Shown here: positions 1 to 64,000 of the stretch, one piece after another
Numbering within the stretch: the stretch's first letter is position 1
Layout of the letters: each line of letters begins with the position of its first letter
Assembly: GCA_016934315.1 (NCBI GenBank)
Contig: JAFGSY010000028.1
Span: 62,001 to 126,000, forward strand
Reading direction: 5' to 3'
Origin: Candidatus Anaeroferrophillus wilburensis
GTDB lineage: Bacteria; Desulfobacterota; Anaeroferrophillalia; Anaeroferrophillales; Anaeroferrophillaceae
Length of the DNA: 64,000 nt
The notes under the pieces: generated by a model
Databases searched by the model: none
Seen by the model: the letters and a program-made list of their open reading frames with translations, nothing else
What the model was told of the DNA's origin: nothing
Made by a program: the position numbers and the translations under genes

Positions 1-72
1 AAAGCTGCCGAGAGCCAATCCGAACAAAAAGAGCAGCACAGCGATACATGTTTCCGGTACTTCCAACGGCAT
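1..72 (-). CDS. pilD: Type 4 prepilin peptidase, N-terminal fragment (runs off the left edge)
   Basis: Only the first 24 codons lie in the window; the rest is beyond base 1. The peptide starts with ATG at 72 and has a hydrophobic stretch ending in GLALGSF. This is how the first membrane segment of type 4 prepilin peptidases usually ends, just before the LNV(C/V)IYRLP segment. An AGGAGG box lies on the minus strand at 86-91. These inner-membrane aspartic proteases cleave and N-methylate type IV pilins. The pilMNOPQ operon 7.5 kb away fits this role. The call rests on a short motif, and the catalytic aspartates cannot be seen. Confidence 0.62.
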   Translation of the reverse strand, partial: MPLEVPETCIAVLLFLFGLALGSF

Positions 73-474
73 ATTACCTTGATATCCTCCTAATTTTTAT
101 CCGGTTCCGCGGACATCGCCTGAAACAACGGTCAAAACAACCAGCAAGTAAGGCGCCCGCTACCCCCACCATTTCTTTTCTTCCCTGGGGAACAACGGGT
201 TTTCTGGCAGAAAAGTGGAATCATACCAAGGATTAGCGGTTGACTTTTTAACCTGATTTATGATATCAGTGGGAGTTGATTTTTATTAGCTTGGCACCTT
301 CTCCATCAAGCTGCTGACGCAATGGCGGTCAAGCATGCCGACTAGCGTTGGCATTATCATGCCAGACGGCATTTTGCCACCAAAAAAAATCTTGGTTGCA
401 TAATTAGTTGCGTATCTGGCAGGGCAGAAGGATTGCAGCTATCGTTGTTCGTTAAATTTGACAGAGGGGGATAC
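73..474. other. Intergenic region between divergent pilD and carD
   Basis: These 400 bases separate two divergently transcribed genes and must hold both promoters. A TTGACT hexamer lies near 242, but no well-spaced -10 box goes with it. An open frame at 48-236 (+) crosses the pilD start and looks like chance. No RNA gene or repeat was recognised. Confidence 0.4.
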
Positions 475-954
475 ATGTTCAAAATCGGTGACAAGGCAGT
501 ATATCCCGGTCACGGTGTAGGTGAAATAAAGGCAATCGAAAAAAAGGATATTATGGGCAGCAATCAGGAGTTCTACATCTTCCTGACGAGGGAGAGCGGC
601 ATGACCATTATGATCCCCCGGGCAAACACCAAGACTGTCGGCTTGCGAAAGCTGGTCAATGCCGATGAAATCCCCCGAGTTTTTGAAATTTTAAAGAAAA
701 AAAAGATTAAAGTCGTCAACCAGACATGGAATAAACGATACAAGCTGTTTCATGATAAGATTAAAGGCGGTTCGATTTTTGAAATTGCCGAGGTACTGCG
801 GGACCTGATTCTCATCAGCAGCAACAAAGACCTCTCTTTCGGCGAACGGAAGATGATGGATACCGCCAAGAACCTGCTCGTCAACGAACTTGCCTTGGCA
901 ACAGCAAAAAAAGAGCAGTCCGTCGAGGAAAAAATCGAAAATATTTTCGTTTAA
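475..954 (+). CDS. carD: CarD family RNA-polymerase-binding transcription regulator
   Basis: This 159-residue protein has the N-terminal CarD/CdnL RNA-polymerase interaction domain (residues 1-60), including YPGHGVG at 10-16 and IPRAN at 47-51. A helical, basic C-terminal half (65-159) follows. CarD/CdnL proteins bind the polymerase beta subunit and stabilise open promoter complexes, especially at rRNA promoters. ATG at 475 is preferred over a TTG at 433 because GAGGGGG stands just upstream and the domain begins directly at MFKIGD. The membrane PIN/TRAM gene follows, as in the carD-yacL-ispD-ispF order of many bacteria. Confidence 0.9.
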   Translation: MFKIGDKAVYPGHGVGEIKAIEKKDIMGSNQEFYIFLTRESGMTIMIPRANTKTVGLRKLVNADEIPRVFEILKKKKIKVVNQTWNKRYKLFHDKIKGGSIFEIAEVLRDLILISSNKDLSFGERKMMDTAKNLLVNELALATAKKEQSVEEKIENIFV

Positions 955-1068
955 GCGTAGCGAGCAATTTCAGGGAAATACTGGGCGTCACCATCATTCC
1001 TGCCCCCCACCAGGCTTCCTTTCTGCGGAGAACCTCTTTTCAGCAGCCCATGCACCATGGAGGAATAA

Positions 1069-2049
1069 TTGACTTTTTTTCGTTTACTGGTAGTCTTGGT
1101 CGGCTCCCTGCTCTCCTACCAGATTATCTATACCCATACCTATCGGGTAGATTTTTCGGTCATCGGTTTTTTTACCTCGCTGTTGCTGGTCTTTTACCTT
1201 TTCTACCTTGTCTCGCAGCTGAAGAAGATCCCCCTGAGAACCATTCTCGGGGGGTTAATCGGCCTGCTGGTGGGCTTATTCATCGCCAACCTGCTGTTCC
1301 ATGGCATCCTTTTCAACCTTTTTGACGATCCTAAAATAAATTTTATTTTCTACATTTTTATCTATTCCCTGTTTGCCTACGGCTCGCTGGAAATCGGCCT
1401 GAAAAAAGGCGATGAATTCGATCTCATGCGCTCCCTGGCACTCAAAGGGGTCAAGGGGAGCGAAAAAATTATTGACACATCAGTCATTATCGATGGCCGC
1501 ATTGCCGACCTGTCGGAAACCGGTTTTCTCGAAGGCGTCCTGGTCGTTCCCCAATTTGTGCTGCAGGAACTGCAGTCAATTGCTGACTCCCCCGACCCAC
1601 TCCGTCGAACCCGCGGCCGCCGCGGCTTGGATATCCTCAAGCGCATGCAGAATCAGGCCTTTATCGAGATCAAGATTATCGACGAGGATTTCCCCCGCAT
1701 CAAGGAGGTCGATGCCAAACTGGTTGCCCTGGCGAAAAAAAAGCAGGCAAAAATCATCACCAACGATTTCAACCTCAACAAGGTAGCCGATCTGCAAGGC
1801 GTTGCGGTCCTCAACATTAATCAGTTGGCAAATGCCCTAAAACCGGTTGTCCTGCCGGGCGAAACACTCCATATTCTGATTATGAAAGAGGGAAAAGAGC
1901 CGTTGCAGGGAATTGGCTATCTTGATGACGGAACCATGGTCGTTGTTGATCATGCCAAAGATCTGGTGGGCGAGACACTGACCGTGGTGGTAACCAGTGT
2001 ACTGCAGACCACTGCCGGCCGCATGATCTTCGCCAAGAAGGAGCACTGA
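1069..2049 (+). CDS. Membrane-anchored PIN and TRAM domain protein (YacL-like)
   Basis: This 326-residue protein has four predicted N-terminal membrane segments (about 4-20, 32-50, 58-80, 90-108). A PIN nuclease-fold domain at 133-255 carries acidic residues in the expected places: D136 in IIDTSVIID, E167, D215 and D233 in TNDFN. A TRAM RNA-binding domain fills about 262-322. The architecture is that of YacL-type proteins, for which an RNase role is presumed but the target is unclear. The start is TTG at 1069 with GGAGG five bases upstream; no ATG fits. ispDF begins 8 bases after the stop, so the two are probably cotranscribed. Confidence 0.88.
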   Translation: MTFFRLLVVLVGSLLSYQIIYTHTYRVDFSVIGFFTSLLLVFYLFYLVSQLKKIPLRTILGGLIGLLVGLFIANLLFHGILFNLFDDPKINFIFYIFIYSLFAYGSLEIGLKKGDEFDLMRSLALKGVKGSEKIIDTSVIIDGRIADLSETGFLEGVLVVPQFVLQELQSIADSPDPLRRTRGRRGLDILKRMQNQAFIEIKIIDEDFPRIKEVDAKLVALAKKKQAKIITNDFNLNKVADLQGVAVLNINQLANALKPVVLPGETLHILIMKEGKEPLQGIGYLDDGTMVVVDHAKDLVGETLTVVVTSVLQTTAGRMIFAKKEH

Positions 2050-2057
2050 TAGCAGCC

Positions 2058-3275
2058 TTGGCTCCGCGAATCTTTACCATTATTGTCGCCGCCGGCTCCG
2101 GTCAGCGTTGTCCCGGCCAGCAACGGAAACAGCTTACCCCCCTACTGGGGAAACCGCTTTTTCTCTGGTGCCTGGAAACATTTCACCGCATTGATCAAAT
2201 CACCGACATTATCCTCGTAGGACCGGCAGACAGCGATGATCTGCTGCAAAAAATGGGATCCATAGTCAAACCATTTACTAAAGTCCGCCAGGTTGTTCCC
2301 GGAGGAAACAATCGCCAAAAATCTGTACTCGCCGGCCTGACCGCCATACATCCCACCGCTCAACCCGAAGATCTGATTCTTATCCATGATGGCGTACGCC
2401 CGCTGGTCAGTACGCAACTGATCACGCAGGTCATTGACCGCTCTGCTCCCGGCACAGTTATTGCACCGGTTATAACGCCGGCAGAAACGGTAAAATCATT
2501 GGGGGAGGGGACAACAGTCATCGGCACTTTGCCGAGAAACCGCATAGGTCTAGCCCAGACTCCGCAGGGGGCACCATTTGCCCTTTTGTGGTCCAGTTAT
2601 CAGTCGCTGAAGAAAACTCTTTCCCCGACAATAACCGATGACGCCCATTTGGTGGAACTGGCCTGCCCGGGAACTCCCATTGACTGGATTGAAGGAGAGC
2701 AGCGCAACGTGAAAATCACCTACCCGGAAGACCTGGCACTGGCGGAATACTACCTCCGGGGTTCCGTCAAGGAGTACAGCATGGTGCAAACACGCGTCAC
2801 CACTGGTCTAGGCTACGATGTCCACCGCCTCGTAACGGGACGTCCACTGATTCTAGGGGGAGTATCTATCCCTCACCAACGTGGTCTGGAAGGTCATTCC
2901 GATGCAGATGTGGTTATCCACGCCCTGGTGGATGCCGTTCTGGGTGCGGTTGCCGGCGGAGACATCGGCCAGCACTTTCCCGACTCGGACCAGCGGCATC
3001 GCGATGCTGACAGCCGGTATTTTCTCCAGTATGCCGTCAAGCTGGCCACTGACAAGCAGTTTACTCTGCAGGCAGTTGATGTTACCATTGTCGCCCAACA
3101 ACCAAAACTTGCGCCCTACCTACCTCAGATGTACCAAAGAATAGGGGAGATTCTGGGCCCCACGTGTCAGGTTAATATTAAAGCAACCACCACTGAGGGT
3201 CTGGGGTTTACCGGTTCTGGGGAAGGGATTGCAGCCTATGCGGTTGCCACAGCGCACCGGCTCGGGCTGCCATAA
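2058..3275 (+). CDS. ispDF: Bifunctional IspD/IspF (MEP isoprenoid pathway)
   Basis: This 405-residue fusion has IspD (CDP-methylerythritol synthase) at about 1-235 and IspF (2-C-methyl-D-erythritol 2,4-cyclodiphosphate synthase) at about 246-405. In IspD the nucleotide loop AAGSGQR and DGVRP (111-115) are present. In IspF the zinc ligands are seen as D254 and H256 in GYDVHR and as H288, with EGHSDADV nearby. The two activities are steps 2 and 4 of the non-mevalonate pathway; IspE is not in the window. The start is TTG at 2058, with AAGGAG inside the previous gene as a possible ribosome site, so the first residues are uncertain. Confidence 0.92.
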   Translation: MAPRIFTIIVAAGSGQRCPGQQRKQLTPLLGKPLFLWCLETFHRIDQITDIILVGPADSDDLLQKMGSIVKPFTKVRQVVPGGNNRQKSVLAGLTAIHPTAQPEDLILIHDGVRPLVSTQLITQVIDRSAPGTVIAPVITPAETVKSLGEGTTVIGTLPRNRIGLAQTPQGAPFALLWSSYQSLKKTLSPTITDDAHLVELACPGTPIDWIEGEQRNVKITYPEDLALAEYYLRGSVKEYSMVQTRVTTGLGYDVHRLVTGRPLILGGVSIPHQRGLEGHSDADVVIHALVDAVLGAVAGGDIGQHFPDSDQRHRDADSRYFLQYAVKLATDKQFTLQAVDVTIVAQQPKLAPYLPQMYQRIGEILGPTCQVNIKATTTEGLGFTGSGEGIAAYAVATAHRLGLP

Positions 3276-3345
3276 TCTCGTGTTCCGCTTTCTTCGACTG
3301 AATCCGAATGTGATGTGCATGCTGCAGTTTTTTCGGGGCGATCCG

Positions 3346-4020
3346 ATGCGCTCCTTTATACTGCTCTCGGCTGTCGTACACCTGTTGCTGTTGATCGGTT
3401 GGCCAGCCCCCCGGCGGCCATTCATCCAGGATGCCGGTCACCTGGCTATCGTCCTGCTGGAGCCTGAAGAACAAGAGCATAAGCCATCGGCACAAAAAAC
3501 GATTCCCCATAAAAAAGCGACCATCAGTAAGAAGAAGATTCCTCCACCGACAAAAAAAACGGTTACCAAGGAAGCCATTGCCAAAGCAAAACCGCACCCA
3601 GCTCCAGACCCGAATGCCCTGGCTCGCATCAAGGAACGCCTGGCTCAAGCTCAACGAGCTGAGGAGCTCAAAGCAATCAGGGAGAAATTAATCCAGCGGC
3701 AAACCGGATCAACGACCCCCTCGGTACTGGGACAGCAGCAATATTACGCTGACCAGCTGCGCGCCCGGATAACCAGCCACTGGCATCTACCGGAGCATCT
3801 GGCCCGGGAAAAACTTTCAGCGACGGTATCCCTGACCATCAGCGACACCGGGACACTGATTGCCAGCACAACTCAGCAGCTGTCCGGCAACCAGCTGTTT
3901 GATGATTCCATTCTCCGGGCTATCAACCAGGCAGCTCCCTTCCCGCCGTTTCCAGCAGCGCTGGAGCAACGCCAGGAAGAGTTCATCATAACCTTTGAAC
4001 CAAGCGATCTTTATAACTGA
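3346..4020 (+). CDS. tolA: TolA/TonB-like periplasm-spanning energy transducer
   Basis: This 224-residue protein has one N-terminal membrane anchor (about 3-19) and a Lys/Pro-rich stretch (45-90). An Ala/Glu/Arg helical segment (95-125) follows, then a C-terminal domain (about 140-220) of the TonB/TolA C-terminal type. This is the standard build for coupling inner-membrane proton flow to the outer membrane. tolB follows 10 bases after the stop and pal and cpoB come next, so TolA is the likely role. tolQ and tolR are not upstream as they usually are. ATG 3346 is chosen because it starts directly at the anchor. Confidence 0.78.
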   Translation: MRSFILLSAVVHLLLLIGWPAPRRPFIQDAGHLAIVLLEPEEQEHKPSAQKTIPHKKATISKKKIPPPTKKTVTKEAIAKAKPHPAPDPNALARIKERLAQAQRAEELKAIREKLIQRQTGSTTPSVLGQQQYYADQLRARITSHWHLPEHLAREKLSATVSLTISDTGTLIASTTQQLSGNQLFDDSILRAINQAAPFPPFPAALEQRQEEFIITFEPSDLYN

Positions 4021-4030
4021 GGATATCCAG

Positions 4031-5386
4031 ATGCGGCGTCTTATCATGAGACTTTCCACCTTTTCAACCACGACGGCAACCATGTTTTTGCTGCTGGTCT
4101 GCAGCCAACTGTTGCTGGCGAACAGCTGCCATAGCAAAGTTTACCTTGAAATCAACCAGCCAAACATCCGCAAAATTCCGCTGGCGATTGCCCCGCTGCA
4201 ACCCATGGGTGGCCAGGATAAGATGATAGAGATTGCTGCGCCTTTCCGGGACGTTATGGTGAGTGATCTGGATTTCTCGACTTTTTTTGAAGTCATCGCA
4301 GACCCTTCGACGTACCTGGAAGACTCCCAGAAAGCCGGCATATCACTGGGCACCTTCGATTTCAGGGACTGGTCGCTGACCGGGGCCGAACTGCTGATAA
4401 AAGGCGGCTATTACCGCACCGCGGAACAACTGGTCTTGGAGTTGCGGCTCTTTAATGTTTTTTCCCAAAATATGATCTTTGGCAAACGCTACCGGGGGCG
4501 ACCGGAGGATCATCGCCTCATTGCCCATAAATTCTGCAACGAGGTTGTCCAAACCATTACCGGCCTGCCGGGAGAATTTTCTTCAAAGATCGCCTTTGTT
4601 GCCACAAAGACGGAACACGGCATAAAGGAAATCTACACCATGGATTACGACGGCAACGGGTTGCAGCAGGTCACCAGCAACGGCGGCATCAACCTGTCAC
4701 CCACCTGGTCCCACGATGTTACCAAACTGGCCTACACCTCTTACAAGCGCAACAACCCAGATCTCTACATTCTTGATTTCAGCCGGGGCAGAGAGAAGCT
4801 GATTGCGGATAAGAAGGGACTGAATACTGCGGCTGAATGGTCGCAGACCAACCAGCAGTTCGTTCTCATGCAAAGCTTTGAAGACAATGCTGAGATTGCC
4901 ATCATATCCACCACCACCGGCCAGCTGATCAGACGGCTGACCAATAATTGGGCCAGCGATGCATCCCCCTGCTGGGCGCCATCCGGCAAGGAGATTGCCT
5001 TTGTTTCAGACCGGGCCGGGAGCCCGCAGATTTATATCATGGACCATAGAGGAAAGGATTTGCGGCGGATTACCCATACAGGGAACTATAATGCCCACCC
5101 TGACTGGTCATCCCACACCAATAAAATTGTTTTCTCCTCAATCATTGACAATGCTTTCCAGATTTGTTCAATCGATCCTGATGGCCGCAACCTGCTGCAG
5201 CTGAGCTTCCTCAAGGGTGACAATGAAGACCCCTGCTGGTCCCCCAACGGCAGGCATATCGTCTTTACTTCTTCGGCATCAGGGGTAAAACAGCTTATGA
5301 TTATGGACCTTCATGGCCATAATTTAAAGGAGATAACAAACGGTGTCATGGAAAAACAAAGTCCATCATGGTCTAACAATCAATAA
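4031..5386 (+). CDS. tolB: Tol-Pal system beta-propeller protein TolB
   Basis: This 451-residue periplasmic protein has a long signal peptide (about 1-35). An N-terminal alpha/beta domain to about 170 is followed by a beta propeller with TolB repeats, visible as PTWSHD, AEWSQT, PCWAPSG, PDWSSH, PCWSPNG and PSWSNN. TolB binds Pal and takes part in outer-membrane constriction during division. ATG at 4031 follows a GAGGAT box overlapping the previous stop codon. The gene sits between tolA-like and pal. Confidence 0.95.
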   Translation: MRRLIMRLSTFSTTTATMFLLLVCSQLLLANSCHSKVYLEINQPNIRKIPLAIAPLQPMGGQDKMIEIAAPFRDVMVSDLDFSTFFEVIADPSTYLEDSQKAGISLGTFDFRDWSLTGAELLIKGGYYRTAEQLVLELRLFNVFSQNMIFGKRYRGRPEDHRLIAHKFCNEVVQTITGLPGEFSSKIAFVATKTEHGIKEIYTMDYDGNGLQQVTSNGGINLSPTWSHDVTKLAYTSYKRNNPDLYILDFSRGREKLIADKKGLNTAAEWSQTNQQFVLMQSFEDNAEIAIISTTTGQLIRRLTNNWASDASPCWAPSGKEIAFVSDRAGSPQIYIMDHRGKDLRRITHTGNYNAHPDWSSHTNKIVFSSIIDNAFQICSIDPDGRNLLQLSFLKGDNEDPCWSPNGRHIVFTSSASGVKQLMIMDLHGHNLKEITNGVMEKQSPSWSNNQ

Positions 5387-5392
5387 AACATG

Positions 5393-5414
5393 ATTTTCCC
5401 AGCTGTGGGAAAAT
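5393..5414 (+). other. Hairpin between tolB and pal
   Basis: A 9-bp perfect stem (ATTTTCCCA / TGGGAAAAT) closes on a GCTG loop seven bases after the tolB stop. It lacks a clear T-run. It may be a partial terminator or an mRNA-processing or stability hairpin that sets pal expression apart from tolB. Confidence 0.45.
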
Positions 5415-5520
5415 TCACTTTAATGACTTGATTTTTTCTTCAAAAAGCGTTATTGCAGATAAAATTTTCGCCCTAAGCGGAACTGAATCCGTTAGCCTCA
5501 CAGAAAGGAGCACCATCATC

Positions 5521-6063
5521 ATGAAACACACAAAAATTGCAGCTTTGTGGCTTCTCCTTGCAATCGTAACCATGATGTTTGCCGCCTGCAGCACCTGCAA
5601 GACGACATCATTACAGGAAGAAACGGTAGCCCCGCCGGCAGCCATAACCCAGCCCGCCCCAAAACCTGCACCCAAGACCATGGTTAAAGAGGCCGCCCTG
5701 CCTGCTGAAAAGATCCTTGGCATTGGGGACAAGCTGGAACCGATATTTTTTGATTTTGACAAGCATGACCTCAAAGACCTGCCCCGTGAAACCCTAGCCA
5801 AACATGCCCAGTGGTTGAAAAACAACCCGGGAGCGGTGGTCCGCATTGAAGGAAATTGTGATGAACGGGGTGCCAATGAATACAATCTTGCCCTGGGTGA
5901 ACGGCGGGCTGCCAGTGCGAAGAAATATCTTATCTACCTGGGCATTTCACCCAAACAGCTGGAAACCATCAGCTATGGTGAGGAGAAACCGGTGTGCAGT
6001 GCCCATTATGAGGGTTGCTGGTGGAAAAATCGCCGGGACGATTTTGTCGTTGTCGCCAAGTAG
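5521..6063 (+). CDS. pal: Peptidoglycan-associated lipoprotein Pal
   Basis: This 180-residue lipoprotein has a signal peptide ending in a lipobox with C23 (FAAC). A Pro/Ala linker is followed by an OmpA-like peptidoglycan-binding domain (about 70-180) with FDFDKHDL, CDERGANEYN and the C-terminal CWWKNRRDD segment typical of Pal. It anchors the outer membrane to peptidoglycan and binds TolB. ATG 5521 follows GAAAGGAG and begins right at the signal peptide; an upstream in-frame start at 5428 would wrongly extend it. Confidence 0.95.
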   Translation: MKHTKIAALWLLLAIVTMMFAACSTCKTTSLQEETVAPPAAITQPAPKPAPKTMVKEAALPAEKILGIGDKLEPIFFDFDKHDLKDLPRETLAKHAQWLKNNPGAVVRIEGNCDERGANEYNLALGERRAASAKKYLIYLGISPKQLETISYGEEKPVCSAHYEGCWWKNRRDDFVVVAK

Positions 6064-6137
6064 CATTCAACAAGCAGCAGTTTAGATTGCTCCTTTCCAG
6101 AGATTCATTATCTTCTGCTGTCAGAGCCGGTCATACC

Positions 6138-7001
6138 ATGCGGATCAACGGTTATCACAAGATTAAAATGCTCCTGCTTATCCTGCTGTTCGGGCTGATA
6201 GCAGTGGGTTGTGTCAATGATCAGTATTACGTCCAATTGGATGACTCCGTACGGACATTGCAGCATCGGGTCGATGCTATGGAAACCAAGCAGGCCGAAA
6301 CCTCCAGGAAAACAGCTGCGGAACTGCAGAAATTAACGGCCGATACCAACGTCAAACTTGACAGTCTTGAGACCGAACTGCAGATCATCGGCGCCAATGT
6401 TGAAGAAACCAGGCTTGGCCCGCGGGAACTCCAGGCAGTTGAAACCAAGGAACTGCAGCTTCTTTATGATCGGATCGATAATCGCCTGAAAAAACTGGAA
6501 ACCGATATTGCCGCTTTACAGCAGCAGGCTGGAACCGGGCCTGCTGCTGTTTCCCCTTCTCCCGCCGCCGACAGTGGCACTGCTGCTCAACCTGCACCGG
6601 CACCGCCTGAACAGCCCACCAGTGCCCGGGAAAAAGCTTTTTATGATGATGCCTATGGAGTCTTCAAGCATGGAGACTTCGCCACCGCCAGGAAAAAATT
6701 TCAGAAATTCCTGACTGTCTTTCCTGAAAGTCAGTTCAAAGTTAACGCCATGTTCTGGATTGCGGAATGCTCTTACAAACAAAAGCAGTATGAGGAAGCA
6801 ATCATCAAGTACGATGAAATTATTACGAAAAACCCGCGGCATCAGAAGGTTCCCAGTGCTTTGCTGAAGCAGGGGTTTTCCTTCCTCATGCTTGGCGACC
6901 AGACTGATGGCAAAATCATTCTTGAAAAAGTCATCCAGGATTTTCCCGATACCGACCAAGCAGAAATTGCCAAAAGAAAATTAGAACTCCTTGATAATTA
7001 G
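6138..7001 (+). CDS. cpoB: Tol-Pal cell division coordinator CpoB (YbgF)
   Basis: This 287-residue protein has a signal peptide with a lipobox (C25 in IAVGC). A long coiled coil (about 35-135) and an Ala/Pro linker (140-165) precede C-terminal TPR repeats (about 170-287), which contain repeated A/Y-x-G/A patterns such as WIAECSYKQKQYEEAI. CpoB links Tol-Pal outer-membrane constriction with peptidoglycan synthesis at division. E. coli CpoB is soluble, so the lipobox here suggests a membrane-anchored version, as is common in deltaproteobacteria. The upstream ribosome site is weak; M11 is an alternative start. Confidence 0.9.
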   Translation: MRINGYHKIKMLLLILLFGLIAVGCVNDQYYVQLDDSVRTLQHRVDAMETKQAETSRKTAAELQKLTADTNVKLDSLETELQIIGANVEETRLGPRELQAVETKELQLLYDRIDNRLKKLETDIAALQQQAGTGPAAVSPSPAADSGTAAQPAPAPPEQPTSAREKAFYDDAYGVFKHGDFATARKKFQKFLTVFPESQFKVNAMFWIAECSYKQKQYEEAIIKYDEIITKNPRHQKVPSALLKQGFSFLMLGDQTDGKIILEKVIQDFPDTDQAEIAKRKLELLDN

Positions 7002-7602
7002 ATAGCTTTACCATCTCCTCCATCGTTGTTGCCATAACCAGATAGCACCGGACACACCCGTTCATACATATTTGTACTCAGGATACATAATCCTCCCCCA
7101 CTGCCCCCTGCAGCACCTGATGTTTTGTCGATTCCCCCCAATCTCCCAAAACCGGAAACGTCTCATTCCGCGCAGGGCTCCCTGGTTGCCATGAGATTGA
7201 TTTCGGAGGTTGACCTGGCCCATAAGAACATTCAACCTATTGAAAACACTTGATTTTTCAGCAACCATCCAAATGATGACCTTTAACGACATTCCCGATT
7301 GCCATCATCGTATCAGCAGTTTATACTATGGACGGACGTGATAAAACATCCCCTTGGTTAACGAGTTGCGTTAGGCCTGCATTGTGCATCAATGAACAGT
7401 CGGCAGCAGCATCCATGGCATTTTTTTTGCTAACCAGATAAAAAAATTAAAAAAACTCCTAAAATTGTTGACAAAACCGCCGACAGGTATAATAACTCCA
7501 GCAGAACAATAAAACATCTTTTGGCTGGCCGGAAAGAAAATATGAGCGATTACAGGAGCTTTTCAACCCCTTACACGTTTTCAAGGATACCATTGGAGGG
7601 CC
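7002..7602. other. 600-bp intergenic region upstream of the pilMNOPQ operon
   Basis: No convincing gene was found. A 76-codon frame on the minus strand (7062-7292) has no family resemblance. The right-hand end is A/T-rich and holds the likely pil operon promoter. The left half contains C-rich text without clear repeats. Confidence 0.5.
7465..7493 (+). promoter_or_regulatory. Candidate sigma-70 promoter for pilM
   Basis: A perfect TATAAT (7488-7493) lies 17 bases after TTGTTG (7465-7470). The better-looking TTGACA at 7468-7473 would leave only 14 bases between the boxes. The element is about 110 bases upstream of pilM in an A/T-rich stretch. Confidence 0.42.
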
Positions 7603-8661
7603 ATGTTTTTCCAACAGTCTAAGACCTTTCTCGGCCTCGATATCGGCTCAAGCTACATCAAAATTGTCGAGCTGAAAGAATCGGGATCCCGCTATACTTT
7701 ACAAAATTTTGGCATCGCCATTCTCCCAACAGATACCATTGTGGATGGTACCATCATGGACTCAATGGCGATTGTCAACACGATTAAAAATCTCATCGAA
7801 AACCTGAAGAGCAGAAAAAAGCAGATCTGCACTTCCATTTCCGGGCATTCGGTTATTATCAAGAAAATTCTCCTGCCGGTCATGGATGAGGCAACGGTGG
7901 AAAACACCATTTATGAGGAAGCTGCCCATCACATTCCCTATGACATTTATGATGTCAACCTGGATTTCCAGATTCTGGGACCCAGTTCTGAGGCTGATGA
8001 TAAGATGGATGTTCTGCTGGTGGCCGTGAAAAAAGATATCATCAGTGATTACCTTGGAGTTATTGAGGAAGCTGGGCTGGTTCCCGTTATCGTTGACGTG
8101 GACAATTTTGCCCTGGAAAATATGTATGAGTATAATTACGAGGACGCCGGTGAAGAGGTTGTCGCTCTTGTTGATATCGGTTCCAACATCACCAACATCA
8201 ACATTATCAAACAGGGAGTCTCAAATTTCACCCGCGACATCACCGTAGGCAGCCGGATGATCACCGAACAGCTGCAAAAACAACTCAACCTTAACTATCA
8301 AACAGCCGAACAGTTGAAAATCGGGGTGCCGGTCGAAGGTATAAACCGTAGCGATCTCGAAAAGATAATCGCCGACGCCGCTTTTTCTTTTATTAATGAA
8401 ATCAACAAAACAATCGACTTTTATCACACGTCGGCCTCCGGCAGCCGGATTGAAAAGATCTACCTTGGCGGTGGAGGTGCCAAACTGGCAGGCATCGTCT
8501 CCATGGTTCACGAGATAACCACCATAGAAACTGAAATCATTAATTCTTTCCGCAACCTGATTGTTCCGGAGAAAAAGTTTGACAGTAACTATATCCAGGA
8601 CATGGCACCTTTGGCTGCTGTTGCTGTAGGTCTGGCACTCAGGAAGGATACTATTAAATGA
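7603..8661 (+). CDS. pilM: Type IV pilus assembly actin-like ATPase PilM
   Basis: This 352-residue cytoplasmic protein has the actin/FtsA fold. The phosphate-1 motif GLDIGSSYIKIVEL lies near the N-terminus, DIGSNITN lies mid-protein, and YLGGGGAKL lies in the C-terminal half. PilM binds the cytoplasmic tail of PilN and joins the inner-membrane alignment complex of type IV pili. The ATG follows a GGAGGG box. The stop overlaps the pilN start (ATGA), showing translational coupling. Confidence 0.95.
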   Translation: MFFQQSKTFLGLDIGSSYIKIVELKESGSRYTLQNFGIAILPTDTIVDGTIMDSMAIVNTIKNLIENLKSRKKQICTSISGHSVIIKKILLPVMDEATVENTIYEEAAHHIPYDIYDVNLDFQILGPSSEADDKMDVLLVAVKKDIISDYLGVIEEAGLVPVIVDVDNFALENMYEYNYEDAGEEVVALVDIGSNITNINIIKQGVSNFTRDITVGSRMITEQLQKQLNLNYQTAEQLKIGVPVEGINRSDLEKIIADAAFSFINEINKTIDFYHTSASGSRIEKIYLGGGGAKLAGIVSMVHEITTIETEIINSFRNLIVPEKKFDSNYIQDMAPLAAVAVGLALRKDTIK

Positions 8662-9272
8662 TCAGAATAAATCTACTCCCGGTTCGTGCTGAACGAAAAA
8701 AGCAAACCCTGCGGAACCAGATGGCCATCGGTATTGGCATCATTCTCCTGACCCTGGTCGTCTGCGGGGTAGCTCAGGTCATGATCAGCAGCAAAGTCAA
8801 GAGCGTCAAAGCTGGTCTGCAGCGGACGCAGAAGCAGATAGCGGCACTACAGCCGGTCATTGATAAAATCGATCAATACAAAAAACAAAAAGAGGAAATC
8901 AGTCGGAAAATAGAAGTCATCAACAATCTTGATTCATCCAGGTTGCTGCCGGTTAAAACTCTGCATGATATCAACCAGTATAAACCGGACAAACTATGGC
9001 TTACTTCGCTCAGCAGAAAAAATACCCTGCTGGAGATAAAGGGAATAGCCATCGACAATGAAACCATTGTCGAGTTTTTGAACAATGTAAAACAATCTGA
9101 GCAGTTGCAGCAATCAGAACTTGTGTATCTGAAATCAAAAGCGCTGCAGGATCTTGAACTTAAGGAGTTCATGATCAAAACCTTACTGCCGTCAACAAAA
9201 ACAACCACTCCTGAGGAACCCGCCACCAAGCAGGCAAAATCCAAGGGGAAGGGGAAGAGGAAGGGAAAATAG
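8658..9272 (+). CDS. pilN: Type IV pilus inner-membrane protein PilN
   Basis: This 204-residue protein begins with the short conserved N-terminus MIRINLLPVR, the PilM-binding peptide of PilN. One membrane helix (about 22-42), a coiled coil and a periplasmic ferredoxin-like domain follow. It forms the PilMNOP platform with PilO. A very basic Lys/Gly tail ends the protein. pilO starts two bases after the stop. Confidence 0.94.
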   Translation: MIRINLLPVRAERKKQTLRNQMAIGIGIILLTLVVCGVAQVMISSKVKSVKAGLQRTQKQIAALQPVIDKIDQYKKQKEEISRKIEVINNLDSSRLLPVKTLHDINQYKPDKLWLTSLSRKNTLLEIKGIAIDNETIVEFLNNVKQSEQLQQSELVYLKSKALQDLELKEFMIKTLLPSTKTTTPEEPATKQAKSKGKGKRKGK

Positions 9273-9273
9273 C

Positions 9274-9873
9274 ATGGCCGATCTGAACCTTGACTTTCTC
9301 CAAAGACTCTCCAATCCAAAGAAAATCCTGCTGGTGGCAGTTATTGCTATTGGCATTGGCGGACTCTATTATTACTTTCTCTTTGGTCCGCAGCTGAAAC
9401 AGCTGACAAAACTCAACAAACAATACCAACAGGCACAACTGAAGCTCAGCCAGACCAAGCAGATAGCCAATCAACTGGAAAAATTTGAAAAAGAGATTGC
9501 CGGCCTGCAGATGGATTTCAAAATGACCGCCCAGAAGCTTCCCAACTCCAAGGAAATCCCCAGGCTGCTGATGCAGATAACCAAACTCGGGAAAGAGGCC
9601 GGGCTTGATTTTGAGCTTTTCCAACCCCAATCGGCAAAACCAGTGGGCTTTTATGCCGAAGTTCCCATCGACATTGCCGTCACTGGCAACTATCATGCCC
9701 TGGGGACCTTCTTCACCAACATCTGTACCATGTCCAGGATTGTCAGCATCGACGATTACCAGATGAGTGATTATAAAGTCATCAATGGTCAGGATACCCT
9801 CAGCACAAAGTTCAAAGCCATTACCTATACCTTTATTGAACAACCGAAAGGCGGGGAAAACCATGGTAGCTAA
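9274..9873 (+). CDS. pilO: Type IV pilus inner-membrane protein PilO
   Basis: This 199-residue protein has a short cytoplasmic start and one membrane helix (about 17-36). A coiled coil (40-85) and a periplasmic PilO domain follow. It pairs with PilN to link the inner-membrane machinery to the PilP-PilQ outer complex. pilP starts inside its last codons (9863), so the genes overlap by 11 bases. Confidence 0.93.
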   Translation: MADLNLDFLQRLSNPKKILLVAVIAIGIGGLYYYFLFGPQLKQLTKLNKQYQQAQLKLSQTKQIANQLEKFEKEIAGLQMDFKMTAQKLPNSKEIPRLLMQITKLGKEAGLDFELFQPQSAKPVGFYAEVPIDIAVTGNYHALGTFFTNICTMSRIVSIDDYQMSDYKVINGQDTLSTKFKAITYTFIEQPKGGENHGS

Positions 9874-10381
9874 GCCACAACAGCTGTCATTGCGATCTGC
9901 AGGCCGAATCCTGCTCAGCTGCGCCCTGCTGGCCGTCCTAGTAGCACCCGGCTGGTCAGCAGAGGAACCGGTAAAGGAAAAAGCGGCCACCATCCAGGAA
10001 CTTCAGAGCCCGACATTTGTCTATGATTCCCTGGGAAAGCGAGATCCTTTCCGGCCCTTCATCAATTTCAGTCAGATTGAACGGCCCATTCCGACCAAGG
10101 AACCGAGCACACCTTTGGAAAAATATTCCCTTAACCAATTCAAACTGGTGGGCATTCTCCTAAGCGGCAACCATTACGCCATGGTTGAAGACCCGGAGCA
10201 TATCAGTTACACGATTTCCGAAGGCGACCATTTAGGCAATCTCAGCGGTATTATAGAAGAGATTAAAGAGAATGAGGTCATCATTGCTGAACCATATCTG
10301 GATATCTATGATCAGCAGCAAATTCGAAAAGTTACCCTGAAACTCCATGTAGAAGAAATCAAGGGGGGAGCATTGCAATGA
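9863..10381 (+). CDS. pilP: Type IV pilus lipoprotein-like protein PilP
   Basis: This 172-residue protein has an N-terminal hydrophobic export segment (about 12-32) without a clear lipobox. It then carries the DPFRPF motif and a C-terminal HR/beta domain (about 90-165, YSLNQFKLVGIL) that contacts the N0 domain of PilQ. E. coli-type PilP is lipidated, whereas this one seems to be cleaved or anchored by its signal segment. ATG 9863 overlaps pilO, and the stop overlaps pilQ (ATGA). Confidence 0.92.
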   Translation: MVAKPQQLSLRSAGRILLSCALLAVLVAPGWSAEEPVKEKAATIQELQSPTFVYDSLGKRDPFRPFINFSQIERPIPTKEPSTPLEKYSLNQFKLVGILLSGNHYAMVEDPEHISYTISEGDHLGNLSGIIEEIKENEVIIAEPYLDIYDQQQIRKVTLKLHVEEIKGGALQ

Positions 10382-12108
10382 AAGTGAGAACGATAACCTG
10401 TTCACTGATGATCATGGTTTTGACTGGCTGGCTGCTCAGCATGCCGATGGCGTCGCCGGCAGCTGCGCGGCAAACGGTCACCGCCAGCAGCAGCACAGCA
10501 AAAAATGCGGTACAGGTGGTTTTCACCGGTGAGTTGGAAATGCAGCAACATACAACATTCCACCTGTTTCACGTCGACAACCCCCCCAGGCTCGGCATTG
10601 ATTTTCCCGATGCCACCTTTAAAGCCAATAATATCGCCGAACACCTACCACAGACCCTCTTTGAAGGGTGCCGCTACCAGACCTATCCTGACAAAACTAG
10701 GCTGGTCTTTGACACCAACGAAGCTCAGCTGCCCAACTATACCTTCAGCGCATCAGGAAAGGAGCTGCAGCTTAGTTTTCCAGTTGCGAATAATACGGCG
10801 GCAAAGAAGCCGGCAGCAAAACCAGTGGTAAAAACCAGCAGCCGACGGCAGTACCGGCCATCGGCAGGCAAGAATCTGATCACCGCTGATTTCAAAGATG
10901 CCGACCTGCAGAATGTTTTTCGTTTTCTGGCTGACATCAAGCACATGAACCTGATCATGGGCGAGGACGTCCAGGGAACGGTAACCATCAAACTGAAAGA
11001 AGTACCTTGGCAGCAGGCCTTTAATATCCTCCTGAAAACCAACAAACTGGGGATGGAACGGGATGGCAATGTCATCCGCATCGCCCCGCTCTCCCGCTTC
11101 AAGGAGGAAAAGGAAGCCCTGGCGCAAAACAAAAAAGCCAATGAAACCCTTGCAGAAACCGAACTGGCCATTGTCAAGGTTAATTTTGCCCAGGCTGCCG
11201 ATATCGCTCCCAGACTGACGGCAATACTCAGCGACCGGGGTTCCATCGACACCGATCAACGGACCAACACGTTGATCATCAAGGATCTGCCCCGCTATAT
11301 TGAGGGCGCAAAAAACCTGTTGCAGCAGCTTGACATGCCCATTAAACAGGTCTTGATCGAGGCTAAGATCGTCAAAATTGAAACTGACGCCGTCAAAGAT
11401 ATCGGCATCCAGTGGGGCGGTGTCTGGGGCGACCGGGACAGTGACCACTACTATGGCGTCACCGGCAATAACGGCACCACCGGCCTACCCAGCATCACCC
11501 CTGAACCATCCATTGCCAGCAACTATGTTGTCAATCTGCCGGCATCCGGGGCAACCAGCGGTTTGGGGATGATTTTTGGCAAGGTGGGGGTTTTCAATCT
11601 CAATCTGCGCCTAACGGCGTTGAAGAACAACCATTTGGCCAACATCCTCTCAACACCTAAGGTCCTTGCCCTTGACAATCATAAAGCCCGCATCGGGCAG
11701 GGAGTGGAGATCCCCTATCAGACGACCTCCCAGGATGGCACGACAACGGAATTCAAAAAAGCCGAGCTGAGCCTTGAGGTTGTCCCCCACATCACCAATA
11801 ATGATAATGTCTCCATGGAAGTGAAGATCAATAAGGACTCGATCGGGGTACAGACTTCCGATGGCCCGGCAATCAATACCCAGGCCATCGAAACCACTCT
11901 GTTGCTTTTCAACGGCGAAACGGCGGTGGTCGGCGGCATCATCGAGAAAGACAAGACCAGCGACGAAAATGAAGTCCCCGGTTTTTCTGAGGTTCCCCTG
12001 TTGGGTGACCTGCTGTTCAAGCAAAAGTATAATAAAAATTCGCAAACAGAGCTGCTGATCTTCATTACCCCAACCGTCATTCCCCTCCAGACCAGCAGCA
12101 ATTTCTGA
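10378..12108 (+). CDS. pilQ: Type IV pilus secretin PilQ
   Basis: This 576-residue protein has a signal peptide (about 1-31) and one AMIN peptidoglycan-binding domain (about 35-140). A Lys/Ala/Pro linker is followed by N0/STN and N1 domains (about 165-320) and the secretin pore domain to the end. Typical secretin blocks are visible: ILSTPKVLALDN, VGGIIEKDKT, and VPLLGDLLF near the C-terminus. PilQ forms the outer-membrane channel for the pilus fibre. It is at the short end for PilQ, with a single AMIN domain. A strong terminator follows. Confidence 0.95.
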   Translation: MKVRTITCSLMIMVLTGWLLSMPMASPAAARQTVTASSSTAKNAVQVVFTGELEMQQHTTFHLFHVDNPPRLGIDFPDATFKANNIAEHLPQTLFEGCRYQTYPDKTRLVFDTNEAQLPNYTFSASGKELQLSFPVANNTAAKKPAAKPVVKTSSRRQYRPSAGKNLITADFKDADLQNVFRFLADIKHMNLIMGEDVQGTVTIKLKEVPWQQAFNILLKTNKLGMERDGNVIRIAPLSRFKEEKEALAQNKKANETLAETELAIVKVNFAQAADIAPRLTAILSDRGSIDTDQRTNTLIIKDLPRYIEGAKNLLQQLDMPIKQVLIEAKIVKIETDAVKDIGIQWGGVWGDRDSDHYYGVTGNNGTTGLPSITPEPSIASNYVVNLPASGATSGLGMIFGKVGVFNLNLRLTALKNNHLANILSTPKVLALDNHKARIGQGVEIPYQTTSQDGTTTEFKKAELSLEVVPHITNNDNVSMEVKINKDSIGVQTSDGPAINTQAIETTLLLFNGETAVVGGIIEKDKTSDENEVPGFSEVPLLGDLLFKQKYNKNSQTELLIFITPTVIPLQTSSNF

Positions 12109-12132
12109 TCAGCAGATCTGAACGGTAGGGAA

Positions 12133-12168
12133 AAGGCTGATGAATCTGATAATTCATCAGCCTTTTTT
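12133..12168 (+). terminator. Rho-independent terminator after pilQ
   Basis: A perfect 13-bp stem (AAGGCTGATGAAT / ATTCATCAGCCTT) with a 6-base loop is followed by a T-rich run. It ends the pilMNOPQ transcript. Confidence 0.9.
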
Positions 12169-12309
12169 ATTGCGGTCAGCACTCTATTGCGGTAGATATG
12201 GCCTGGATGGTCATTCTATGGTCTATCAGGTGTCATGCAACGAACCGCTCTAGCGCTTATGTTTCTCTCCTTGACGGCAAAAAAAGCTCTTTTTGAGGAG
12301 TAACCCTTT

Positions 12310-13476
12310 ATGTTGACCTGCTTGACGGCCGGGGAATCCCACGGCCCCCAACTGACAGCTATCCTCTCCGGCATCCCCGCCGGTGTGCCCGTTTCTGCAG
12401 AAAAGATCAATTATGATCTGGCCCGTCGCCAGCAGGGGTACGGCCGGGGAGGTCGGATGGCCATTGAAGCGGATCAGGTAACCTTGCTCTCCGGTGTCCG
12501 TTTCGGGACAACGACGGGCAACCCCATCACCATGGCGATCACCAATAAAGACTGGAAAAACTGGCAGCAGCAGATGTCTCCGGCAAAGGCTGATGAAGGG
12601 TTTGCCAAAGCGGTGACCAGACCACGGCCCGGGCATGTCGATCTTCCCGGCTGCCTTAAATACAACCAGCGGGATGCCCGCAATATACTTGAACGGGCCA
12701 GCGCCCGGGAAACTGCCATCAGGGTGGCGGTGGGAGCCCTTTGCAAAGCATTGCTGGAACAATGTACCATCCAGATTTTTTCCTATGTCACCGCTATTGG
12801 CACGGAAAGGGTAGATCAGGAAACCCTGCAGCAGGATGATGCTCAGTTGGCCATGGCTGCGGAACAATCATCGCTCCGTCTGCCGGACCCGACCCTGGAA
12901 GAACAACTGAAAAAGGTTATCGATCTGGCAAAAAAGCAAGGGGATACCCTGGGAGGCATTTTCCGAGTGATTATCAGGGGCTTGCCACCGGGGATCGGCA
13001 GTCATATCCAGTATGACAGCAAACTGGATGGCCGCCTGGCCCAGGCGATCATGAGTATTCAGGCAGTTAAAGGAGTGGAAATCGGCCTCGGTTTTCAGGC
13101 TGCAGAACTTCGCGGTTCACTGGTGCATGATGAAATTGCCCATAACCATAACCGGGGGTTTTACCATCTGAGCAACAATGCCGGTGGTATCGAAGGAGGA
13201 ATCAGCAATGGCGAAGATATTATCATAACTGCCGCCATGAAACCCATTCCCACCCTCTATCAACCATTGAAATCGGTGGACATGATCACTAAACAGCCTT
13301 TTGAGGCTTCTGTTGAACGCTCAGACACCTGTGCGGTCCCGGCGGCTGCAGTGGTCGGCGAAGCGGCGGCAGCCTTTGAAATCACCCGACTCCTACTGGA
13401 AAAGTTCGGCGGTGATCACCTGGATGAATTCAGCCGCAATTATCATGGTTATTGTGACTACCTCACATCGTTCTGA
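12310..13476 (+). CDS. aroC: Chorismate synthase
   Basis: This 388-residue enzyme makes chorismate from EPSP, the last step of the shikimate pathway, using reduced FMN. Conserved features include GESHG near the start, RRQQGYGRGGR, RPGHVDLPG, SARETA, and EGGISNGEDI in the C-terminal half. GAGGAG stands upstream of the ATG. The shikimate kinase gene overlaps its 3' end. Confidence 0.96.
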   Translation: MLTCLTAGESHGPQLTAILSGIPAGVPVSAEKINYDLARRQQGYGRGGRMAIEADQVTLLSGVRFGTTTGNPITMAITNKDWKNWQQQMSPAKADEGFAKAVTRPRPGHVDLPGCLKYNQRDARNILERASARETAIRVAVGALCKALLEQCTIQIFSYVTAIGTERVDQETLQQDDAQLAMAAEQSSLRLPDPTLEEQLKKVIDLAKKQGDTLGGIFRVIIRGLPPGIGSHIQYDSKLDGRLAQAIMSIQAVKGVEIGLGFQAAELRGSLVHDEIAHNHNRGFYHLSNNAGGIEGGISNGEDIIITAAMKPIPTLYQPLKSVDMITKQPFEASVERSDTCAVPAAAVVGEAAAAFEITRLLLEKFGGDHLDEFSRNYHGYCDYLTSF

Positions 13477-14023
13477 TGACTTACCCGCATCCTGCGGCGT
13501 CCCGCCAGGGCATCTTATCCTCACCGGTTTCATGGGCGCAGGGAAATCATCGGTGGGCAAAAAGCTCAGCGCTATGCTGCAACGACCCTTTATCGATCTG
13601 GACGAGTTCATTGAAAAGCGTGAGCAAAAAAGCATTGTGTTGATCTTCCAGGACGAAGGAGAAGCCTATTTTCGGCGGGTGGAGGAGCAAGCTCTGGCAG
13701 ATATTTTAAACTGTCCCCCCTTGGTCCTGGCCACCGGCGGCGGTACGGTACTCAGCCCGCAGAATCGTGCCCTCATGCAGACAAAAGGAACCGTCATTTT
13801 CCTGGATGCAAGTCTGGAAACTATTGCGGCGCGTACCGCCGGTTGCCAGTCACGACCACTGCTGCAAAACAGCGGCACATTCAGGATAGAAAAAATAAAG
13901 GGCCTTCTGCAAAACAGAAAGCCCTTATATGAAACAGCTGCACTAAAAATAAAAACCGACAATCTGTCACTCGAGCAGATCGCCCGGCTGATTGTGAAAA
14001 AAATCTCCCCCACCAACAGGTAA
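13445..14023 (+). CDS. aroK: Shikimate kinase
   Basis: This 192-residue kinase phosphorylates shikimate. It has Walker A GFMGAGKSS, the substrate aspartate in DLDEFIEK, FRRVEEQAL, GGGTVLSP and the lid arginine in SRPLL. ATG 13445 lies 32 bases inside aroC and gives about 20 residues before the P-loop motif, so translation is probably coupled. A GTG three codons later is the alternative. No strong ribosome site is seen, and the exact N-terminus is uncertain. Confidence 0.9.
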   Translation: MVIVTTSHRSDDLPASCGVPPGHLILTGFMGAGKSSVGKKLSAMLQRPFIDLDEFIEKREQKSIVLIFQDEGEAYFRRVEEQALADILNCPPLVLATGGGTVLSPQNRALMQTKGTVIFLDASLETIAARTAGCQSRPLLQNSGTFRIEKIKGLLQNRKPLYETAALKIKTDNLSLEQIARLIVKKISPTNR

Positions 14024-14045
14024 CGTCATTAATATCGGTACAGCT

Positions 14046-14435
14046 TTATTTCGGCGTATTTTCCGGCTGTTCAACCCCGGCAGGTTGAGCCGCCGGCGAC
14101 GGCGCGGCATTTTGCTGCTCGCCCGCCTGGGAAGTTACGGGCTGGACCTGTTCGCTCTGGACCGGTTGGGCGGCATCAAAACCCTCCATTACCGTCCCTT
14201 TGACCCGATGGGCGGAAACCACCGTCAGGGAAAGGGAGGTCAGCATAAAAACCGCTGCCGCGACAGCAGTCAAGCGGGTAAAAAACTTGCTGGAGCCACT
14301 ACTGCCAAACAGGGTCTGGCTGCTGCCGGCACCAAAAGCAGCCCCCATCCCGGCACCTGTACCCGCCTGCAGCAGAATAATAAAAATAAGTGCCAATGAC
14401 ACGACGACATGCAAAACAATAATAAAGGTGGTCAA
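14046..14435 (-). CDS. secG: Preprotein translocase subunit SecG
   Basis: This 129-residue protein has two membrane helices (about 2-22 and 55-75) around the conserved loop GAGMGAAFGAGSSQTLFGSSG, followed by a Pro/Ala/Gln-rich tail. SecG assists SecYEG-driven export. The start is TTG at 14435 because GGAGGAG lies 7 bases upstream and the protein then begins directly with the first helix. An in-frame start at 14486 adds an unlikely polar leader. It is the last gene of the gap-pgk-tpiA-secG group. Confidence 0.92.
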   Translation of the reverse strand: MTTFIIVLHVVVSLALIFIILLQAGTGAGMGAAFGAGSSQTLFGSSGSSKFFTRLTAVAAAVFMLTSLSLTVVSAHRVKGTVMEGFDAAQPVQSEQVQPVTSQAGEQQNAAPSPAAQPAGVEQPENTPK

Positions 14436-14547
14436 GGTCAAACTCCTCCCCGAAAAGACATTAAAGGCTTGATTTCCTACCAGCAAACGGCAGGAAAGTC
14501 AAGCCCAAAGCAATTTCTGCGTACCATCAACACAAGAGCGTCGTCGA

Positions 14548-15306
14548 TCAGCGGGCACCTGCCGCGGCAACTATCCGAGCGAAGTCAGCAGCAACCAGGG
14601 ATGCACCGCCCACCAGTACCCCATCAACATCCGGCTGACTCATGAGCTGGGCGGCATTGTCCGGCTTTACGCTGCCTCCATAAAGAATCGGGATTCGGCC
14701 GGAACCCTCAAAGCAGGAATCCAGCACCCGGCGGATAAAAGAGTGCATCTCCTGGGCATCGCCAACAGTGGCTGTCTTGCCGGTGCCGATGGCCCAGACC
14801 GGCTCATAGGCCACCAAAAGCCGATGACCGGCAAGGCCGGCAAGGCCGCACTGCAATTGCCGCTCAACAACCGCCTGATGCTGCTGTTCCTGGCGCTCAG
14901 CCAAGGTTTCACCAACACAGAAGATCGGCACCAGGCCGGCTTCCATCACCGTCTGCACCTTGCGATGCAGCAGAGCATCATCTTCAGCAAACAGGGCACG
15001 GCGCTCTGAATGGCCCACCAGGACATGGGTCACACCGATGGCAGTCAGCATCCCCACTGATGTTTCACCGGTAAAAGCACCTGCTGTCTCGGTATGGCAA
15101 TTTTGGGCCGCCAGACCGATGCCGACATCCTGGCAGCGGCTGGCAAACGCTGACAGCAGGGTAAAATTCGGCGCCAGGATAATGGCAGCGTCTCCTTCAC
15201 CACAACCCCCGATCAAGGGCAGAAACTCATCAAGAAAAGACTGCCCTTCGACAAGGGTCTTATGCATCTTCCAGTTGCCGGCAATAATTTTTGGTTCACC
15301 AGTCAT
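14548..15306 (-). CDS. tpiA: Triosephosphate isomerase
   Basis: This 252-residue enzyme interconverts dihydroxyacetone phosphate and glyceraldehyde 3-phosphate. The catalytic residues are visible as K13 (GNWKM), H99 (VGHSERR) and E168 (AYEPVWAIGTG), with the phosphate loop YGGSVKPDN near the C-terminus. It lies between pgk and secG on the minus strand. Confidence 0.97.
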   Translation of the reverse strand: MTGEPKIIAGNWKMHKTLVEGQSFLDEFLPLIGGCGEGDAAIILAPNFTLLSAFASRCQDVGIGLAAQNCHTETAGAFTGETSVGMLTAIGVTHVLVGHSERRALFAEDDALLHRKVQTVMEAGLVPIFCVGETLAERQEQQHQAVVERQLQCGLAGLAGHRLLVAYEPVWAIGTGKTATVGDAQEMHSFIRRVLDSCFEGSGRIPILYGGSVKPDNAAQLMSQPDVDGVLVGGASLVAADFARIVAAAGAR

Positions 15307-15380
15307 AGATTTGCCATCCTGCCCACTACGTTTCGCCCCTTGCGGTGACCACCCCTAATGTACGACTTGTTTGGCAAGAA

Positions 15381-16583
15381 TCAGGAGCCACAGGACTGCT
15401 CCAAAGCGGCAATTGCCGGCAGTTTTTTCCCCTCCAGCAGTTCCAAAAACGCACCGCCGCCGGTGGAAATATAGGAAATCCGATCAACCTCACCGGCTTT
15501 ATGTACCGCCACATCCGTATCGCCGCCGCCGACAATGGTCAAGGCATAGGTATTGGCGACGTTATGTACCATCGCCAGGGTTCCACGACTGAAGGCATCC
15601 AGCTCAAAAGCACCCATGGGGCCATTCCAGATAATCGTCTTGGCATCCTGGATAACCTCGTTGAACAGGGTGGTGGTTGCCGGTCCGATGTCCAGTCCCA
15701 TCCATTTTTTCGGGATCTCCTGCACCGGCAGAACCCGGGTATCGGCATCAGGCGCCATCCGGTCGCCGGCAACACAATCCACCGGCAGGTAGAACCGCAC
15801 CCCCTTGGCAATCGCTTTTTTAAAAATCTCGCGGGCCTGATCAACCATGTCGGCCTCGACCAATGATTCACCCAGACCAAAGCCCATGGACTTCAGAAAG
15901 GTGAAGGCCATGGCACCACCGACAATCACTTTATCCACCCGGTTGATGAGGTTTTCCAGGGCGCCCAGCTTACTGGAGACCTTGGCGCCGCCAATGATTG
16001 CCACCACCGGCCGCATGGGGTTTTCCAACGCCCGATGAAAATAGTTAAGCTCCTCCTTCATGAGAAAGCCGGCATAACAACGAGGGACATGGGCGACAAT
16101 GCCGACCACCGACGCATGGGAACGGTGCGCGGTGGCAAAAGCATCGTTCACATAGATATCAATCCCCCTGGCAAGTGCTTTGGCAAAATCCGGATCATTA
16201 CTCGACTCTCCCGGATAAAAGCGCAGGTTCTCCAGCAGGATAACCGTGCCGGGGAGTGCTTCCGCCAATGTCTGTGCCACAATAGATCCAACACAGTCCG
16301 ACAGAAAAACAACATCTTTTTTCAGCAGTCGGCCAAGCCGTTTGGCAACCGGAGCCAGAGAAAATTTCGGCACCACCGTCCCTTTCGGCCGGCCCATATG
16401 GGAAGCAAGAACCACCACCATCCCCTCATCGAGAAGCTTATTGATCGTCGGCAGAACCCGGCGAATGCGAGTATCGTCGGTTATATTACCGCTATCATCC
16501 AGGGGGACGTTGAAGTCAACTCTGACAAACGCTTTTTTTCCCCTCACTGAACCATTTTCCAACTGATCAATATACTGTACCAT
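15381..16583 (-). CDS. pgk: Phosphoglycerate kinase
   Basis: This 400-residue glycolytic kinase transfers phosphate between 1,3-bisphosphoglycerate and ADP. Signatures are [10 protein letters not shown] near the N-terminus, [10 protein letters not shown], the hinge region, and GGGDTDVA with [14 protein letters not shown] at the C-terminus. ATG 16583 has GGAGGAG upstream; an in-frame codon at 16619 would add 12 unsupported residues. Confidence 0.97.
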
Positions 16584-16682
16584 GGTTGAGTTCTCCTCCA
16601 ACAACGCTATCATGCCCATGCTGCCGGCCGCTGTTTCTCTGGTTGCCGTTTCAGGCCTTTTCTCCTGCTCTGCTGTTCAATC

Positions 16683-17702
16683 TTACATCAGGTCGGCCAG
16701 TTTGGCCACATAGGCGGTCAAATCATTGAGCCGACAGGCGTAACCCCATTCATTGTCATACCAACTCATCACCTTCAGCAACGTCCCGTCCATAACATTA
16801 GTCAATTCAGCATCAACGATGGATGAATGGGGATTATGGTTGTAATCGACGGAAACCAGGGGCTCATCAGAAACCATCAGAATCCCTTTCAGCTCCTTGT
16901 CAGCCGCCTGGCGGAAACAGTCATTGACTACATCAGCCGACGTCTCCTTCTCCACTTCCACCACCAAGTCAACAAGGGAAACATTTGGGGTCGGCACCCT
17001 GATCGCCAGACCATCAAGTTTCCCTTTCAGCTGGGGAAGAACCAAACCGACCGCGGCCGCCGCGCCAGTGGTGGTGGGAATCATCGACATGGCTGCGGCC
17101 CGCGCCCGGCGCAGATCCTTATGTCGGGAATCGAGAATCTGCTGATCTCGGGTATAGGAGTGTACGGTGGTCATCATCCCCCGCTTAATACCGAAATTTT
17201 CCAACAGCACTTTGGCAACCGGAGCCAGGCAGTTGGTGGTACAGGAAGCATTGGAAATAACAAAATCGCGATCAACCGTAAAATCATCCTGGTTGACCCC
17301 CATAACAATGGTGGCATCAGCTTTCTTCACCGGTGCCGAAACCACTACTCGCTGAACCCCGGCATCAAGGAAAACCGCCGCCTTATCCCGGTCCCGGTAA
17401 AGCCCGGAACACTCCATAACGATATCAACCCCCAGGTCCTGCCAGGGAACGCTTTTGGGATCTTTGCCGGCAATCAGCTGAATCTGCTTGCCATTCATGG
17501 TCAGCGATTTATCCCCTGGAATGATTTCCGCATCGAGGGTTCCGGAAACAGAATCATATTTCAGCAAATGAGCCATGGTTTTCGCATCATCGATAGTACT
17601 GACAATAGCTCGAAAATCAAAACGATCATCATTTACAGCGGCTCTCAGGCAATCTCTGCCAATCCGCCCAAACCCGTTTACTGCCACGCGTACTGCTGCC
17701 AT
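16683..17702 (-). CDS. gap: Glyceraldehyde-3-phosphate dehydrogenase
   Basis: This 339-residue enzyme has an N-terminal Rossmann motif NGFGRIGRD, catalytic C154 in SNASCTTNCLAP and the partner histidine in TTVHSYT. The C-terminal SWYDNEWGY motif is also present. It is the first gene of the lower-glycolysis group (gap-pgk-tpiA-secG). The ATG follows a GGGAGGGA box. A TATAAT lies upstream at 17743-17748. Confidence 0.97.
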   Translation of the reverse strand: MAAVRVAVNGFGRIGRDCLRAAVNDDRFDFRAIVSTIDDAKTMAHLLKYDSVSGTLDAEIIPGDKSLTMNGKQIQLIAGKDPKSVPWQDLGVDIVMECSGLYRDRDKAAVFLDAGVQRVVVSAPVKKADATIVMGVNQDDFTVDRDFVISNASCTTNCLAPVAKVLLENFGIKRGMMTTVHSYTRDQQILDSRHKDLRRARAAAMSMIPTTTGAAAAVGLVLPQLKGKLDGLAIRVPTPNVSLVDLVVEVEKETSADVVNDCFRQAADKELKGILMVSDEPLVSVDYNHNPHSSIVDAELTNVMDGTLLKVMSWYDNEWGYACRLNDLTAYVAKLADLM

Positions 17703-17742
17703 GTTTCCCTCCCTTTATGCAATGAGTGCGTTGAACACACCT

Positions 17743-17748
17743 ATTATA
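17743..17748 (-). promoter_or_regulatory. Candidate -10 box upstream of gap
   Basis: TATAAT on the minus strand lies about 41 bases before the gap ATG. No good -35 hexamer is seen 16-18 bases upstream, so an activator or a weak -35 would be needed. Confidence 0.38.
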
Positions 17749-17779
17749 ATTTTTTTCACAGACGCCTAAAGTATACCCA

Positions 17780-17837
17780 AAAAAAACCCAGAGTCAACAT
17801 TTTATCCACTGCATAGAGGATATTTTCGACTCTGGGT
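17780..17837 (-). terminator. Terminator downstream of ccsA (minus strand)
   Basis: Reading the minus strand, ACCCAGAGTC (17828-17837) pairs perfectly with GACTCTGGGT (17786-17795) and is followed by a run of Ts. The long loop holds a smaller ATCC/GGAT hairpin. It lies just past the ccsA stop and separates this operon from gap. Confidence 0.75.
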
Positions 17838-17876
17838 CAGGAAAACTGAACAACAAATCACCGTCGAGGTGATAAT

Positions 17877-18722
17877 TCAACCAGCACCATAACTGTGCAA
17901 CCCTGAAAGGAGCAAATTAACGCCAAGATAGGTAAACAATACCGCGACAAAACCAACGATGGACAACATTGCAGCCTTGACTCCACGCCATCCGCGGGTA
18001 AACCGGGCATGGAGAAAAGCGGCATAGATAAACCACGTAATCAGGGACCAGGTCTCCTTGGGATCCCAACTCCAATAGGTTCCCCAGGCATAGTTGGCCC
18101 AGGCGGCCCCGGTGACAATCCCGATGGTCAGCAGGGGAAAACCGATGGCAATCGTCTTGTAGACCAGATCATCAAGAATCAGCGATGAAGGGAAACTGGC
18201 CAGCAACCCAGTTTTTCCAGCACCCTCTTCATGACGCTTTTTCATGATGTAGGTAATGCTCACCCCGCAGGAGACGGCAAAAGCTGCGTAACCGAGGAAG
18301 CAGGTCACCACGTGGGAGATCAGCCAGTTGCTCTGCAGTGCCGGCACCAGCGGCTGGATGGTTTCATTTACGTTTGGGGAGATGGATGCATAGGCCATCC
18401 CCATGGCGGCAAAGGGGGTCACAAAGGCTCCCAGCAGGTAGAGATGATATTTATATTCGATCACCAGATAGATAAGAATAATCGTCCAGGAAAAGAAAAC
18501 CAGCGATTCATAGAGGTTGGACATGGGCGCATGACCGATCCCCAGCTGGTAGGACTCATACCAGCGCAGACCAAGGGCAAACGTCTGCACCAGCCAACCG
18601 CCCAGGGTAATCGCCGTGGCCGCCCGTCTCACCCATGGATTTCTGAATGCCAGGTAACCGATATAGACCACCATGCCGGCCAGATAGATAAAGGTCACGA
18701 TCGTAAAAATATAGGTATTCAT
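17877..18722 (-). CDS. ccsA: System II cytochrome c biogenesis protein CcsA (ResC)
   Basis: This 281-residue multi-spanning membrane protein carries the tryptophan-rich heme-handling motif WGTYWSWDPKETW and conserved membrane histidines (HVVT, HARF). With ResB it forms the CcsBA heme exporter and cytochrome c synthetase. Its start overlaps the resB stop (ATGA). A cytochrome c gene lies immediately upstream of this pair, so a substrate is encoded next to its maturation machinery. Confidence 0.93.
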   Translation of the reverse strand: MNTYIFTIVTFIYLAGMVVYIGYLAFRNPWVRRAATAITLGGWLVQTFALGLRWYESYQLGIGHAPMSNLYESLVFFSWTIILIYLVIEYKYHLYLLGAFVTPFAAMGMAYASISPNVNETIQPLVPALQSNWLISHVVTCFLGYAAFAVSCGVSITYIMKKRHEEGAGKTGLLASFPSSLILDDLVYKTIAIGFPLLTIGIVTGAAWANYAWGTYWSWDPKETWSLITWFIYAAFLHARFTRGWRGVKAAMLSIVGFVAVLFTYLGVNLLLSGLHSYGAG

Positions 18723-20137
18723 TTTTTCCCCTTCAACTGCTGCTCAAGCTCACTGGTGAGCCGGTTAAACTCCGCATCAAAACCCGGCTGGTTTTTGTTG
18801 GCGCTGCCGCCAACCGCCAGCTGATAGCGACCCGGCTTTTCAGGATCGGGACGCAGGCGCACCCAGAGTCGCCGGTGAGCCATAAAAAAAGCGATGAACA
18901 AACCGCCGATCATCATGGAACATCCCAACCAGACAACCCAGACTCCCGGATCCTTGGCCACCTGCAGGCCGGTATAATTGCGCTGGTTCACCTCCTGCAC
19001 GACAAATGAACGTTCGCTTTTACGGTTCTGCTTATCAAAACCGGGAAACTTCTTAAAAACCCAGAACTGGATCATCTTGCCGTCGGCTGTGGGCATCACC
19101 AGCCGAACCGAAGGCCCGAGATTCATGTAGTTGGGTTCATACTGGGCCGCCTGCACCCAGCCGTCGCCAGTGGGCAGTTGTACCCTACTCCCCAGGGCAA
19201 CGGTCAACGGGTAGGTCTTGCCGGTCTGGTCGTCATGCATCTCCAGTTTCACTGCCCCGCCGGCAGAGCCATAACTGGACTGATAAAAGGTATAACCGCC
19301 ATAACTGAGGGGATGGTTCACCTCAATGCGCTTGGCAAGCTTTTCTTCGCCATTTTCATAGATCACCAGGTCACTGGTGTACTCCTTGGGGGCGCCGCTG
19401 TCATACAACTCAACTGTAAAAGAGCGGCACTCCACCGCAAAATCAAGCTCCACCGGCGTCTTATCATCATTCCAGGTATAGACAATCGACGTTTTATCGC
19501 CTTCGGGTATATTGACAAAAGCTTTCAGGCCGAAAACCGAGCCGATGATCCCGCCGATAAAGATAATGATGATGCTCACATGAACCAGATAGACTCCCAT
19601 CCGGGACCAAAGGCTCCGCTGGGCAAAAAAGTGCAGTTCTTCACCATGCTCTCCGGCTACGGTGGTCCGCTGCCAGTTTCCCGCCCAGAAGGAATGCAGG
19701 CTGGCAGCCACCGATTCCCCCACCGTTTCCAGGGAATTTTTACCGCCGAGCCCGGTCCGCCAGTCATTACCCACGGTAGCCAGAAAGCTATCGGACAACT
19801 GGGTAACCGGGCTTTTGAAAAATTTCCAGGTTCGGGGGAAATTTTTCAGCGAACAGGCAACCAGGTTGATGGTAAACAACAGCAGGATGCCGGTAAACCA
19901 CCAGGAATGGTACATGTCGAGAAAACCCACCATCTTCAAGATGCCGTAGGTGGACTCCTCATACATCCGCAGATACTGCTCCTGGAACTGGTTCTGGGGA
20001 ATAACCGTACCGATAATTGACACCAGCGCCAGGGTAATGAGCAGAAAGATCGTCAGTTTCAGGGAACAAAAGAAGGCAGTAACAGCGGAGGTACCGGCTT
20101 TTTGTTTATTCTTCACTTTCCACACCTTTTTAATCAT
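18719..20137 (-). CDS. resB: System II cytochrome c biogenesis protein ResB (CcsB)
   Basis: This 472-residue ResB-family protein has three early membrane segments (about 28-50, 75-95, 175-197). A large periplasmic domain and a last membrane helix near 405-425 follow. ResB pairs with CcsA to deliver reduced apocytochrome and heme for attachment. A G-rich ribosome site precedes the ATG. The gene is translationally coupled to ccsA downstream. Confidence 0.92.
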   Translation of the reverse strand: MIKKVWKVKNKQKAGTSAVTAFFCSLKLTIFLLITLALVSIIGTVIPQNQFQEQYLRMYEESTYGILKMVGFLDMYHSWWFTGILLLFTINLVACSLKNFPRTWKFFKSPVTQLSDSFLATVGNDWRTGLGGKNSLETVGESVAASLHSFWAGNWQRTTVAGEHGEELHFFAQRSLWSRMGVYLVHVSIIIIFIGGIIGSVFGLKAFVNIPEGDKTSIVYTWNDDKTPVELDFAVECRSFTVELYDSGAPKEYTSDLVIYENGEEKLAKRIEVNHPLSYGGYTFYQSSYGSAGGAVKLEMHDDQTGKTYPLTVALGSRVQLPTGDGWVQAAQYEPNYMNLGPSVRLVMPTADGKMIQFWVFKKFPGFDKQNRKSERSFVVQEVNQRNYTGLQVAKDPGVWVVWLGCSMMIGGLFIAFFMAHRRLWVRLRPDPEKPGRYQLAVGGSANKNQPGFDAEFNRLTSELEQQLKGKK

Positions 20138-20223
20138 GTTTGTTATCCCCCTACCATTTGCCCCTTTCCCTTGTCAAGGAAAAAGGGGGAGTTGGCAACG
20201 GTGGCATAGCAATATAAAATATA

Positions 20224-20255
20224 CCAAAAAAAGGACGCCTGAAAAGGCGTCCTTT
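20224..20255 (-). terminator. Terminator downstream of the tetraheme cytochrome gene
   Basis: A 10-bp stem AAAGGACGCC / GGCGTCCTTT with a 6-base loop is followed by Ts on the minus strand. It ends the cytochrome transcript before resB. Confidence 0.85.
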
Positions 20256-20280
20256 CTGGAAAGATCTGAAACAGGCACTG

Positions 20281-20643
20281 CTATTTTTTGTGGCAGCCGG
20301 TACAAGGCGTCGGACCCGTCTTCTCGCCGGCTTTTTTCATATCCCGATGGCAACCGCAGCAGGTCTGGTGGGCAGCTTCCTTGATATCCAGCTTTTTGCC
20401 GTCTTTGGCATCCTTATGGCAGGCAGTACACTTCTGGATGGCGCCCTCACCTTTGTAAGTGTGGTGGCACTTAGTGCAATCATAGGCGGCATGTTTGGCA
20501 TGCTCAAAGGGAACCGGTGGTTTTTTCATCGTATCCGCTTTGATCACCAGAACATCGGTCGGTGCTTTACAGTCAGCGGCAACGGCAAAACCAGCCACCA
20601 TCAGAAACGCAACAGCAATCACTAACGCTACAACCTTTTTCAT
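20281..20643 (-). CDS. Periplasmic tetraheme class III cytochrome c (c3-like)
   Basis: This 120-residue protein has a cleavable signal peptide (about 1-23). Four CxxCH heme sites stand at 56-60, 72-76, 95-99 (CCGCH) and 114-118. Four further histidines (H48, H51, H61, H92) could provide bis-histidine coordination, the pattern of cytochrome c3. Such proteins shuttle low-potential electrons in the periplasm of sulfate- and metal-reducing bacteria. It has its own promoter and terminator and is next to the System II maturation genes. The physiological partner cannot be told from the sequence. Confidence 0.92.
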   Translation of the reverse strand: MKKVVALVIAVAFLMVAGFAVAADCKAPTDVLVIKADTMKKPPVPFEHAKHAAYDCTKCHHTYKGEGAIQKCTACHKDAKDGKKLDIKEAAHQTCCGCHRDMKKAGEKTGPTPCTGCHKK

Positions 20644-20692
20644 CTCTACACCTCCTTAAATCAAGTTAAAAACCCGATGGTAAACCTGCACT

Positions 20693-20721
20693 CATATAGT
20701 AAAAAAGCATTTTCTTGTCAA
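20693..20721 (-). promoter_or_regulatory. Sigma-70-type promoter of the tetraheme cytochrome
   Basis: TTGACA (20716-20721) and TATATG (20693-20698) on the minus strand are separated by exactly 17 bases. They lie about 50 bases before the cytochrome ATG. Confidence 0.72.
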
Positions 20722-20866
20722 GCGCAATATCTAACAAGATCGCGATTTCAATCGATCCATGCCCCTCATCACCTTAGACGGCGGCAGGCGACAAACAGTT
20801 TACCCTCAACCGAAAAAAAATATCTTCACCCTTGTGACGGCATGGGGCGCTGCAAGGATTCAGGTT

Positions 20867-21526
20867 TTAAGCGCCTGCCAGCCTCACCACCTCATTAACC
20901 AGCTTTTCAATCCCCACGGCCACCTCCTTGATCCCGGGACCAAGCATGTATGCCGGCGTGGTGACGATCTTATGCAGCCTATCAACATGGATCATGTCCA
21001 CCGAACAAATCTGATGTTTCCCCCCCATGGCTTCAATGGCCGCTGCGGTGCCCATATCGGAGCCAATGGTCACCTCCGGCTGTTGGTCGGCAAGCGCTTT
21101 GGTCAGGGTAGCCGGGGCAATGCAGATGGCCCCTATCGGCTTGCCGGCAGCAAGCATTTCCCGGAGCAAACGCTCAACCTCCGGGTGCACCGTGGCATTC
21201 GCCCCCTGTAAGGCAAAATCACTTAAATTTTTGGCCGCCCCGAATCCGCCAGGCATAATCAACCCGTCAAGATCACCGGCACCTATATTCTTGATATCGC
21301 GAATATTCCCACGGGCAATCCGTGCCGATTCCACCAGGACATTACGGCTTTCGCCGGTCACCGCACCGGTCTGATGATTGACCACTTCCCGCTGGTCCAT
21401 ATTCGGAGCCAGGCACTGGACAGCAACCCCGGCCCGGTCGAGAGCCAGCAGGGTCAGTACTGCTTCGTGAATTTCACTACCGTCATAAACGCCACAACCG
21501 GAAAGCAGAACGCCAATGTTTGTCAT
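20867..21526 (-). CDS. elbB: ElbB-like class I glutamine amidotransferase-fold (DJ-1 superfamily) protein
   Basis: This 219-residue protein resembles E. coli ElbB, once called sigma cross-reacting protein 27A and linked to isoprenoid biosynthesis. It has GVLLSGCGVYDGSEIHE at the start, LIMPGGFGAAKNLSDFA, and a nucleophile-elbow cysteine in GAICIAP, all typical of the family. ElbB relatives have been reported to act as glyoxalases, so the physiological role is open. ATG 21526 has AAGGAGGA upstream. It lies downstream of the crotonase gene with a gap of 42 bases and may be cotranscribed. Confidence 0.85.
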   Translation of the reverse strand: MTNIGVLLSGCGVYDGSEIHEAVLTLLALDRAGVAVQCLAPNMDQREVVNHQTGAVTGESRNVLVESARIARGNIRDIKNIGAGDLDGLIMPGGFGAAKNLSDFALQGANATVHPEVERLLREMLAAGKPIGAICIAPATLTKALADQQPEVTIGSDMGTAAAIEAMGGKHQICSVDMIHVDRLHKIVTTPAYMLGPGIKEVAVGIEKLVNEVVRLAGA

Positions 21527-21568
21527 CTGTTCCTCCTTTGACCAACTCACCTGCAAAAGATTTAGGGT

Positions 21569-22333
21569 TCAATCACCTACCAGCTGTTTGACTGCGTCGC
21601 GGTGCTCCGCCGTATCGGTCAACAAAGCCAATTGGGAGGAAAGGTAGTCAAGGTGGCTGCGCAGATCGCACTTTTCCCCCTGGGCCACCGCCCGTTTGAT
21701 GGCCCTGATCGAGCTCAGCGGCCATTGGGCAATGTCACGGGCATAGCTTGTTGCCACCGCCATCAGCTGGTCAGGGGGAACCACCCGGTCCACCAACCCG
21801 AGGGACAACGCCTCCTCCATCCTGACCACCCTGCCGGTCAGCAGGATATCAAGGGCTTTACCGCGACCAACCAGCCGGGGCAGAAAATATGCCCCGCCGT
21901 TACCAGGCGCCAGCCCGATTCTGACAAACGTCGAACAAAAGGTTGCCTGGTCGCTGGCAAAACGAAAATCACACGCCAAAGCAAGGTCAAAACCGCCGCC
22001 GTAGGCCGGCCCGTCAATCACCGCCAGCACCGGCTTGTCGACCTCAGCCAACCCCTGAGGCACCCGCTGCACATGATCCCACAAATAGTTTTTCATCTCC
22101 CATAAACGGAGATCTCCAGCAGCCATATCCTTGACATTGCCGCCAGCTGAAAAGGCATTGCCTTCACCGGTCAGGAGGATTACTTTTATCTGGGGATCAG
22201 CTGTTGCCAACCGCAATGCCCGGCAGATACTGTCCAGCATCGGCAGCGTAAAGGCATTTTTCATCTCAGGCCTGTTCAGCGAAAGAACCGCCAGCGGGCC
22301 GTCGGTCCGGTAAAGGAGATCGGTAAATTCCAT
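21569..22333 (-). CDS. Crotonase (enoyl-CoA hydratase/isomerase) superfamily protein
   Basis: This 254-residue protein has the crotonase fold with the oxyanion-hole segment FSAGGNVKDMA, then AYGGGFDLALACDFRFAS and RIGLAPGNGGAYFLPRLVG. The two glutamates that act as acid and base in true enoyl-CoA hydratases appear to be replaced. The GGGCELAM position has Asp, and the PE(I/V) position before the second glycine loop has no Glu. A different CoA chemistry, such as an isomerase or PaaG-like reaction, is therefore more likely. ATG 22333 has GAGGA upstream. It follows ubiE by 82 bases. Confidence 0.82.
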   Translation of the reverse strand: MEFTDLLYRTDGPLAVLSLNRPEMKNAFTLPMLDSICRALRLATADPQIKVILLTGEGNAFSAGGNVKDMAAGDLRLWEMKNYLWDHVQRVPQGLAEVDKPVLAVIDGPAYGGGFDLALACDFRFASDQATFCSTFVRIGLAPGNGGAYFLPRLVGRGKALDILLTGRVVRMEEALSLGLVDRVVPPDQLMAVATSYARDIAQWPLSSIRAIKRAVAQGEKCDLRSHLDYLSSQLALLTDTAEHRDAVKQLVGD

Positions 22334-22415
22334 GGTCACATCCTCGTTATAATTTCGCCATTTTTTCGCAAGCATCACTCCTGCACCAGGGAAAACGGCC
22401 GGGTTTCCGCCAGGG

Positions 22416-23129
22416 TCAGGGTTTTTCAGCCAGATAGACGGTAACGATGCCAAAGGTGAGGGAATGATAGCGGCACCGGCTGAAACCGGCCTCTTTCAGC
22501 ATCAGCGAGAACTCATTCCGACCAGGAAAATTGACCACTGATTCAGGAAGATACTGGTAAGCGCTTTTGCGGGCGAACAGACCACCGATCAACGGCAACA
22601 CTTTGAGGAAGTACCATTGGTACAACCTGTTGAGCACTGCCTGCTCAGGCATGGAAAATTCCAGCACCACAACCATCGTTCCGGACTTCAGAACCCGGTA
22701 AAACTCCATGAGGGCTTTATGCCGATCAATCACGTTCCTGATGCCAAAGGCAATACTCAGGGCATCAAAGGAGTTATCAGGAAAAGGCAGATCTTCAGCA
22801 GAAGCGGCCAACAGCGTTATCCGGTCACCCATGGCCAGCCGTTCAACCTTCTGCTGACCCAGCACCAGCATCTGCTCACTGAAATCCAAACCAACAACCT
22901 CAGCTCCGGGATTTGCCTGCTGGATAGCAAGGCTTAAATCCGCCGTCCCGCAAGCTACATCCAGCACCCGGGGACAGTTCAAGTGTGCCAGCCGTCGGCC
23001 GACAAACCGCCGCCACTGCTGGTCTATCCCCAGACTGAGGAGGCGGTTTAAAAAATCATAGCGGGGGGCAATGGCGGTGAACATCTCCTGGACAGCCTGT
23101 GCCTGCTGCTGCTGCCGACCATCAGACAT
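22416..23129 (-). CDS. ubiE: Demethylmenaquinone/ubiquinone C-methyltransferase UbiE (MenG)
   Basis: This SAM-dependent class I methyltransferase of about 237 residues has motif [13 protein letters not shown] and the family-specific [26 protein letters not shown] and VVVLEFSMP. It performs the C-methylation of demethylmenaquinone in respiratory quinone synthesis; in an anaerobe menaquinone is the likely product. Two adjacent ATGs (23132, 23129) follow GGGAGA; the second has the better spacing. The start overlaps the end of gyrA. Confidence 0.93.
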
Positions 23130-25689
23130 CATCGTCTCCCGAATCCTGCTCATCACCGGCAACAACATCAATAATCCGCGGCTGGTCGTCAGCAGCAGAA
23201 GGTGCTTCTGTCGGTTGTTCATCCGGTTCTGACTGCGGTTCCGAAGAACTGCCTTCGGCCAGGGTAGCCACAGCCACCAGTTTTTCCTGGCTGGGATCAA
23301 TGCGGAACAGCGTCACCCCCTGGGTGTTGCGGCCAATAACTGAAATCTCCGCCACCCGGGTGCGGGTAATCTTGCCGGCGTCGGTGATCATCATGATTTG
23401 ATCAGCATCCACCACTTTCATAACACCCACCACCTTGCCATTGCGCTCAGTGGTTTTGATGGTGATCACCCCCTTGCCGCCCCGGGAGCGGAGGGGATAG
23501 TCTTCAATACTGGTCCGTTTGCCAAAACCATTTTCGGTCACGGTCAGCACGCTGCCGCCGTTATGACCAAACACTTCCATGGAAACGACAAAATCATCTT
23601 CATTCATGCGGCAGCCAATCACCCCGCGGGCCAGGCGGCCCATGCTGCGCACCTGGGAAGCGGCAAATCGGATCGCCTGGCCGTGGTTCGTACCGACGAA
23701 AATCTCTTCATCGGCCTTGCAGACCTTGGCGGCAATCATTGAGTCACCTTCCTCCAGGGTAATACAGCGGATACCGTTGCTGCGGATATGGTCCAAGGCG
23801 CTCATTTCCAGCTTTTTCACATAACCGCTCCGGGTGGCCATCATGACATGGCAGTCTTCCTGGAATTCCCGCGTTGAAAGGACGGTGGTAACCTGCTCTT
23901 CCTTCTCCAGTTTCAGCAGATTGACCAGCGCCTTGCCCCGGGCCGCCGGGCCGCTTTCCGGAATTTCATAGGTTTTCAGCCTGAATGCCCGCCCCTGATT
24001 GGTAAAAAAGAGCATCTGATCATGGGTTGAAGAAACAAACATCTGGTTGACAAAGTCACCCTCCTTGGTCTCCATCCCGAGGCGTCCACCAGCCCCCCGA
24101 TGATAACTGCGGTAGATGGAAATGGGGGTTCGCTTAACATAGCCATGACGGGAAATGGTAATCACCATATCCTCTTCAACAATCAGATCTTCCACATTCA
24201 GGTCACCAATCTGATCAACAATCTCACTGCGGCGTTCATCACCATAGGATTTTCTGATTTCCAGCAGCTCATCAACAATAATATCCAGTACCAGCTGCTC
24301 ACTGGCAAGAATCGCTTCCAAGCGTTCAATGAGAGCCACGGTTTCGGCGTATTCATCGAGAATTTTCTGCCGTTCCAGCCCCGTAAGACGCTGCAGTTTC
24401 ATGTCAAGAATCGCCTGGGCCTGGCGGCTGGAAAACTGGAATTGCTCAATCAATTGCTCACGGGCCTCGACGGGAGCTTTTGCTTTGCGGATCAGGGCAA
24501 TAATCTCGTCCAGATGTTCAAGGGCGATCTTCAGGCCGGCGAGAATATGCTGCCGTTCCTGGGCTTTTTTGAGTTCAAAACTGGTCCGCCGCCGAATGAC
24601 CTCCTTCCGGTGATCAACAAAGTGAGCCAGCATGGTTTTCAAGGTCAGGGTTATCGGCTGTCGATTAACAATCGCCAGCAGGATGATGCCAAAAGAAACC
24701 TGCATCTGGGTATGCTTATACAGCTGATTGAGGACAACCTGAGCCTGGGCATCGCGTTTCAGCTCAAAGACCACCCGCATTCCCTGGCGATCTGACTCGT
24801 CGCGGATATCACTGATCCCCTCGAACTTTTTCTGGCGGATCAACTGGGCCACTTTTTCCAGCAGACGGGCCTTGTTCACCTGGTAGGGAATCTCGGTGAC
24901 AATAATGCTTTCCCGATTGTTTTTCTTCTGGGTCTCCACATGCGCCCGGGCCCGGAGGCGAATAATTCCTCGACCGGTTTTATAGGCCGAAATAATTCCT
25001 TCCCGACCATTGATGGTTCCACCAGTGGGGAAATCGGGTCCAGGAATATGGACCATCAACTGATCCACGGTCATCCCCGGGTTGCGGATGAAAGCCACCA
25101 GGCCGTCAACCACTTCACGGAGGTTATGGGGCGGGATGTTGGTTGCCATACCCACCGCAATCCCTGATGAACCGTTGATCATCAGATTGGGAAAACGGGC
25201 TGGCAGCACCACCGGTTCCCTTAATGACTCGTCATAGTTGGCAACAAAATCGACCGTATCTTTATCAATGTCAGCGAGGATCTCTGAGGACAGCTTTGCC
25301 ATCCGCACCTCGGTATAACGCATGGCTGCCGGCGCGTCGCCATCAACAGAACCAAAGTTACCCTGGCCATCCACCAGGGGATAACGGAGGGAAAAATCCT
25401 GCGCCAGGCGAACGATGGTATCATAGACTGCTGTATCACCATGGGGATGATATTTACCGATTACATCACCAACCACCCTGGCAGACTTTTTATAGGATTT
25501 ATTCCAGGCATTGCCAAGATCATGCATGGCGAACAGGACCCGACGATGAACCGGTTTAAGTCCATCTCTCACATCAGGCAGCGCCCGACCGATGATGACA
25601 CTCATGGCATAATCGAGGTACGATTTTTTCATCTCGTCCTCGATATTGATCGGTACCGGCAGCTGCCGGAAAAACTCCATCTGCTCCAT
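23122..25689 (-). CDS. gyrA: DNA gyrase subunit A
   Basis: This 855-residue type II topoisomerase subunit introduces negative supercoils with GyrB. Catalytic tyrosine Y125 lies in [10 protein letters not shown]. The quinolone-pocket segment [10 protein letters not shown] (81-90) has Thr86 where E. coli has Ser83, with Asp90 retained. The C-terminal half forms the DNA-wrapping propeller with the GyrA-box-like segment SRGGKGV, and the tail is acidic. gyrB is not in the window. The stop overlaps the ubiE start, so the two are coupled. Confidence 0.97.
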
Positions 25690-25819
25690 AATGATTCTAT
25701 CCTCAGCCGGCCGCCGGGCGGGGAAACTGTCTCGCCACGTTCAGCCTGCAGTTAAAATTATTTCTCCCGTGTCGAGACACCATACCAACACGTCCCGGTT
25801 AAACCCGGGAAATGGACTC

Positions 25820-26629
25820 TTAGTCCTTCAACCCCAGGACATCCTGCATATCATAAAGCCCCGGCGCCTGACTGCTTACCCACAGAGCCGCCCTTACGGC
25901 ACCACGGGCAAAGGTATCCCGTGAATGAGCCCGATGAACAATTTCCAGCCGTTCACCCAAACCACCAAAAAGCACCAGGTGATCGCCGACAATATCCCCG
26001 GCTCTAAGCGTCTGCATACCGATCTCTTCCCTGGTGCGCTCGCCGGTAAATCCCAGGCGCTCATACACCGCCACTTTTTCAATATCACGTCCTAATGATT
26101 CAGCAACAATTTCTCCCAACCGCACGGCCGTCCCACTGGGAGCATCCTTTTTCAACCGGTGGTGGGCCTCAAGAATTTCCACATCGAAATCATCCCCAAG
26201 AATGCGGGCTACGTCGGCAACCACCTTAAAGAGGACATTAACCCCAACGCTCATATTGGGAGCCACAACCAGGGGAACCTGCCGGGCAAACGCCGCAATC
26301 TGCTGCCGTTCGGCTGCTGTGATGCCGGTGGTCCCGATAACCATCGGCACCCCATAGCCGGCGGCCAGCTCCAGGTGAGCCAAGGTAGCCTCGGGAGAGG
26401 TAAATTCGATCAGCACGTCAGCATCGGCAAACGGCAGTTTTTCCACCTCCCCGACAATTGCTACTCCCAATGCGCCAACCCCCGCCACCTCCCCGGCATC
26501 ACGACCGACAAGGGGGTTGCCGGCAAATTCCAATGCCCCGGCAAGGGTTGCCTGCTCATGTTCGTCTATCACTGAAATAATCCGACGGCCCATGCGGCCC
26601 GTCGCTCCGGAAACCATAATCTTTGTCAT
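25820..26629 (-). CDS. dapB: 4-hydroxy-tetrahydrodipicolinate reductase DapB (canonical copy)
   Basis: This 269-residue enzyme reduces hydroxytetrahydrodipicolinate in lysine and diaminopimelate synthesis. It has the nucleotide loop GATGRMG (8-14), catalytic H156-H157 and K160 in EAHHRLK, and an intact substrate loop APSGT (163-167). ATG 26629 has AAGGAGATGG upstream. It shares a divergent promoter region with the LysR gene. A second, altered dapB is encoded 1.1 kb away. Confidence 0.95.
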   Translation of the reverse strand: MTKIMVSGATGRMGRRIISVIDEHEQATLAGALEFAGNPLVGRDAGEVAGVGALGVAIVGEVEKLPFADADVLIEFTSPEATLAHLELAAGYGVPMVIGTTGITAAERQQIAAFARQVPLVVAPNMSVGVNVLFKVVADVARILGDDFDVEILEAHHRLKKDAPSGTAVRLGEIVAESLGRDIEKVAVYERLGFTGERTREEIGMQTLRAGDIVGDHLVLFGGLGERLEIVHRAHSRDTFARGAVRAALWVSSQAPGLYDMQDVLGLKD

Positions 26630-26688
26630 TCCATCTCCTTTATCGGGAAAACGGCAAAGCCGCTGCAAACTTCTGAAAAACCCAATAG

Positions 26689-26717
26689 TTATAACGAAAA
26701 AAGCACCTTTTAGTCAA
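26689..26717 (-). promoter_or_regulatory. Sigma-70-type promoter of dapB (canonical copy)
   Basis: TTGACT (26712-26717) and TTATAA (26689-26694) on the minus strand are 17 bases apart and lie about 60 bases before the dapB ATG. The lysR promoter runs the other way 46 bases further along. Confidence 0.58.
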
Positions 26718-26762
26718 TCAAAAAAGGGGGACAACGCCAACCGCCGGCAACTTCTTTTCCCA

Positions 26763-26791
26763 TTGACAGACAGATTCCCGCACCGTATGAT
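26763..26791 (+). promoter_or_regulatory. Sigma-70-type promoter of the LysR gene
   Basis: TTGACA (26763-26768) and TATGAT (26786-26791) are separated by exactly 17 bases, about 38 bases before the lysR ATG. Its position between divergent promoters is typical of LysR autoregulation. Confidence 0.7.
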
Positions 26792-26829
26792 AACTGGATT
26801 ATCATGGATCAGCAGCCAAGGAGCAACCC

Positions 26830-27741
26830 ATGCTGGAAACCAGACATCTGCAAGTTTTTCTGGCAATCTGCAAACTGCATAGTTTCAGCCGGGCGGCAGA
26901 AGAGGTGAACCTGACCCAGCCAACGGTGAGCGGCCATATCCGAACCCTGGAAACCCTGCTTGGCACCCAGCTTTTCAACCGGGCAGGCCGGGAGATCACC
27001 CCCACCAAGGCCGGGAAACTGCTCCTTCCCTACGCCCGTAAAATACTCAATCTGCAGGAACAGGCAGAATGGGAAATGGAACTGTATGTCGGCAAGAAAA
27101 AAGGAACCCTGGAAATTGGCGGCAGCAACATCCCCGGAGAGTACATTCTGCCGCTGGCCATCGGCATCTTCAAGCATGATCGACCGATCATTCGGATCAC
27201 TCTGAAAATCGGCAGTACAGCGGAAATCATTGAGGCAGTTGGCGACGGCCGGCTGGAACTTGGCATGGTTGGCGCCGTTCTGGATCAGCCAGACATTATC
27301 TACCAGCCATGCCTTGTTGACGAACTGGTACTGGTGGCGCCCCCCGACAGCCCACTAACCAGCGATCAACAACTGGATGTCAGCCAGTTGACCAAGTATC
27401 CTTTCGTCATGCGTGAACCGGGTTCCGGCACCAGGGATACTATTGAAGAAGCGCTGCTCCGCGCTGCCGGTCCTCAGTACAGTGACTTGCCGGTTATCGC
27501 GGAAATGGGCAGCACCGAAGCTATCCGGCAGGCAGTAAAAGCCGGGGTGGGATATTCGATCATTTCCAGACGGGCCGTCAGCGACGATATCGCCCAGGGA
27601 CTCATCCAGGCACCTGAACTGACCGGCATTAATCTCAAACGGCAGTTCTACCTGATTTTCTATACACTCTCACCCTTGGCTGCCGATTTTCATCAATTCC
27701 TCAAACGGCATTTCATCCCCCCGGTCGGTTCTGATCAATAA
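26830..27741 (+). CDS. LysR family transcriptional regulator (possibly selenium-metabolism associated type)
   Basis: This 303-residue protein has an N-terminal winged helix-turn-helix (about 3-62, SFSRAAEEVNLTQPTVSGHI). A linker helix and a substrate-binding domain follow (about 90-300, with GSNIPGEYILP and MREPGSGTRDT). The IPGEY and REPGSGTR segments resemble the LysR group annotated as associated with selenium metabolism in selenocysteine-using anaerobes; this is recalled similarity, not a search. It is the only plus-strand gene between two minus-strand dapB copies. AAGGAG precedes the ATG. Confidence 0.85.
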   Translation: MLETRHLQVFLAICKLHSFSRAAEEVNLTQPTVSGHIRTLETLLGTQLFNRAGREITPTKAGKLLLPYARKILNLQEQAEWEMELYVGKKKGTLEIGGSNIPGEYILPLAIGIFKHDRPIIRITLKIGSTAEIIEAVGDGRLELGMVGAVLDQPDIIYQPCLVDELVLVAPPDSPLTSDQQLDVSQLTKYPFVMREPGSGTRDTIEEALLRAAGPQYSDLPVIAEMGSTEAIRQAVKAGVGYSIISRRAVSDDIAQGLIQAPELTGINLKRQFYLIFYTLSPLAADFHQFLKRHFIPPVGSDQ

Positions 27742-27771
27742 AAGGAGTGGCAGATCTCGCACATCGAGCTA

Positions 27772-28584
27772 TCAGTACAACACTTCCGGCAACCCCAACA
27801 TATCCAGCATATCATACACCCCGGGGGGCCGGTTGATAATCCAGCGGAGGGCCTTAACCGCTCCCCGGGCATAGCTTTCAAGGGAATGGGCCCGATGGGC
27901 GATTTCAAGCCGCTCACCAAGACCGGCAAACATGATGGAGTGCTCACTGAAGATATCACCGCCACGAATACACTGGATACCAATTTCCTGTTCCTGCCGC
28001 CCGCCGATCATCCCCCAGCGGCTATGGCGGACAGCCTCGGGAAATGGCCAATGCCGTTTTTCAGCAACGATCTGGGCTAATTTCAGGGCGGTGTCGCTGG
28101 GGGCATTCCGTTTCCCTCGATGGTGTCCCTCGCTAATCTCCACATCCACATTGTAATCGGCCAACACCAACGTCGCATTGCCAACCATGCGAAACATAAC
28201 ATTCATCATCAGGCTCATGTTGGGACTGACCAAGCATGGAACCCCCGCCAGCACATCAGCCAGTTCATCAAGCTGGGCCGTGCTGAAGCCGGTGGTTCCC
28301 ATGACCATGGGGATCCTCCTTTCCCCGGCAAAACGGGCATAATCCATGGCCGCCTCGGGAACCGAAAAATCGAGAATAACATCAATGGTCCCCGGAACAG
28401 ACTGGGTAAAAGATTCAGCCACAGAAACACCGGCCAACGACTGCTGACTATCCTCATCACCTGCACCTTCCCGCAACCGATGAGAAACAGCCAAGACCAG
28501 CTCAAAGTCAGGCTGGGTTTTTAAATGCTGGCGCATCACCGAACCCATCCGGCCCAAAGCACCGGTTATCGCAACCTTAATCAT
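27772..28584 (-). CDS. DapB-like reductase, second divergent copy
   Basis: This 270-residue paralogue of DapB keeps the nucleotide loop GALGRMG (8-14), GTTGF, H154-H155 and K158. Its substrate loop, however, reads NAPSDT (160-165): the glycine of the canonical PSGT is Asp, and the preceding Asp is Asn. The Glu before HH is Gly. These positions bind the dicarboxylate substrate, so activity may be changed or lost. The rest of the fold, including RAHSLESYARGA, is intact, which argues against simple decay. It has no clear operon partner; gpsA lies 155 bases upstream. Confidence 0.85.
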   Translation of the reverse strand: MIKVAITGALGRMGSVMRQHLKTQPDFELVLAVSHRLREGAGDEDSQQSLAGVSVAESFTQSVPGTIDVILDFSVPEAAMDYARFAGERRIPMVMGTTGFSTAQLDELADVLAGVPCLVSPNMSLMMNVMFRMVGNATLVLADYNVDVEISEGHHRGKRNAPSDTALKLAQIVAEKRHWPFPEAVRHSRWGMIGGRQEQEIGIQCIRGGDIFSEHSIMFAGLGERLEIAHRAHSLESYARGAVKALRWIINRPPGVYDMLDMLGLPEVLY

Positions 28585-28738
28585 GAAAAAAAACCTTCCT
28601 TTTTATTCTGCCAACAACCTCACAGGGTCATCGTCCCCCGGAAGGAGCTGATATTTTTTATCAAGCGTTCCAGGGGACAGCAGACGACACGTATTCAACC
28701 TTGATTTCCCCTAGAGTAAAGCAGCTACAGTCACATGA

Positions 28739-29743
28739 TTAAGAAACTTCCGGTTTCGGTTCCCGGGCCAGAAGTTCGGCAACCGCCGCCTGCGGGTCTT
28801 TCTGCTCATAGAGGATATTATACATCTGCTCGATGATCGGCACCTCAACGCCATGTTTTGCCGCTAGCTGATAGGCCGAAAGCGTTGTTTTCACCCCCTC
28901 GGCAACCATCTTCATGCCCGCCAGAATTTCATCCAGGGTTTTTCCCTGCCCCAAAGCCATGCCTACCGAACGATTGCGGGAAAGATCTCCGGTACAGGTA
29001 AGCACCAGATCCCCCATGCCGGCCAGACCGGCAAACGTTGTCGCCTCAGCTCCCAGCGCCATCCCCAGGCGGGTCATTTCCGCCAATCCGCGGGTTATCA
29101 AAGCCGCCCGGGTATTATAACCAAAGCCCAGGCCATCCGATACCCCGGCAGCCAAAGCCATGACATTTTTCAGGGCGCCGCACAACTCCACGCCGAGAAC
29201 ATCGTTGTTGCTGTAGACACGAAAAGTTGCGGTAGAAAATGCCTGCTGCACCCCAACGGCCACCTCGTGATCGGCAGCAGCGGCAACAACCGCAGTCGGC
29301 ATGCCCGCAGCCACCTCTTTGGCAAAGGACGGACCTGAAAGTACGGCCAGGTGACTGTGGCAGGCAGCCGGCAGTACTTCCCGCAAAACCTGTGACATGG
29401 TCAGCAACGTATTGTTTTCAATCCCTTTGGCAGCCGAAACGATAATAGTATCAGAAGGGATACCACCACGGATCTGCTGCACCACTGAGCGCATCACCTG
29501 TGATGGTGAAACCAACAACAGGAGATCCTTATCCACCACCACAGCCCTAAGATCAGTGGTAAATTCCAAGGTCGGCGACAAAAAAAACCCCGGCAGAAAA
29601 AGATCGTTCTCCCCGGTTGTCCGCATACGCTCAACCAGATCCGGCTCATACGCCCAGAGGGTAACCGCATGGACCCCCTGGCTGGCAAGCAGATTGGCCA
29701 GCGCGGTTCCCCAACTACCAGCCCCGATCACGCCAATATTCAT
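28739..29743 (-). CDS. gpsA: Glycerol-3-phosphate dehydrogenase [NAD(P)+]
   Basis: This 334-residue enzyme makes sn-glycerol 3-phosphate for phospholipid synthesis. It has the N-terminal Rossmann motif GAGSWGTALA, SAAKGIE, LSGPSFAKEV, the catalytic lysine in GALKNVMA, and GMGDLVLTC. Two adjacent ATGs (29746, 29743) follow GGAGGA; the second has the usual 7-base spacing. Confidence 0.95.
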   Translation of the reverse strand: MNIGVIGAGSWGTALANLLASQGVHAVTLWAYEPDLVERMRTTGENDLFLPGFFLSPTLEFTTDLRAVVVDKDLLLLVSPSQVMRSVVQQIRGGIPSDTIIVSAAKGIENNTLLTMSQVLREVLPAACHSHLAVLSGPSFAKEVAAGMPTAVVAAAADHEVAVGVQQAFSTATFRVYSNNDVLGVELCGALKNVMALAAGVSDGLGFGYNTRAALITRGLAEMTRLGMALGAEATTFAGLAGMGDLVLTCTGDLSRNRSVGMALGQGKTLDEILAGMKMVAEGVKTTLSAYQLAAKHGVEVPIIEQMYNILYEQKDPQAAVAELLAREPKPEVS

Positions 29744-30188
29744 CATTCATTCCTCCGACACCGTCTGTTCACCGTTCGTTGAAATGTGCTCTCATCCGAA
29801 AGCTTTCCAGCTTGGCAGCCACACATAATGCTCTTAACCATACGAAACAGGATCAGGGTCCGCAGAATGCGCGGCACCTGACACCCATTGTAGCGGGTTC
29901 TCGGCAGGCACTCTGGAACCGACCGGACATGGCCGCCAAAAGGAACCCCTGAATGACCATAGCGGCAGGCAGATGAAAGAAATCGCCGCGCCGGGAAACA
30001 ATAAATACGGGTATCATGTTTCCCCGCAGATGGCAAGAAAACGGTCGAAAGCAACGCCGCAGAGCCGAAATCAGGACACCAGCCACACTCCTCACTTATT
30101 GAACATAAAAAAGCTGCCGCAGCAGCTTTTTTAGAGGGAATCCTTTCAACGTATCCTTGCTCAAAAACAGCCATCTGAGCAGCTGATT
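29744..30188. other. Intergenic region between dapA and gpsA
   Basis: About 440 bases hold the dapA terminator (30107-30132) and presumably the gpsA promoter. A 143-codon minus-strand frame across it has no family resemblance, is Cys- and Arg-rich and contains the terminator, so it is judged not to be a gene. Confidence 0.5.
30107..30132 (-). terminator. Rho-independent terminator after dapA
   Basis: A perfect 11-bp stem (AAAAAAGCTGC / GCAGCTTTTTT) with a CGCA loop gives a T-run in both directions. It lies 57 bases past the dapA stop. Confidence 0.85.
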
Positions 30189-31064
30189 TCAGGAAAGCAA
30201 ACCATATTCCTCCAGAACTGTCCGCAACGTCTTCCGGTTGGCATCACCCAAGGGGCAGAGCGGCAGCCGCAAGCCAGCCTGAACCTTGCCCATCATCACC
30301 AGGGACTCTTTGACCGGCACGGGATTGGTTTCAATGAACATGGTTTTGATCAGTTTCTGCAGTCGATAGTGGAGGTCACGGGCGGCAACGATATCACCAC
30401 CGACAAAGCTATCATACAATGATGCCATGAGGTCGGGAACAATATTAGCGGTTACGGAGATCACCCCCTTGCCACCGACGCACAGGAGTGGGAAAAAGGT
30501 CCCATCATCACCGGAAATAAGGAAAAAGTCAGGGCCGCAGGAAGCGATGATGTCGCTGGCTCGACTCATACAGCCGGTGGCTTCTTTGATACCGACAATA
30601 TGGGGAATCTTCGCCAGGCGGGCCACCGTTTCCGGCAGCATATCGGTGCTCGTTCGGCTGGGAACATTATAGAGAACCATGGGAATCTCCACCTTGCTGG
30701 CAACGGTGGAAAAATGCTGATAAAGACCTTCCTGGGTCGGCTTATTGTAGTAGGGGGTGATCAACAGTGCCCCGTCAGCCCCGGCATCCTTCGCATGACG
30801 GGTTAAACGAACAGCCTCACTGGTGTTGTTGGAACCGGCTCCGGCAATAACCGGCACCCGACCGTTAACCGCCTCGACCACCAGCTCCACCACCATGTCA
30901 TGTTCGGCATGGGAAAGGGTGGCTGACTCGCCGGTGGTTCCACAGGGAACAATGGCATCCGTCCCATGCTGCAGATGAAATTCCACCAGTCCCCTGAGGG
31001 CCTCCTTATCAACCGTCCCATCAACAAACGGGGTCACAATAGCAACCATCGAACCAGCAAACAT
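30189..31064 (-). CDS. dapA: 4-hydroxy-tetrahydrodipicolinate synthase
   Basis: This 291-residue class I aldolase condenses pyruvate with aspartate semialdehyde, the first committed step of lysine and diaminopimelate synthesis. It has the Schiff-base lysine K160 (GIKEATG), Y132 and R137 (YNVPSRT) and the GTTGE pyruvate loop at 42-46. ATG 31064 has GAGGAGGG seven bases upstream; the in-frame GTG at 31070 is less well placed. dapF lies 177 bases upstream on the same strand. Confidence 0.95.
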   Translation of the reverse strand: MFAGSMVAIVTPFVDGTVDKEALRGLVEFHLQHGTDAIVPCGTTGESATLSHAEHDMVVELVVEAVNGRVPVIAGAGSNNTSEAVRLTRHAKDAGADGALLITPYYNKPTQEGLYQHFSTVASKVEIPMVLYNVPSRTSTDMLPETVARLAKIPHIVGIKEATGCMSRASDIIASCGPDFFLISGDDGTFFPLLCVGGKGVISVTANIVPDLMASLYDSFVGGDIVAARDLHYRLQKLIKTMFIETNPVPVKESLVMMGKVQAGLRLPLCPLGDANRKTLRTVLEEYGLLS

Positions 31065-31240
31065 AGTCACACCCTCCTCTATCCCTGGCTTTTTACTTTA
31101 TCAGGAAACTTTCAATGCCAGCGTTGGCAATCGACTCTCGGGGATCACACCCCGCCACCTAGGTGAGCCGCCATTATTTTTCTTGCATGTTGATAGCGGC
31201 ACCGGCTCTTTGCCGAAAGCAATACCGGACAAGCGCTAAC

Positions 31241-32089
31241 CTATTGTAAAAACTCCCTGATTATCGATCCTTCATATACTATTTTAGCATCCCCTTCAAG
31301 AAAAACTTCTGTGAAGCCGGCACGTTCCCGCTGATAATAGACGGTCAGCACCTCTCCGGACCGGGTGACAACCCGGGTTGGTGGAACAACCAGCCCGCGG
31401 GCACTGGCAGCAAGGGAGGCAGCAACCGACCCAGTGCCGCAGGCCAAGGTTTCATCCTCAACCCCCCGTTCATAGGTTCGAATGCTCAGTTCATGGGGAG
31501 TGACAACCGAGATGAAGTTGACGTTGGTACCGGCCGGCTGAAACTCATCATGGAAACGAATCCGGCGGCCCTTTTCCCTGACCTCACAGAGAGACAGGTC
31601 ATCCACCGGTATTACCACGTGGGGAACACCGGTATTAATAAAATCAACGACAACCTCTTCATCACCAATCAAGAGGCAAATATCCTGGCGAATATCACCC
31701 GGCGAAGACAGCTGGAGCTTGACCTGCGACCCATGAATTTCCGCTTTAATAAGACCGGCAAGGGTGCGAAATACCATCCGTTCAGGGGCAATGCCATGGA
31801 GAAAAGCAAATCTGGCAGCACAACGGCCGCCATTGCCACACATTTCCGCTTCGGAACCATCAGCGTTATAAAATCGCCAGCTGAAGTCAACCTGGGAGTC
31901 GTCTTCCAACAGGATCAGACCATCACTGCCGACACCGGTTTGCCGCTGACAGAGGCGGCGGATCAGCAGGGGACGATCATCTTCAGGGAAAATCTGCGAC
32001 CGATTATCGACAATAATGAAATCATTGCCACTACCATTCATTTTCCAAAAAGAGAGTACTGCCTCCACTCTTTGCGCTTCCGTAACCAC
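31241..32089 (-). CDS. dapF: Diaminopimelate epimerase
   Basis: This 282-residue cofactor-independent epimerase converts LL- to meso-diaminopimelate. The two active-site cysteines are C84 (MCGNGGRC) and C217 (ACGTGS). GTG 32089 is chosen because an AGGAGG box at 32098-32103 stands 8 bases upstream. The internal ATG at 32041 forms a neat ATGA with the upstream stop, but it has no ribosome site and would remove the usual residues before MNGSGNDF. The gene therefore overlaps the DUF4416 gene by about 50 bases. Confidence 0.93.
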   Translation of the reverse strand: MVTEAQRVEAVLSFWKMNGSGNDFIIVDNRSQIFPEDDRPLLIRRLCQRQTGVGSDGLILLEDDSQVDFSWRFYNADGSEAEMCGNGGRCAARFAFLHGIAPERMVFRTLAGLIKAEIHGSQVKLQLSSPGDIRQDICLLIGDEEVVVDFINTGVPHVVIPVDDLSLCEVREKGRRIRFHDEFQPAGTNVNFISVVTPHELSIRTYERGVEDETLACGTGSVAASLAASARGLVVPPTRVVTRSGEVLTVYYQRERAGFTEVFLEGDAKIVYEGSIIREFLQ

Positions 32090-32598
32090 AACAATTTCCT
32101 CCTCAGATCACCGAAAAAACTGACATAATCAGCACTGGCATAATCAGGGTAGGTCCAGGCCAGCGCCTGATAACTGCCGTGCTGATAGATAAGGGTCAAA
32201 TCGGCATAAATGCCTGCACCAAGGTAGGGCCGATGATAGGAACTCTTGGTCGTTGCCAGCACCAGATGCTCAATGGCAAGATAGCCAGGATCGATATTAA
32301 CCCGGCGCCGGCCCGCGCCATCGGCAAACTCTTTTTCCAGCTCATTCGTCATGTTTTTTATTGCCGGTAGCCGCTGACGATGAAACGGCCCGGCAAACAC
32401 CACTAAGCGACGCCACAGCGGACTACCCATTTCCCGTTCATAATAGGAACTGAAATCAAAAGGCAGGGGCGCTGTCAGGCAATCCATCGGTCCACAGAGG
32501 ACCACGAGACGGGAAAGTGCTGCCCGGATCAGTTGCTCATCAGCAGCGAGAACACTGGCCAACAGCAAAACAGGTTCAGGAAGGGTTTTGCTGCTCAT
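32038..32598 (-). CDS. DUF4416 family protein of unknown function
   Basis: This 186-residue protein is recognised as DUF4416 from the central and C-terminal segment with NIDPGYL, LVLATTK and the LGAGIYADLTLIY motif. Members are common in Desulfobacterota and some Planctomycetes, and no function is established. ATG 32598 was chosen, although its ribosome site is weak. It overlaps the start of dapF, so the two are translated together; whether this means a link to peptidoglycan or lysine metabolism is only inference. Confidence 0.8.
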   Translation of the reverse strand: MSSKTLPEPVLLLASVLAADEQLIRAALSRLVVLCGPMDCLTAPLPFDFSSYYEREMGSPLWRRLVVFAGPFHRQRLPAIKNMTNELEKEFADGAGRRRVNIDPGYLAIEHLVLATTKSSYHRPYLGAGIYADLTLIYQHGSYQALAWTYPDYASADYVSFFGDLRRKLLWLRKRKEWRQYSLFGK

Positions 32599-32791
32599 AC
32601 CTGCATCGTGTGGTTGCAACACATAAAGTTCTATACATTCAGGAGTGCCAAACAGTTCAGGCAGTCCACAAACCACCCGCATGATGGTTTGTGACTGCTG
32701 CAATACCTGCCCAGCAATGATCTACAAAGACCGACAGCAATCTGTCCTCTGTCAGCCTGCACAACAATATCGCTCGCCGGCTATCATCATC

Positions 32792-33808
32792 TCACTGGAG
32801 AACCTTCTGGAAATAAGCAAAAATTTCCGGTGGGGTTACCTGAGCGGTACCCACTTTGCCGACCACAACGCCGGCGGCCAGATTGGCGACCGCAGCGGCT
32901 TCTCCCAGGGTTACTCCGGGAACCAGGGCACCCAAAGTCATCAGCGCAATAACTGTATCACCGGCACCGGTAACATCAAACACTTCCTTGGCCATGGTGG
33001 GCAGCCGCAGGACATCCCCATGCTCAGGAAAGACAGCCATACCTTCCTCGCCACGGGTAATAATGACCGACCTGCTGTGAAATCGCTGTTTAATAAACAT
33101 CCCCGCCCTTTCAACCGCCACCGGTGAATCAAGGGCAAATCCACAGGCCTGCGAAGCCTCGAAAGTATTGGGGGTAATCAGATCAATATGATGATAGAGG
33201 GGGAAGTTTTTCACTTTGGGGTCGACAGCCAGATAAACTCCTGCCTGACGGCAGCCGACAACCAGATCATCAAACAGCAGCGGGTTGATCACTCCCTTGC
33301 CATAATCTGAAACAATCACCCCCTCCACCTCAGCAAGCAGTTGTGTTACATGCTTCTGCAGCTGGCCGGCCGTCCCCGAATTCAGGGGATTAAGCGTCTC
33401 ACGGTCAAAGCGGACCACCTGTTGATGGTGAGCGACCACCCTGGTTTTCACCGATGTCTGCCGCTGATCATCCCTGACAATATATGCCCCGGAGCAGCCA
33501 ATCCCGGCAAGCAGAGAAAGCAGGAGATCTCCATTGCTGTCTGCGCCCACCACTGAAACAATCTCCGGCTTAGCCCCCATGGCCAACAGATTGCGCACCA
33601 CATTGGCGGCGCCGCCCGGCAGGCTCTGTTCGCGTTGCACCTGCACCACTGGCACCGGAGCCTCGGGAGAAATACGGCCGACCGTCCCCGTGATAAACTG
33701 ATCAACCATTACATCACCAATAACCATCACCCGCTTGCCGGCCATACCGGCAACAATATCGCTCAGCCGTTTGCGGGAAAACATTATGCTTGTCATGGCA
33801 TCAGTCAT
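32792..33808 (-). CDS. hldE1/rfaE1: D-glycero-beta-D-manno-heptose-7-phosphate kinase
   Basis: This 338-residue PfkB/ribokinase-family kinase matches the kinase half of HldE: DVMVDQFITG, RISPEAPVPV, GGAANV near the N-terminus, NTFEA, and catalytic VTGAGDTV near the C-terminus. It phosphorylates heptose 7-phosphate for the LPS inner core. The nucleotidyltransferase half of HldE is absent, so a separate HldC-type gene would be needed. ATG 33808 has GGAG upstream and lies 10 bases after era. The operon runs tadA-ahcY-era-hldE1. Confidence 0.92.
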   Translation of the reverse strand: MTDAMTSIMFSRKRLSDIVAGMAGKRVMVIGDVMVDQFITGTVGRISPEAPVPVVQVQREQSLPGGAANVVRNLLAMGAKPEIVSVVGADSNGDLLLSLLAGIGCSGAYIVRDDQRQTSVKTRVVAHHQQVVRFDRETLNPLNSGTAGQLQKHVTQLLAEVEGVIVSDYGKGVINPLLFDDLVVGCRQAGVYLAVDPKVKNFPLYHHIDLITPNTFEASQACGFALDSPVAVERAGMFIKQRFHSRSVIITRGEEGMAVFPEHGDVLRLPTMAKEVFDVTGAGDTVIALMTLGALVPGVTLGEAAAVANLAAGVVVGKVGTAQVTPPEIFAYFQKVLQ

Positions 33809-33818
33809 GGCAACTCCG

Positions 33819-34715
33819 TTAACGGTAGCCAAATCGCTTGAGAGCGGCGGGATTGCTGGTCCATTTTTTTTCCACCGCAACCCGCAGTTCCAGAAAAACG
33901 GGAATCCCCACCAACGATTCAACCTCCCGGCGGGCGGCTGTCCCAATCGCCTTCACCATCTGCCCCTGCCGGCCGACAATAATCCCTTTCTGGGATGAAT
34001 GCTCAACATAAATCGTCGCACCGATGACCAGGCGGCTTTCCTTATCATGGAAATAATCAATCAGCGCCGTGGCCCCGTAGGGCACTTCCTGACGGGTTAA
34101 TTGAAAAATTTTCTCCCGGATAATCTCCTGGACCCAGAAGCGTTCGGACATATCGGTATGCACATCGGGAGGAAAAAAGGCCGGCGACTCAGGTAGTTTC
34201 TGGACTACCGCCTGCAACACTCCCCCGATGCCGGTTCCCTTCAACGCCGAAATACCCAGCATTGGCACCTGCTTATCAGGAAGATACTCAGCAAGCAATC
34301 CATAAAGCGGCAATTCCCTCTGCCGGCGATCAACCAGATCGATTTTATTAAAAACCGGCAAAAAGGAACGCTTCTCACTGACCAGCAAGGCCAGCAGATC
34401 TTCCTCTCCCGGTGTCAGTGAGCTGGCATCCGCAGCGAAAAAAAAGAGGCTGACATCAACATCTCTGAGGACTGCCAGGGTACAGTCAACCAGTGCCTGG
34501 TTCAAGGCACCACGGGGACGGTGAATCCCTGGAGTATCAATCAGGATCAATTGGGCATCGGTCAGATTTTTGATGCCGACAATACGATTTCTCGTGGTCT
34601 GGGGTTTATCGGTAACGATGGCAACTTTCTCACCCAGCACCTGATTGAGAAAGGTTGATTTGCCGACATTAGGCCGACCGAAAATGCCGATATAGCCACA
34701 TCGAAAAGCGGTCAT
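33819..34715 (-). CDS. era: GTPase Era
   Basis: This 298-residue protein has a GTPase domain with G1 GRPNVGKS (13-20), DTPG, NKID and ISALKG. A C-terminal KH RNA-binding domain carries VGRQGQMVKAIG. Era binds 16S rRNA and is needed for 30S maturation. It lies 19 bases after ahcY and 10 bases before hldE1 on the minus strand. Confidence 0.97.
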   Translation of the reverse strand: MTAFRCGYIGIFGRPNVGKSTFLNQVLGEKVAIVTDKPQTTRNRIVGIKNLTDAQLILIDTPGIHRPRGALNQALVDCTLAVLRDVDVSLFFFAADASSLTPGEEDLLALLVSEKRSFLPVFNKIDLVDRRQRELPLYGLLAEYLPDKQVPMLGISALKGTGIGGVLQAVVQKLPESPAFFPPDVHTDMSERFWVQEIIREKIFQLTRQEVPYGATALIDYFHDKESRLVIGATIYVEHSSQKGIIVGRQGQMVKAIGTAARREVESLVGIPVFLELRVAVEKKWTSNPAALKRFGYR

Positions 34716-34734
34716 TGATCACCTAGCGCCGTCA

Positions 34735-36565
<1,831 letters not shown>

Positions 36566-36707
36566 GTAGCAAATCAACTATCCACTGTCAAGCAACACCG
36601 ACTACAATTGAGCTATTCCTGGAGGATCTGCCGGGGGCGGACGCCAACCTGTTCTCGCCGGTCACACCTCGGTTAGGGGAAAACCCCAAGCTACGCCCTG
36701 ATGGCGC

Positions 36708-36736
36708 AAAAAACATGGCCGCTGTTCTCAGCGGCC
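36708..36736 (-). terminator. Rho-independent terminator downstream of uspA
   Basis: On the minus strand GGCCGCTG pairs with CAGCGGCC around a 4-base loop, with six Ts shortly after. It lies about 80 bases past the uspA stop. The rest of 36566-36817 shows no recognisable gene. Confidence 0.8.
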
Positions 36737-36817
36737 TGATCACCATGAAGATGGCCGATACAATCTCCCAGACGGCACCAGCCGACACCGGCTTCTTGCC
36801 CCCCCCCCCTCAAACCA

Positions 36818-37282
36818 TCAGGCCTTAACCAGATAAACACTGCAGGGGGCATGGTTCAAGACTTCGGAAGAAACACTGCCGAGCAGGGTTCTGGCCACCA
36901 TCCCTTTGCCGGTACTGCCAATCACAATCACATCAACATCCAAATCCTTGGCCACCTTGACAATGCTGGTTGCCGGATCACCGAACATCACTTTGGTTTC
37001 CAGCAGGACATTATTTTCACTGGCCAGCTTTTTGGCAACCAGAAAAATCTGTTCCACAACCTCCTGCCAGCGATCGTCATTTTCGGCAATCACTGGATTG
37101 CTGCCAGTTGGCAATTTATCAAAGTAGTCGGTGGCGTAGGCTACCTTGGTAAAGACGGCAACCACTCTATTGGGAAAAGCTCCCTGACCGCAACCGGCCA
37201 TCCACACCGCTTCATAGACAGCCTTATCTGAAACCGCCGAGCCATCGACCGCCACCAAAATTTTTTTCCGGTAATTCAGCAT
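36818..37282 (-). CDS. uspA: Universal stress protein (UspA family)
   Basis: This 154-residue single-domain Usp begins KKILVAVDGS. It carries the ATP-binding signature GSTGKGMVARTLLGSVS near the C-terminus, placing it in the nucleotide-binding (UspFG/MJ0577-like) branch. Usp proteins help cells survive starvation and stress; the exact target is unknown. ATG 37282 has GGAGGT upstream. An 11-base C run sits directly after the stop. Confidence 0.9.
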   Translation of the reverse strand: MLNYRKKILVAVDGSAVSDKAVYEAVWMAGCGQGAFPNRVVAVFTKVAYATDYFDKLPTGSNPVIAENDDRWQEVVEQIFLVAKKLASENNVLLETKVMFGDPATSIVKVAKDLDVDVIVIGSTGKGMVARTLLGSVSSEVLNHAPCSVYLVKA

Positions 37283-37357
37283 CTTCAGCACCTCCAGGCG
37301 TCATGAACTCTACCACCAACATCCCCGACCGGAGAGATCAGGCCAGGGGAACTATGC

Positions 37358-37582
37358 TTACGATTCCCGCTCCTGATGATCAGACAACCAGACATAAAGA
37401 AAGATTACCATGATGGAGCAAAACCAGCCGACCATCAGACAGAGATAAAATGCCGGATAGCCAAGCACCTGAAAATCTTTATTAAAAATATGAATGATCG
37501 GGTAATTAATCATGAAGAAACCGAGGATAAAAAATATTACCCACCACTCCTTCTTATACATAACCCGCTGGACGCTTTTCAT
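37358..37582 (-). CDS. Small two-helix membrane protein coupled to dnaB
   Basis: This 74-residue protein has two predicted membrane helices (about 13-30 and 41-65), a basic N-terminus and a charged C-terminal tail. The ATG overlaps the dnaB stop (ATGA), so it is probably translated from the dnaB transcript. The layout resembles small membrane proteins that accompany sodium/solute symporters, but no symporter is present. The family was not recognised. Confidence 0.7.
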   Translation of the reverse strand: MKSVQRVMYKKEWWVIFFILGFFMINYPIIHIFNKDFQVLGYPAFYLCLMVGWFCSIMVIFLYVWLSDHQERES

Positions 37583-38997
37583 TCTTCGACCGTATCAAAG
37601 TAGGCAAAGTCATCAGCGCCGTCCACTTCACTGGCCATCACATCATCAAAACGCTGATCCATATTTTTAAAGGCGGTAAATTCATGGAAAAACCGCATTT
37701 TGACCGTACCGACCGGTCCATTACGCTGTTTGCCGACAATAATTTCCGCAACGCCCTTGTTCTCGGTATTATCCTTATCATAGACTTCATCGCGATAGAC
37801 AAAAAGAATAACGTCCGCATCCTGCTCAATCGCCCCGGACTCACGTAAATCGGAAAGCTGCGGTCGCTTATCCTGGCGGCTTTCCAGGCTTCTGTTGAGC
37901 TGCGAAAGAGCAATCACCGGCACATCAAGTTCTTTCGCCAGCGCCTTGAGGGAACGGGATATCTCTGAAATTTCCCGCTCACGGCTCTCCGATCCCTTGT
38001 GCCCTCGCATGAGCTGCAGGTAGTCAACGATAACCAGCCCCAGATTGTGCTCTGCTTTCAGTCGCCGGGATTTGGCCCTCATCTCCAGAACCGAGATTGC
38101 CGGCGAGTCATCAATGAAAATCGGTGCTTCGGACAATGACCCCGCCGCCCTGGTGAGTTTAGGCCAGTCACTACGAGCCAGAAAGCCACTCCTCAGCTTA
38201 TGGGCATCAACTTCAGCCTCGGAGCAGAGCATCCTGACCACCAATTGTTCTTTCGCCATCTCCAGCGAAAAAACGGCAACCGGCAAACCCGCAATGACGG
38301 CAGCATTCTGGGCAATATTGAGGGCAAAGGCCGTTTTGCCCATGCTTGGGCGGCCGGCAATGATAATCAAATCGGAACGCTGGAACCCGGAGGTCAGCTT
38401 GTCAAGATCGGTAAATCCCGAAGGTGTGCCGGCAATCAGGTCAGGACTGTCATACAGCCGCTCAATTGCCCTGAAACTGTCCTTAACAATCGCTTCAATG
38501 GGGGAAAAAGCGGGGTTAACTTTTTTCTCCGCCACGTTAAAAATAATTGTTTCCGCCTGGTCAACCAGTTCTTCCACATCAGCAACCTCACCATAGCAGG
38601 AACCGACTATGGTGGTGGCAGCACCAATCATCTGGCGCAAAATTGATTTTTCCTTGATTATTTTCGCATAGGACAGGATATTGGCCGCCGTCGGAATGCT
38701 GTCCACCAGCATAGACAGATAGGTCACACCGCCCACCTGTTCCAGCATCTTTTTAGCCTTCAAGCGCTCGGTAACGGTTACCAGATCTATGGCTTCACCT
38801 TTGAGCGACAGATCAATCATCACCTGGTAAATCTTTCGATTGCTCTCCCGATAAAAATCAGCCGGTTCGATGAGATCCATAATTTTGTTGATTGCCAGGT
38901 TATCCAGCATGACGCCACCAAGCACCGCCTGCTCAGCCATCATATTCTGGGGCGGAACCCGGGGAGTGAAATCATTTTTTCCAGTATCGTCAACCAT
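37579..38997 (-). CDS. dnaB: Replicative DNA helicase DnaB
   Basis: This 472-residue hexameric helicase has an N-terminal domain beginning PPQNMMAEQAVLGG and a RecA-like C-terminal domain. The latter has Walker A GRPSMGKTAF, Walker B VIVDYLQLM and the arginine-finger region LSQLNRSLE. No intein is present. It is the last large gene of the rpsF-rpsR-DUF2232-rplI-dnaB cluster, separated from rplI by about 330 bases. The start could be ATG 38997 or GTG 39006. Confidence 0.96.
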   Translation of the reverse strand: MVDDTGKNDFTPRVPPQNMMAEQAVLGGVMLDNLAINKIMDLIEPADFYRESNRKIYQVMIDLSLKGEAIDLVTVTERLKAKKMLEQVGGVTYLSMLVDSIPTAANILSYAKIIKEKSILRQMIGAATTIVGSCYGEVADVEELVDQAETIIFNVAEKKVNPAFSPIEAIVKDSFRAIERLYDSPDLIAGTPSGFTDLDKLTSGFQRSDLIIIAGRPSMGKTAFALNIAQNAAVIAGLPVAVFSLEMAKEQLVVRMLCSEAEVDAHKLRSGFLARSDWPKLTRAAGSLSEAPIFIDDSPAISVLEMRAKSRRLKAEHNLGLVIVDYLQLMRGHKGSESREREISEISRSLKALAKELDVPVIALSQLNRSLESRQDKRPQLSDLRESGAIEQDADVILFVYRDEVYDKDNTENKGVAEIIVGKQRNGPVGTVKMRFFHEFTAFKNMDQRFDDVMASEVDGADDFAYFDTVEE

Positions 38998-39326
38998 CAC
39001 GCACACATAGATCCATTATCAAAAAAAGCTTGCACAATCCGCCTCACAACAGAAGAACATGCTCAAACCGACAGGCCAGAGCATTTCCGGAAAGGTGAAA
39101 AAGGCACTGAAAAGACAGCCGTCGACCAACACAATTCCTGATTGAGAGCGTAACATAACCGGGTGGGGTTGTCAAAAAGATAGGAGGTAAAACAGGCCGG
39201 GAAACCTTTGACAGAGGTTTCCCGGCCGACATGGAAAGAATTCCGCACACAATGGCTGCACCCTTGCGGTGCAAGGAGTTATGGCGCGACAATCACCGAC
39301 ACAATGTCAGCCCTGCAACAGCCGGC
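38998..39326. other. Intergenic region between rplI and dnaB
   Basis: About 330 bases contain the strong hairpin at 39195-39227 and presumably a dnaB promoter. No additional gene was recognised on either strand. Confidence 0.5.
39195..39227 (-). terminator. Strong hairpin downstream of rplI
   Basis: A perfect 13-bp GC-rich stem (GGCCGGGAAACCT / AGGTTTCCCGGCC) with a 7-base loop is followed on the minus strand by TGTTTT. It probably terminates or attenuates the ribosomal protein transcript before dnaB. The T-run is short. Confidence 0.65.
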
Positions 39327-39839
39327 TCACTCGGCTGGAGTTTCTGCCGCAGGCTCTTCGGCCACTACCGGATCCTGAACCTGCACATCCTCCTCCGACT
39401 CACCCACCACGCTAAAGGATATTTCAGCGGCAATCCCCGGCTGCAGGGCAACAATCGCAGTAAAAGTCCCTGCACCCTTTACCGTTTCCGGCAGGTCGAT
39501 TTTCCGGCGGTCAAGCTCAATGCCCCGGGCCGCCAGTTCATCCGCAACATCCTTGCCGGTCACCGAGCCGAAAAGCTTCCCTTTTTCACCAATTTTACGT
39601 TCAAACTTGAGGGACAACGCTTCAAGACGTGCTTTCAGCTCCTCCCCTTTGGCCTGCAACCGGGCCCGTTTCTTATCCAGCACCCGCCGGTGATGCCCCA
39701 GATATTTGACATTACCTTCGTTAGCTTCAATCGCCAGGCCGGTGGGGATCAGGTAGTTCCTGCCATAGCCGTTGGCGACCGTTACAATATCTCCAACATT
39801 TCCCAGCCGGTCAACCGGCTCCTGCAAAATAACCTTCAT
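39327..39839 (-). CDS. rplI: 50S ribosomal protein bL9
   Basis: This 170-residue protein has the L9 N-terminal RNA-binding domain (MKVILQEPVDRLGNVGD, NGYGRNYLIP), the long connecting helix and the C-terminal domain. About 20 residues of Glu/Ala/Pro-rich acidic tail extend beyond the common length of about 150. It is in the rpsF-rpsR-DUF2232-rplI order. Confidence 0.97.
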   Translation of the reverse strand: MKVILQEPVDRLGNVGDIVTVANGYGRNYLIPTGLAIEANEGNVKYLGHHRRVLDKKRARLQAKGEELKARLEALSLKFERKIGEKGKLFGSVTGKDVADELAARGIELDRRKIDLPETVKGAGTFTAIVALQPGIAAEISFSVVGESEEDVQVQDPVVAEEPAAETPAE

Positions 39840-40050
39840 CGTTTTATTCCTCCAACTATAAAAAGCTGTACTGTTTTCTCTTCAATCCAGATCACCATCC
39901 CATGGTGGGGGTCACTTCACAATCAGCAAACGACCATGACCGGACAAACCGTCTATTGAAAGAGCGACGAATTCTTCAGGCAGCAAGCCTGTAGAGATGC
40001 CGCGCTGAGATGAGCCGCCCACCCGACAACCTCTCCTTGCGGGGCAACAA

Positions 40051-41031
40051 CTAGCAATGTCCCTGATCAGAGTCCCGGCGGCGGGCAATTCTGCGAAAAT
40101 CAACCCATAAGTCAAAAAGACCTGCCATGGCCACCGCAACCAGCAAAAAATGGAACGCAAAGAGCAGAAAATAGATGAAAAACCGCCCCCCGGTGCGCAC
40201 CTGAAAGGCCTGCAAGCAACAATGGATAATTGCCATTCCCTGGAGAAAATAAAAAAACCCCAGTATAGCTATACCGTTCCAGAGGAAGAAACGCCCGAAC
40301 TCCGGCACACCAGGAACCAGCAACAGCACCCAGCAGCCGATAAACAGCCAAACCACCTGCTGATAGACAGCAAAATGCTCAAACGTGGACCCGGTTTTCC
40401 AACTGCTGGTCGTCTTTCGCCAGCGACTCAGCAAAACCACCGCCGTAACAGTCAATCCGCTGAGCAGAAAATAGGCGCCGAACAGCAAGGATGGAAACAA
40501 CATCCCGGCCCAATACCCCATTGCCGATGATGAATTCTGCAGAAACAACAGCTGCTCTTCGGCCATGCCCATGTCACGGTAAACACTCTGGACCATCTCC
40601 AGGTTCGTCTGGAAGGCCTGCTGCAACAGGACCATGGGAGTCAGAGAGTGCTGGGCAGCATAGAAGGAAACCGCCAGCACCATGACACAGGTACTGCCAG
40701 CCGCCGCCAGCACCATGCTGTGCAGCCGGCTGTAGCCTTTCAAGGTTATGTAACTGAGCACCACTGCCGGCAGGCCATATTCAATCAGAAACCCCAGCAC
40801 GGGAGCGGTACCCTGGAATAAAAGGTACAGCAGGATGGAAGCCAGCAGCACCATCAGAAACGCCAACCACCAATGCCGGCCGAGCGCAGCCACATAGACC
40901 ACCGGCACCATAGTCAGCAATCCAGGGATAAAACCAAAGAACGGAACCACAACGGCGGCACTGAAGCAGACAACAGCCACCACCACTCCCAGGGCAACAG
41001 CCCTGGTGGATAAAGGGTATTCAGATCCCAC
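40051..41031 (-). CDS. DUF2232 (YybS-like) membrane protein
   Basis: This 326-residue protein has about eight membrane helices and sits between rpsR and rplI, the usual place of YybS/DUF2232 proteins. Conserved features include an early aromatic/glycine-rich PFFGFIPGL segment and EFGRFFLWN. The function is unknown; the fold resembles small-molecule transporters. The GTG start at 41031 lacks a good ribosome site, so the N-terminus is uncertain. Confidence 0.85.
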   Translation of the reverse strand: MGSEYPLSTRAVALGVVVAVVCFSAAVVVPFFGFIPGLLTMVPVVYVAALGRHWWLAFLMVLLASILLYLLFQGTAPVLGFLIEYGLPAVVLSYITLKGYSRLHSMVLAAAGSTCVMVLAVSFYAAQHSLTPMVLLQQAFQTNLEMVQSVYRDMGMAEEQLLFLQNSSSAMGYWAGMLFPSLLFGAYFLLSGLTVTAVVLLSRWRKTTSSWKTGSTFEHFAVYQQVVWLFIGCWVLLLVPGVPEFGRFFLWNGIAILGFFYFLQGMAIIHCCLQAFQVRTGGRFFIYFLLFAFHFLLVAVAMAGLFDLWVDFRRIARRRDSDQGHC

Positions 41032-41075
41032 AGCGTGGCAACATTACACGTTAACCATCTCTTTGCCCGGAACCG

Positions 41076-41348
41076 CTAAACCGTTGCCTGGGCAAAAGGC
41101 AGCAGAGCAATATTCCGCGCCCTCTTAATGGCAATAGTCAGTTCCCGCTGATGGCTGGAACAGGTACCAGAAATCCGCTTGGGAACAATTTTGCCCTTTT
41201 CTGAAATATAGTAGCGGAGCAGGCGAACATCCTTGTAATCTATGACAATGGAACTATCAGCGCAAAAACGACAATATTTTCTTCGGCTCACAAAGGTCCG
41301 GCGGCGCCGGGGTCGGCCATCTGATTTTTCTCGACGTTGAAAACTCAT
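41076..41348 (-). CDS. rpsR: 30S ribosomal protein bS18
   Basis: This 90-residue protein has a basic N-terminal tail and the S18 core with [26 protein letters not shown], and RRISGTC-like text ([22 protein letters not shown]). Cysteines in CRFC and GTC may bind zinc. It pairs with S6 encoded just upstream. Confidence 0.97.
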
Positions 41349-41401
41349 GGTTGCCTCTCTATCATCTCAACGATAAACGGTCATTATTCGGAAGCAGGTA
41401 T

Positions 41402-41824
41402 CTAGTCTTCCTGCTCAGCATCCTCTTCTTCATTCACATCAGCATCAGACTGCGCTGTTTCTTCAGCAGCCGACTCATCAGCTGCACCCTGGGCAGTGGG
41501 GCGCCGACCTGTGCTTTCATCAAAGTCATCATCCAGACGAACGGTAATGAACTTGATCACCTCATCCATGATTTTGATGCGCCGCTCCAACTCCCGCAGG
41601 CAGTCCACCGTCCCGGAAAAACGCAGCAGAATATAGCGCCCTTCCTCATGCTTTTTTACCCGGTAGGCCAGTTTCTGCACCCCCCAGTCCTCACGGTAGA
41701 AAATCCGGGCGCCATACTGCTCGATGATCTCCGCCAGCCGATCCTCAACCTTTTTGACTCCTTCTTCATCCAAAGCTCCCGGATGAATATAGAGGAGTTC
41801 ATACTTTCTCACTTCCTGAACCAT
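41402..41824 (-). CDS. rpsF: 30S ribosomal protein bS6
   Basis: This 140-residue protein has the S6 fold (VRKYELLYIHPG, WGVQKLAYRVKKHEEGRY). A long acidic tail from about residue 105 is rich in Glu, Asp and Ala. It binds S18 on the 30S platform. ATG 41824 has AAGGAGG upstream. It is the first gene of the rpsF-rpsR-DUF2232-rplI-dnaB cluster. Confidence 0.96.
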   Translation of the reverse strand: MVQEVRKYELLYIHPGALDEEGVKKVEDRLAEIIEQYGARIFYREDWGVQKLAYRVKKHEEGRYILLRFSGTVDCLRELERRIKIMDEVIKFITVRLDDDFDESTGRRPTAQGAADESAAEETAQSDADVNEEEDAEQED

Positions 41825-41850
41825 TGTTTTCCTCCTTATGAGTTTGAGTA

Positions 41851-41864
41851 GCCCCGCATGGGGC
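41851..41864 (-). promoter_or_regulatory. Leader hairpin of rpsF
   Basis: A perfect 5-bp GC stem (GCCCC / GGGGC) with a 4-base loop stands 26 bases before the rpsF start, directly upstream of its ribosome site. Many bacteria carry an S6:S18-binding leader here for autoregulation. The consensus bulge and CCG features could not be confirmed, so this is only a candidate. Confidence 0.35.
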
Positions 41865-41884
41865 AAGGGGAAGTAAAGCGTGGT

Positions 41885-41913
41885 TAGATACACCACTCCG
41901 ATAAAAAAATCAA
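41885..41913 (-). promoter_or_regulatory. Candidate sigma-70 promoter of the rpsF cluster
   Basis: TTGATT (41908-41913) and TATCTA (41885-41890) on the minus strand are 17 bases apart, about 60 bases before the rpsF ATG. The -10 box lies within the loop of a GTGGT/ACCAC inverted repeat (41880-41896). Confidence 0.45.
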
Positions 41914-42055
41914 GGATTATTCAGGCGATGGTGGTGGACTTTCCGGTCCGGCGACAGAAATCGCAGCCGGCCTACAACGGCTGGCAAAAAAACTGAAAAG
42001 CCAGTCTTGCCCGACCGATCACAGCAGCAGCCTGACCAGCACAGTGAACGACAGA

Positions 42056-43162
42056 TTACAGGCGCTCCAGAACATACGCCCTGGTTCCCAGACCAATGGT
42101 TTCGGCATACTGGAGTTGAGCCTGCCAGTCCACCTCGGGATAAAGAACCTTGAACTTGTCAGTTCCAGCAGCGGTGTGCTCACCCAAGGCAGACCCCTGC
42201 ATCCCGGGGGCTTCGTTCACCAGATCAGCACACGCCTGATCCAACGCCACCGGATCGCGTGATGCCAGAATACCGATATCTGGCACAATGGGTTGATCAT
42301 TATGAGCATAACAGTCGCAAGCTGGGCTTACCTGGATGACAAAATTGAGAAACAGCACCTTGTCCCGCTTGCCTTCACAGGCAGCATAGGCATATTCGAC
42401 CATTTTTTCCTGGAATACCGGAATGGTCTCATTCCATCGGATAGCAATCGCCTGCTGCGGACAAACGACAATACATTCCCCACAACCGATACAGCGAGCA
42501 GGGTCGATCCCGGCCTTGTCATCACTGAGGCTGATGGCCGCAGCTGGGCAAAAACGGACACATTCCCCACAACCGACACATTTGCGTCGGGCAACCTTGG
42601 GGCTGATATTGGAATGCTGCTGCAGTTTGCCCTCCCGGCTGGAGCACCCCATACCAAGGTTCTTCAAAGCACCGCCGAAACCTGGAAGTTCGTGCCCTTT
42701 GAAATGACTCATGACCACCATCGCCTCGGCATGGGCAATTTCAAGAGCGATCTTTGCCGTCTTACAATGCCGCTGACCAATAGCTACCGTTGCGGCACTG
42801 TTGCCACGCAATCCATCGGCGATAATAACCGGGGCATCCAGAACCGTTGGCGTAAATCCATGTCGGGCAGCAGTCTGGAGATGGGAAACCGCATCACTAC
42901 GGGAGCCCACATAGAGGGTATTACTGTCGGTAACAAACGGCTTCCCCCCCAATTCCCTGACCATCTCGACGACCGGACGGACAAAAATCGGCCGGATAAA
43001 AGCGGCATTCCCCTCCTCGCCAAAATGAATTTTGACCGCAGTCATGGTATTTTTTTTGACGCTGCTGGCCAGCTCCAACTTTTCCAGCAGCCGCCTTATT
43101 TTAGCAAAAAGGTTTTCCCGCACCGTTGTCCGAAGATCAGCAATATATACCGTTGCAGCCAT
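42056..43162 (-). CDS. DUF362 protein with two [4Fe-4S] ferredoxin motifs
   Basis: This 368-residue protein has an N-terminal DUF362 domain (about 1-190, with KIHFGEEGN and KGHELPGFGGALKNLGMGC). A 2x[4Fe-4S] ferredoxin insert has CxxCxxCxxxC at 195-205 and 224-234, and a C-terminal DUF362 part follows. No signal peptide is seen, so it is probably a cytoplasmic iron-sulfur electron-transfer protein. The substrate is not established. ATG 43162 has a G-rich ribosome site. It stands alone, downstream of a 470-base gap. Confidence 0.88.
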   Translation of the reverse strand: MAATVYIADLRTTVRENLFAKIRRLLEKLELASSVKKNTMTAVKIHFGEEGNAAFIRPIFVRPVVEMVRELGGKPFVTDSNTLYVGSRSDAVSHLQTAARHGFTPTVLDAPVIIADGLRGNSAATVAIGQRHCKTAKIALEIAHAEAMVVMSHFKGHELPGFGGALKNLGMGCSSREGKLQQHSNISPKVARRKCVGCGECVRFCPAAAISLSDDKAGIDPARCIGCGECIVVCPQQAIAIRWNETIPVFQEKMVEYAYAACEGKRDKVLFLNFVIQVSPACDCYAHNDQPIVPDIGILASRDPVALDQACADLVNEAPGMQGSALGEHTAAGTDKFKVLYPEVDWQAQLQYAETIGLGTRAYVLERL

Positions 43163-43633
43163 TATTTTTTCTCCCCCACCACACGAAGCACACATTGAAA
43201 TCTGCAACAACCTCGTTAGTCATAAACTGTTTTTCCAGCCGGCGGCAGCAATGCCAAAAACTACCCTTTCGGCTACCTCCAACATGTGATAGTGCCCTAT
43301 ACAAAGCCAGAAATCAATTGAAATCTGACCATTCAGCAAGCGGTTGGTCGGCAACTAATATCTTGACTTTTGAAAACAAAAAAAGTAGGGAACCAGTATT
43401 GATGGCCGTATAACAACTGTCAAAATGCCTCGAAAAACCGGATGCCATAAGTACCGGACCCGGATTTGAGATCTGTTTGTGTCTTTCAGGGTGCGAAACC
43501 TGGAGAATGGGGCGTTCAGAAACCAACAACCCAGTGACACAGGTTGCAAGACAACCAATGAAGATGGAGTTGGCTCGAGGCCATCGGTGTTCTGTTGGTA
43601 TTTTGCTGATCATAAGGAGCTTGAGGACGAAAG
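43163..43633. other. Intergenic region between the DUF362 and EF-G-like genes
   Basis: These 470 bases lie between divergent genes. A 99-codon minus-strand frame (43314-43613) resembles no known protein and is probably chance. A TTGACT near 43363 lacks a good -10 box. The text around 43430-43600 differs somewhat in style from its neighbours, but no repeat or RNA was identified. Confidence 0.4.
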
Positions 43634-45721
43634 ATGAAAGCCTATCAATCTGAGGACATCCGAAACGTAGCCATCGTTGCCCACGGCGGAGCCGGAAAAA
43701 CCACCCTGGCCGAAGCCATGCTGTTCACTGCCAAAACCACCGACCGATTGGGAAGTGTGGACCAGGGAACCTCGGTCCTTGATTATGATCCTGAAGAGAT
43801 CAAGCGCAACATTACCATTTCCTCTGCTTTCCACCACTGTGACTGGCAGGGGAAGCATATCAATATCATCGACACCCCCGGTTATGCCAATTTTATCGTT
43901 GACACCAGATCCTGCATGCGCATCGCCGGCGGTGCCATTCTGATCGTCAGCGCCATTTCCGGCGTCAAAGTCCAAACGGAAGCGGTCTGGAAATATGCCG
44001 AGGAATTTGAACTGCCAAAATTGGCATTCATCAGCAAACTTGACCGGGAAAGGGCAAATTTTTTCCGCGCTATTGACGAAATGGAAAACACGTTCAAATG
44101 CAACACGGCGGTTCTTCAGCTGCCCATCGGCATTGAAGATTCATTCTCTGGAGTTGTTGACCTGATCAAGCTCAAAGCATATCGTTATGCGGCTGACCAG
44201 AGCGGTTCTTTCGAAGTTATCGACATCCCGGGAGAAATGCAGGATGAAGTGATGGCTGAACGGGAAAAGATGATTGAACGGGTGGTGGAAGCCGATGATG
44301 ACCTGATTGAGAAATATCTTGGCGGTGAGGAGATCACTGAAGAAGATATTTTTGCCGCTCTCCATGAAGGGACCCAGACCGGCAAGTTTGTTCCGGTCGT
44401 CTGTGGCTCAGCCCTGAAAAACATCGGCATTTCCCAGCTGCTGGACATTCTTCCGGTCTGTCTCCCCTCGCCGGTGGAACGGGGTGAAGTCCGGGGTAGC
44501 GATCCCAAGACCGGCGAGGACCTAATCCGCCAGGCAGCTGCCGACCAACCTTTTTCAGGGTTGGTCTTCAAAACCATTTCCGATCCTTTTACAGGAAAAC
44601 TTTCTCTTTTCAGGGTCTATTCGGGAACACTCACCTCAGACTCCACCTGTCTGAACATCAACAAACAGAAGAAGGAACGCATCGGTCAGCTCCTGATGAT
44701 GGAAGGTGCTAAACAACGGCCCATAGAAAAGTGCATCCCCGGGGACATTGTTGCGGTTGCCAAGCTCAAGGAAACCATTACCTGGGACACCCTGTGCGAT
44801 GAAAAAGCCACCATCCAATATGCCGGGGTGGAGATCCCTGCCCCGGTCATCTCGTTTTCGCTGCAGCCCAAGTCGAAGGGGGATGAAGAGAAGCTGACCA
44901 CCGCTCTCCACCGGCTGCAGGATGAGGATCCCACCATTCAGATCAACCGTGACGCCCAAACCAAAGAACTGGTCATCTCGGGCATGGGCCAGGTCCATGT
45001 GGAAGTGACCGTTGCCAAGCTAAAACGGAAGTTTGGCGTCGAGGTGGAAATGAAGGAACCAAAAGTTCCCTACAAGGAAACCATCCGCACTTCCATCAAA
45101 GTCCAAGGTAAATACAAGAAACAATCCGGCGGCAAGGGACAATATGGCGACACCTGGCTGGAGATAAGCCCCCTGCCACGGGGCGGCGGTTTTGAGTTCG
45201 CCGATAATATTGTCGGCGGTGTTGTTCCCCGCCAGTACATTCCGGCGGTGGAAAAGGGCATTCTGGAAGCCATGGCCGAAGGGGTAGTGGCCGGATACCC
45301 GGTTCAGGACATCAAAGTATCACTCTATGACGGCTCCTACCATTCGGTTGATTCCTCCGAAATGGCCTTCAAAATTGCTGGCTCCATGGGTTTCAAGAAG
45401 GGGGTCAAGGATGCCAAGCCGGTCCTGCTGGAACCGATCATGGAGATGGAAATAACCGCTCCGAACGACTATATGGGTGATATCATTGGTGATCTTAACA
45501 GCCGACGCGGCAAGGTCAACGGTGTTGAACCAATGGCCAACAGCCAGCTGATCAAGGCCAGCGTACCCATGGCAGAAGTTCTTAAATACGCCCCTGATCT
45601 GCGTTCCTTAACCGGCGGTCGAGGTATGTTTACCATGGAGTTTTCCCACTACGAAGAAGTTCCGGCTCACCTGGCGGAAAAAATCATCCAGGAAGCAGCG
45701 GCGGAACGGGAAAACGGTTGA
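43634..45721 (+). CDS. EF-G-like translation factor GTPase (paralogue of EF-G)
   Basis: This 695-residue protein has the full EF-G domain order: GTPase, domain II, III, IV and V. It differs from housekeeping EF-G at key places. G1 is AHGGAGKT (16-23), G3 is DTPGY (79-83) with Tyr in place of the catalytic His, and G4 is SKLD instead of NKMD. These are features of the EF-G-like branch of uncertain function. A role in ribosome recycling or stress translation is possible. It is not next to rpsL/rpsG/tuf, which supports paralogue status. Confidence 0.88.
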   Translation: MKAYQSEDIRNVAIVAHGGAGKTTLAEAMLFTAKTTDRLGSVDQGTSVLDYDPEEIKRNITISSAFHHCDWQGKHINIIDTPGYANFIVDTRSCMRIAGGAILIVSAISGVKVQTEAVWKYAEEFELPKLAFISKLDRERANFFRAIDEMENTFKCNTAVLQLPIGIEDSFSGVVDLIKLKAYRYAADQSGSFEVIDIPGEMQDEVMAEREKMIERVVEADDDLIEKYLGGEEITEEDIFAALHEGTQTGKFVPVVCGSALKNIGISQLLDILPVCLPSPVERGEVRGSDPKTGEDLIRQAAADQPFSGLVFKTISDPFTGKLSLFRVYSGTLTSDSTCLNINKQKKERIGQLLMMEGAKQRPIEKCIPGDIVAVAKLKETITWDTLCDEKATIQYAGVEIPAPVISFSLQPKSKGDEEKLTTALHRLQDEDPTIQINRDAQTKELVISGMGQVHVEVTVAKLKRKFGVEVEMKEPKVPYKETIRTSIKVQGKYKKQSGGKGQYGDTWLEISPLPRGGGFEFADNIVGGVVPRQYIPAVEKGILEAMAEGVVAGYPVQDIKVSLYDGSYHSVDSSEMAFKIAGSMGFKKGVKDAKPVLLEPIMEMEITAPNDYMGDIIGDLNSRRGKVNGVEPMANSQLIKASVPMAEVLKYAPDLRSLTGGRGMFTMEFSHYEEVPAHLAEKIIQEAAAERENG

Positions 45722-45800
45722 TACCGAAACTGCATGAGGTACCAAACAGGCCGGAGGAATGATCTTCTGGCCTGCCCCGTACCATCCCGGTTACCTGCAT

Positions 45801-46784
45801 ATGGCAAAAAAGCGAAAGGGGAACTTCCTCGAATCGGTGCTCCGGTATGAGATCATTCTCGCCCTGTTCACCTTGATCGGGGTCTATTATTTCCTGTCCT
45901 TTTCCCCCATTCGCATGCCCAGGCACACCATCAGTTCAGCAACCCACCAGTTACAACTGGAACCGGCGACACCCACACCCGGAAACACCACCTCTACGGA
46001 TCTCCCTACGACAGCAACCAATTCCACTCCTCCCACCGATGATGGGTTGGAGCAACCGGAAACAGCAGCCGCTGACTTGCCCGACGTGCCGCCATTGCCC
46101 GCCGGACAGGTCGCCGCCAGCACCATGCTTTCACCGCCTCCGGCGGCAGGAAAAGACCAGCTGCCACCAGCAGAAAATTCTGGTTCTACACCCACAGCAA
46201 CAACACCACCACCGGCTGAAATAGTTGCAGAAAAACTGCCGCCGGCAGTGGCAGCCAAGCCGACAACCCCGAGACAACCGCCGGCAGTTGTCCCGACGGA
46301 CAGCAAACTCCTGCCAACCCTGACGACATCATACGTCATTCAAGCCGGTATTTTTATTTTTCAGGACAGTCTCGACCACTGCCGGCAGATTCTGGACAGT
46401 CATGGTTACACAACCTTTGTGACCACCGGGAAAAAAGCCGTTCCCATGCACCGGGTTTTTCTTGGCCCATTCACCGACCGGGAAAAAGCCCGGAAGATGG
46501 CCAGCTTGGTAAAGCAATGGGGTGACAACCCCTTTATCAGCCAGCGGGGCAAGGCCCTGTATGTTAATATTGGTTCCTTCTATTACCGTTCAGCAGCCGA
46601 TGCCCGGATAGCACAATACCATGACAGGGGACTGACCCCCCAGGTATTCAGGGAACCGGTACCAATTCCTCACCACACTCTGCTGGTTAACGGATTTCGC
46701 TTTGGCCATTTCCCCCATGATACGCTGCAGGCTATTCGCCAGCTTGGCATCCCCGACGCCTTTGTCCGCAACTGGCAGCCGTAG
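45801..46784 (+). CDS. SPOR domain membrane protein
   Basis: This 327-residue protein has a short basic N-terminus, one membrane helix (about 17-36) and a long Pro/Thr/Ala-rich periplasmic linker (45-170). A C-terminal region contains one clear SPOR repeat (SYVIQAGIFIFQDSLDHC to about 255) and a second, weaker one (NIGSFYYRSAADARI). SPOR domains bind denuded peptidoglycan at the septum, so a role in cell division or wall remodelling is likely. rel starts 10 bases downstream. Confidence 0.82.
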   Translation: MAKKRKGNFLESVLRYEIILALFTLIGVYYFLSFSPIRMPRHTISSATHQLQLEPATPTPGNTTSTDLPTTATNSTPPTDDGLEQPETAAADLPDVPPLPAGQVAASTMLSPPPAAGKDQLPPAENSGSTPTATTPPPAEIVAEKLPPAVAAKPTTPRQPPAVVPTDSKLLPTLTTSYVIQAGIFIFQDSLDHCRQILDSHGYTTFVTTGKKAVPMHRVFLGPFTDREKARKMASLVKQWGDNPFISQRGKALYVNIGSFYYRSAADARIAQYHDRGLTPQVFREPVPIPHHTLLVNGFRFGHFPHDTLQAIRQLGIPDAFVRNWQP

Positions 46785-46793
46785 TACCACCCG

Positions 46794-48938
46794 ATGATCC
46801 GTCTTAATGACATTCTGGATAAGGTAAGCGCCTACAATCCTACAGCTGACCTCAACACCATTCGCAAAGCCTATGTTTATACCGCTCTGGCTCACAAGGG
46901 ACAGGTACGCCTCTCCGGTGAGCCCTATTTGATCCACCCCCTCGAAGTTGCCGATATCATTGCTGACCTTAAAATGGACGTGGCCAGCATTACTGCCGGC
47001 CTGCTCCATGACACCCTGGAAGACACTCTCACCTCCGTTGAAGAACTGTCAGCACGATTTGGCGAGGAAATTACCACCCTGGTGGCCGGCCTGACTAAAA
47101 TCAGCAAGATCAGCTTTAAAACCTCCGAAGAACACCAAGCGGAAAATTTCCGTAAAATGATCCTGGCGATGGTCAAGGATATCAGGGTGCTGATTATCAA
47201 ACTTGCGGACCGGTTGCACAATATGCGGACCCTGGAGTTTCAGAAACCGGAAAGACAGCAGCATATCGCCCAGGAGACCTTGGACATCTATGCGCCGCTG
47301 GCAAACCGGCTGGGTATCGCCTGGATCAAACAGGAGCTTGAAGACCTGTCGCTGCGCTATCTGAAGCCGGTAATTTATGCTGAGCTGGAAAAGAAGATCG
47401 CTGCCAAAAAGGAAGAAAGCCGGGAATACATCCACAAGGTTATCACCATCATCGAGCGGAACCTGCACCATCACAAGATCGATGGCAAGGTCAGCGGCCG
47501 TTTGAAACATCTCTACAGCATCTACCAGAAAATGGTTCACCAGAACATCGGTTTTGACCAGATCTACGATATTCTCGCTTTCCGGATCACGGTCACCTCG
47601 GTACGGGACTGTTATGCCGTCCTCGGCATTATCCATTCGCTCTGGGTTCCGGTTCCCGGCCGCTTCAAAGACTATATCGCTATGCCGAAAACCAATATGT
47701 ACCAATCACTGCACACCACGGTTATCGGCCCTGATGGCGAACATATTGAGTTTCAAACCCGGACTGAAGAGATGCACCGGATTGCTGAAATGGGGATTGC
47801 CGCCCATTGGCAGTATAAGGAAGGATATAAGCTGGCTGAGCAGGAAAGGGCACAGCTGGACTGGCTGCGCCAGATGATTGAATGGCAGGGGGAGGTCAGC
47901 AGCGCGGGAGAATTTCTTGAGTCGGTCAAGGTGGATCTGTTCTCCGATTCAGTCTATGTATTCACCCCTCAGGGAGAGGTGATAGAGCTGGCTAAAGGCT
48001 CAACCCCGGTGGATTTCGCCTACAGCATCCATAGCAATATTGGTGATCACTGTACCGGCGCCAAGGTGTCGGGAAAGATGGTAACGCTCAAATATGAGCT
48101 TAAAACCGGCCAGGTGGTGGAGATCATCACCTCAAAGAAGCAGCATCCCAATAAAGACTGGCTGCACTTTGTTAAAACAAGTAAGGCGCGCACCAAGATT
48201 CGCCACTGGATCAAAAAAGAGGAAGAGCGCCGCAGCATTGAACTGGGCAAGGAGTTGTGCGAGCGGGAGTTTTCACGCCACAAACTCTCCTTTTCCAAAG
48301 AATTAAAACAGGGGAACCTTCAAGAAATACCAGCCAAGTTTTCCCTTAACACCACCGATACGCTTATCGCCGCGGTTGGCCGCGGGAAAATATCAGCCCT
48401 GCAGCTCCTCTACAAACTCTACCCGGAACTGAGAAAAAAACCCCAGCAGGAAAAGAAAAAAGAAACGGCTGGAAGTTCAGCAAAGAAAAAGCGGCGCAGC
48501 AGCCAGGGCATCGTTATCAAAGATATTGACGACGTTCTGGTTCGTTTTGCCAAATGCTGCAACCCCCTGCCGGGAGACAGGGTCATTGGTTTCATCACCA
48601 GAGGACGAGGCGTAACGATTCACCGCCCCGACTGCAAGCACGTCCTGAAAAGCGACCCCGAACGCCAGATTGAGGTGAGTTGGGACCTGAAACAACAGGC
48701 AACCCACCGGATCAAAATTAGAGTTTTGTGCGAGGATCGAAAGGGAATGCTGGCGGAACTGAGTGCCGCCATCAGCAGTGAAGAAGCCAATATCACCGAT
48801 GTCAGGGTAACCACCAACATCGATCGGCATGCAGTCATTGTTTTTGAAACCGGGGTCACCGACTTAAAACACTTGCGGAAAGTTATCGGCAGCGTGGAAC
48901 AGGTGAAAGGGGTTATTGAAGTTCACCGCCTCAATTAA
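46794..48938 (+). CDS. rel: Bifunctional (p)ppGpp synthetase/hydrolase Rel
   Basis: This 714-residue enzyme has an HD hydrolase domain with H48, H72-D73, E76-D77 and D139 (LADRLHNMRT), so hydrolysis should be intact. A synthetase domain carries RFKD (290-293), the motif of bifunctional Rel/SpoT enzymes rather than RelA. TGS (about 400-460), a zinc-finger CCNPLPGD segment and a C-terminal ACT domain follow. It sets the alarmone level in starvation. No second RelA is seen here. Confidence 0.96.
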   Translation: MIRLNDILDKVSAYNPTADLNTIRKAYVYTALAHKGQVRLSGEPYLIHPLEVADIIADLKMDVASITAGLLHDTLEDTLTSVEELSARFGEEITTLVAGLTKISKISFKTSEEHQAENFRKMILAMVKDIRVLIIKLADRLHNMRTLEFQKPERQQHIAQETLDIYAPLANRLGIAWIKQELEDLSLRYLKPVIYAELEKKIAAKKEESREYIHKVITIIERNLHHHKIDGKVSGRLKHLYSIYQKMVHQNIGFDQIYDILAFRITVTSVRDCYAVLGIIHSLWVPVPGRFKDYIAMPKTNMYQSLHTTVIGPDGEHIEFQTRTEEMHRIAEMGIAAHWQYKEGYKLAEQERAQLDWLRQMIEWQGEVSSAGEFLESVKVDLFSDSVYVFTPQGEVIELAKGSTPVDFAYSIHSNIGDHCTGAKVSGKMVTLKYELKTGQVVEIITSKKQHPNKDWLHFVKTSKARTKIRHWIKKEEERRSIELGKELCEREFSRHKLSFSKELKQGNLQEIPAKFSLNTTDTLIAAVGRGKISALQLLYKLYPELRKKPQQEKKKETAGSSAKKKRRSSQGIVIKDIDDVLVRFAKCCNPLPGDRVIGFITRGRGVTIHRPDCKHVLKSDPERQIEVSWDLKQQATHRIKIRVLCEDRKGMLAELSAAISSEEANITDVRVTTNIDRHAVIVFETGVTDLKHLRKVIGSVEQVKGVIEVHRLN

Positions 48939-49067
48939 CCCTGCCGCGGCAAAGGCCGCCGGAGTGGGATAACTCAGCCGCCCGCCCATCCCTTGGCAGG
49001 TAGGACACGGCGGCCTAACAGAACGGCGCTGGTCTGAAAACGGCCGCTTCCTGGCCAACACCGTAGG

Positions 49068-49256
49068 TCAACCTTTCTTGACCGCCCCGGAGCGGATACA
49101 GCGGGTACAGACGGTAACTTTTTTATGCTGTCCCTTGATAACCGCGTTGACACTCTGCAAGTTCGGGTACCAGGTTTTCTTGCTTCTGTTGTTAGCATGG
49201 CTGACATTGTTGCCAACCTGAGGTTTTTTACCGCAAATATCACAAACCTTGGACAT
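49068..49256 (-). CDS. rpmB: 50S ribosomal protein bL28 (zinc-binding form)
   Basis: This 62-residue protein has [10 protein letters not shown] at the start and VCTRCIRSG near the end, two CxxC pairs typical of the zinc-containing L28 variant. [16 protein letters not shown] lies between them. ATG 49256 has GGAGG upstream. Confidence 0.96.
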
Positions 49257-49400
49257 AATGGCTGCCTCCAAAAATTTTCATTCGCATAGCGTCAGCCGGA
49301 TTCAGGAATTTTGAACGGATCTGCCGGCACCAGCTTTTCAGTTTCGCATCGAGCGGTGTTCACTACCATAACAGCACAGGAAAAGCAAGGGTAAAATCAT

Positions 49401-50021
49401 TTGTCGACCAAGAATCAGAACACCCGCATGCTCTGCATGTTGCTCTCATTATTTCTCTTTTTTCTGGCTGCAGACCTGCTGCTCTGGCCCTTTCTGCGCT
49501 ACAGTCAGGTCACCCCTCCCCAGCTTTCACTGTCAACCGGCAGTCACAATGATGCCATTGTCGTCCTAGCCGGCCGGGGGGGGAGACTGAAAACAGGATT
49601 TTCTCTCTGGCAACAGGGCATAGCACCTTATCTGTTGATCATTGGCGCCAATCCCCGCACCACAGCCAAGGACATCCTCACCCTCTATGCTCATGAACTG
49701 GAAGGGCACACTACTCCGCAAACAGATTATTTACTCCTTGAGAGTCAATCCCATAACACCCTCACCAATATTGTTGCTCTGCGGGAGATCATTAATGACA
49801 AAAACTTTCATTCCCTGATCATCGTCACCTCACCCTTTCATCTGAAAAGGGTCTATCATCTGTGCCGCAAACTACTCCCCAAACATATAGAGATTGTTTT
49901 TCACCCTGCCCCCACCACCGCTCCGGAGCTGGGTGACAACAGCAGAGCCACACCACTCCCGCTGGCCATTAAAGAATTCATCAAATATATAAACGCCCTG
50001 CTTCAGCTACCGCGAACCTGA
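49401..50021 (+). CDS. YdcF/ElyC-like DUF218 membrane protein
   Basis: This 206-residue protein has one N-terminal membrane helix (about 10-28) and a DUF218 domain. The domain shows DAIVVLAGRGGRLKTG, GANPRTT, the LESQSHNTLTNI motif and ITSPFHLKR-like text (IIVTSPFHLKR). Relatives include ElyC/SanA, linked to envelope integrity and undecaprenyl carrier metabolism. TTG at 49401 is the most likely start, with AAGGG upstream; ATG 49428 would cut into the anchor. The next gene starts 150 bases later. Confidence 0.85.
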   Translation: MSTKNQNTRMLCMLLSLFLFFLAADLLLWPFLRYSQVTPPQLSLSTGSHNDAIVVLAGRGGRLKTGFSLWQQGIAPYLLIIGANPRTTAKDILTLYAHELEGHTTPQTDYLLLESQSHNTLTNIVALREIINDKNFHSLIIVTSPFHLKRVYHLCRKLLPKHIEIVFHPAPTTAPELGDNSRATPLPLAIKEFIKYINALLQLPRT

Positions 50022-50171
50022 GTCATGGGCTACCGCAGCACCAGACATCATCGCGATTCATCCGCTCCCACAAAAGATTAACGTTACTTGCAATTTCGCC
50101 GATGAGTAGTATTATACGATAGACATATCATCCAGGCGGCATTATCACTGAGGAATGAGGAGGCAAACATA

Positions 50172-51860
50172 ATGGGCACCACCGTAAAACCGGAAAAAAG
50201 ATTTATCTTTCTTGGGGGAATTCCGGTCTTTGACTATCTGATCAACGTGGAAATGGAAGAAATTTTCCGGGCCACGGGCAGACAAGTGATTATAATTGAT
50301 AAAAAAATCCTCTTGCCGGTGGGCACAATTTTCAAGTGTATGGTAAAAGATCTGCCCAGGCCAATCTATATCAATCCACTGGCCAATGTGGAGGTGCAGA
50401 ATTTCAATGATGAACTCTATTATGCCATGGAATTGGGAGGCAAACACCCGGAACAACATGAAAGTCTCCTGTGCACTGAAGATCTTTCTCGCGTCGTTGC
50501 CGACTTGAAAAGAATGTTTCCCGATCTTATCCACGGCACAGAGGACCTTAAAATTGTCACCGTTGAAAGCCAAAGCGAGATTAAGCTGGGGGGCAACAAT
50601 CGCAATATTATTGAAGCAATTAAGACATTGTATGAATCACCGGAACTGGCTGGAAAAACCCGGGCAATCACTTTCGAGCATCTCTTTTTCTTCGATGTCA
50701 AAAATCGCAAGTTCAAAATCGTCAAGGAATTTTATCACAACCTCAACATTGATATCGGCGATATAACGGAGCTGCACGTGGACAACCTGATTCCAAGGAC
50801 CAGCTATGTCCTGACGATAAGCACCGACGACCAGGTATTGGACCGAATCGTCCTTTCCAACCGGACCAATGAAGAGATCATCCCCCCCAAGCGGCTTACC
50901 GACCGCTACTTCAAACTGGAATACAAGCTGCGTAAAGACAGACACTATATCAGTACCCACTTGGTCATCAATTCGCTCACCAACCATGAGGAGCTGCGGC
51001 TCATCACCCGGATCTTAAGAACTGCCTACGCCAGTGAAACAACCACCTACCTGTGCCCCACCGGCACTTTTTTCAAGTGTATCGACACCCTAATCGATTC
51101 CCGCTATTACACCACTGAAAAAGAGAAGTTCTTCACCTCCCGCAAAGAATTCCTCTTCACGTCCATTATCCCGTTTATCCAGTACTTAATCCTGAACACG
51201 GATGAATTGGCCATTCTGGACAAAGTTGCCGAAAAGAAAGGCATTGATTTCACCGCCAGTATGATTGCACGACGCATGAATCAGGGGCAAAAGGGGGAAA
51301 ATACCAAGGGAGGAAGGATGTTGCTGACCAGTGGCAACAAAGGCGCCCGGTTTACCGAGCGCCTGACTCCGGAACGGGCCCGTCTCTACTGGAAAAAAGC
51401 CAATATGCCGGAAAACAAGCTGTTCAGGTTCCGCTTTGCCGACCGACGGATTCTCTGCGGCGATGACCACATCATCGACCTGTTAAGCACTCTTGGGGCC
51501 GGTGATACCTTCAGCGGCATCTTCATCGGCCTGAAAGCGATCCGCTGGGATGCCGGGCATGCCATGCGCGGAGCAACCCTGGGAGCCCAGCATTTCATCC
51601 AGACCAGGAAACGGCCAAAAATTCAGGACATCATTGCCACCGATGAGAGTCACATCCGGAGCGGCACCGCCACGTACCTGCGGGATATCATCTCCCACCA
51701 TATCAGCGAAAGCGGCGACCCGACCCGCTATGGAACCATCACCGACACCATCATCACCATTGACACCTCCCAGATTCAACATCCGTTCAGGGAGGTTCTT
51801 GCCCTGGCTGAAACGGTGGCCAGCAGCAAAAAGAATACGGTTACCTCTTTGCCGCTATAA
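50172..51860 (+). CDS. Divergent PfkB/ribokinase-superfamily protein of unknown substrate
   Basis: This 562-residue protein is recognised as ribokinase-fold only in its last third. NTDE (342-345) matches the NxxE metal/phosphate motif, SGNKGARF (387-394) sits where the anion region is expected, and GAGDTF (442-447) carries the catalytic aspartate. The first 340 residues do not show the usual GG substrate motif of PfkB kinases, apart from FLGGIPVFDYLI (13-24) and LGGNNRNI (139-146), which may be remote counterparts. PfkB enzymes are usually 300-350 residues, so this is much longer, closer to ADP-dependent sugar kinases. AGGAGG precedes the ATG. A strong bidirectional terminator follows. Confidence 0.6.
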   Translation: MGTTVKPEKRFIFLGGIPVFDYLINVEMEEIFRATGRQVIIIDKKILLPVGTIFKCMVKDLPRPIYINPLANVEVQNFNDELYYAMELGGKHPEQHESLLCTEDLSRVVADLKRMFPDLIHGTEDLKIVTVESQSEIKLGGNNRNIIEAIKTLYESPELAGKTRAITFEHLFFFDVKNRKFKIVKEFYHNLNIDIGDITELHVDNLIPRTSYVLTISTDDQVLDRIVLSNRTNEEIIPPKRLTDRYFKLEYKLRKDRHYISTHLVINSLTNHEELRLITRILRTAYASETTTYLCPTGTFFKCIDTLIDSRYYTTEKEKFFTSRKEFLFTSIIPFIQYLILNTDELAILDKVAEKKGIDFTASMIARRMNQGQKGENTKGGRMLLTSGNKGARFTERLTPERARLYWKKANMPENKLFRFRFADRRILCGDDHIIDLLSTLGAGDTFSGIFIGLKAIRWDAGHAMRGATLGAQHFIQTRKRPKIQDIIATDESHIRSGTATYLRDIISHHISESGDPTRYGTITDTIITIDTSQIQHPFREVLALAETVASSKKNTVTSLPL

Positions 51861-51901
51861 CAACCTTTGCCACAAACTTTTCTACTAACCAGAAAAAGAA
51901 A

Positions 51902-51923
51902 AAGGGGGGCTAGCGCCCCCCTT
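51902..51923. terminator. Bidirectional terminator between convergent genes
   Basis: A perfect 9-bp stem (AAGGGGGGC / GCCCCCCTT) with a TAGC loop has a T-rich stretch on both sides. It separates the ribokinase-like gene (+) from the hydroxyacyl-CoA dehydrogenase gene (-). Confidence 0.88.
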
Positions 51924-51929
51924 GGTTTT

Positions 51930-53054
51930 CTATAGTTGCCAGGGAACACTATCCCCGGCAGCAAACTTTTGCGGCAGCTTGAAATCACCGGCCGCCACGG
52001 AAACATTCACCAACCGTTGCGCTTCCGCCATCCCCAGGTCATTCATCATGGCAAAGGGACCTTTGGGCCAGGCCAGAGAGGTGGTAATCCCCAGCTCCAG
52101 ATCAGCCAGACTGACCACTTCTTTCTCCACCAGATGGGTGGAGATGGCAAAGATCGCCCCCAGCAGGCGGTCAATAACCTGGCGGCGGGCAGTCTCATCG
52201 GCCAACACCTCACCCTGCTCCAGATCCCAGAGTTCATTGGCTTCAAATTTGGCTTTCAATGACTGCGGCACCTGGGGATAACCGATATCGGAATCGCCCA
52301 GATAATCAACCATGGAGGCACCGGCATGATAACAGGTCCCCAGGCCGGTACCGTTCTGCACCCACATGATACCGAATTTGACCCCCAGGGCTTCCTGGGA
52401 CAGCTGCTCCAGGGTCACGGCATTGTACTGGTCACCATAAAAGGAATCGAGCACCAGATAAACGGCGATAAAGACCGGGTTGATGGCAAAACCGGGGAAA
52501 TCCCTGACCGTAATCGGAACTTTCCGGTTCTGTCGGGCAAACGCCATCAGTGCCTCATAGGTTTCATCACTGGTCTGCGGATGGCGAATAACTTCCACCA
52601 GGCGGTTAACATTTGCCGGAAAAAAGTAATGCAGACCGGCGGCTCGACTGGGATTGGAGACCTTCTCCATCAATTTTTCAATCAGAAACGTGGAGGTATT
52701 ACTCACCAGAATGGTATCTTCCGGACAGGCAGCCGCCAGGTCGGCAAAAACCTGAATTTTCAGATCCATTTTCTCTACTGCCGCCTCAATCACCAGATCA
52801 CACACGGCCAGATCATCATAACTGCTGGTTCCGGTGATCCTGCCGGCAATCTGATCCATCTCTTCCTGGCTCATCTTCCCTTTGGCAACTCTCTTGCTCA
52901 AAGGCTTTGCAACCCCTTTTTCATACATGGCCTTAACCAGTTCATCGTTCAACTCTTTGAACAATACCCGGTAACCGGCCATCGCCGCGTTCAAACCAAT
53001 GGCCGCCCCCATGACACCGAACCCGACAACTCCGACTGTAGCAATCTCTTTCAT
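51930..53054 (-). CDS. 3-hydroxyacyl-CoA dehydrogenase family protein
   Basis: This 374-residue protein has an N-terminal Rossmann motif VVGFGVMGAAIG and IEAAVEKMDLK. A catalytic His-Glu pair in LHYFFPANVNRLVEV keeps the family's 12-residue spacing. A duplicated C-terminal dimerisation region extends beyond the roughly 285 residues of single-domain Hbd. The usual HFFNP reads HYFFP, so the conserved Asn is replaced. It acts on short or medium 3-hydroxyacyl-CoA, but the direction and substrate are not clear. ATG 53054 has AAGGAGGAG upstream. It stands alone. Confidence 0.88.
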   Translation of the reverse strand: MKEIATVGVVGFGVMGAAIGLNAAMAGYRVLFKELNDELVKAMYEKGVAKPLSKRVAKGKMSQEEMDQIAGRITGTSSYDDLAVCDLVIEAAVEKMDLKIQVFADLAAACPEDTILVSNTSTFLIEKLMEKVSNPSRAAGLHYFFPANVNRLVEVIRHPQTSDETYEALMAFARQNRKVPITVRDFPGFAINPVFIAVYLVLDSFYGDQYNAVTLEQLSQEALGVKFGIMWVQNGTGLGTCYHAGASMVDYLGDSDIGYPQVPQSLKAKFEANELWDLEQGEVLADETARRQVIDRLLGAIFAISTHLVEKEVVSLADLELGITTSLAWPKGPFAMMNDLGMAEAQRLVNVSVAAGDFKLPQKFAAGDSVPWQL

Positions 53055-53245
53055 GAACTCCTCCTTGTCATAAAAATCACCCATGCCATACCATCCCGGT
53101 AACGAAAAAACAAGTGGTCAATGGCACAAACATCATTTTAAAATTTTTCAAAATTTTCTTTGTTTTCCCCTTTGTGTATGCTAGATTAATGCCAAACAGC
53201 AAACAAAAGACTGAAAAAACAAGCAATCGGCAGGAGGCAACAATC

Positions 53246-53671
53246 ATGGCAGGCGTGAATAAAGTTATTCTGGTAGGCCGCTTGGGAGGCGACCCGGAAA
53301 TGAAATATGGCAGCAGTGGTTCACCATTCACCACCTTCACCCTTGCCACCAGTGAAAACTGGACGAAGGACGGGAAAAAAGAGGAGCGGACGGAATGGCA
53401 CCGGATCGTTGTTTTCGGTAAACTGGCTGAAATCTGCGCCCAATACCTGAACAAGGGGAAGCAGATCTACCTGGAGGGAAAACTGCAGACCCGCGCCTGG
53501 GAAGACAAGGAGGGGAACAAACGGTGGACTACGGAGATCGTCGGCAACACCATGCAGATGTTGGGTAGTGCCGGCGACGCATCAGCTGGAAGCGCTGGTG
53601 AGAGGGGCTCCTCATACGGTGGCGGCATGCCCCCTGCACCGCCAAGCAATGAAGACGATATCCCGTTTTAA
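53246..53671 (+). CDS. ssb: Single-stranded DNA-binding protein
   Basis: This 141-residue protein has an OB-fold domain (about 1-110; [39 protein letters not shown]). A Gly/Ser/Pro linker and the acidic protein-interaction tip DDIPF (137-141) follow. ATG 53246 has AGGAGG upstream; a longer in-frame start at 53114 is rejected. Confidence 0.96.
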
Positions 53672-53882
53672 CGTCTCCGGGGTCCCACTTGTATTGCAGT
53701 CCGTCGCACGGGCCCGGCCGTGCACAGACGACAGACGCTGTTTTGCAAAGTGGATGTGCATCTAAAGAACGCGGCACAATGACCGCCATGGGAAAAGCTC
53801 TCTGAGCTGCAGTCTTCTGCCAGGCATATGGTTGGCTGGTTGGTTGATAGCTCCCCGATGGCTGCACTACCGACGAGCTTTT

Positions 53883-54239
53883 TCAGCTTTTGATATCGAT
53901 GATCGTCCCCAACAACTCATCTGCTGTTTTCAAGGCGGCCAGATTCGCTTCGATACTTCGTTTATCAACCATCATGGTCACCATCTCTTTGGCCAGATCA
54001 ACATTGGACATTTCCACCAATTCAAAGCCCTCTTCCGTCTGTTCGGCCCGCACCGGCCCGGCAGACTTATCAACAGAAATAGTGGCTTGGACCGTACCCT
54101 CAACCGGACCCTCAGCGAAGGTCACCCGATCAGCCTTGTAACCATCGGTATTCAGGTTGGCAATATTTTTTGCTGACCGGTTAAAACGCTCGGCCACCGC
54201 ATGTATGGCAGTTAACGACGCTGGTATGCCTCTAACCAT
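53883..54239 (-). CDS. Stand-alone flagellar basal-body rod-like protein (FlgC/FlgB-like)
   Basis: This 118-residue protein has the rod-protein N-terminal signature SAKNIANLNTDGYKADR (21-37). The C-terminal helix EANLAALKTADELLGTIIDIK matches the flagellar basal-body rod family. It is shorter than FlgC (about 135-150 residues), and no other flagellar gene is in the window. Similar solo proteins occur in deltaproteobacteria, but their role is unclear. A GGAGGAG box supports the ATG. It may be cotranscribed with the EVE gene upstream. Confidence 0.82.
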   Translation of the reverse strand: MVRGIPASLTAIHAVAERFNRSAKNIANLNTDGYKADRVTFAEGPVEGTVQATISVDKSAGPVRAEQTEEGFELVEMSNVDLAKEMVTMMVDKRSIEANLAALKTADELLGTIIDIKS

Positions 54240-54254
54240 ACACTCCTCCTTCCT

Positions 54255-54725
54255 CTATTTCCCTTCACCTGTTCTCCCCAACTGCTCAACTATCAGGAAA
54301 TGATACTCCTCCACCGGCTGGACTGAAAGGCGTACACCCTTGCGCAGCACAAGCATGTCCTCCAGTTCCGGCACCTGCCGTAACCTGGGAAGAGAAACAG
54401 GATGGGGAAAACGTTCGACAAATTCGATATCAACCATCATCCACAGCGGCTTCTCAGGAGTTGAACGGGGATCATAATGGATATCATCGGGATCCCAAGC
54501 CGTATGGTCCGGATAGGCTGAACGGCACACTCTGGCAAGACCAACCACTGCCGGCGGCGTCATATTTGAGTGATAAAAAAGTACCGGATCACCGACTTCC
54601 ATCTCATCACGCATGAAATTGCGGACCTGATAATTACGCACTCCATCCCACGAAGTCCTAGCATCCCGAGCCAGATCTTCGATGGAATAGGCACTGGGTT
54701 CGCTTTTCATCAACCAATAGCGCAT
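54255..54725 (-). CDS. EVE domain protein
   Basis: This 156-residue EVE-domain protein (thymocyte nuclear protein 1-like) begins YWLMKSEPSAYSIEDL. It shows WDGVRNYQVRNFMRDEM, VLFYHSN and the WMMVDIEFVERF segment. EVE domains are PUA-like and are thought to bind modified DNA or RNA bases. It follows the peroxiredoxin gene by 10 bases and precedes the rod-like gene by 15, suggesting one operon. Confidence 0.9.
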   Translation of the reverse strand: MRYWLMKSEPSAYSIEDLARDARTSWDGVRNYQVRNFMRDEMEVGDPVLFYHSNMTPPAVVGLARVCRSAYPDHTAWDPDDIHYDPRSTPEKPLWMMVDIEFVERFPHPVSLPRLRQVPELEDMLVLRKGVRLSVQPVEEYHFLIVEQLGRTGEGK

Positions 54726-54735
54726 TTATCACCCC

Positions 54736-55206
54736 TTAACTGTTTTGCAGCTCCAGCAGTTTCTGCCGCACCTGTTCACCATGGCCGTCAACTTTCACTT
54801 TTGTCCAACTCCAGGCGACCATTCCCTGGGGATCTATCAGATAGGTACTGCGCACCACACCATGGTACTCCCGGCCGGCCATCTTTTTCAGCTGCCAAAC
54901 GCCGTAATCCTCCAGCATGCCATGATCAGGATCACTGAGTAGCCTGACACCAAGCTCCTTTTTAGCAATAAAGTTGCGATGACTTTTGGTGGAATCAGGA
55001 CTGACACCAACAGCCACCGCCCCCAGCCGCGAAAATTCGTCTACCAGACCGGTAAACGCCTGTGCCTCTTTGGCTCAACCGGAGGTGTTGTCTTTCGGAT
55101 AACAATAGAGAACCAGCCATTGACCATAAAAATCGGCCAGCTTCACCTGATGATCATCCTGATCCGGCAGACAGAAATCAGGAGCTGCAGTGCCATGTGC
55201 AATCAT
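54736..55206 (-). CDS. bcp: Selenocysteine-containing peroxiredoxin (PrxQ/Bcp family)
   Basis: This 156-codon gene makes a thiol (selenol) peroxidase that reduces hydroperoxides. Reading the minus strand from ATG 55206 (AGGA upstream), the PrxQ motif YPKDNTSG is followed by TGA at 55075-55077, then AKEAQAF. The TGA is exactly where PrxQ proteins have their peroxidatic cysteine. The frame then continues without interruption through VGVSPDSTKSH to a TAA at 54736-54738. A SECIS-like hairpin lies 17 bases after the TGA. The resolving cysteine at +5 is Gln here. Only two other cysteines exist (C12, C35), both before the TGA, so this is a 1-Cys-like (1-Sec) form. A frameshift or pseudogene is unlikely because the frame is unchanged. 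A TTGCC-N4-GGCAA repeat lies upstream at 55316-55329. Confidence 0.9.
55039..55057 (-). promoter_or_regulatory. Bacterial SECIS element in the peroxiredoxin mRNA
   Basis: In the mRNA, GUUUACC pairs with GGUAGAC (7 bp, one U-G) around a GGUCU loop, beginning 17 bases after the UGA codon. The loop sequence matches the SelB-binding apical loop of the E. coli formate dehydrogenase SECIS, and the distance is in the expected range. It lies within the coding region, as bacterial SECIS elements do. Confidence 0.87.
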
Positions 55207-55663
55207 CGGACGTCCTTTCCCACCTGCACCCTTTAATCCTCTTTGGCAGAAACCCTTTGCGACAGTTACACTACGGCCAGACCCGGGGCATTCCGGCAAG
55301 CAAAAGCCCCTTACATTGCCTATCGGCAAAACAATTGATTTTTTTAGCATTTTTTATTCCAGCAACAGGAAAGTCCGTTGGCAACCAGACGTCAGGAAAA
55401 TTTTCTGCCCGGTTTCACCAACCACCCCGCCGGAGGACCAAACCGTACCTCCCTCCCCGGGTTGTTCGTCTGGTGCCACAACCGGTTCCTGATCCACCTC
55501 CGCCAACACCAGACATGCAAACATCAGGTAACCGTAGCTATATTCTAACCTTTTGTCTGCTCTGCCAGCAGTCCTGAAAAGCCACCACCATCACAGAAAT
55601 TTAACTTGACAAACCCCCCATTGTTCGGCTAATTAACCTCTCACGTTGCATCCGAAATTAGAT
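55207..55663. other. Intergenic region between the peroxiredoxin gene and tRNA-Phe
   Basis: About 450 bases hold the promoter of tRNA-Phe at the right end and the upstream region of the peroxiredoxin gene at the left end. No protein gene was recognised on either strand. Confidence 0.5.
55606..55635 (+). promoter_or_regulatory. Sigma-70-type promoter of tRNA-Phe
   Basis: TTGACA (55606-55611) and TAATTA (55630-55635) are 18 bases apart, with the tRNA beginning 28 bases later. Confidence 0.65.
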
Positions 55664-55739
55664 GCCGAGGTAGCTCAGTCGGTAGAGCAGGGGACTGAAA
55701 ATCCCCGTGTCGGCGGTTCAATTCCGTCCCTCGGCACCA
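55664..55739 (+). tRNA. tRNA-Phe (GAA)
   Basis: This 76-base tRNA folds into the full cloverleaf: GCCGAGG acceptor pairing with CCTCGGC, a GCTC/GAGC D-stem, a GGGGA/TCCCC anticodon stem and a GGCGG/CCGTC T-stem with one G-T pair. The anticodon GAA stands at 55697-55699. The 3' CCA is encoded. It has its own promoter and terminator and stands alone. Confidence 0.97.
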
Positions 55740-55746
55740 CGGTAAC

Positions 55747-55779
55747 AAGGGGGTTAGATGAAATTCTAACCCCTTTTTC
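55747..55779 (+). terminator. Terminator after tRNA-Phe
   Basis: GGGGTTAGA and TCTAACCCC form a 9-bp stem with a 6-base loop, followed by TTTTT. A second weaker candidate (AAAGCC-N5-GGCTTT plus Ts) lies at 55834-55854. Confidence 0.85.
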
Positions 55780-55991
55780 TCTGCCCTCCCAGCCATCCTT
55801 TTTCATGCCCCCTGGGGACATATCCTGCAACATAAAGCCCCGCTGGCTTTTTTTCAGTTGGCCTATCGCCGCTGACAATGCGTGAGGACCCTTCTTATTA
55901 CAAACAATGATCATGGTCGATAAAAAAACGCACGAACAGCCGACTACACCTCCAACCATAACTTCTGCCTAGAGCTTTGCGGTGCGGATAG

Positions 55992-57695
55992 ATGTTTAAG
56001 CCAAAGTTTTTCGTATTGCTGCCCCAATTGACCACATCACAACTTCTCCATGACCTCGTTGCCGGCATTATTGTTGGGATCATCGCGCTGCCCCTGGCGA
56101 TCGCGTTTGGTATCGCTTCCGGCGTTTCCCCCGAAAAGGGAATCATAACGGCGATCATCGGCGGCTTCGTGGTTTCCTTCCTGGGCGGCAGCCGGGTTCA
56201 AATTGGCGGCCCGACCGGGGCATTTATTGTTATTGTTTACAGCATCATTCAGACCTACGGCGTCGATGGACTTATGCTGGCCACGCTGATGGCCGGCATC
56301 ATCCTGATTGTTATGGGTTTCGCCCAGTTTGGTTCAATGATTAAATTTATCCCGTTCCCGGTTGTGGTTGGCTTCACCAGCGGTATTGCCGTGGTTATTT
56401 TTTCGAGCCAGATCAATGAGTTCTGCGGCATGGGAATCACCAAACTGCCAGCTGATTTCATCGGTAAATGGGTGGAATATTTCCGCCATCTTGCGTCGAT
56501 CAATTACCAGACTCTGGGCATTGGTCTGCTTTCACTGCTCATCATCATCTGCTGGCCAAACATATCGAAAAAGATTCCCGGTTCAGTTATTGCAATTCTG
56601 GCATCGACGGTACTGGTCCAGCTCTTCAATCTTAACGTGGCAACCATCGAATCGCGTTTCGGCACCATCCCTGCCTCTTTTCCATCCCCTTCCCTGCCAG
56701 CAATGAACTTAGCACTGATACGCGAACTCATTCCTTCGGCCATGACCATCGCTATCCTTGCCGCGATTGAGTCACTGCTGTCTGCGGTTGTAGCCGATGG
56801 CATGATCGGTGGAAAACATAAATCAAATATGGAGCTGGTAGCCAACGGTGTGGCCAACATCATCTCACCCCTGTTCGGGGGCATTCCGGTCACCGGTGCC
56901 ATTGCCCGAACGGCGGCAAATATCAAGAATGGCGGGCGCACGCCGGTTTCCGGAATAGTCCATGCCGCAACATTGCTGACCATTATGCTGTTATTGGGGC
57001 AGTGGGCTAAATTGATTCCCATGGCGACGCTGGCTGCCATACTGATTGTCATCGCCTTTAACATGAGTGAATATTATATCTTTAAGCGTCTGCTGAAAAG
57101 CCCCCATAGCGATGTCGCCGTTTTACTGACCACCTTTGGACTGACGGTTATTTTTGACCTAACCATAGCCGTCGAAATCGGCATGATTCTGGCTGTCATC
57201 TTGTTCATGAAAAGGATGGTCAGTGTTTCGAATGTCAGCATCATCACCCGGGAGGTAAAAGATGCCAATGAGACATCGGATGCCAGTGCCATTCAAAACA
57301 AGGATGTCCCGGAAGGGGTTGAAGTCTATGAAATAAACGGGCCATTCTTCTTTGGCGCTGCCACCAAGTTCAAAGAAGTGATCCGCCGCCTGGATAATCC
57401 GCCCAAGATAATGATTTTTCGCATGCGCAACGTGCTGGCAATTGACGCCACCGGCCTGAACCTACTGAGCGAGATTATCCGTGAGAATAAAAAGGAGAAT
57501 GCTCATTTAATCCTGTCCGGTGTGCATGCCCAACCAATGTACGCATTAACACAGTACGACATAATTGATGAAATTGGTTTGGACAATGTCTTCGGCAATA
57601 TTGATGATGCGCTGGACCGGGCAAGGGAGCTGCTTGGTTTTCCCAAAATGGGACGACCGAAGGATTTTGTCCCGGTGGTAAAACGGGAAATGTAG
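55992..57695 (+). CDS. SulP family anion transporter with STAS domain
   Basis: This 567-residue inner-membrane protein has about 12-14 membrane segments beginning near residue 15. It carries the SulP signature region [13 protein letters not shown] and [15 protein letters not shown] cytoplasmic STAS domain from about 440 includes [15 protein letters not shown]. SulP proteins carry sulfate, bicarbonate (BicA-like) or other anions with Na+ or H+. The substrate cannot be read directly; the neighbouring carbonic-anhydrase-like gene makes bicarbonate a reasonable inference, and sulfate is the alternative in a sulfur-metabolising organism. Confidence 0.9.
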
Positions 57696-57826
57696 GCTCT
57701 TGCCTGCCGCCCACACAATAGCTCTTCATTTTCCCGACGTTGAGCATAAATGACTGGACTCAACTGGACGGCTACGGTCTCACTTCAGGTTTGCCGGTCA
57801 GAACCTGCCCCCCCCTATGCCCGCCA

Positions 57827-59008
57827 CTATTTCGGCGAACGGATATCAAAACGGGGTGCCGCCAACATCCGGCCAATCTGCTCCTTAAGATCTGCCTGCT
57901 CCGGATTAGCAATGTCTTGGGCCATCAGCAGGGCGAAGAGGCGATTCTGCTCAAGAGGATGGCCATACTCCCCGGGCATGCCATCCTTAAGCTGGATATG
58001 GGCAGCCCAGGGGACGAAATAGGTGGTCGCCGGATATCCCTCGTACTCGGAAATATCGATATTAAGACCTGCCACGTAGAGGAGATTCTTGCCGGCATAT
58101 TCCGTCCCCCGGCGGATGGATTCCACGATCCGGGCAAACTCCAGCTGAATAAGAATCTTGGCCGCCAGCAGCGGTGGATTGCGGGAGGTCACGATCGTGG
58201 GCATAAACTCAATGAGAGACCGTTCCAGCAGGATGGACTCATCGGTCTCATGGAAATCTTCCCGAAAATAGAAAAGATCATCATAGAGGTGTTCCCCGAT
58301 GTTTTCACCATCACCATCCCGCCAGACATAACCAACGGCATCGAGCCGTTTGTAAAATTCCTCGGCAACCTCATAAGTCTGGCTGGTGGACAACGCCGCC
58401 ACCGGCACAATCCGACCAGCTTCATCAACTTTGACGATATTTTCCAGCAGCAGCACCAGGCCATTTTTCACCGGTCGGGAAGCAAAATCAACAAAGGAGT
58501 TTTTCACCGTGATCAGGTGGTTGCCCCGCTCATCCCGGTGCAGGAAGATCCGTTGCCGGGCAAAGTGGTACTGTTCCAGATATGGCGTGATGACATGGGT
58601 GATTTTCCCGCAGGAGTTGGAGATGCAGGTGCCTTCCATTTTGGGACGGATACATTTTCCATAGGTACCGGTGTGCGGGTCATACCCCACATGGGTGGCC
58701 TGAACAATCACCAAATCCTCGCCATGATGGGCATGCGGACCATGACGATCACTGGCAACGATGCCGCCGACCCGGCCATGGTTAAACGGAAAAGTACCGA
58801 AATGCTTGGTCAGCAGGATGATCGGCCAGCCCTGGTTCTCATCTGAACAGAAGGCCCGGGAGGGCATAATCAAGCCCTTACGGAATCCCAGGCTCATGCA
58901 AAGATTAAAGAGCTTGGGAGCAAATTCAGCATAGGGAATAGCAAGACCGTCCACCTTGAAAGGCGCAAGTTTTCGAACAATATGCGGCTTACGATATGAG
59001 TTCAGCAT
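57827..59008 (-). CDS. Probable LCIB-type (beta-like) carbonic anhydrase family protein
   Basis: This 393-residue protein without signal peptide or membrane helix has a potential Cys-His-Cys zinc site: C54 in AFCSDENQ, H106 in THVGYD and C133 in NSCGK. D56 follows the first Cys as a Cys-x-Asp pair, and Arg88 is a candidate partner. This pattern resembles the LCIB/LCIC family of carbonic anhydrases known from algal CO2-concentrating systems and some bacteria. The assignment is from memory of motifs, not a search. It faces a SulP transporter, so an inorganic-carbon role fits. ATG 59008 has GGGAGGG upstream. Confidence 0.5.
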   Translation of the reverse strand: MLNSYRKPHIVRKLAPFKVDGLAIPYAEFAPKLFNLCMSLGFRKGLIMPSRAFCSDENQGWPIILLTKHFGTFPFNHGRVGGIVASDRHGPHAHHGEDLVIVQATHVGYDPHTGTYGKCIRPKMEGTCISNSCGKITHVITPYLEQYHFARQRIFLHRDERGNHLITVKNSFVDFASRPVKNGLVLLLENIVKVDEAGRIVPVAALSTSQTYEVAEEFYKRLDAVGYVWRDGDGENIGEHLYDDLFYFREDFHETDESILLERSLIEFMPTIVTSRNPPLLAAKILIQLEFARIVESIRRGTEYAGKNLLYVAGLNIDISEYEGYPATTYFVPWAAHIQLKDGMPGEYGHPLEQNRLFALLMAQDIANPEQADLKEQIGRMLAAPRFDIRSPK

Positions 59009-59235
59009 CTTCTGTCCCTCCCTCCCCATGAATAAAAGGTTGCGAAGCCCCTCATGTTTCCCGTTTCAACGCCTACAGGGCATATTCCAGCATTGTAAAA
59101 TGCCATACGATTTTTCAACATTTTTAGCAAGGTTGAAAATCCCCTTATTGCTTTTGGCAATCTATCATAAGGCACCGGCTTGCCGCGCGCAACAAAACTC
59201 TTTTCCAAAACCACCAAAAATTTTTCAATTTTTTC

Positions 59236-59263
59236 TTGCGTTTCAGCTAAAATAGATTATATT
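59236..59263 (+). promoter_or_regulatory. Candidate promoter of the small zinc-ribbon gene
   Basis: TTGCGT (59236-59241) and TATATT (59258-59263) are 16 bases apart, about 44 bases before the ATG at 59308, in an A/T-rich stretch. Confidence 0.4.
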
Positions 59264-59307
59264 AGTAAGGTATTATAACGCTGGACTAAAAGATAGGGAG
59301 GTGGATC

Positions 59308-59481
59308 ATGGCTTGGAGATTATTGTGCATGGATTGCGACTATGAAAAACATCTTGAAGCAAATGAAAGAAACCTGAAAGAATGCCCCAAGTGCAAGAGC
59401 ACCAGCATTCAGGTCTATGATGATGAGGTGGGCAAAGGAGCCCACTGCGCCGGCACCATCAATGTCGAGTCGCACAAATAG
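59308..59481 (+). CDS. Small zinc-ribbon protein
   Basis: This 57-residue protein has two CxxC pairs, C7-x2-C10 and C26-x2-C29, separated by 15 residues. That is the layout of a zinc ribbon, with an acidic C-terminal half containing one further Cys (C47). A strong GGGAGGTGG ribosome site precedes ATG 59308, and a promoter candidate and a terminator flank it, so it is probably a real monocistronic gene. No family was recognised. It may be a regulator or a protein-interaction module. Confidence 0.75.
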   Translation: MAWRLLCMDCDYEKHLEANERNLKECPKCKSTSIQVYDDEVGKGAHCAGTINVESHK

Positions 59482-59605
59482 TCAAGGTTCAACCCTCTTC
59501 AAACACTATCTTGTTTGACATAGCTCTCAGGGCCAAGCTTCCTGCTTATGGCTGGTGGTGATCCTTGGCCAACTTCAAGGCCCCAGGTCAAAACAGTTCA
59601 CAAAA

Positions 59606-59646
59606 ACGCACAAAAGCCGGTCATTGAATGACCGGCTTTTGTGCGT
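59606..59646. terminator. Perfect 41-base palindrome, probable bidirectional terminator
   Basis: Twenty bases are followed by one central base and their exact reverse complement. The arms contain AAAAGCC/GGCTTTT, so a stable hairpin with flanking A/T forms on either strand. It lies between the convergent zinc-ribbon (+) and PEP-CTERM (-) genes. Confidence 0.75.
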
Positions 59647-59695
59647 CTGTTTCCAGACAAGGTAAAAAAGGAGGGAGTTAGGTGTTCACTACACG

Positions 59696-60409
59696 TTATT
59701 TCTCCTGCCGCTGGCGCCGGGCAACCATCACCAGCCCCAGACAGCCGATTCCCATGAGCAGCAGGGTCTGGGGTTCAGGCACCGGCGCGGCATGACCTTC
59801 AATGACATCATTGCCACAGCTCATGGTCCAATGGGCGTCGAAGCCTTGGGAAAGGTCAAACCCGACAACACTGAAGGTGACATAACGCCAAAAGGTATCT
59901 GCACCCGAGTTGTAGCTACCAGAGTTAGCAAGCAAAGCACTGCTTGATGCGGAACTATCTATACGATAAGGGGTGGAAACGGGAAAATCATCAGGGGCTA
60001 ACCATGTTGTGTTAGAATAAAAACCGGCAGCAGTCAGACCAGCAAAGCCAAAACCGACCCCATATTCGTAGTTATCATCATTCCCATCAAAACTGAGGGC
60101 CAGATCACCGGCATAATAATCCTTGCTATTATAAGTCTGAGTACCAGTTCGAACATTAAAACCAGTCTGCAGAGCAATCGACAACCGTGAGGTTCCAGCA
60201 TCATAGCAGTAGGCCAGATATTCGGCATCAAAATCCTGTCCGCCCCAGCCGGGATACACACGTCCACCCGCATCAACCCCCTCATCGACGGCAAATACAG
60301 TCCAACTGCTATCAAGAACAAAAGGGGTTTCCTGAGGAACTGCTTGTGAAGCCTGCGCCCAAACCAACAACATCCCCATGGCCACTACTACCATCATTAT
60401 CTTCTTCAT
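59696..60409 (-). CDS. PEP-CTERM sorting domain protein
   Basis: This 237-residue secreted protein has an N-terminal signal peptide (about 1-25). A Ser/Tyr/Gly-rich middle with repeated aromatic and Asp residues suggests a beta-rich extracellular domain. The C-terminal PEP-CTERM signal consists of VPEPQTLLLMG, a hydrophobic stretch and ARRQRQ. Such proteins are cut by an exosortase (EpsH/XrtA) and are linked to exopolysaccharide; no exosortase gene is in the window. ATG 60409 has GGAG upstream. A sigma-54-like promoter lies 63 bases before it. Confidence 0.9.
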   Translation of the reverse strand: MKKIMMVVVAMGMLLVWAQASQAVPQETPFVLDSSWTVFAVDEGVDAGGRVYPGWGGQDFDAEYLAYCYDAGTSRLSIALQTGFNVRTGTQTYNSKDYYAGDLALSFDGNDDNYEYGVGFGFAGLTAAGFYSNTTWLAPDDFPVSTPYRIDSSASSSALLANSGSYNSGADTFWRYVTFSVVGFDLSQGFDAHWTMSCGNDVIEGHAAPVPEPQTLLLMGIGCLGLVMVARRQRQEK

Positions 60410-60734
60410 CCCGAGCTCCAACCATTCCTATTGAAAAAAGTTTCCTGTAATTCCATTCTAATAATAACTGTTGCGAAAAACATGCCATCCAGAATAATAA
60501 AAAAATAGCGCCTAATCTTAAGCAGTTACAAACTTCATGGTTTTTATCATTGCTAAATTTATGAAAAGTGGTATTTTTTTACATATAAAAGGTATTATTT
60601 TTCCTGATTTCATTTACACATCTAATGTCTCTTTATCCTTTTATTGCTTCAACGATTCCATTGACTCCGTGGCGCTAACTTGATAACGGGAATGATTGTC
60701 AACAGCAAAACTTTACATCTTCGAGATATTCTCC
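60410..60734. other. A/T-rich intergenic region between PEP-CTERM and tatD genes
   Basis: About 325 bases between divergent genes are clearly more A/T-rich than the surroundings. They hold the sigma-54-like element for the PEP-CTERM gene and possibly activator sites. No gene was recognised. Confidence 0.5.
60472..60487 (-). promoter_or_regulatory. Sigma-54-type -24/-12 promoter of the PEP-CTERM gene
   Basis: On the minus strand the element reads TGGCATG-TTTT-TCGCA. It keeps the GG and GC dinucleotides exactly 10 bases apart, as sigma-54 promoters require, with one mismatch in each half against TGGCACG-N4-TTGCA. PEP-CTERM genes are often controlled by the PrsK/PrsR system through RpoN, which agrees with this. 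Confidence 0.65.
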
Positions 60735-61499
60735 ATGGATGAACTTTTCGACAGCCACTGCCACCTTACTGATGAACCCCTCATCGGCCAGCTGGATGAA
60801 GTGCTGAGCCGGGCTCAAAACAACTTGGTCACCAGAATCATGGTTCCAGGATATGACCTGACTTCAAGCATGGCTGCGGCCAAACTGGCGCAAAACCATG
60901 CGGAGATCAGTTTTGCCACCGGCATCCACCCAGGGTGGGTCACAGAAGACGTGTTTCCTTTAATCGAATTAGAGGCGATCATCAGACGGTTTCAACCATC
61001 GGCCATCGGCGAAATCGGTCTTGATTTCGCCCTTGATGATCATGATCCCCTGGCCCAGGGAAAAGCACTGGAAGCTCAACTGGAGCTGGCAAGAATCTTT
61101 CGTCTGCCGGTGATCATCCACTGCCGCAAAGCGTTTCAGCCCCTCTACGATCAGCTGCGGCAGTTTCCGGAAGTCATCGGCATCCTCCATGCCTTCAACG
61201 GCGGCCCGGCCATGGGGGAAAAATTCCTTGAGCTAGGCTACTATCTGGCTTTTGGCGGCGGCATCACCCGCCCCAATACCAGAAAGATCAGGAAAACAGC
61301 CCTGATGGTTCCCGAGGACCGAGTCATCCTGGAAACCGACGCCCCCTATATCGGCAGCCACACGGTCGCAAAAGGGGAGATCGAACCATGTCATCTTCAG
61401 GAAATTGCCAAGGCATTTGGCCAGTTGCGGGGCTGGGACATGGCGGAAACCGCCAGACGGACGACGGCCAATGCCAAACGACTGTTTGCGGTACTATAA
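60735..61499 (+). CDS. tatD: TatD family metal-dependent hydrolase
   Basis: This 254-residue TIM-barrel protein begins with the metal ligands DSHCHL. It shows GIHPG, IGEIGLDF, IHCRKAF, HAFNGG and the catalytic aspartate in ETDAPYI. Family members are 3'-5' DNases or exonucleases acting in DNA repair. ATG 60735 is preferred because the protein then starts at the metal motif. An intergenic inverted repeat follows. Confidence 0.9.
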   Translation: MDELFDSHCHLTDEPLIGQLDEVLSRAQNNLVTRIMVPGYDLTSSMAAAKLAQNHAEISFATGIHPGWVTEDVFPLIELEAIIRRFQPSAIGEIGLDFALDDHDPLAQGKALEAQLELARIFRLPVIIHCRKAFQPLYDQLRQFPEVIGILHAFNGGPAMGEKFLELGYYLAFGGGITRPNTRKIRKTALMVPEDRVILETDAPYIGSHTVAKGEIEPCHLQEIAKAFGQLRGWDMAETARRTTANAKRLFAVL

Positions 61500-61507
61500 A
61501 AAAAAAT

Positions 61508-61582
61508 AGCCACAGACGCACACCGACCCACAAGGACAAAAAAGACAGCATTTTCTGTGCATGTCTGTGTGCGTCTGAGGCT
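61508..61582. repeat. Intergenic inverted repeat (CAGACGCACAC-type)
   Basis: CAGACGCACAC (61513-61523) pairs perfectly with GTGTGCGTCTG (61567-61577), and AGCC/GGCT extends the stem after one mismatch. The 43-base interior is rich in GACA-type steps. The text style (cacagacgcacaccgaccc...) recalls interspersed palindromic elements seen between genes in some proteobacterial genomes. Only one copy is in this window. It could also act as a transcription barrier. Confidence 0.55.
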
Positions 61583-61603
61583 TAAAGAATGCAAGGAAAG
61601 AGG

Positions 61604-62392
61604 ATGAACCGTTTTTCCCGCCTCGAGCTGCTGATTGGCAAAAATGGCCTGGCCGCCCTGGAAAACAGCCACGTCGCCATTATCGGTCTGGGGGCCGTCG
61701 GCTCTTTTGCCGCCGAGGCCCTGGCCCGCAGCGGCGTCGGCAGGCTGACCCTGATCGACTGCGATGTGGTGGGGACCACCAACATCAACCGGCAGCTGTT
61801 TGCCCTCTCCAGCACCATCGGCGAACCAAAGGTCTTTGCTGCCGTCCGCCGCCTGCAGGATATCAATCCGGAGCTTGCCATACAGCCGGTCCAGCAGTTC
61901 TATCACCACGATACGGCCGAGGAACTGCTGGCTCCTGACTACGATTTCCTGATTGACGCCATTGACGGGGTGAGTCCTAAAATTGATCTCATCTGCCGCT
62001 GCCGGGAGCGCAGCATTCCCTTCATCTCGGCAATGGGAGCCGCGGGCCGTAAAAATCCCGGCGCCGTCGGATTTGCCGACCTCAGCGAAACTTCCGGCTG
62101 TCCATTGTGCCGGGTCATGAGAAAATCATTGAAACATAAGGGAATCAGGGAGGGAGTGCCGGTGGTTTTCTCGCGGGAGCCGGTCACCGCCAAGCCCCTG
62201 CCGCCGGATAAGGTCAGCGACCGGGAGCGGGAAGAACACCTGCAGCGCGGCCGCCAGCGGTTCATTCAGCCAAGCGCCGTTTTCATGCCGGGGATTTTCG
62301 GTCTTTTGGCAGCCCAGTATGCCATCGATCACCTGCTGCCCGGGAGCCATAAAAAAACAAGCATCTCTGAGCCCTCTGTGACTCGGTGGTGA
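61604..62392 (+). CDS. tcdA: tRNA threonylcarbamoyladenosine dehydratase TcdA (CsdL)
   Basis: This 262-residue E1/ThiF-like protein has FSRLELLIGKNG at the start, the ATP-binding GLGAVGSFAAEALARSGVG, DCDVVGTTNINRQ, DAIDGVSPK and the SGCPLCRVMRK segment. TcdA uses ATP to cyclise t6A at position 37 of tRNAs to ct6A. ATG 61604 has AAGGA six bases upstream; the ATG at 61589 is less well placed. Confidence 0.93.
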   Translation: MNRFSRLELLIGKNGLAALENSHVAIIGLGAVGSFAAEALARSGVGRLTLIDCDVVGTTNINRQLFALSSTIGEPKVFAAVRRLQDINPELAIQPVQQFYHHDTAEELLAPDYDFLIDAIDGVSPKIDLICRCRERSIPFISAMGAAGRKNPGAVGFADLSETSGCPLCRVMRKSLKHKGIREGVPVVFSREPVTAKPLPPDKVSDREREEHLQRGRQRFIQPSAVFMPGIFGLLAAQYAIDHLLPGSHKKTSISEPSVTRW

Positions 62393-62415
62393 AAAATATT
62401 ATGAGGAAAAGAATC

Positions 62416-62931
62416 ATGAAGCGATCATTCTCATTGTTTTTCCAGGTGTTGCTCCTGTTTCAGTTCGCTGCCTGTCAACAGCCGGCCACCACAAAGCAGC
62501 CTCTGGAGTCCCTGTTCCCCGAAACAATCGGCACCCTTCAGCGGCTCCAGTTGGTCACCGAAGGACCGGCAATCGACCGGATCAATCAACTACACGGTAA
62601 AACGATTGAAGTGGAAGCCGGGGCAATCGGCAGATACGCGGCTGGCGGCAGCGAGGTGGCCATGGTCTGGATCTCCCGCAGCAGCGATGAACAGACCGCC
62701 AGACGGCAGACTGACATCATGGTTGAAAAAATGGTCAACAACCCCCGTTCACCATTTCACCATCCACAGATCAGGGGCAAGGAAGGAGCCCGCCTCTACC
62801 AGTTCATGGGCATGGGACAAGTGCACTATATTTTCTGCCGCCAAACGCTGGTCTACTGGATTTCAGCCGTTCCGGCACGGGGCGAAGAGATCCTGGCAAC
62901 GTTTTACCCGTTGGCGGGAAACAGCAGCTAA
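62416..62931 (+). CDS. Uncharacterised lipoprotein
   Basis: This 171-residue protein has a signal peptide and lipobox ending at C20 (FAAC). The domain that follows has LFPETIGTLQRLQ, GKTIEVEAGAIGRYAAGGSEVAMVW and a long helical middle. The overall look, a short secreted alpha/beta domain with GSEV and MVEKM motifs, is shared with several unassigned lipoproteins. No family name can be given. ATG 62416 is favoured over 62401. Its stop overlaps the stop of the convergent AsmA-like gene. Confidence 0.72.
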   Translation: MKRSFSLFFQVLLLFQFAACQQPATTKQPLESLFPETIGTLQRLQLVTEGPAIDRINQLHGKTIEVEAGAIGRYAAGGSEVAMVWISRSSDEQTARRQTDIMVEKMVNNPRSPFHHPQIRGKEGARLYQFMGMGQVHYIFCRQTLVYWISAVPARGEEILATFYPLAGNSS

Positions 62932-64000
62932 TTTTCTGCAGCCAGGTGGTCAAGAGGACCCTTCAACCGGACCCGCTGCCGGAAAGGCAACGCACGCCCC
63001 TTAGCCGTCTGGACATCAGGGTCGCCATAGAGAATCTCACCTTGAAACATCAGCTGGGAATTGAAATCCAGCAGGCCGCTGCCTTGCAGCTGATACCAGG
63101 GGGAGACCAGGGAAATGGATTGCAGGCGGCAGGCGCGGTTGGCAATTTTCATCGGCAGCTGCAACCGCGTAAAAGGACTGAAAAAACGCTCCGCCGGCAA
63201 ATTCATCAAGAAAGGCGCAAAGGAAAACAGCCCCCTAGTGAGCTGGTGGTCACGGAAACTACCTTTGTTGACCGTAATGGTGCCGTTGCCCCGGAGGGTT
63301 GACAACCAGTCTGGATTGACACCAGCCGGAAGCGAACCATCAAAGATCAGGGAAGCATCCAGGATGCCACCCATGGGCCAGGATGGCGGAGCAGCGGCCA
63401 GATCAAGCGACTGGACCACCAGGGAGCCATTCCACAAGGGCTCATGAAGCAAATCATCAACAACCAGCGATATCCGCACCAGACCATCATCAACCTTTCC
63501 CGAAAACCTCTCAACATAGAGCTGGTTATAGGTTTTCTTGCCCACCAGGCTAACATCTTCAAGCATAAGATCGCAGAAATCCAGCCGGTTGACAGCAAAG
63601 GATACGTCGGCTAGCCACTTGCTGGCCATCGACCAGGCAAGAACATTTTCCAGCTGTGTAAGCGGTGAGCAGGATTGTCTATCTTGCTGCTGCTCCCGGA
63701 GCTGTTCGTCAGGACGGTGCAGCGACAGGCGATCAGCAGCAAGGTTCAGGCGGACAACCGGATTCACAGCCAGGTTGCCGATAATATTAACCTCTCCAGT
63801 ACAACTGCCTGACAGATCGGCAAAATTGCCCACAGCACCCGGCAACCGGTCAAGGAGGGTTTCCATATGTTCGGAGCTGACACTGTTCAACAGATCAAGA
63901 ACCAAGCGGCGGTTATATTTTATCAACCCTTTGGAAAAAACGGTTGTCGACCCTGGCAAGGTCAGACGGGAACTCTTGAGGTTCACATAGCCATCCAACA
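62928..64000 (-). CDS. AsmA/DUF3971-like large envelope protein, C-terminal part (runs off the right edge)
   Basis: At least 357 codons are present and the 5' end lies beyond the window. The repeating beta-strand text (VRLNLAADRLSL, GDPDVQTAKG, NGTITVNKGSF, LQGSGLLDFNSQLMFQGEIL) and the FNPDW-like and GxGxL motifs match the C-terminal half of AsmA-like/TamB-related proteins. Such proteins bridge the envelope and are implicated in phospholipid transport. A TTG near 63998 is not taken as the true start. Confidence 0.72.
   Translation of the reverse strand, partial: LDGYVNLKSSRLTLPGSTTVFSKGLIKYNRRLVLDLLNSVSSEHMETLLDRLPGAVGNFADLSGSCTGEVNIIGNLAVNPVVRLNLAADRLSLHRPDEQLREQQQDRQSCSPLTQLENVLAWSMASKWLADVSFAVNRLDFCDLMLEDVSLVGKKTYNQLYVERFSGKVDDGLVRISLVVDDLLHEPLWNGSLVVQSLDLAAAPPSWPMGGILDASLIFDGSLPAGVNPDWLSTLRGNGTITVNKGSFRDHQLTRGLFSFAPFLMNLPAERFFSPFTRLQLPMKIANRACRLQSISLVSPWYQLQGSGLLDFNSQLMFQGEILYGDPDVQTAKGRALPFRQRVRLKGPLDHLAAEN

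Follow-up and report, generated by a model that had tools for sequence, protein, structure and literature searches.

A probable ribokinase-superfamily kinase of a so far unnamed family as a candidate for the missing phosphofructokinase of its bacterial order

Results

The gene and its local signals

The window (the whole stretch of DNA that was analysed, 64,000 nucleotides) carries on its forward strand a gene for a 562-residue kinase-like protein. The features located in and around this gene are as follows.

50157..50163, + strand: ribosome-binding site GAGGAGG, 8 nt 5' of the ATG (sequence reading)
50172..51860, + strand: reading frame for the 562-aa kinase-like protein, counted with its stop codon (ORF read from the sequence)
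50196..50249, + strand: first strand and start of the lid, residues 9-26, with invariant Asp21 (model and conservation)
50253..50564, + strand: putative enlarged, strand-rich lid, residues 28-131 (secondary structure of both models; boundaries approximate, as inferred)
50586..50606, + strand: LGGNNRN, residues 139-145, putative GG-N substrate-type motif (hhalign to GGGGIN of E. coli Pfk-2, and conservation)
50793..50798, + strand: invariant P208-R209, with R209 placed on Arg90 of E. coli Pfk-2 (profile alignment)
51195..51206, + strand: NTDE, residues 342-345, NxxE motif (sequence and conservation)
51495..51512, + strand: GAGDTF, residues 442-447, with catalytic-type Asp445 (sequence, hhalign and conservation)
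51672..51857, + strand: C-terminal extension, residues 501-562 (model and conservation)
51902..51923, either strand: hairpin terminator between the kinase gene and a convergent dehydrogenase gene (terminator search)

The ATG of the 50172-51860 ORF was taken as the start codon, with GAGGAGG located 8 nt upstream. The strong terminator that a sequence-only reading had placed after the gene was recovered as the 51902-51923 hairpin, which scores on either strand and is flanked by convergent genes. A search of Rfam on six sources (approximately 149 kb) for an upstream RNA element returned tRNAs only. In the 2.7-Mb draft genome of the source organism, the kinase gene is present as a single copy.

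Sequence-level relationship to the PfkB superfamily

The window protein had no significant match among the Pfam, NCBIfam and PHROGs models. The PF00294 model did not match it at E up to 1, and the curated cut-off was not reached. When 18 family members were scanned singly at E up to 10, 15 of them touched PF00294, with a best value of 5.4e-7. Since the window protein itself is without a PF00294 match, the claim made here is one of superfamily membership and not of membership in the curated PF00294 model. The NCBIfam models for 6-phosphofructokinase 2 and 1-phosphofructokinase (PRK10294, TIGR03168 and TIGR03828) and for 2-keto-3-deoxygluconate (KDG) kinase (NF040938) left the window protein unmatched, as did PF04587 (ADP-dependent phosphofructokinase/glucokinase) and PF00365 (PfkA/PPi-phosphofructokinase). 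Across the family, the nearest NCBIfam models were KDG/KDGal kinase (NF040938, best member 0.019), IolC kinase (0.073) and 1-phosphofructokinase (TIGR03828, top value among the 18 members 0.12), none of which was significant. PDB sequences were also searched by profile, with no significant match, and no paper on the 562-aa kinase family was among those listed by searches of open-licence PMC.

A profile was built from the family alignment of 28 rows, in which one gene appears twice (as L027 and L045), so that 27 distinct genes are represented, and was compared with a 40-sequence PfkB alignment. The profile-profile score was 57.6 over columns 120-473. The 40 column-shuffled decoys scored at most 20.4, the reversed profile gave 18.5, and none of five unrelated neighbour families exceeded 24.2. 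Residues 340-480 reached 42.2 against the PfkB profile, and the top of 30 shuffled decoys was 27.8. Residues 1-340 alone scored 18.5, which was lower than the top decoy (19.7) and was reached by one of 30 decoys. The likeness to PfkB, which had been said to be confined to the last third of the protein, is thus borne out as such at the sequence level. The BTB_2 model was touched by 12 of the 18 members when E values up to 10 were allowed, the lowest being 0.00025, and by 9 of 24 when the limit was 0.1. In the window protein, these weak matches fall on residues 295-344, within the kinase core; they were treated as spurious.

Predicted fold

Two AlphaFold models were generated from alignments with different first sequences, namely the window protein and L027, and showed mean pLDDT values of 84.0 and 87.6, respectively. 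The Foldseek matches listed against the PDB were ribokinase-superfamily kinases, with E values down to 2.4e-13 and 8.0e-13. In VIA-align, the best match of the window model aligned 293 residues (model residues 8 to 486) at 2.8 A with Z 25.5, and that of the L027 model aligned 291 residues at 3.0 A with Z 26.0. The VIA-align matches listed were ribokinase-like kinases, and those for different substrates lay no more than about 2 to 3 Z units apart. With ribokinase, KDG kinase, phosphofructokinase and adenosine kinase tied in this way, the fold cannot pick out the substrate. ADP-dependent phosphofructokinase was not among the 50 structural matches listed, and a BFVD structure search gave nothing below E 0.001.

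In both models, the ribokinase-fold matches span residues 8 to about 490-500. Since the fold begins at residue 8, residues 1-340 belong to the kinase itself and do not form a separate module; in the models, they comprise the first strand, the enlarged strand-rich lid, the GG-N motif and the central core strands. A choice had been posed between a fusion and a single long ribokinase domain that carries insertions; both models decide it for the latter. An unrelated 340-residue domain fused to a C-terminal PfkB piece, to which the lack of a significant PfkB sequence match in residues 1-340 might have pointed, is therefore extremely improbable, given that both models place residues from the first strand on, up to about 490-500, in one ribokinase fold.

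The lid is modelled to be approximately 100 residues longer than that of E. coli Pfk-2 or RbsK, with approximate boundaries. Further putative insertions were placed from alignment gaps at about 297-322 and 400-433, again with approximate boundaries. The C-terminal extension (about 501-554) is predicted to form a strand-loop-strand-helix. Its loop S514-I523, SGDPTRYGTI, is identical at 8 of 10 positions across the 28 rows, with Ser514 varying in two rows and Pro517 in one, and is among the least certain regions in both models. These additions accord with the earlier remark that the length is nearly double the usual (562 aa versus about 300-315 in the ribokinase-like superfamily).

Taken together, the models and the profile comparison indicate that the protein almost certainly has a ribokinase-like fold and belongs to that superfamily. 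The features of the superfamily were found as follows: a ribokinase alpha/beta fold with a beta lid in the models, the GAGD and NxxE motifs, and a GG-N motif after the lid. The proposal that the protein forms a new branch within the ribokinase superfamily gains support from the two ribokinase-fold models and from the curated families, none of which claims the protein; a confident whole-protein match to a known family was looked for in Pfam, NCBIfam and PHROGs, and none was found. Our best guess is that the protein represents a deep, so far unnamed family of the superfamily and would act as a one-domain kinase.

Conserved residues and the putative active site

Twelve residues, D21, G140, G141, N142, N143, N145, N342, E345, G442, A443, G444 and D445, did not vary among the 28 rows (27 distinct genes). 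The ribokinase signatures claimed from the sequence were both found, NTDE within LNTDEL and GAGDTF. The sequence-only reading had also stated that the standard substrate motif is absent. This proved not to be the case, since LGGNNRN is present at residues 139-145, and its G140, G141, N142, N143 and N145 are invariant. The alignment of this motif to GGGGIN of Pfk-2 is weak without the C-terminal anchor. Asp21 was matched to the ribokinase substrate Asp by eye and by the order of structure elements.

Invariant R209 aligns with Arg90 of E. coli Pfk-2, which we take to be the residue for the sugar phosphate; this alignment depends on its anchor in the C-terminal part, and the stretch is not significant alone. 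Among 40 references, an Arg at the Arg90 position was found in Pfk-2, FruK, two Pfk-2-like proteins, three KDG-kinase-like relatives and two others; E. coli KdgK is without it. As read from the alignment, R209 would suggest, without proving, an acidic or phosphorylated substrate. An equivalence of Ser139 of Pfk-2 to the invariant N267-S268 was considered by eye, and no claim is made of it, as hhalign shifts the pair by about three residues.

Occurrence and neighbourhood

Homologues were found in 21 of 59 genomes at 53-80% identity, comprising 20 of the 22 genomes of its own order (G000-G021) and one further genome. Since the ORF is kept in 20 of these 22 genomes at 60-80% identity, it is far from a chance reading frame; in one of the 20 carriers, the contig ends within the gene and leaves only 80 residues of it. 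A profile search of 395 genomes across the phylum detected the gene in 24, always as a single copy. A contig scan by exact peptide patterns, which were taken from one sequence, returned 6 loci and missed most known carriers. No relatives were found on viral contigs, on plasmids by tblastn, or in PHROGs. The homologues are known only from the organism's own phylum, on which the genome searches were centred. The gene tree broadly follows the taxonomy, with its own order (19 rows) and other families (8 rows) forming separate groups.

In its own order, the kinase gene lies downstream of a run of genes for EF-G, a SPOR protein and RelA-SpoT (rsh), and usually faces a 3-hydroxyacyl-CoA dehydrogenase gene, which is followed by ssb. 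Of the 12 own-order loci compared, 9 have rsh upstream, and the other three (L066, L067 and L022) stop short of that position. In other families, the neighbours are genes for lactate racemase, a KaiC-like ATPase, an RlmL-like methyltransferase, polysaccharide deacetylase, an AAA ATPase and a CMAS methyltransferase. A conserved operon was sought; the neighbours differ in distant families and none is kept outside the order. No sugar catabolism or transport genes were seen among the neighbours in the loci compared. Since the neighbours differ between families, the kinase gene appears to travel alone, which fits a housekeeping enzyme.

The YdcF/ElyC-like gene reported before the kinase gene was confirmed as a DUF218/YdcF-like gene (PF02698, 1.8e-17) at 49401-50021 on the forward strand. 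It has a TTG start and sits between rsh and the kinase gene. It has no counterpart in the other own-order loci compared, and with the neighbours differing elsewhere it carries no signal as context. Elsewhere in the window, the gene at 55992-57695 (+) encodes a SulP-family transporter, the strongest curated match of which, the DauA C4-dicarboxylate transporter, lies below the model cut-off.

Phosphofructokinase in the order and in the phylum

Phosphofructokinase catalyses the committed step of glycolysis. According to a passage in PMC12203962, this enzyme is supplied by two non-homologous superfamilies. We surveyed phosphofructokinase, ADP-dependent phosphofructokinase, phosphoglucose isomerase (PGI), class II fructose-bisphosphate (FBP) aldolase, glucan phosphorylase, transaldolase and KDPG aldolase. 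PF00365 was found in 0 of the 22 own-order genomes. PF04587 was likewise found in 0 of 22, and in none across 59 genomes, while the control search was positive in two methanogens. The class II FBP aldolase was present in 22 of 22 own-order genomes, glucan phosphorylase in 18, PGI in 17, a transaldolase-family protein in 19 (one being a weak fragment match) and KDPG aldolase in one. Therefore, with aldolase, phosphorylase and PGI present, the pathway exists on either side of the missing phosphofructokinase. The only canonical PfkB protein found in the organism's own genome was a heptose-7-phosphate kinase domain at 32795-33946 (-) of the window (rfaE_dom_I, 2.9e-104).

The own-order PGI match (e.g. 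G000:C7:54701-55333) spans approximately positions 96-309 of the 486-position profile, in frames of approximately 350-620 aa, and this partial coverage points to an unusual or fused phosphoglucose isomerase.

Across the phylum, PF00365 phosphofructokinase was found in 348 of 395 genomes. It was absent from 20 of the 24 carriers of the kinase gene, as against 27 of the 371 non-carriers. The 20 carriers without it comprise 16 genomes of the order and four of the family f22 (G041, G191, G214 and G236), as judged by their absence from the 348 positive genomes and, for G041, also directly. In G041 (which has the kinase gene at locus L020, G041:C1:4125102-4126739), the only f22 genome checked for class II FBP aldolase, the match was weak and longer. 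The four f22 sequences branch among those of families that keep phosphofructokinase, suggesting a second, separate loss of this enzyme. Fisher's test of the gene against phosphofructokinase gave p 3.6e-17; it ignores kinship, there being two lineages, and was not relied on.

Four carriers (G113, G256, G295 and G314) also have phosphofructokinase, so the gene is not simply a replacement for it; their listed contamination is 1% for G113 and 5-9% for the other three. The 27 non-carriers without PF00365 have neither gene. A phosphofructokinase gap can thus be lived with, for example when the pathway is run only towards sugar.

Discussion

The presence of glucan phosphorylase, PGI and FBP aldolase in an order without a recognised phosphofructokinase leaves a clean metabolic gap, for which the 562-aa protein is a concrete candidate. 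The explanation that we favour, tentatively, is that this kinase of an unnamed family carries out a phosphohexose reaction and stands in for the absent phosphofructokinase of its order. By homology, the nucleotide and the sugar would occupy the cleft that separates the alpha/beta core from the lid, Asp445 of GAGD would be the base with the GAGD loop as the anion hole, and N342 and E345 would hold the metal; these roles of the invariant residues are borrowed from the superfamily. A phosphohexose would then be phosphorylated, most likely fructose 6-phosphate to fructose 1,6-bisphosphate. For an acidic or phosphorylated sugar as substrate, the case appears evenly balanced, and fructose 6-phosphate as the physiological substrate is a proposal that we make with some doubt. 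As both genes occur together in four genomes and are both missing from 27, the substrate is something that we infer. Going further, the protein might be a third kind of ribokinase-superfamily phosphofructokinase, unlike Pfk-2 and the archaeal ADP-dependent enzymes, which displaced the PfkA type in at least two lineages of one phylum and the enlarged lid and C-terminal loop of which carry a new donor specificity or regulation; we consider this rather unlikely.

The protein may equally be a ribokinase-fold kinase for another small substrate, such as a 2-keto-3-deoxy sugar acid, a nucleoside or a sugar, with the absence of phosphofructokinase a coincidence of two gluconeogenic lineages, and we regard this as a serious possibility. 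The NCBIfam near-matches led by KDG/KDGal kinase and including IolC kinase are consistent with it, as are the structures of KDG kinase, adenosine kinase and nucleoside kinase within about 2 Z of the top and the 27 genomes that do without both genes. However, KDPG aldolase, which would be expected beside a KDG kinase, is nearly missing from the order (1/22), transport or catabolic neighbours were not seen, and glucan phosphorylase together with FBP aldolase argues for a capacity to break down hexose phosphates. Even with such a substrate, the protein belongs to a conserved kinase family that goes unrecognised by Pfam and NCBIfam in the source genome.

A kinase for sedoheptulose 7-phosphate, or for a mixture of this and fructose 6-phosphate, would act on the same type of substrate and would find its partner for a pentose-phosphate bypass in the class II FBP aldolase of all 22 genomes. 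Since a transaldolase-family protein is present in 19 of these genomes, the usual need for such a bypass is missing, and we consider this activity improbable. Still less probable is a non-catalytic or regulatory ribokinase-fold protein encoded downstream of the RelA/SpoT-like gene; the position of rsh in 9 of 12 own-order loci and the near-invariant C-terminal loop, to which no role is assigned, would suit it, but every catalytic element is invariant and no rsh gene was seen next to it in distant families.

The proposed phosphohexose kinase can be compared with known systems. It shares the fold, the motif order and the GG-N, NxxE and GAGD Asp elements with the PF00294 superfamily (RbsK, Pfk-2, FruK, KDG kinase and YdjH), and differs in its greater length, the enlarged lid, the two insertions and the C-terminal extension. 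E. coli phosphofructokinase-2 (pfkB) resembles it in the fold (3uqe, Z 23.4 and 24.4) and the proposed reaction, and perhaps in the Arg that the anchored alignment puts at the Arg90 position; the window protein is 253 residues longer, shows 15-17% identity in the structural alignments and is without a match to the NCBIfam models. The ADP-dependent phosphofructokinase/glucokinase family is characterised by a large lid and a long chain. The window protein is likewise large-lidded and long, but is without a match to the model of that family, which a passage in PMC12203962 places in the same superfamily as the ribokinase-like kinases. PfkA and PPi-phosphofructokinase, described in the same passage as having a fold non-homologous to the ribokinase superfamily, have only the proposed reaction in common with it, and this family is absent from the order. 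No specific sequence similarity was seen to E. coli inosine-guanosine kinase Gsk (434 aa), which has a Pro at the Arg90-aligned position; the likeness lies in Gsk being an enlarged member of the superfamily, and its structure 6vwo was among the Foldseek matches listed.
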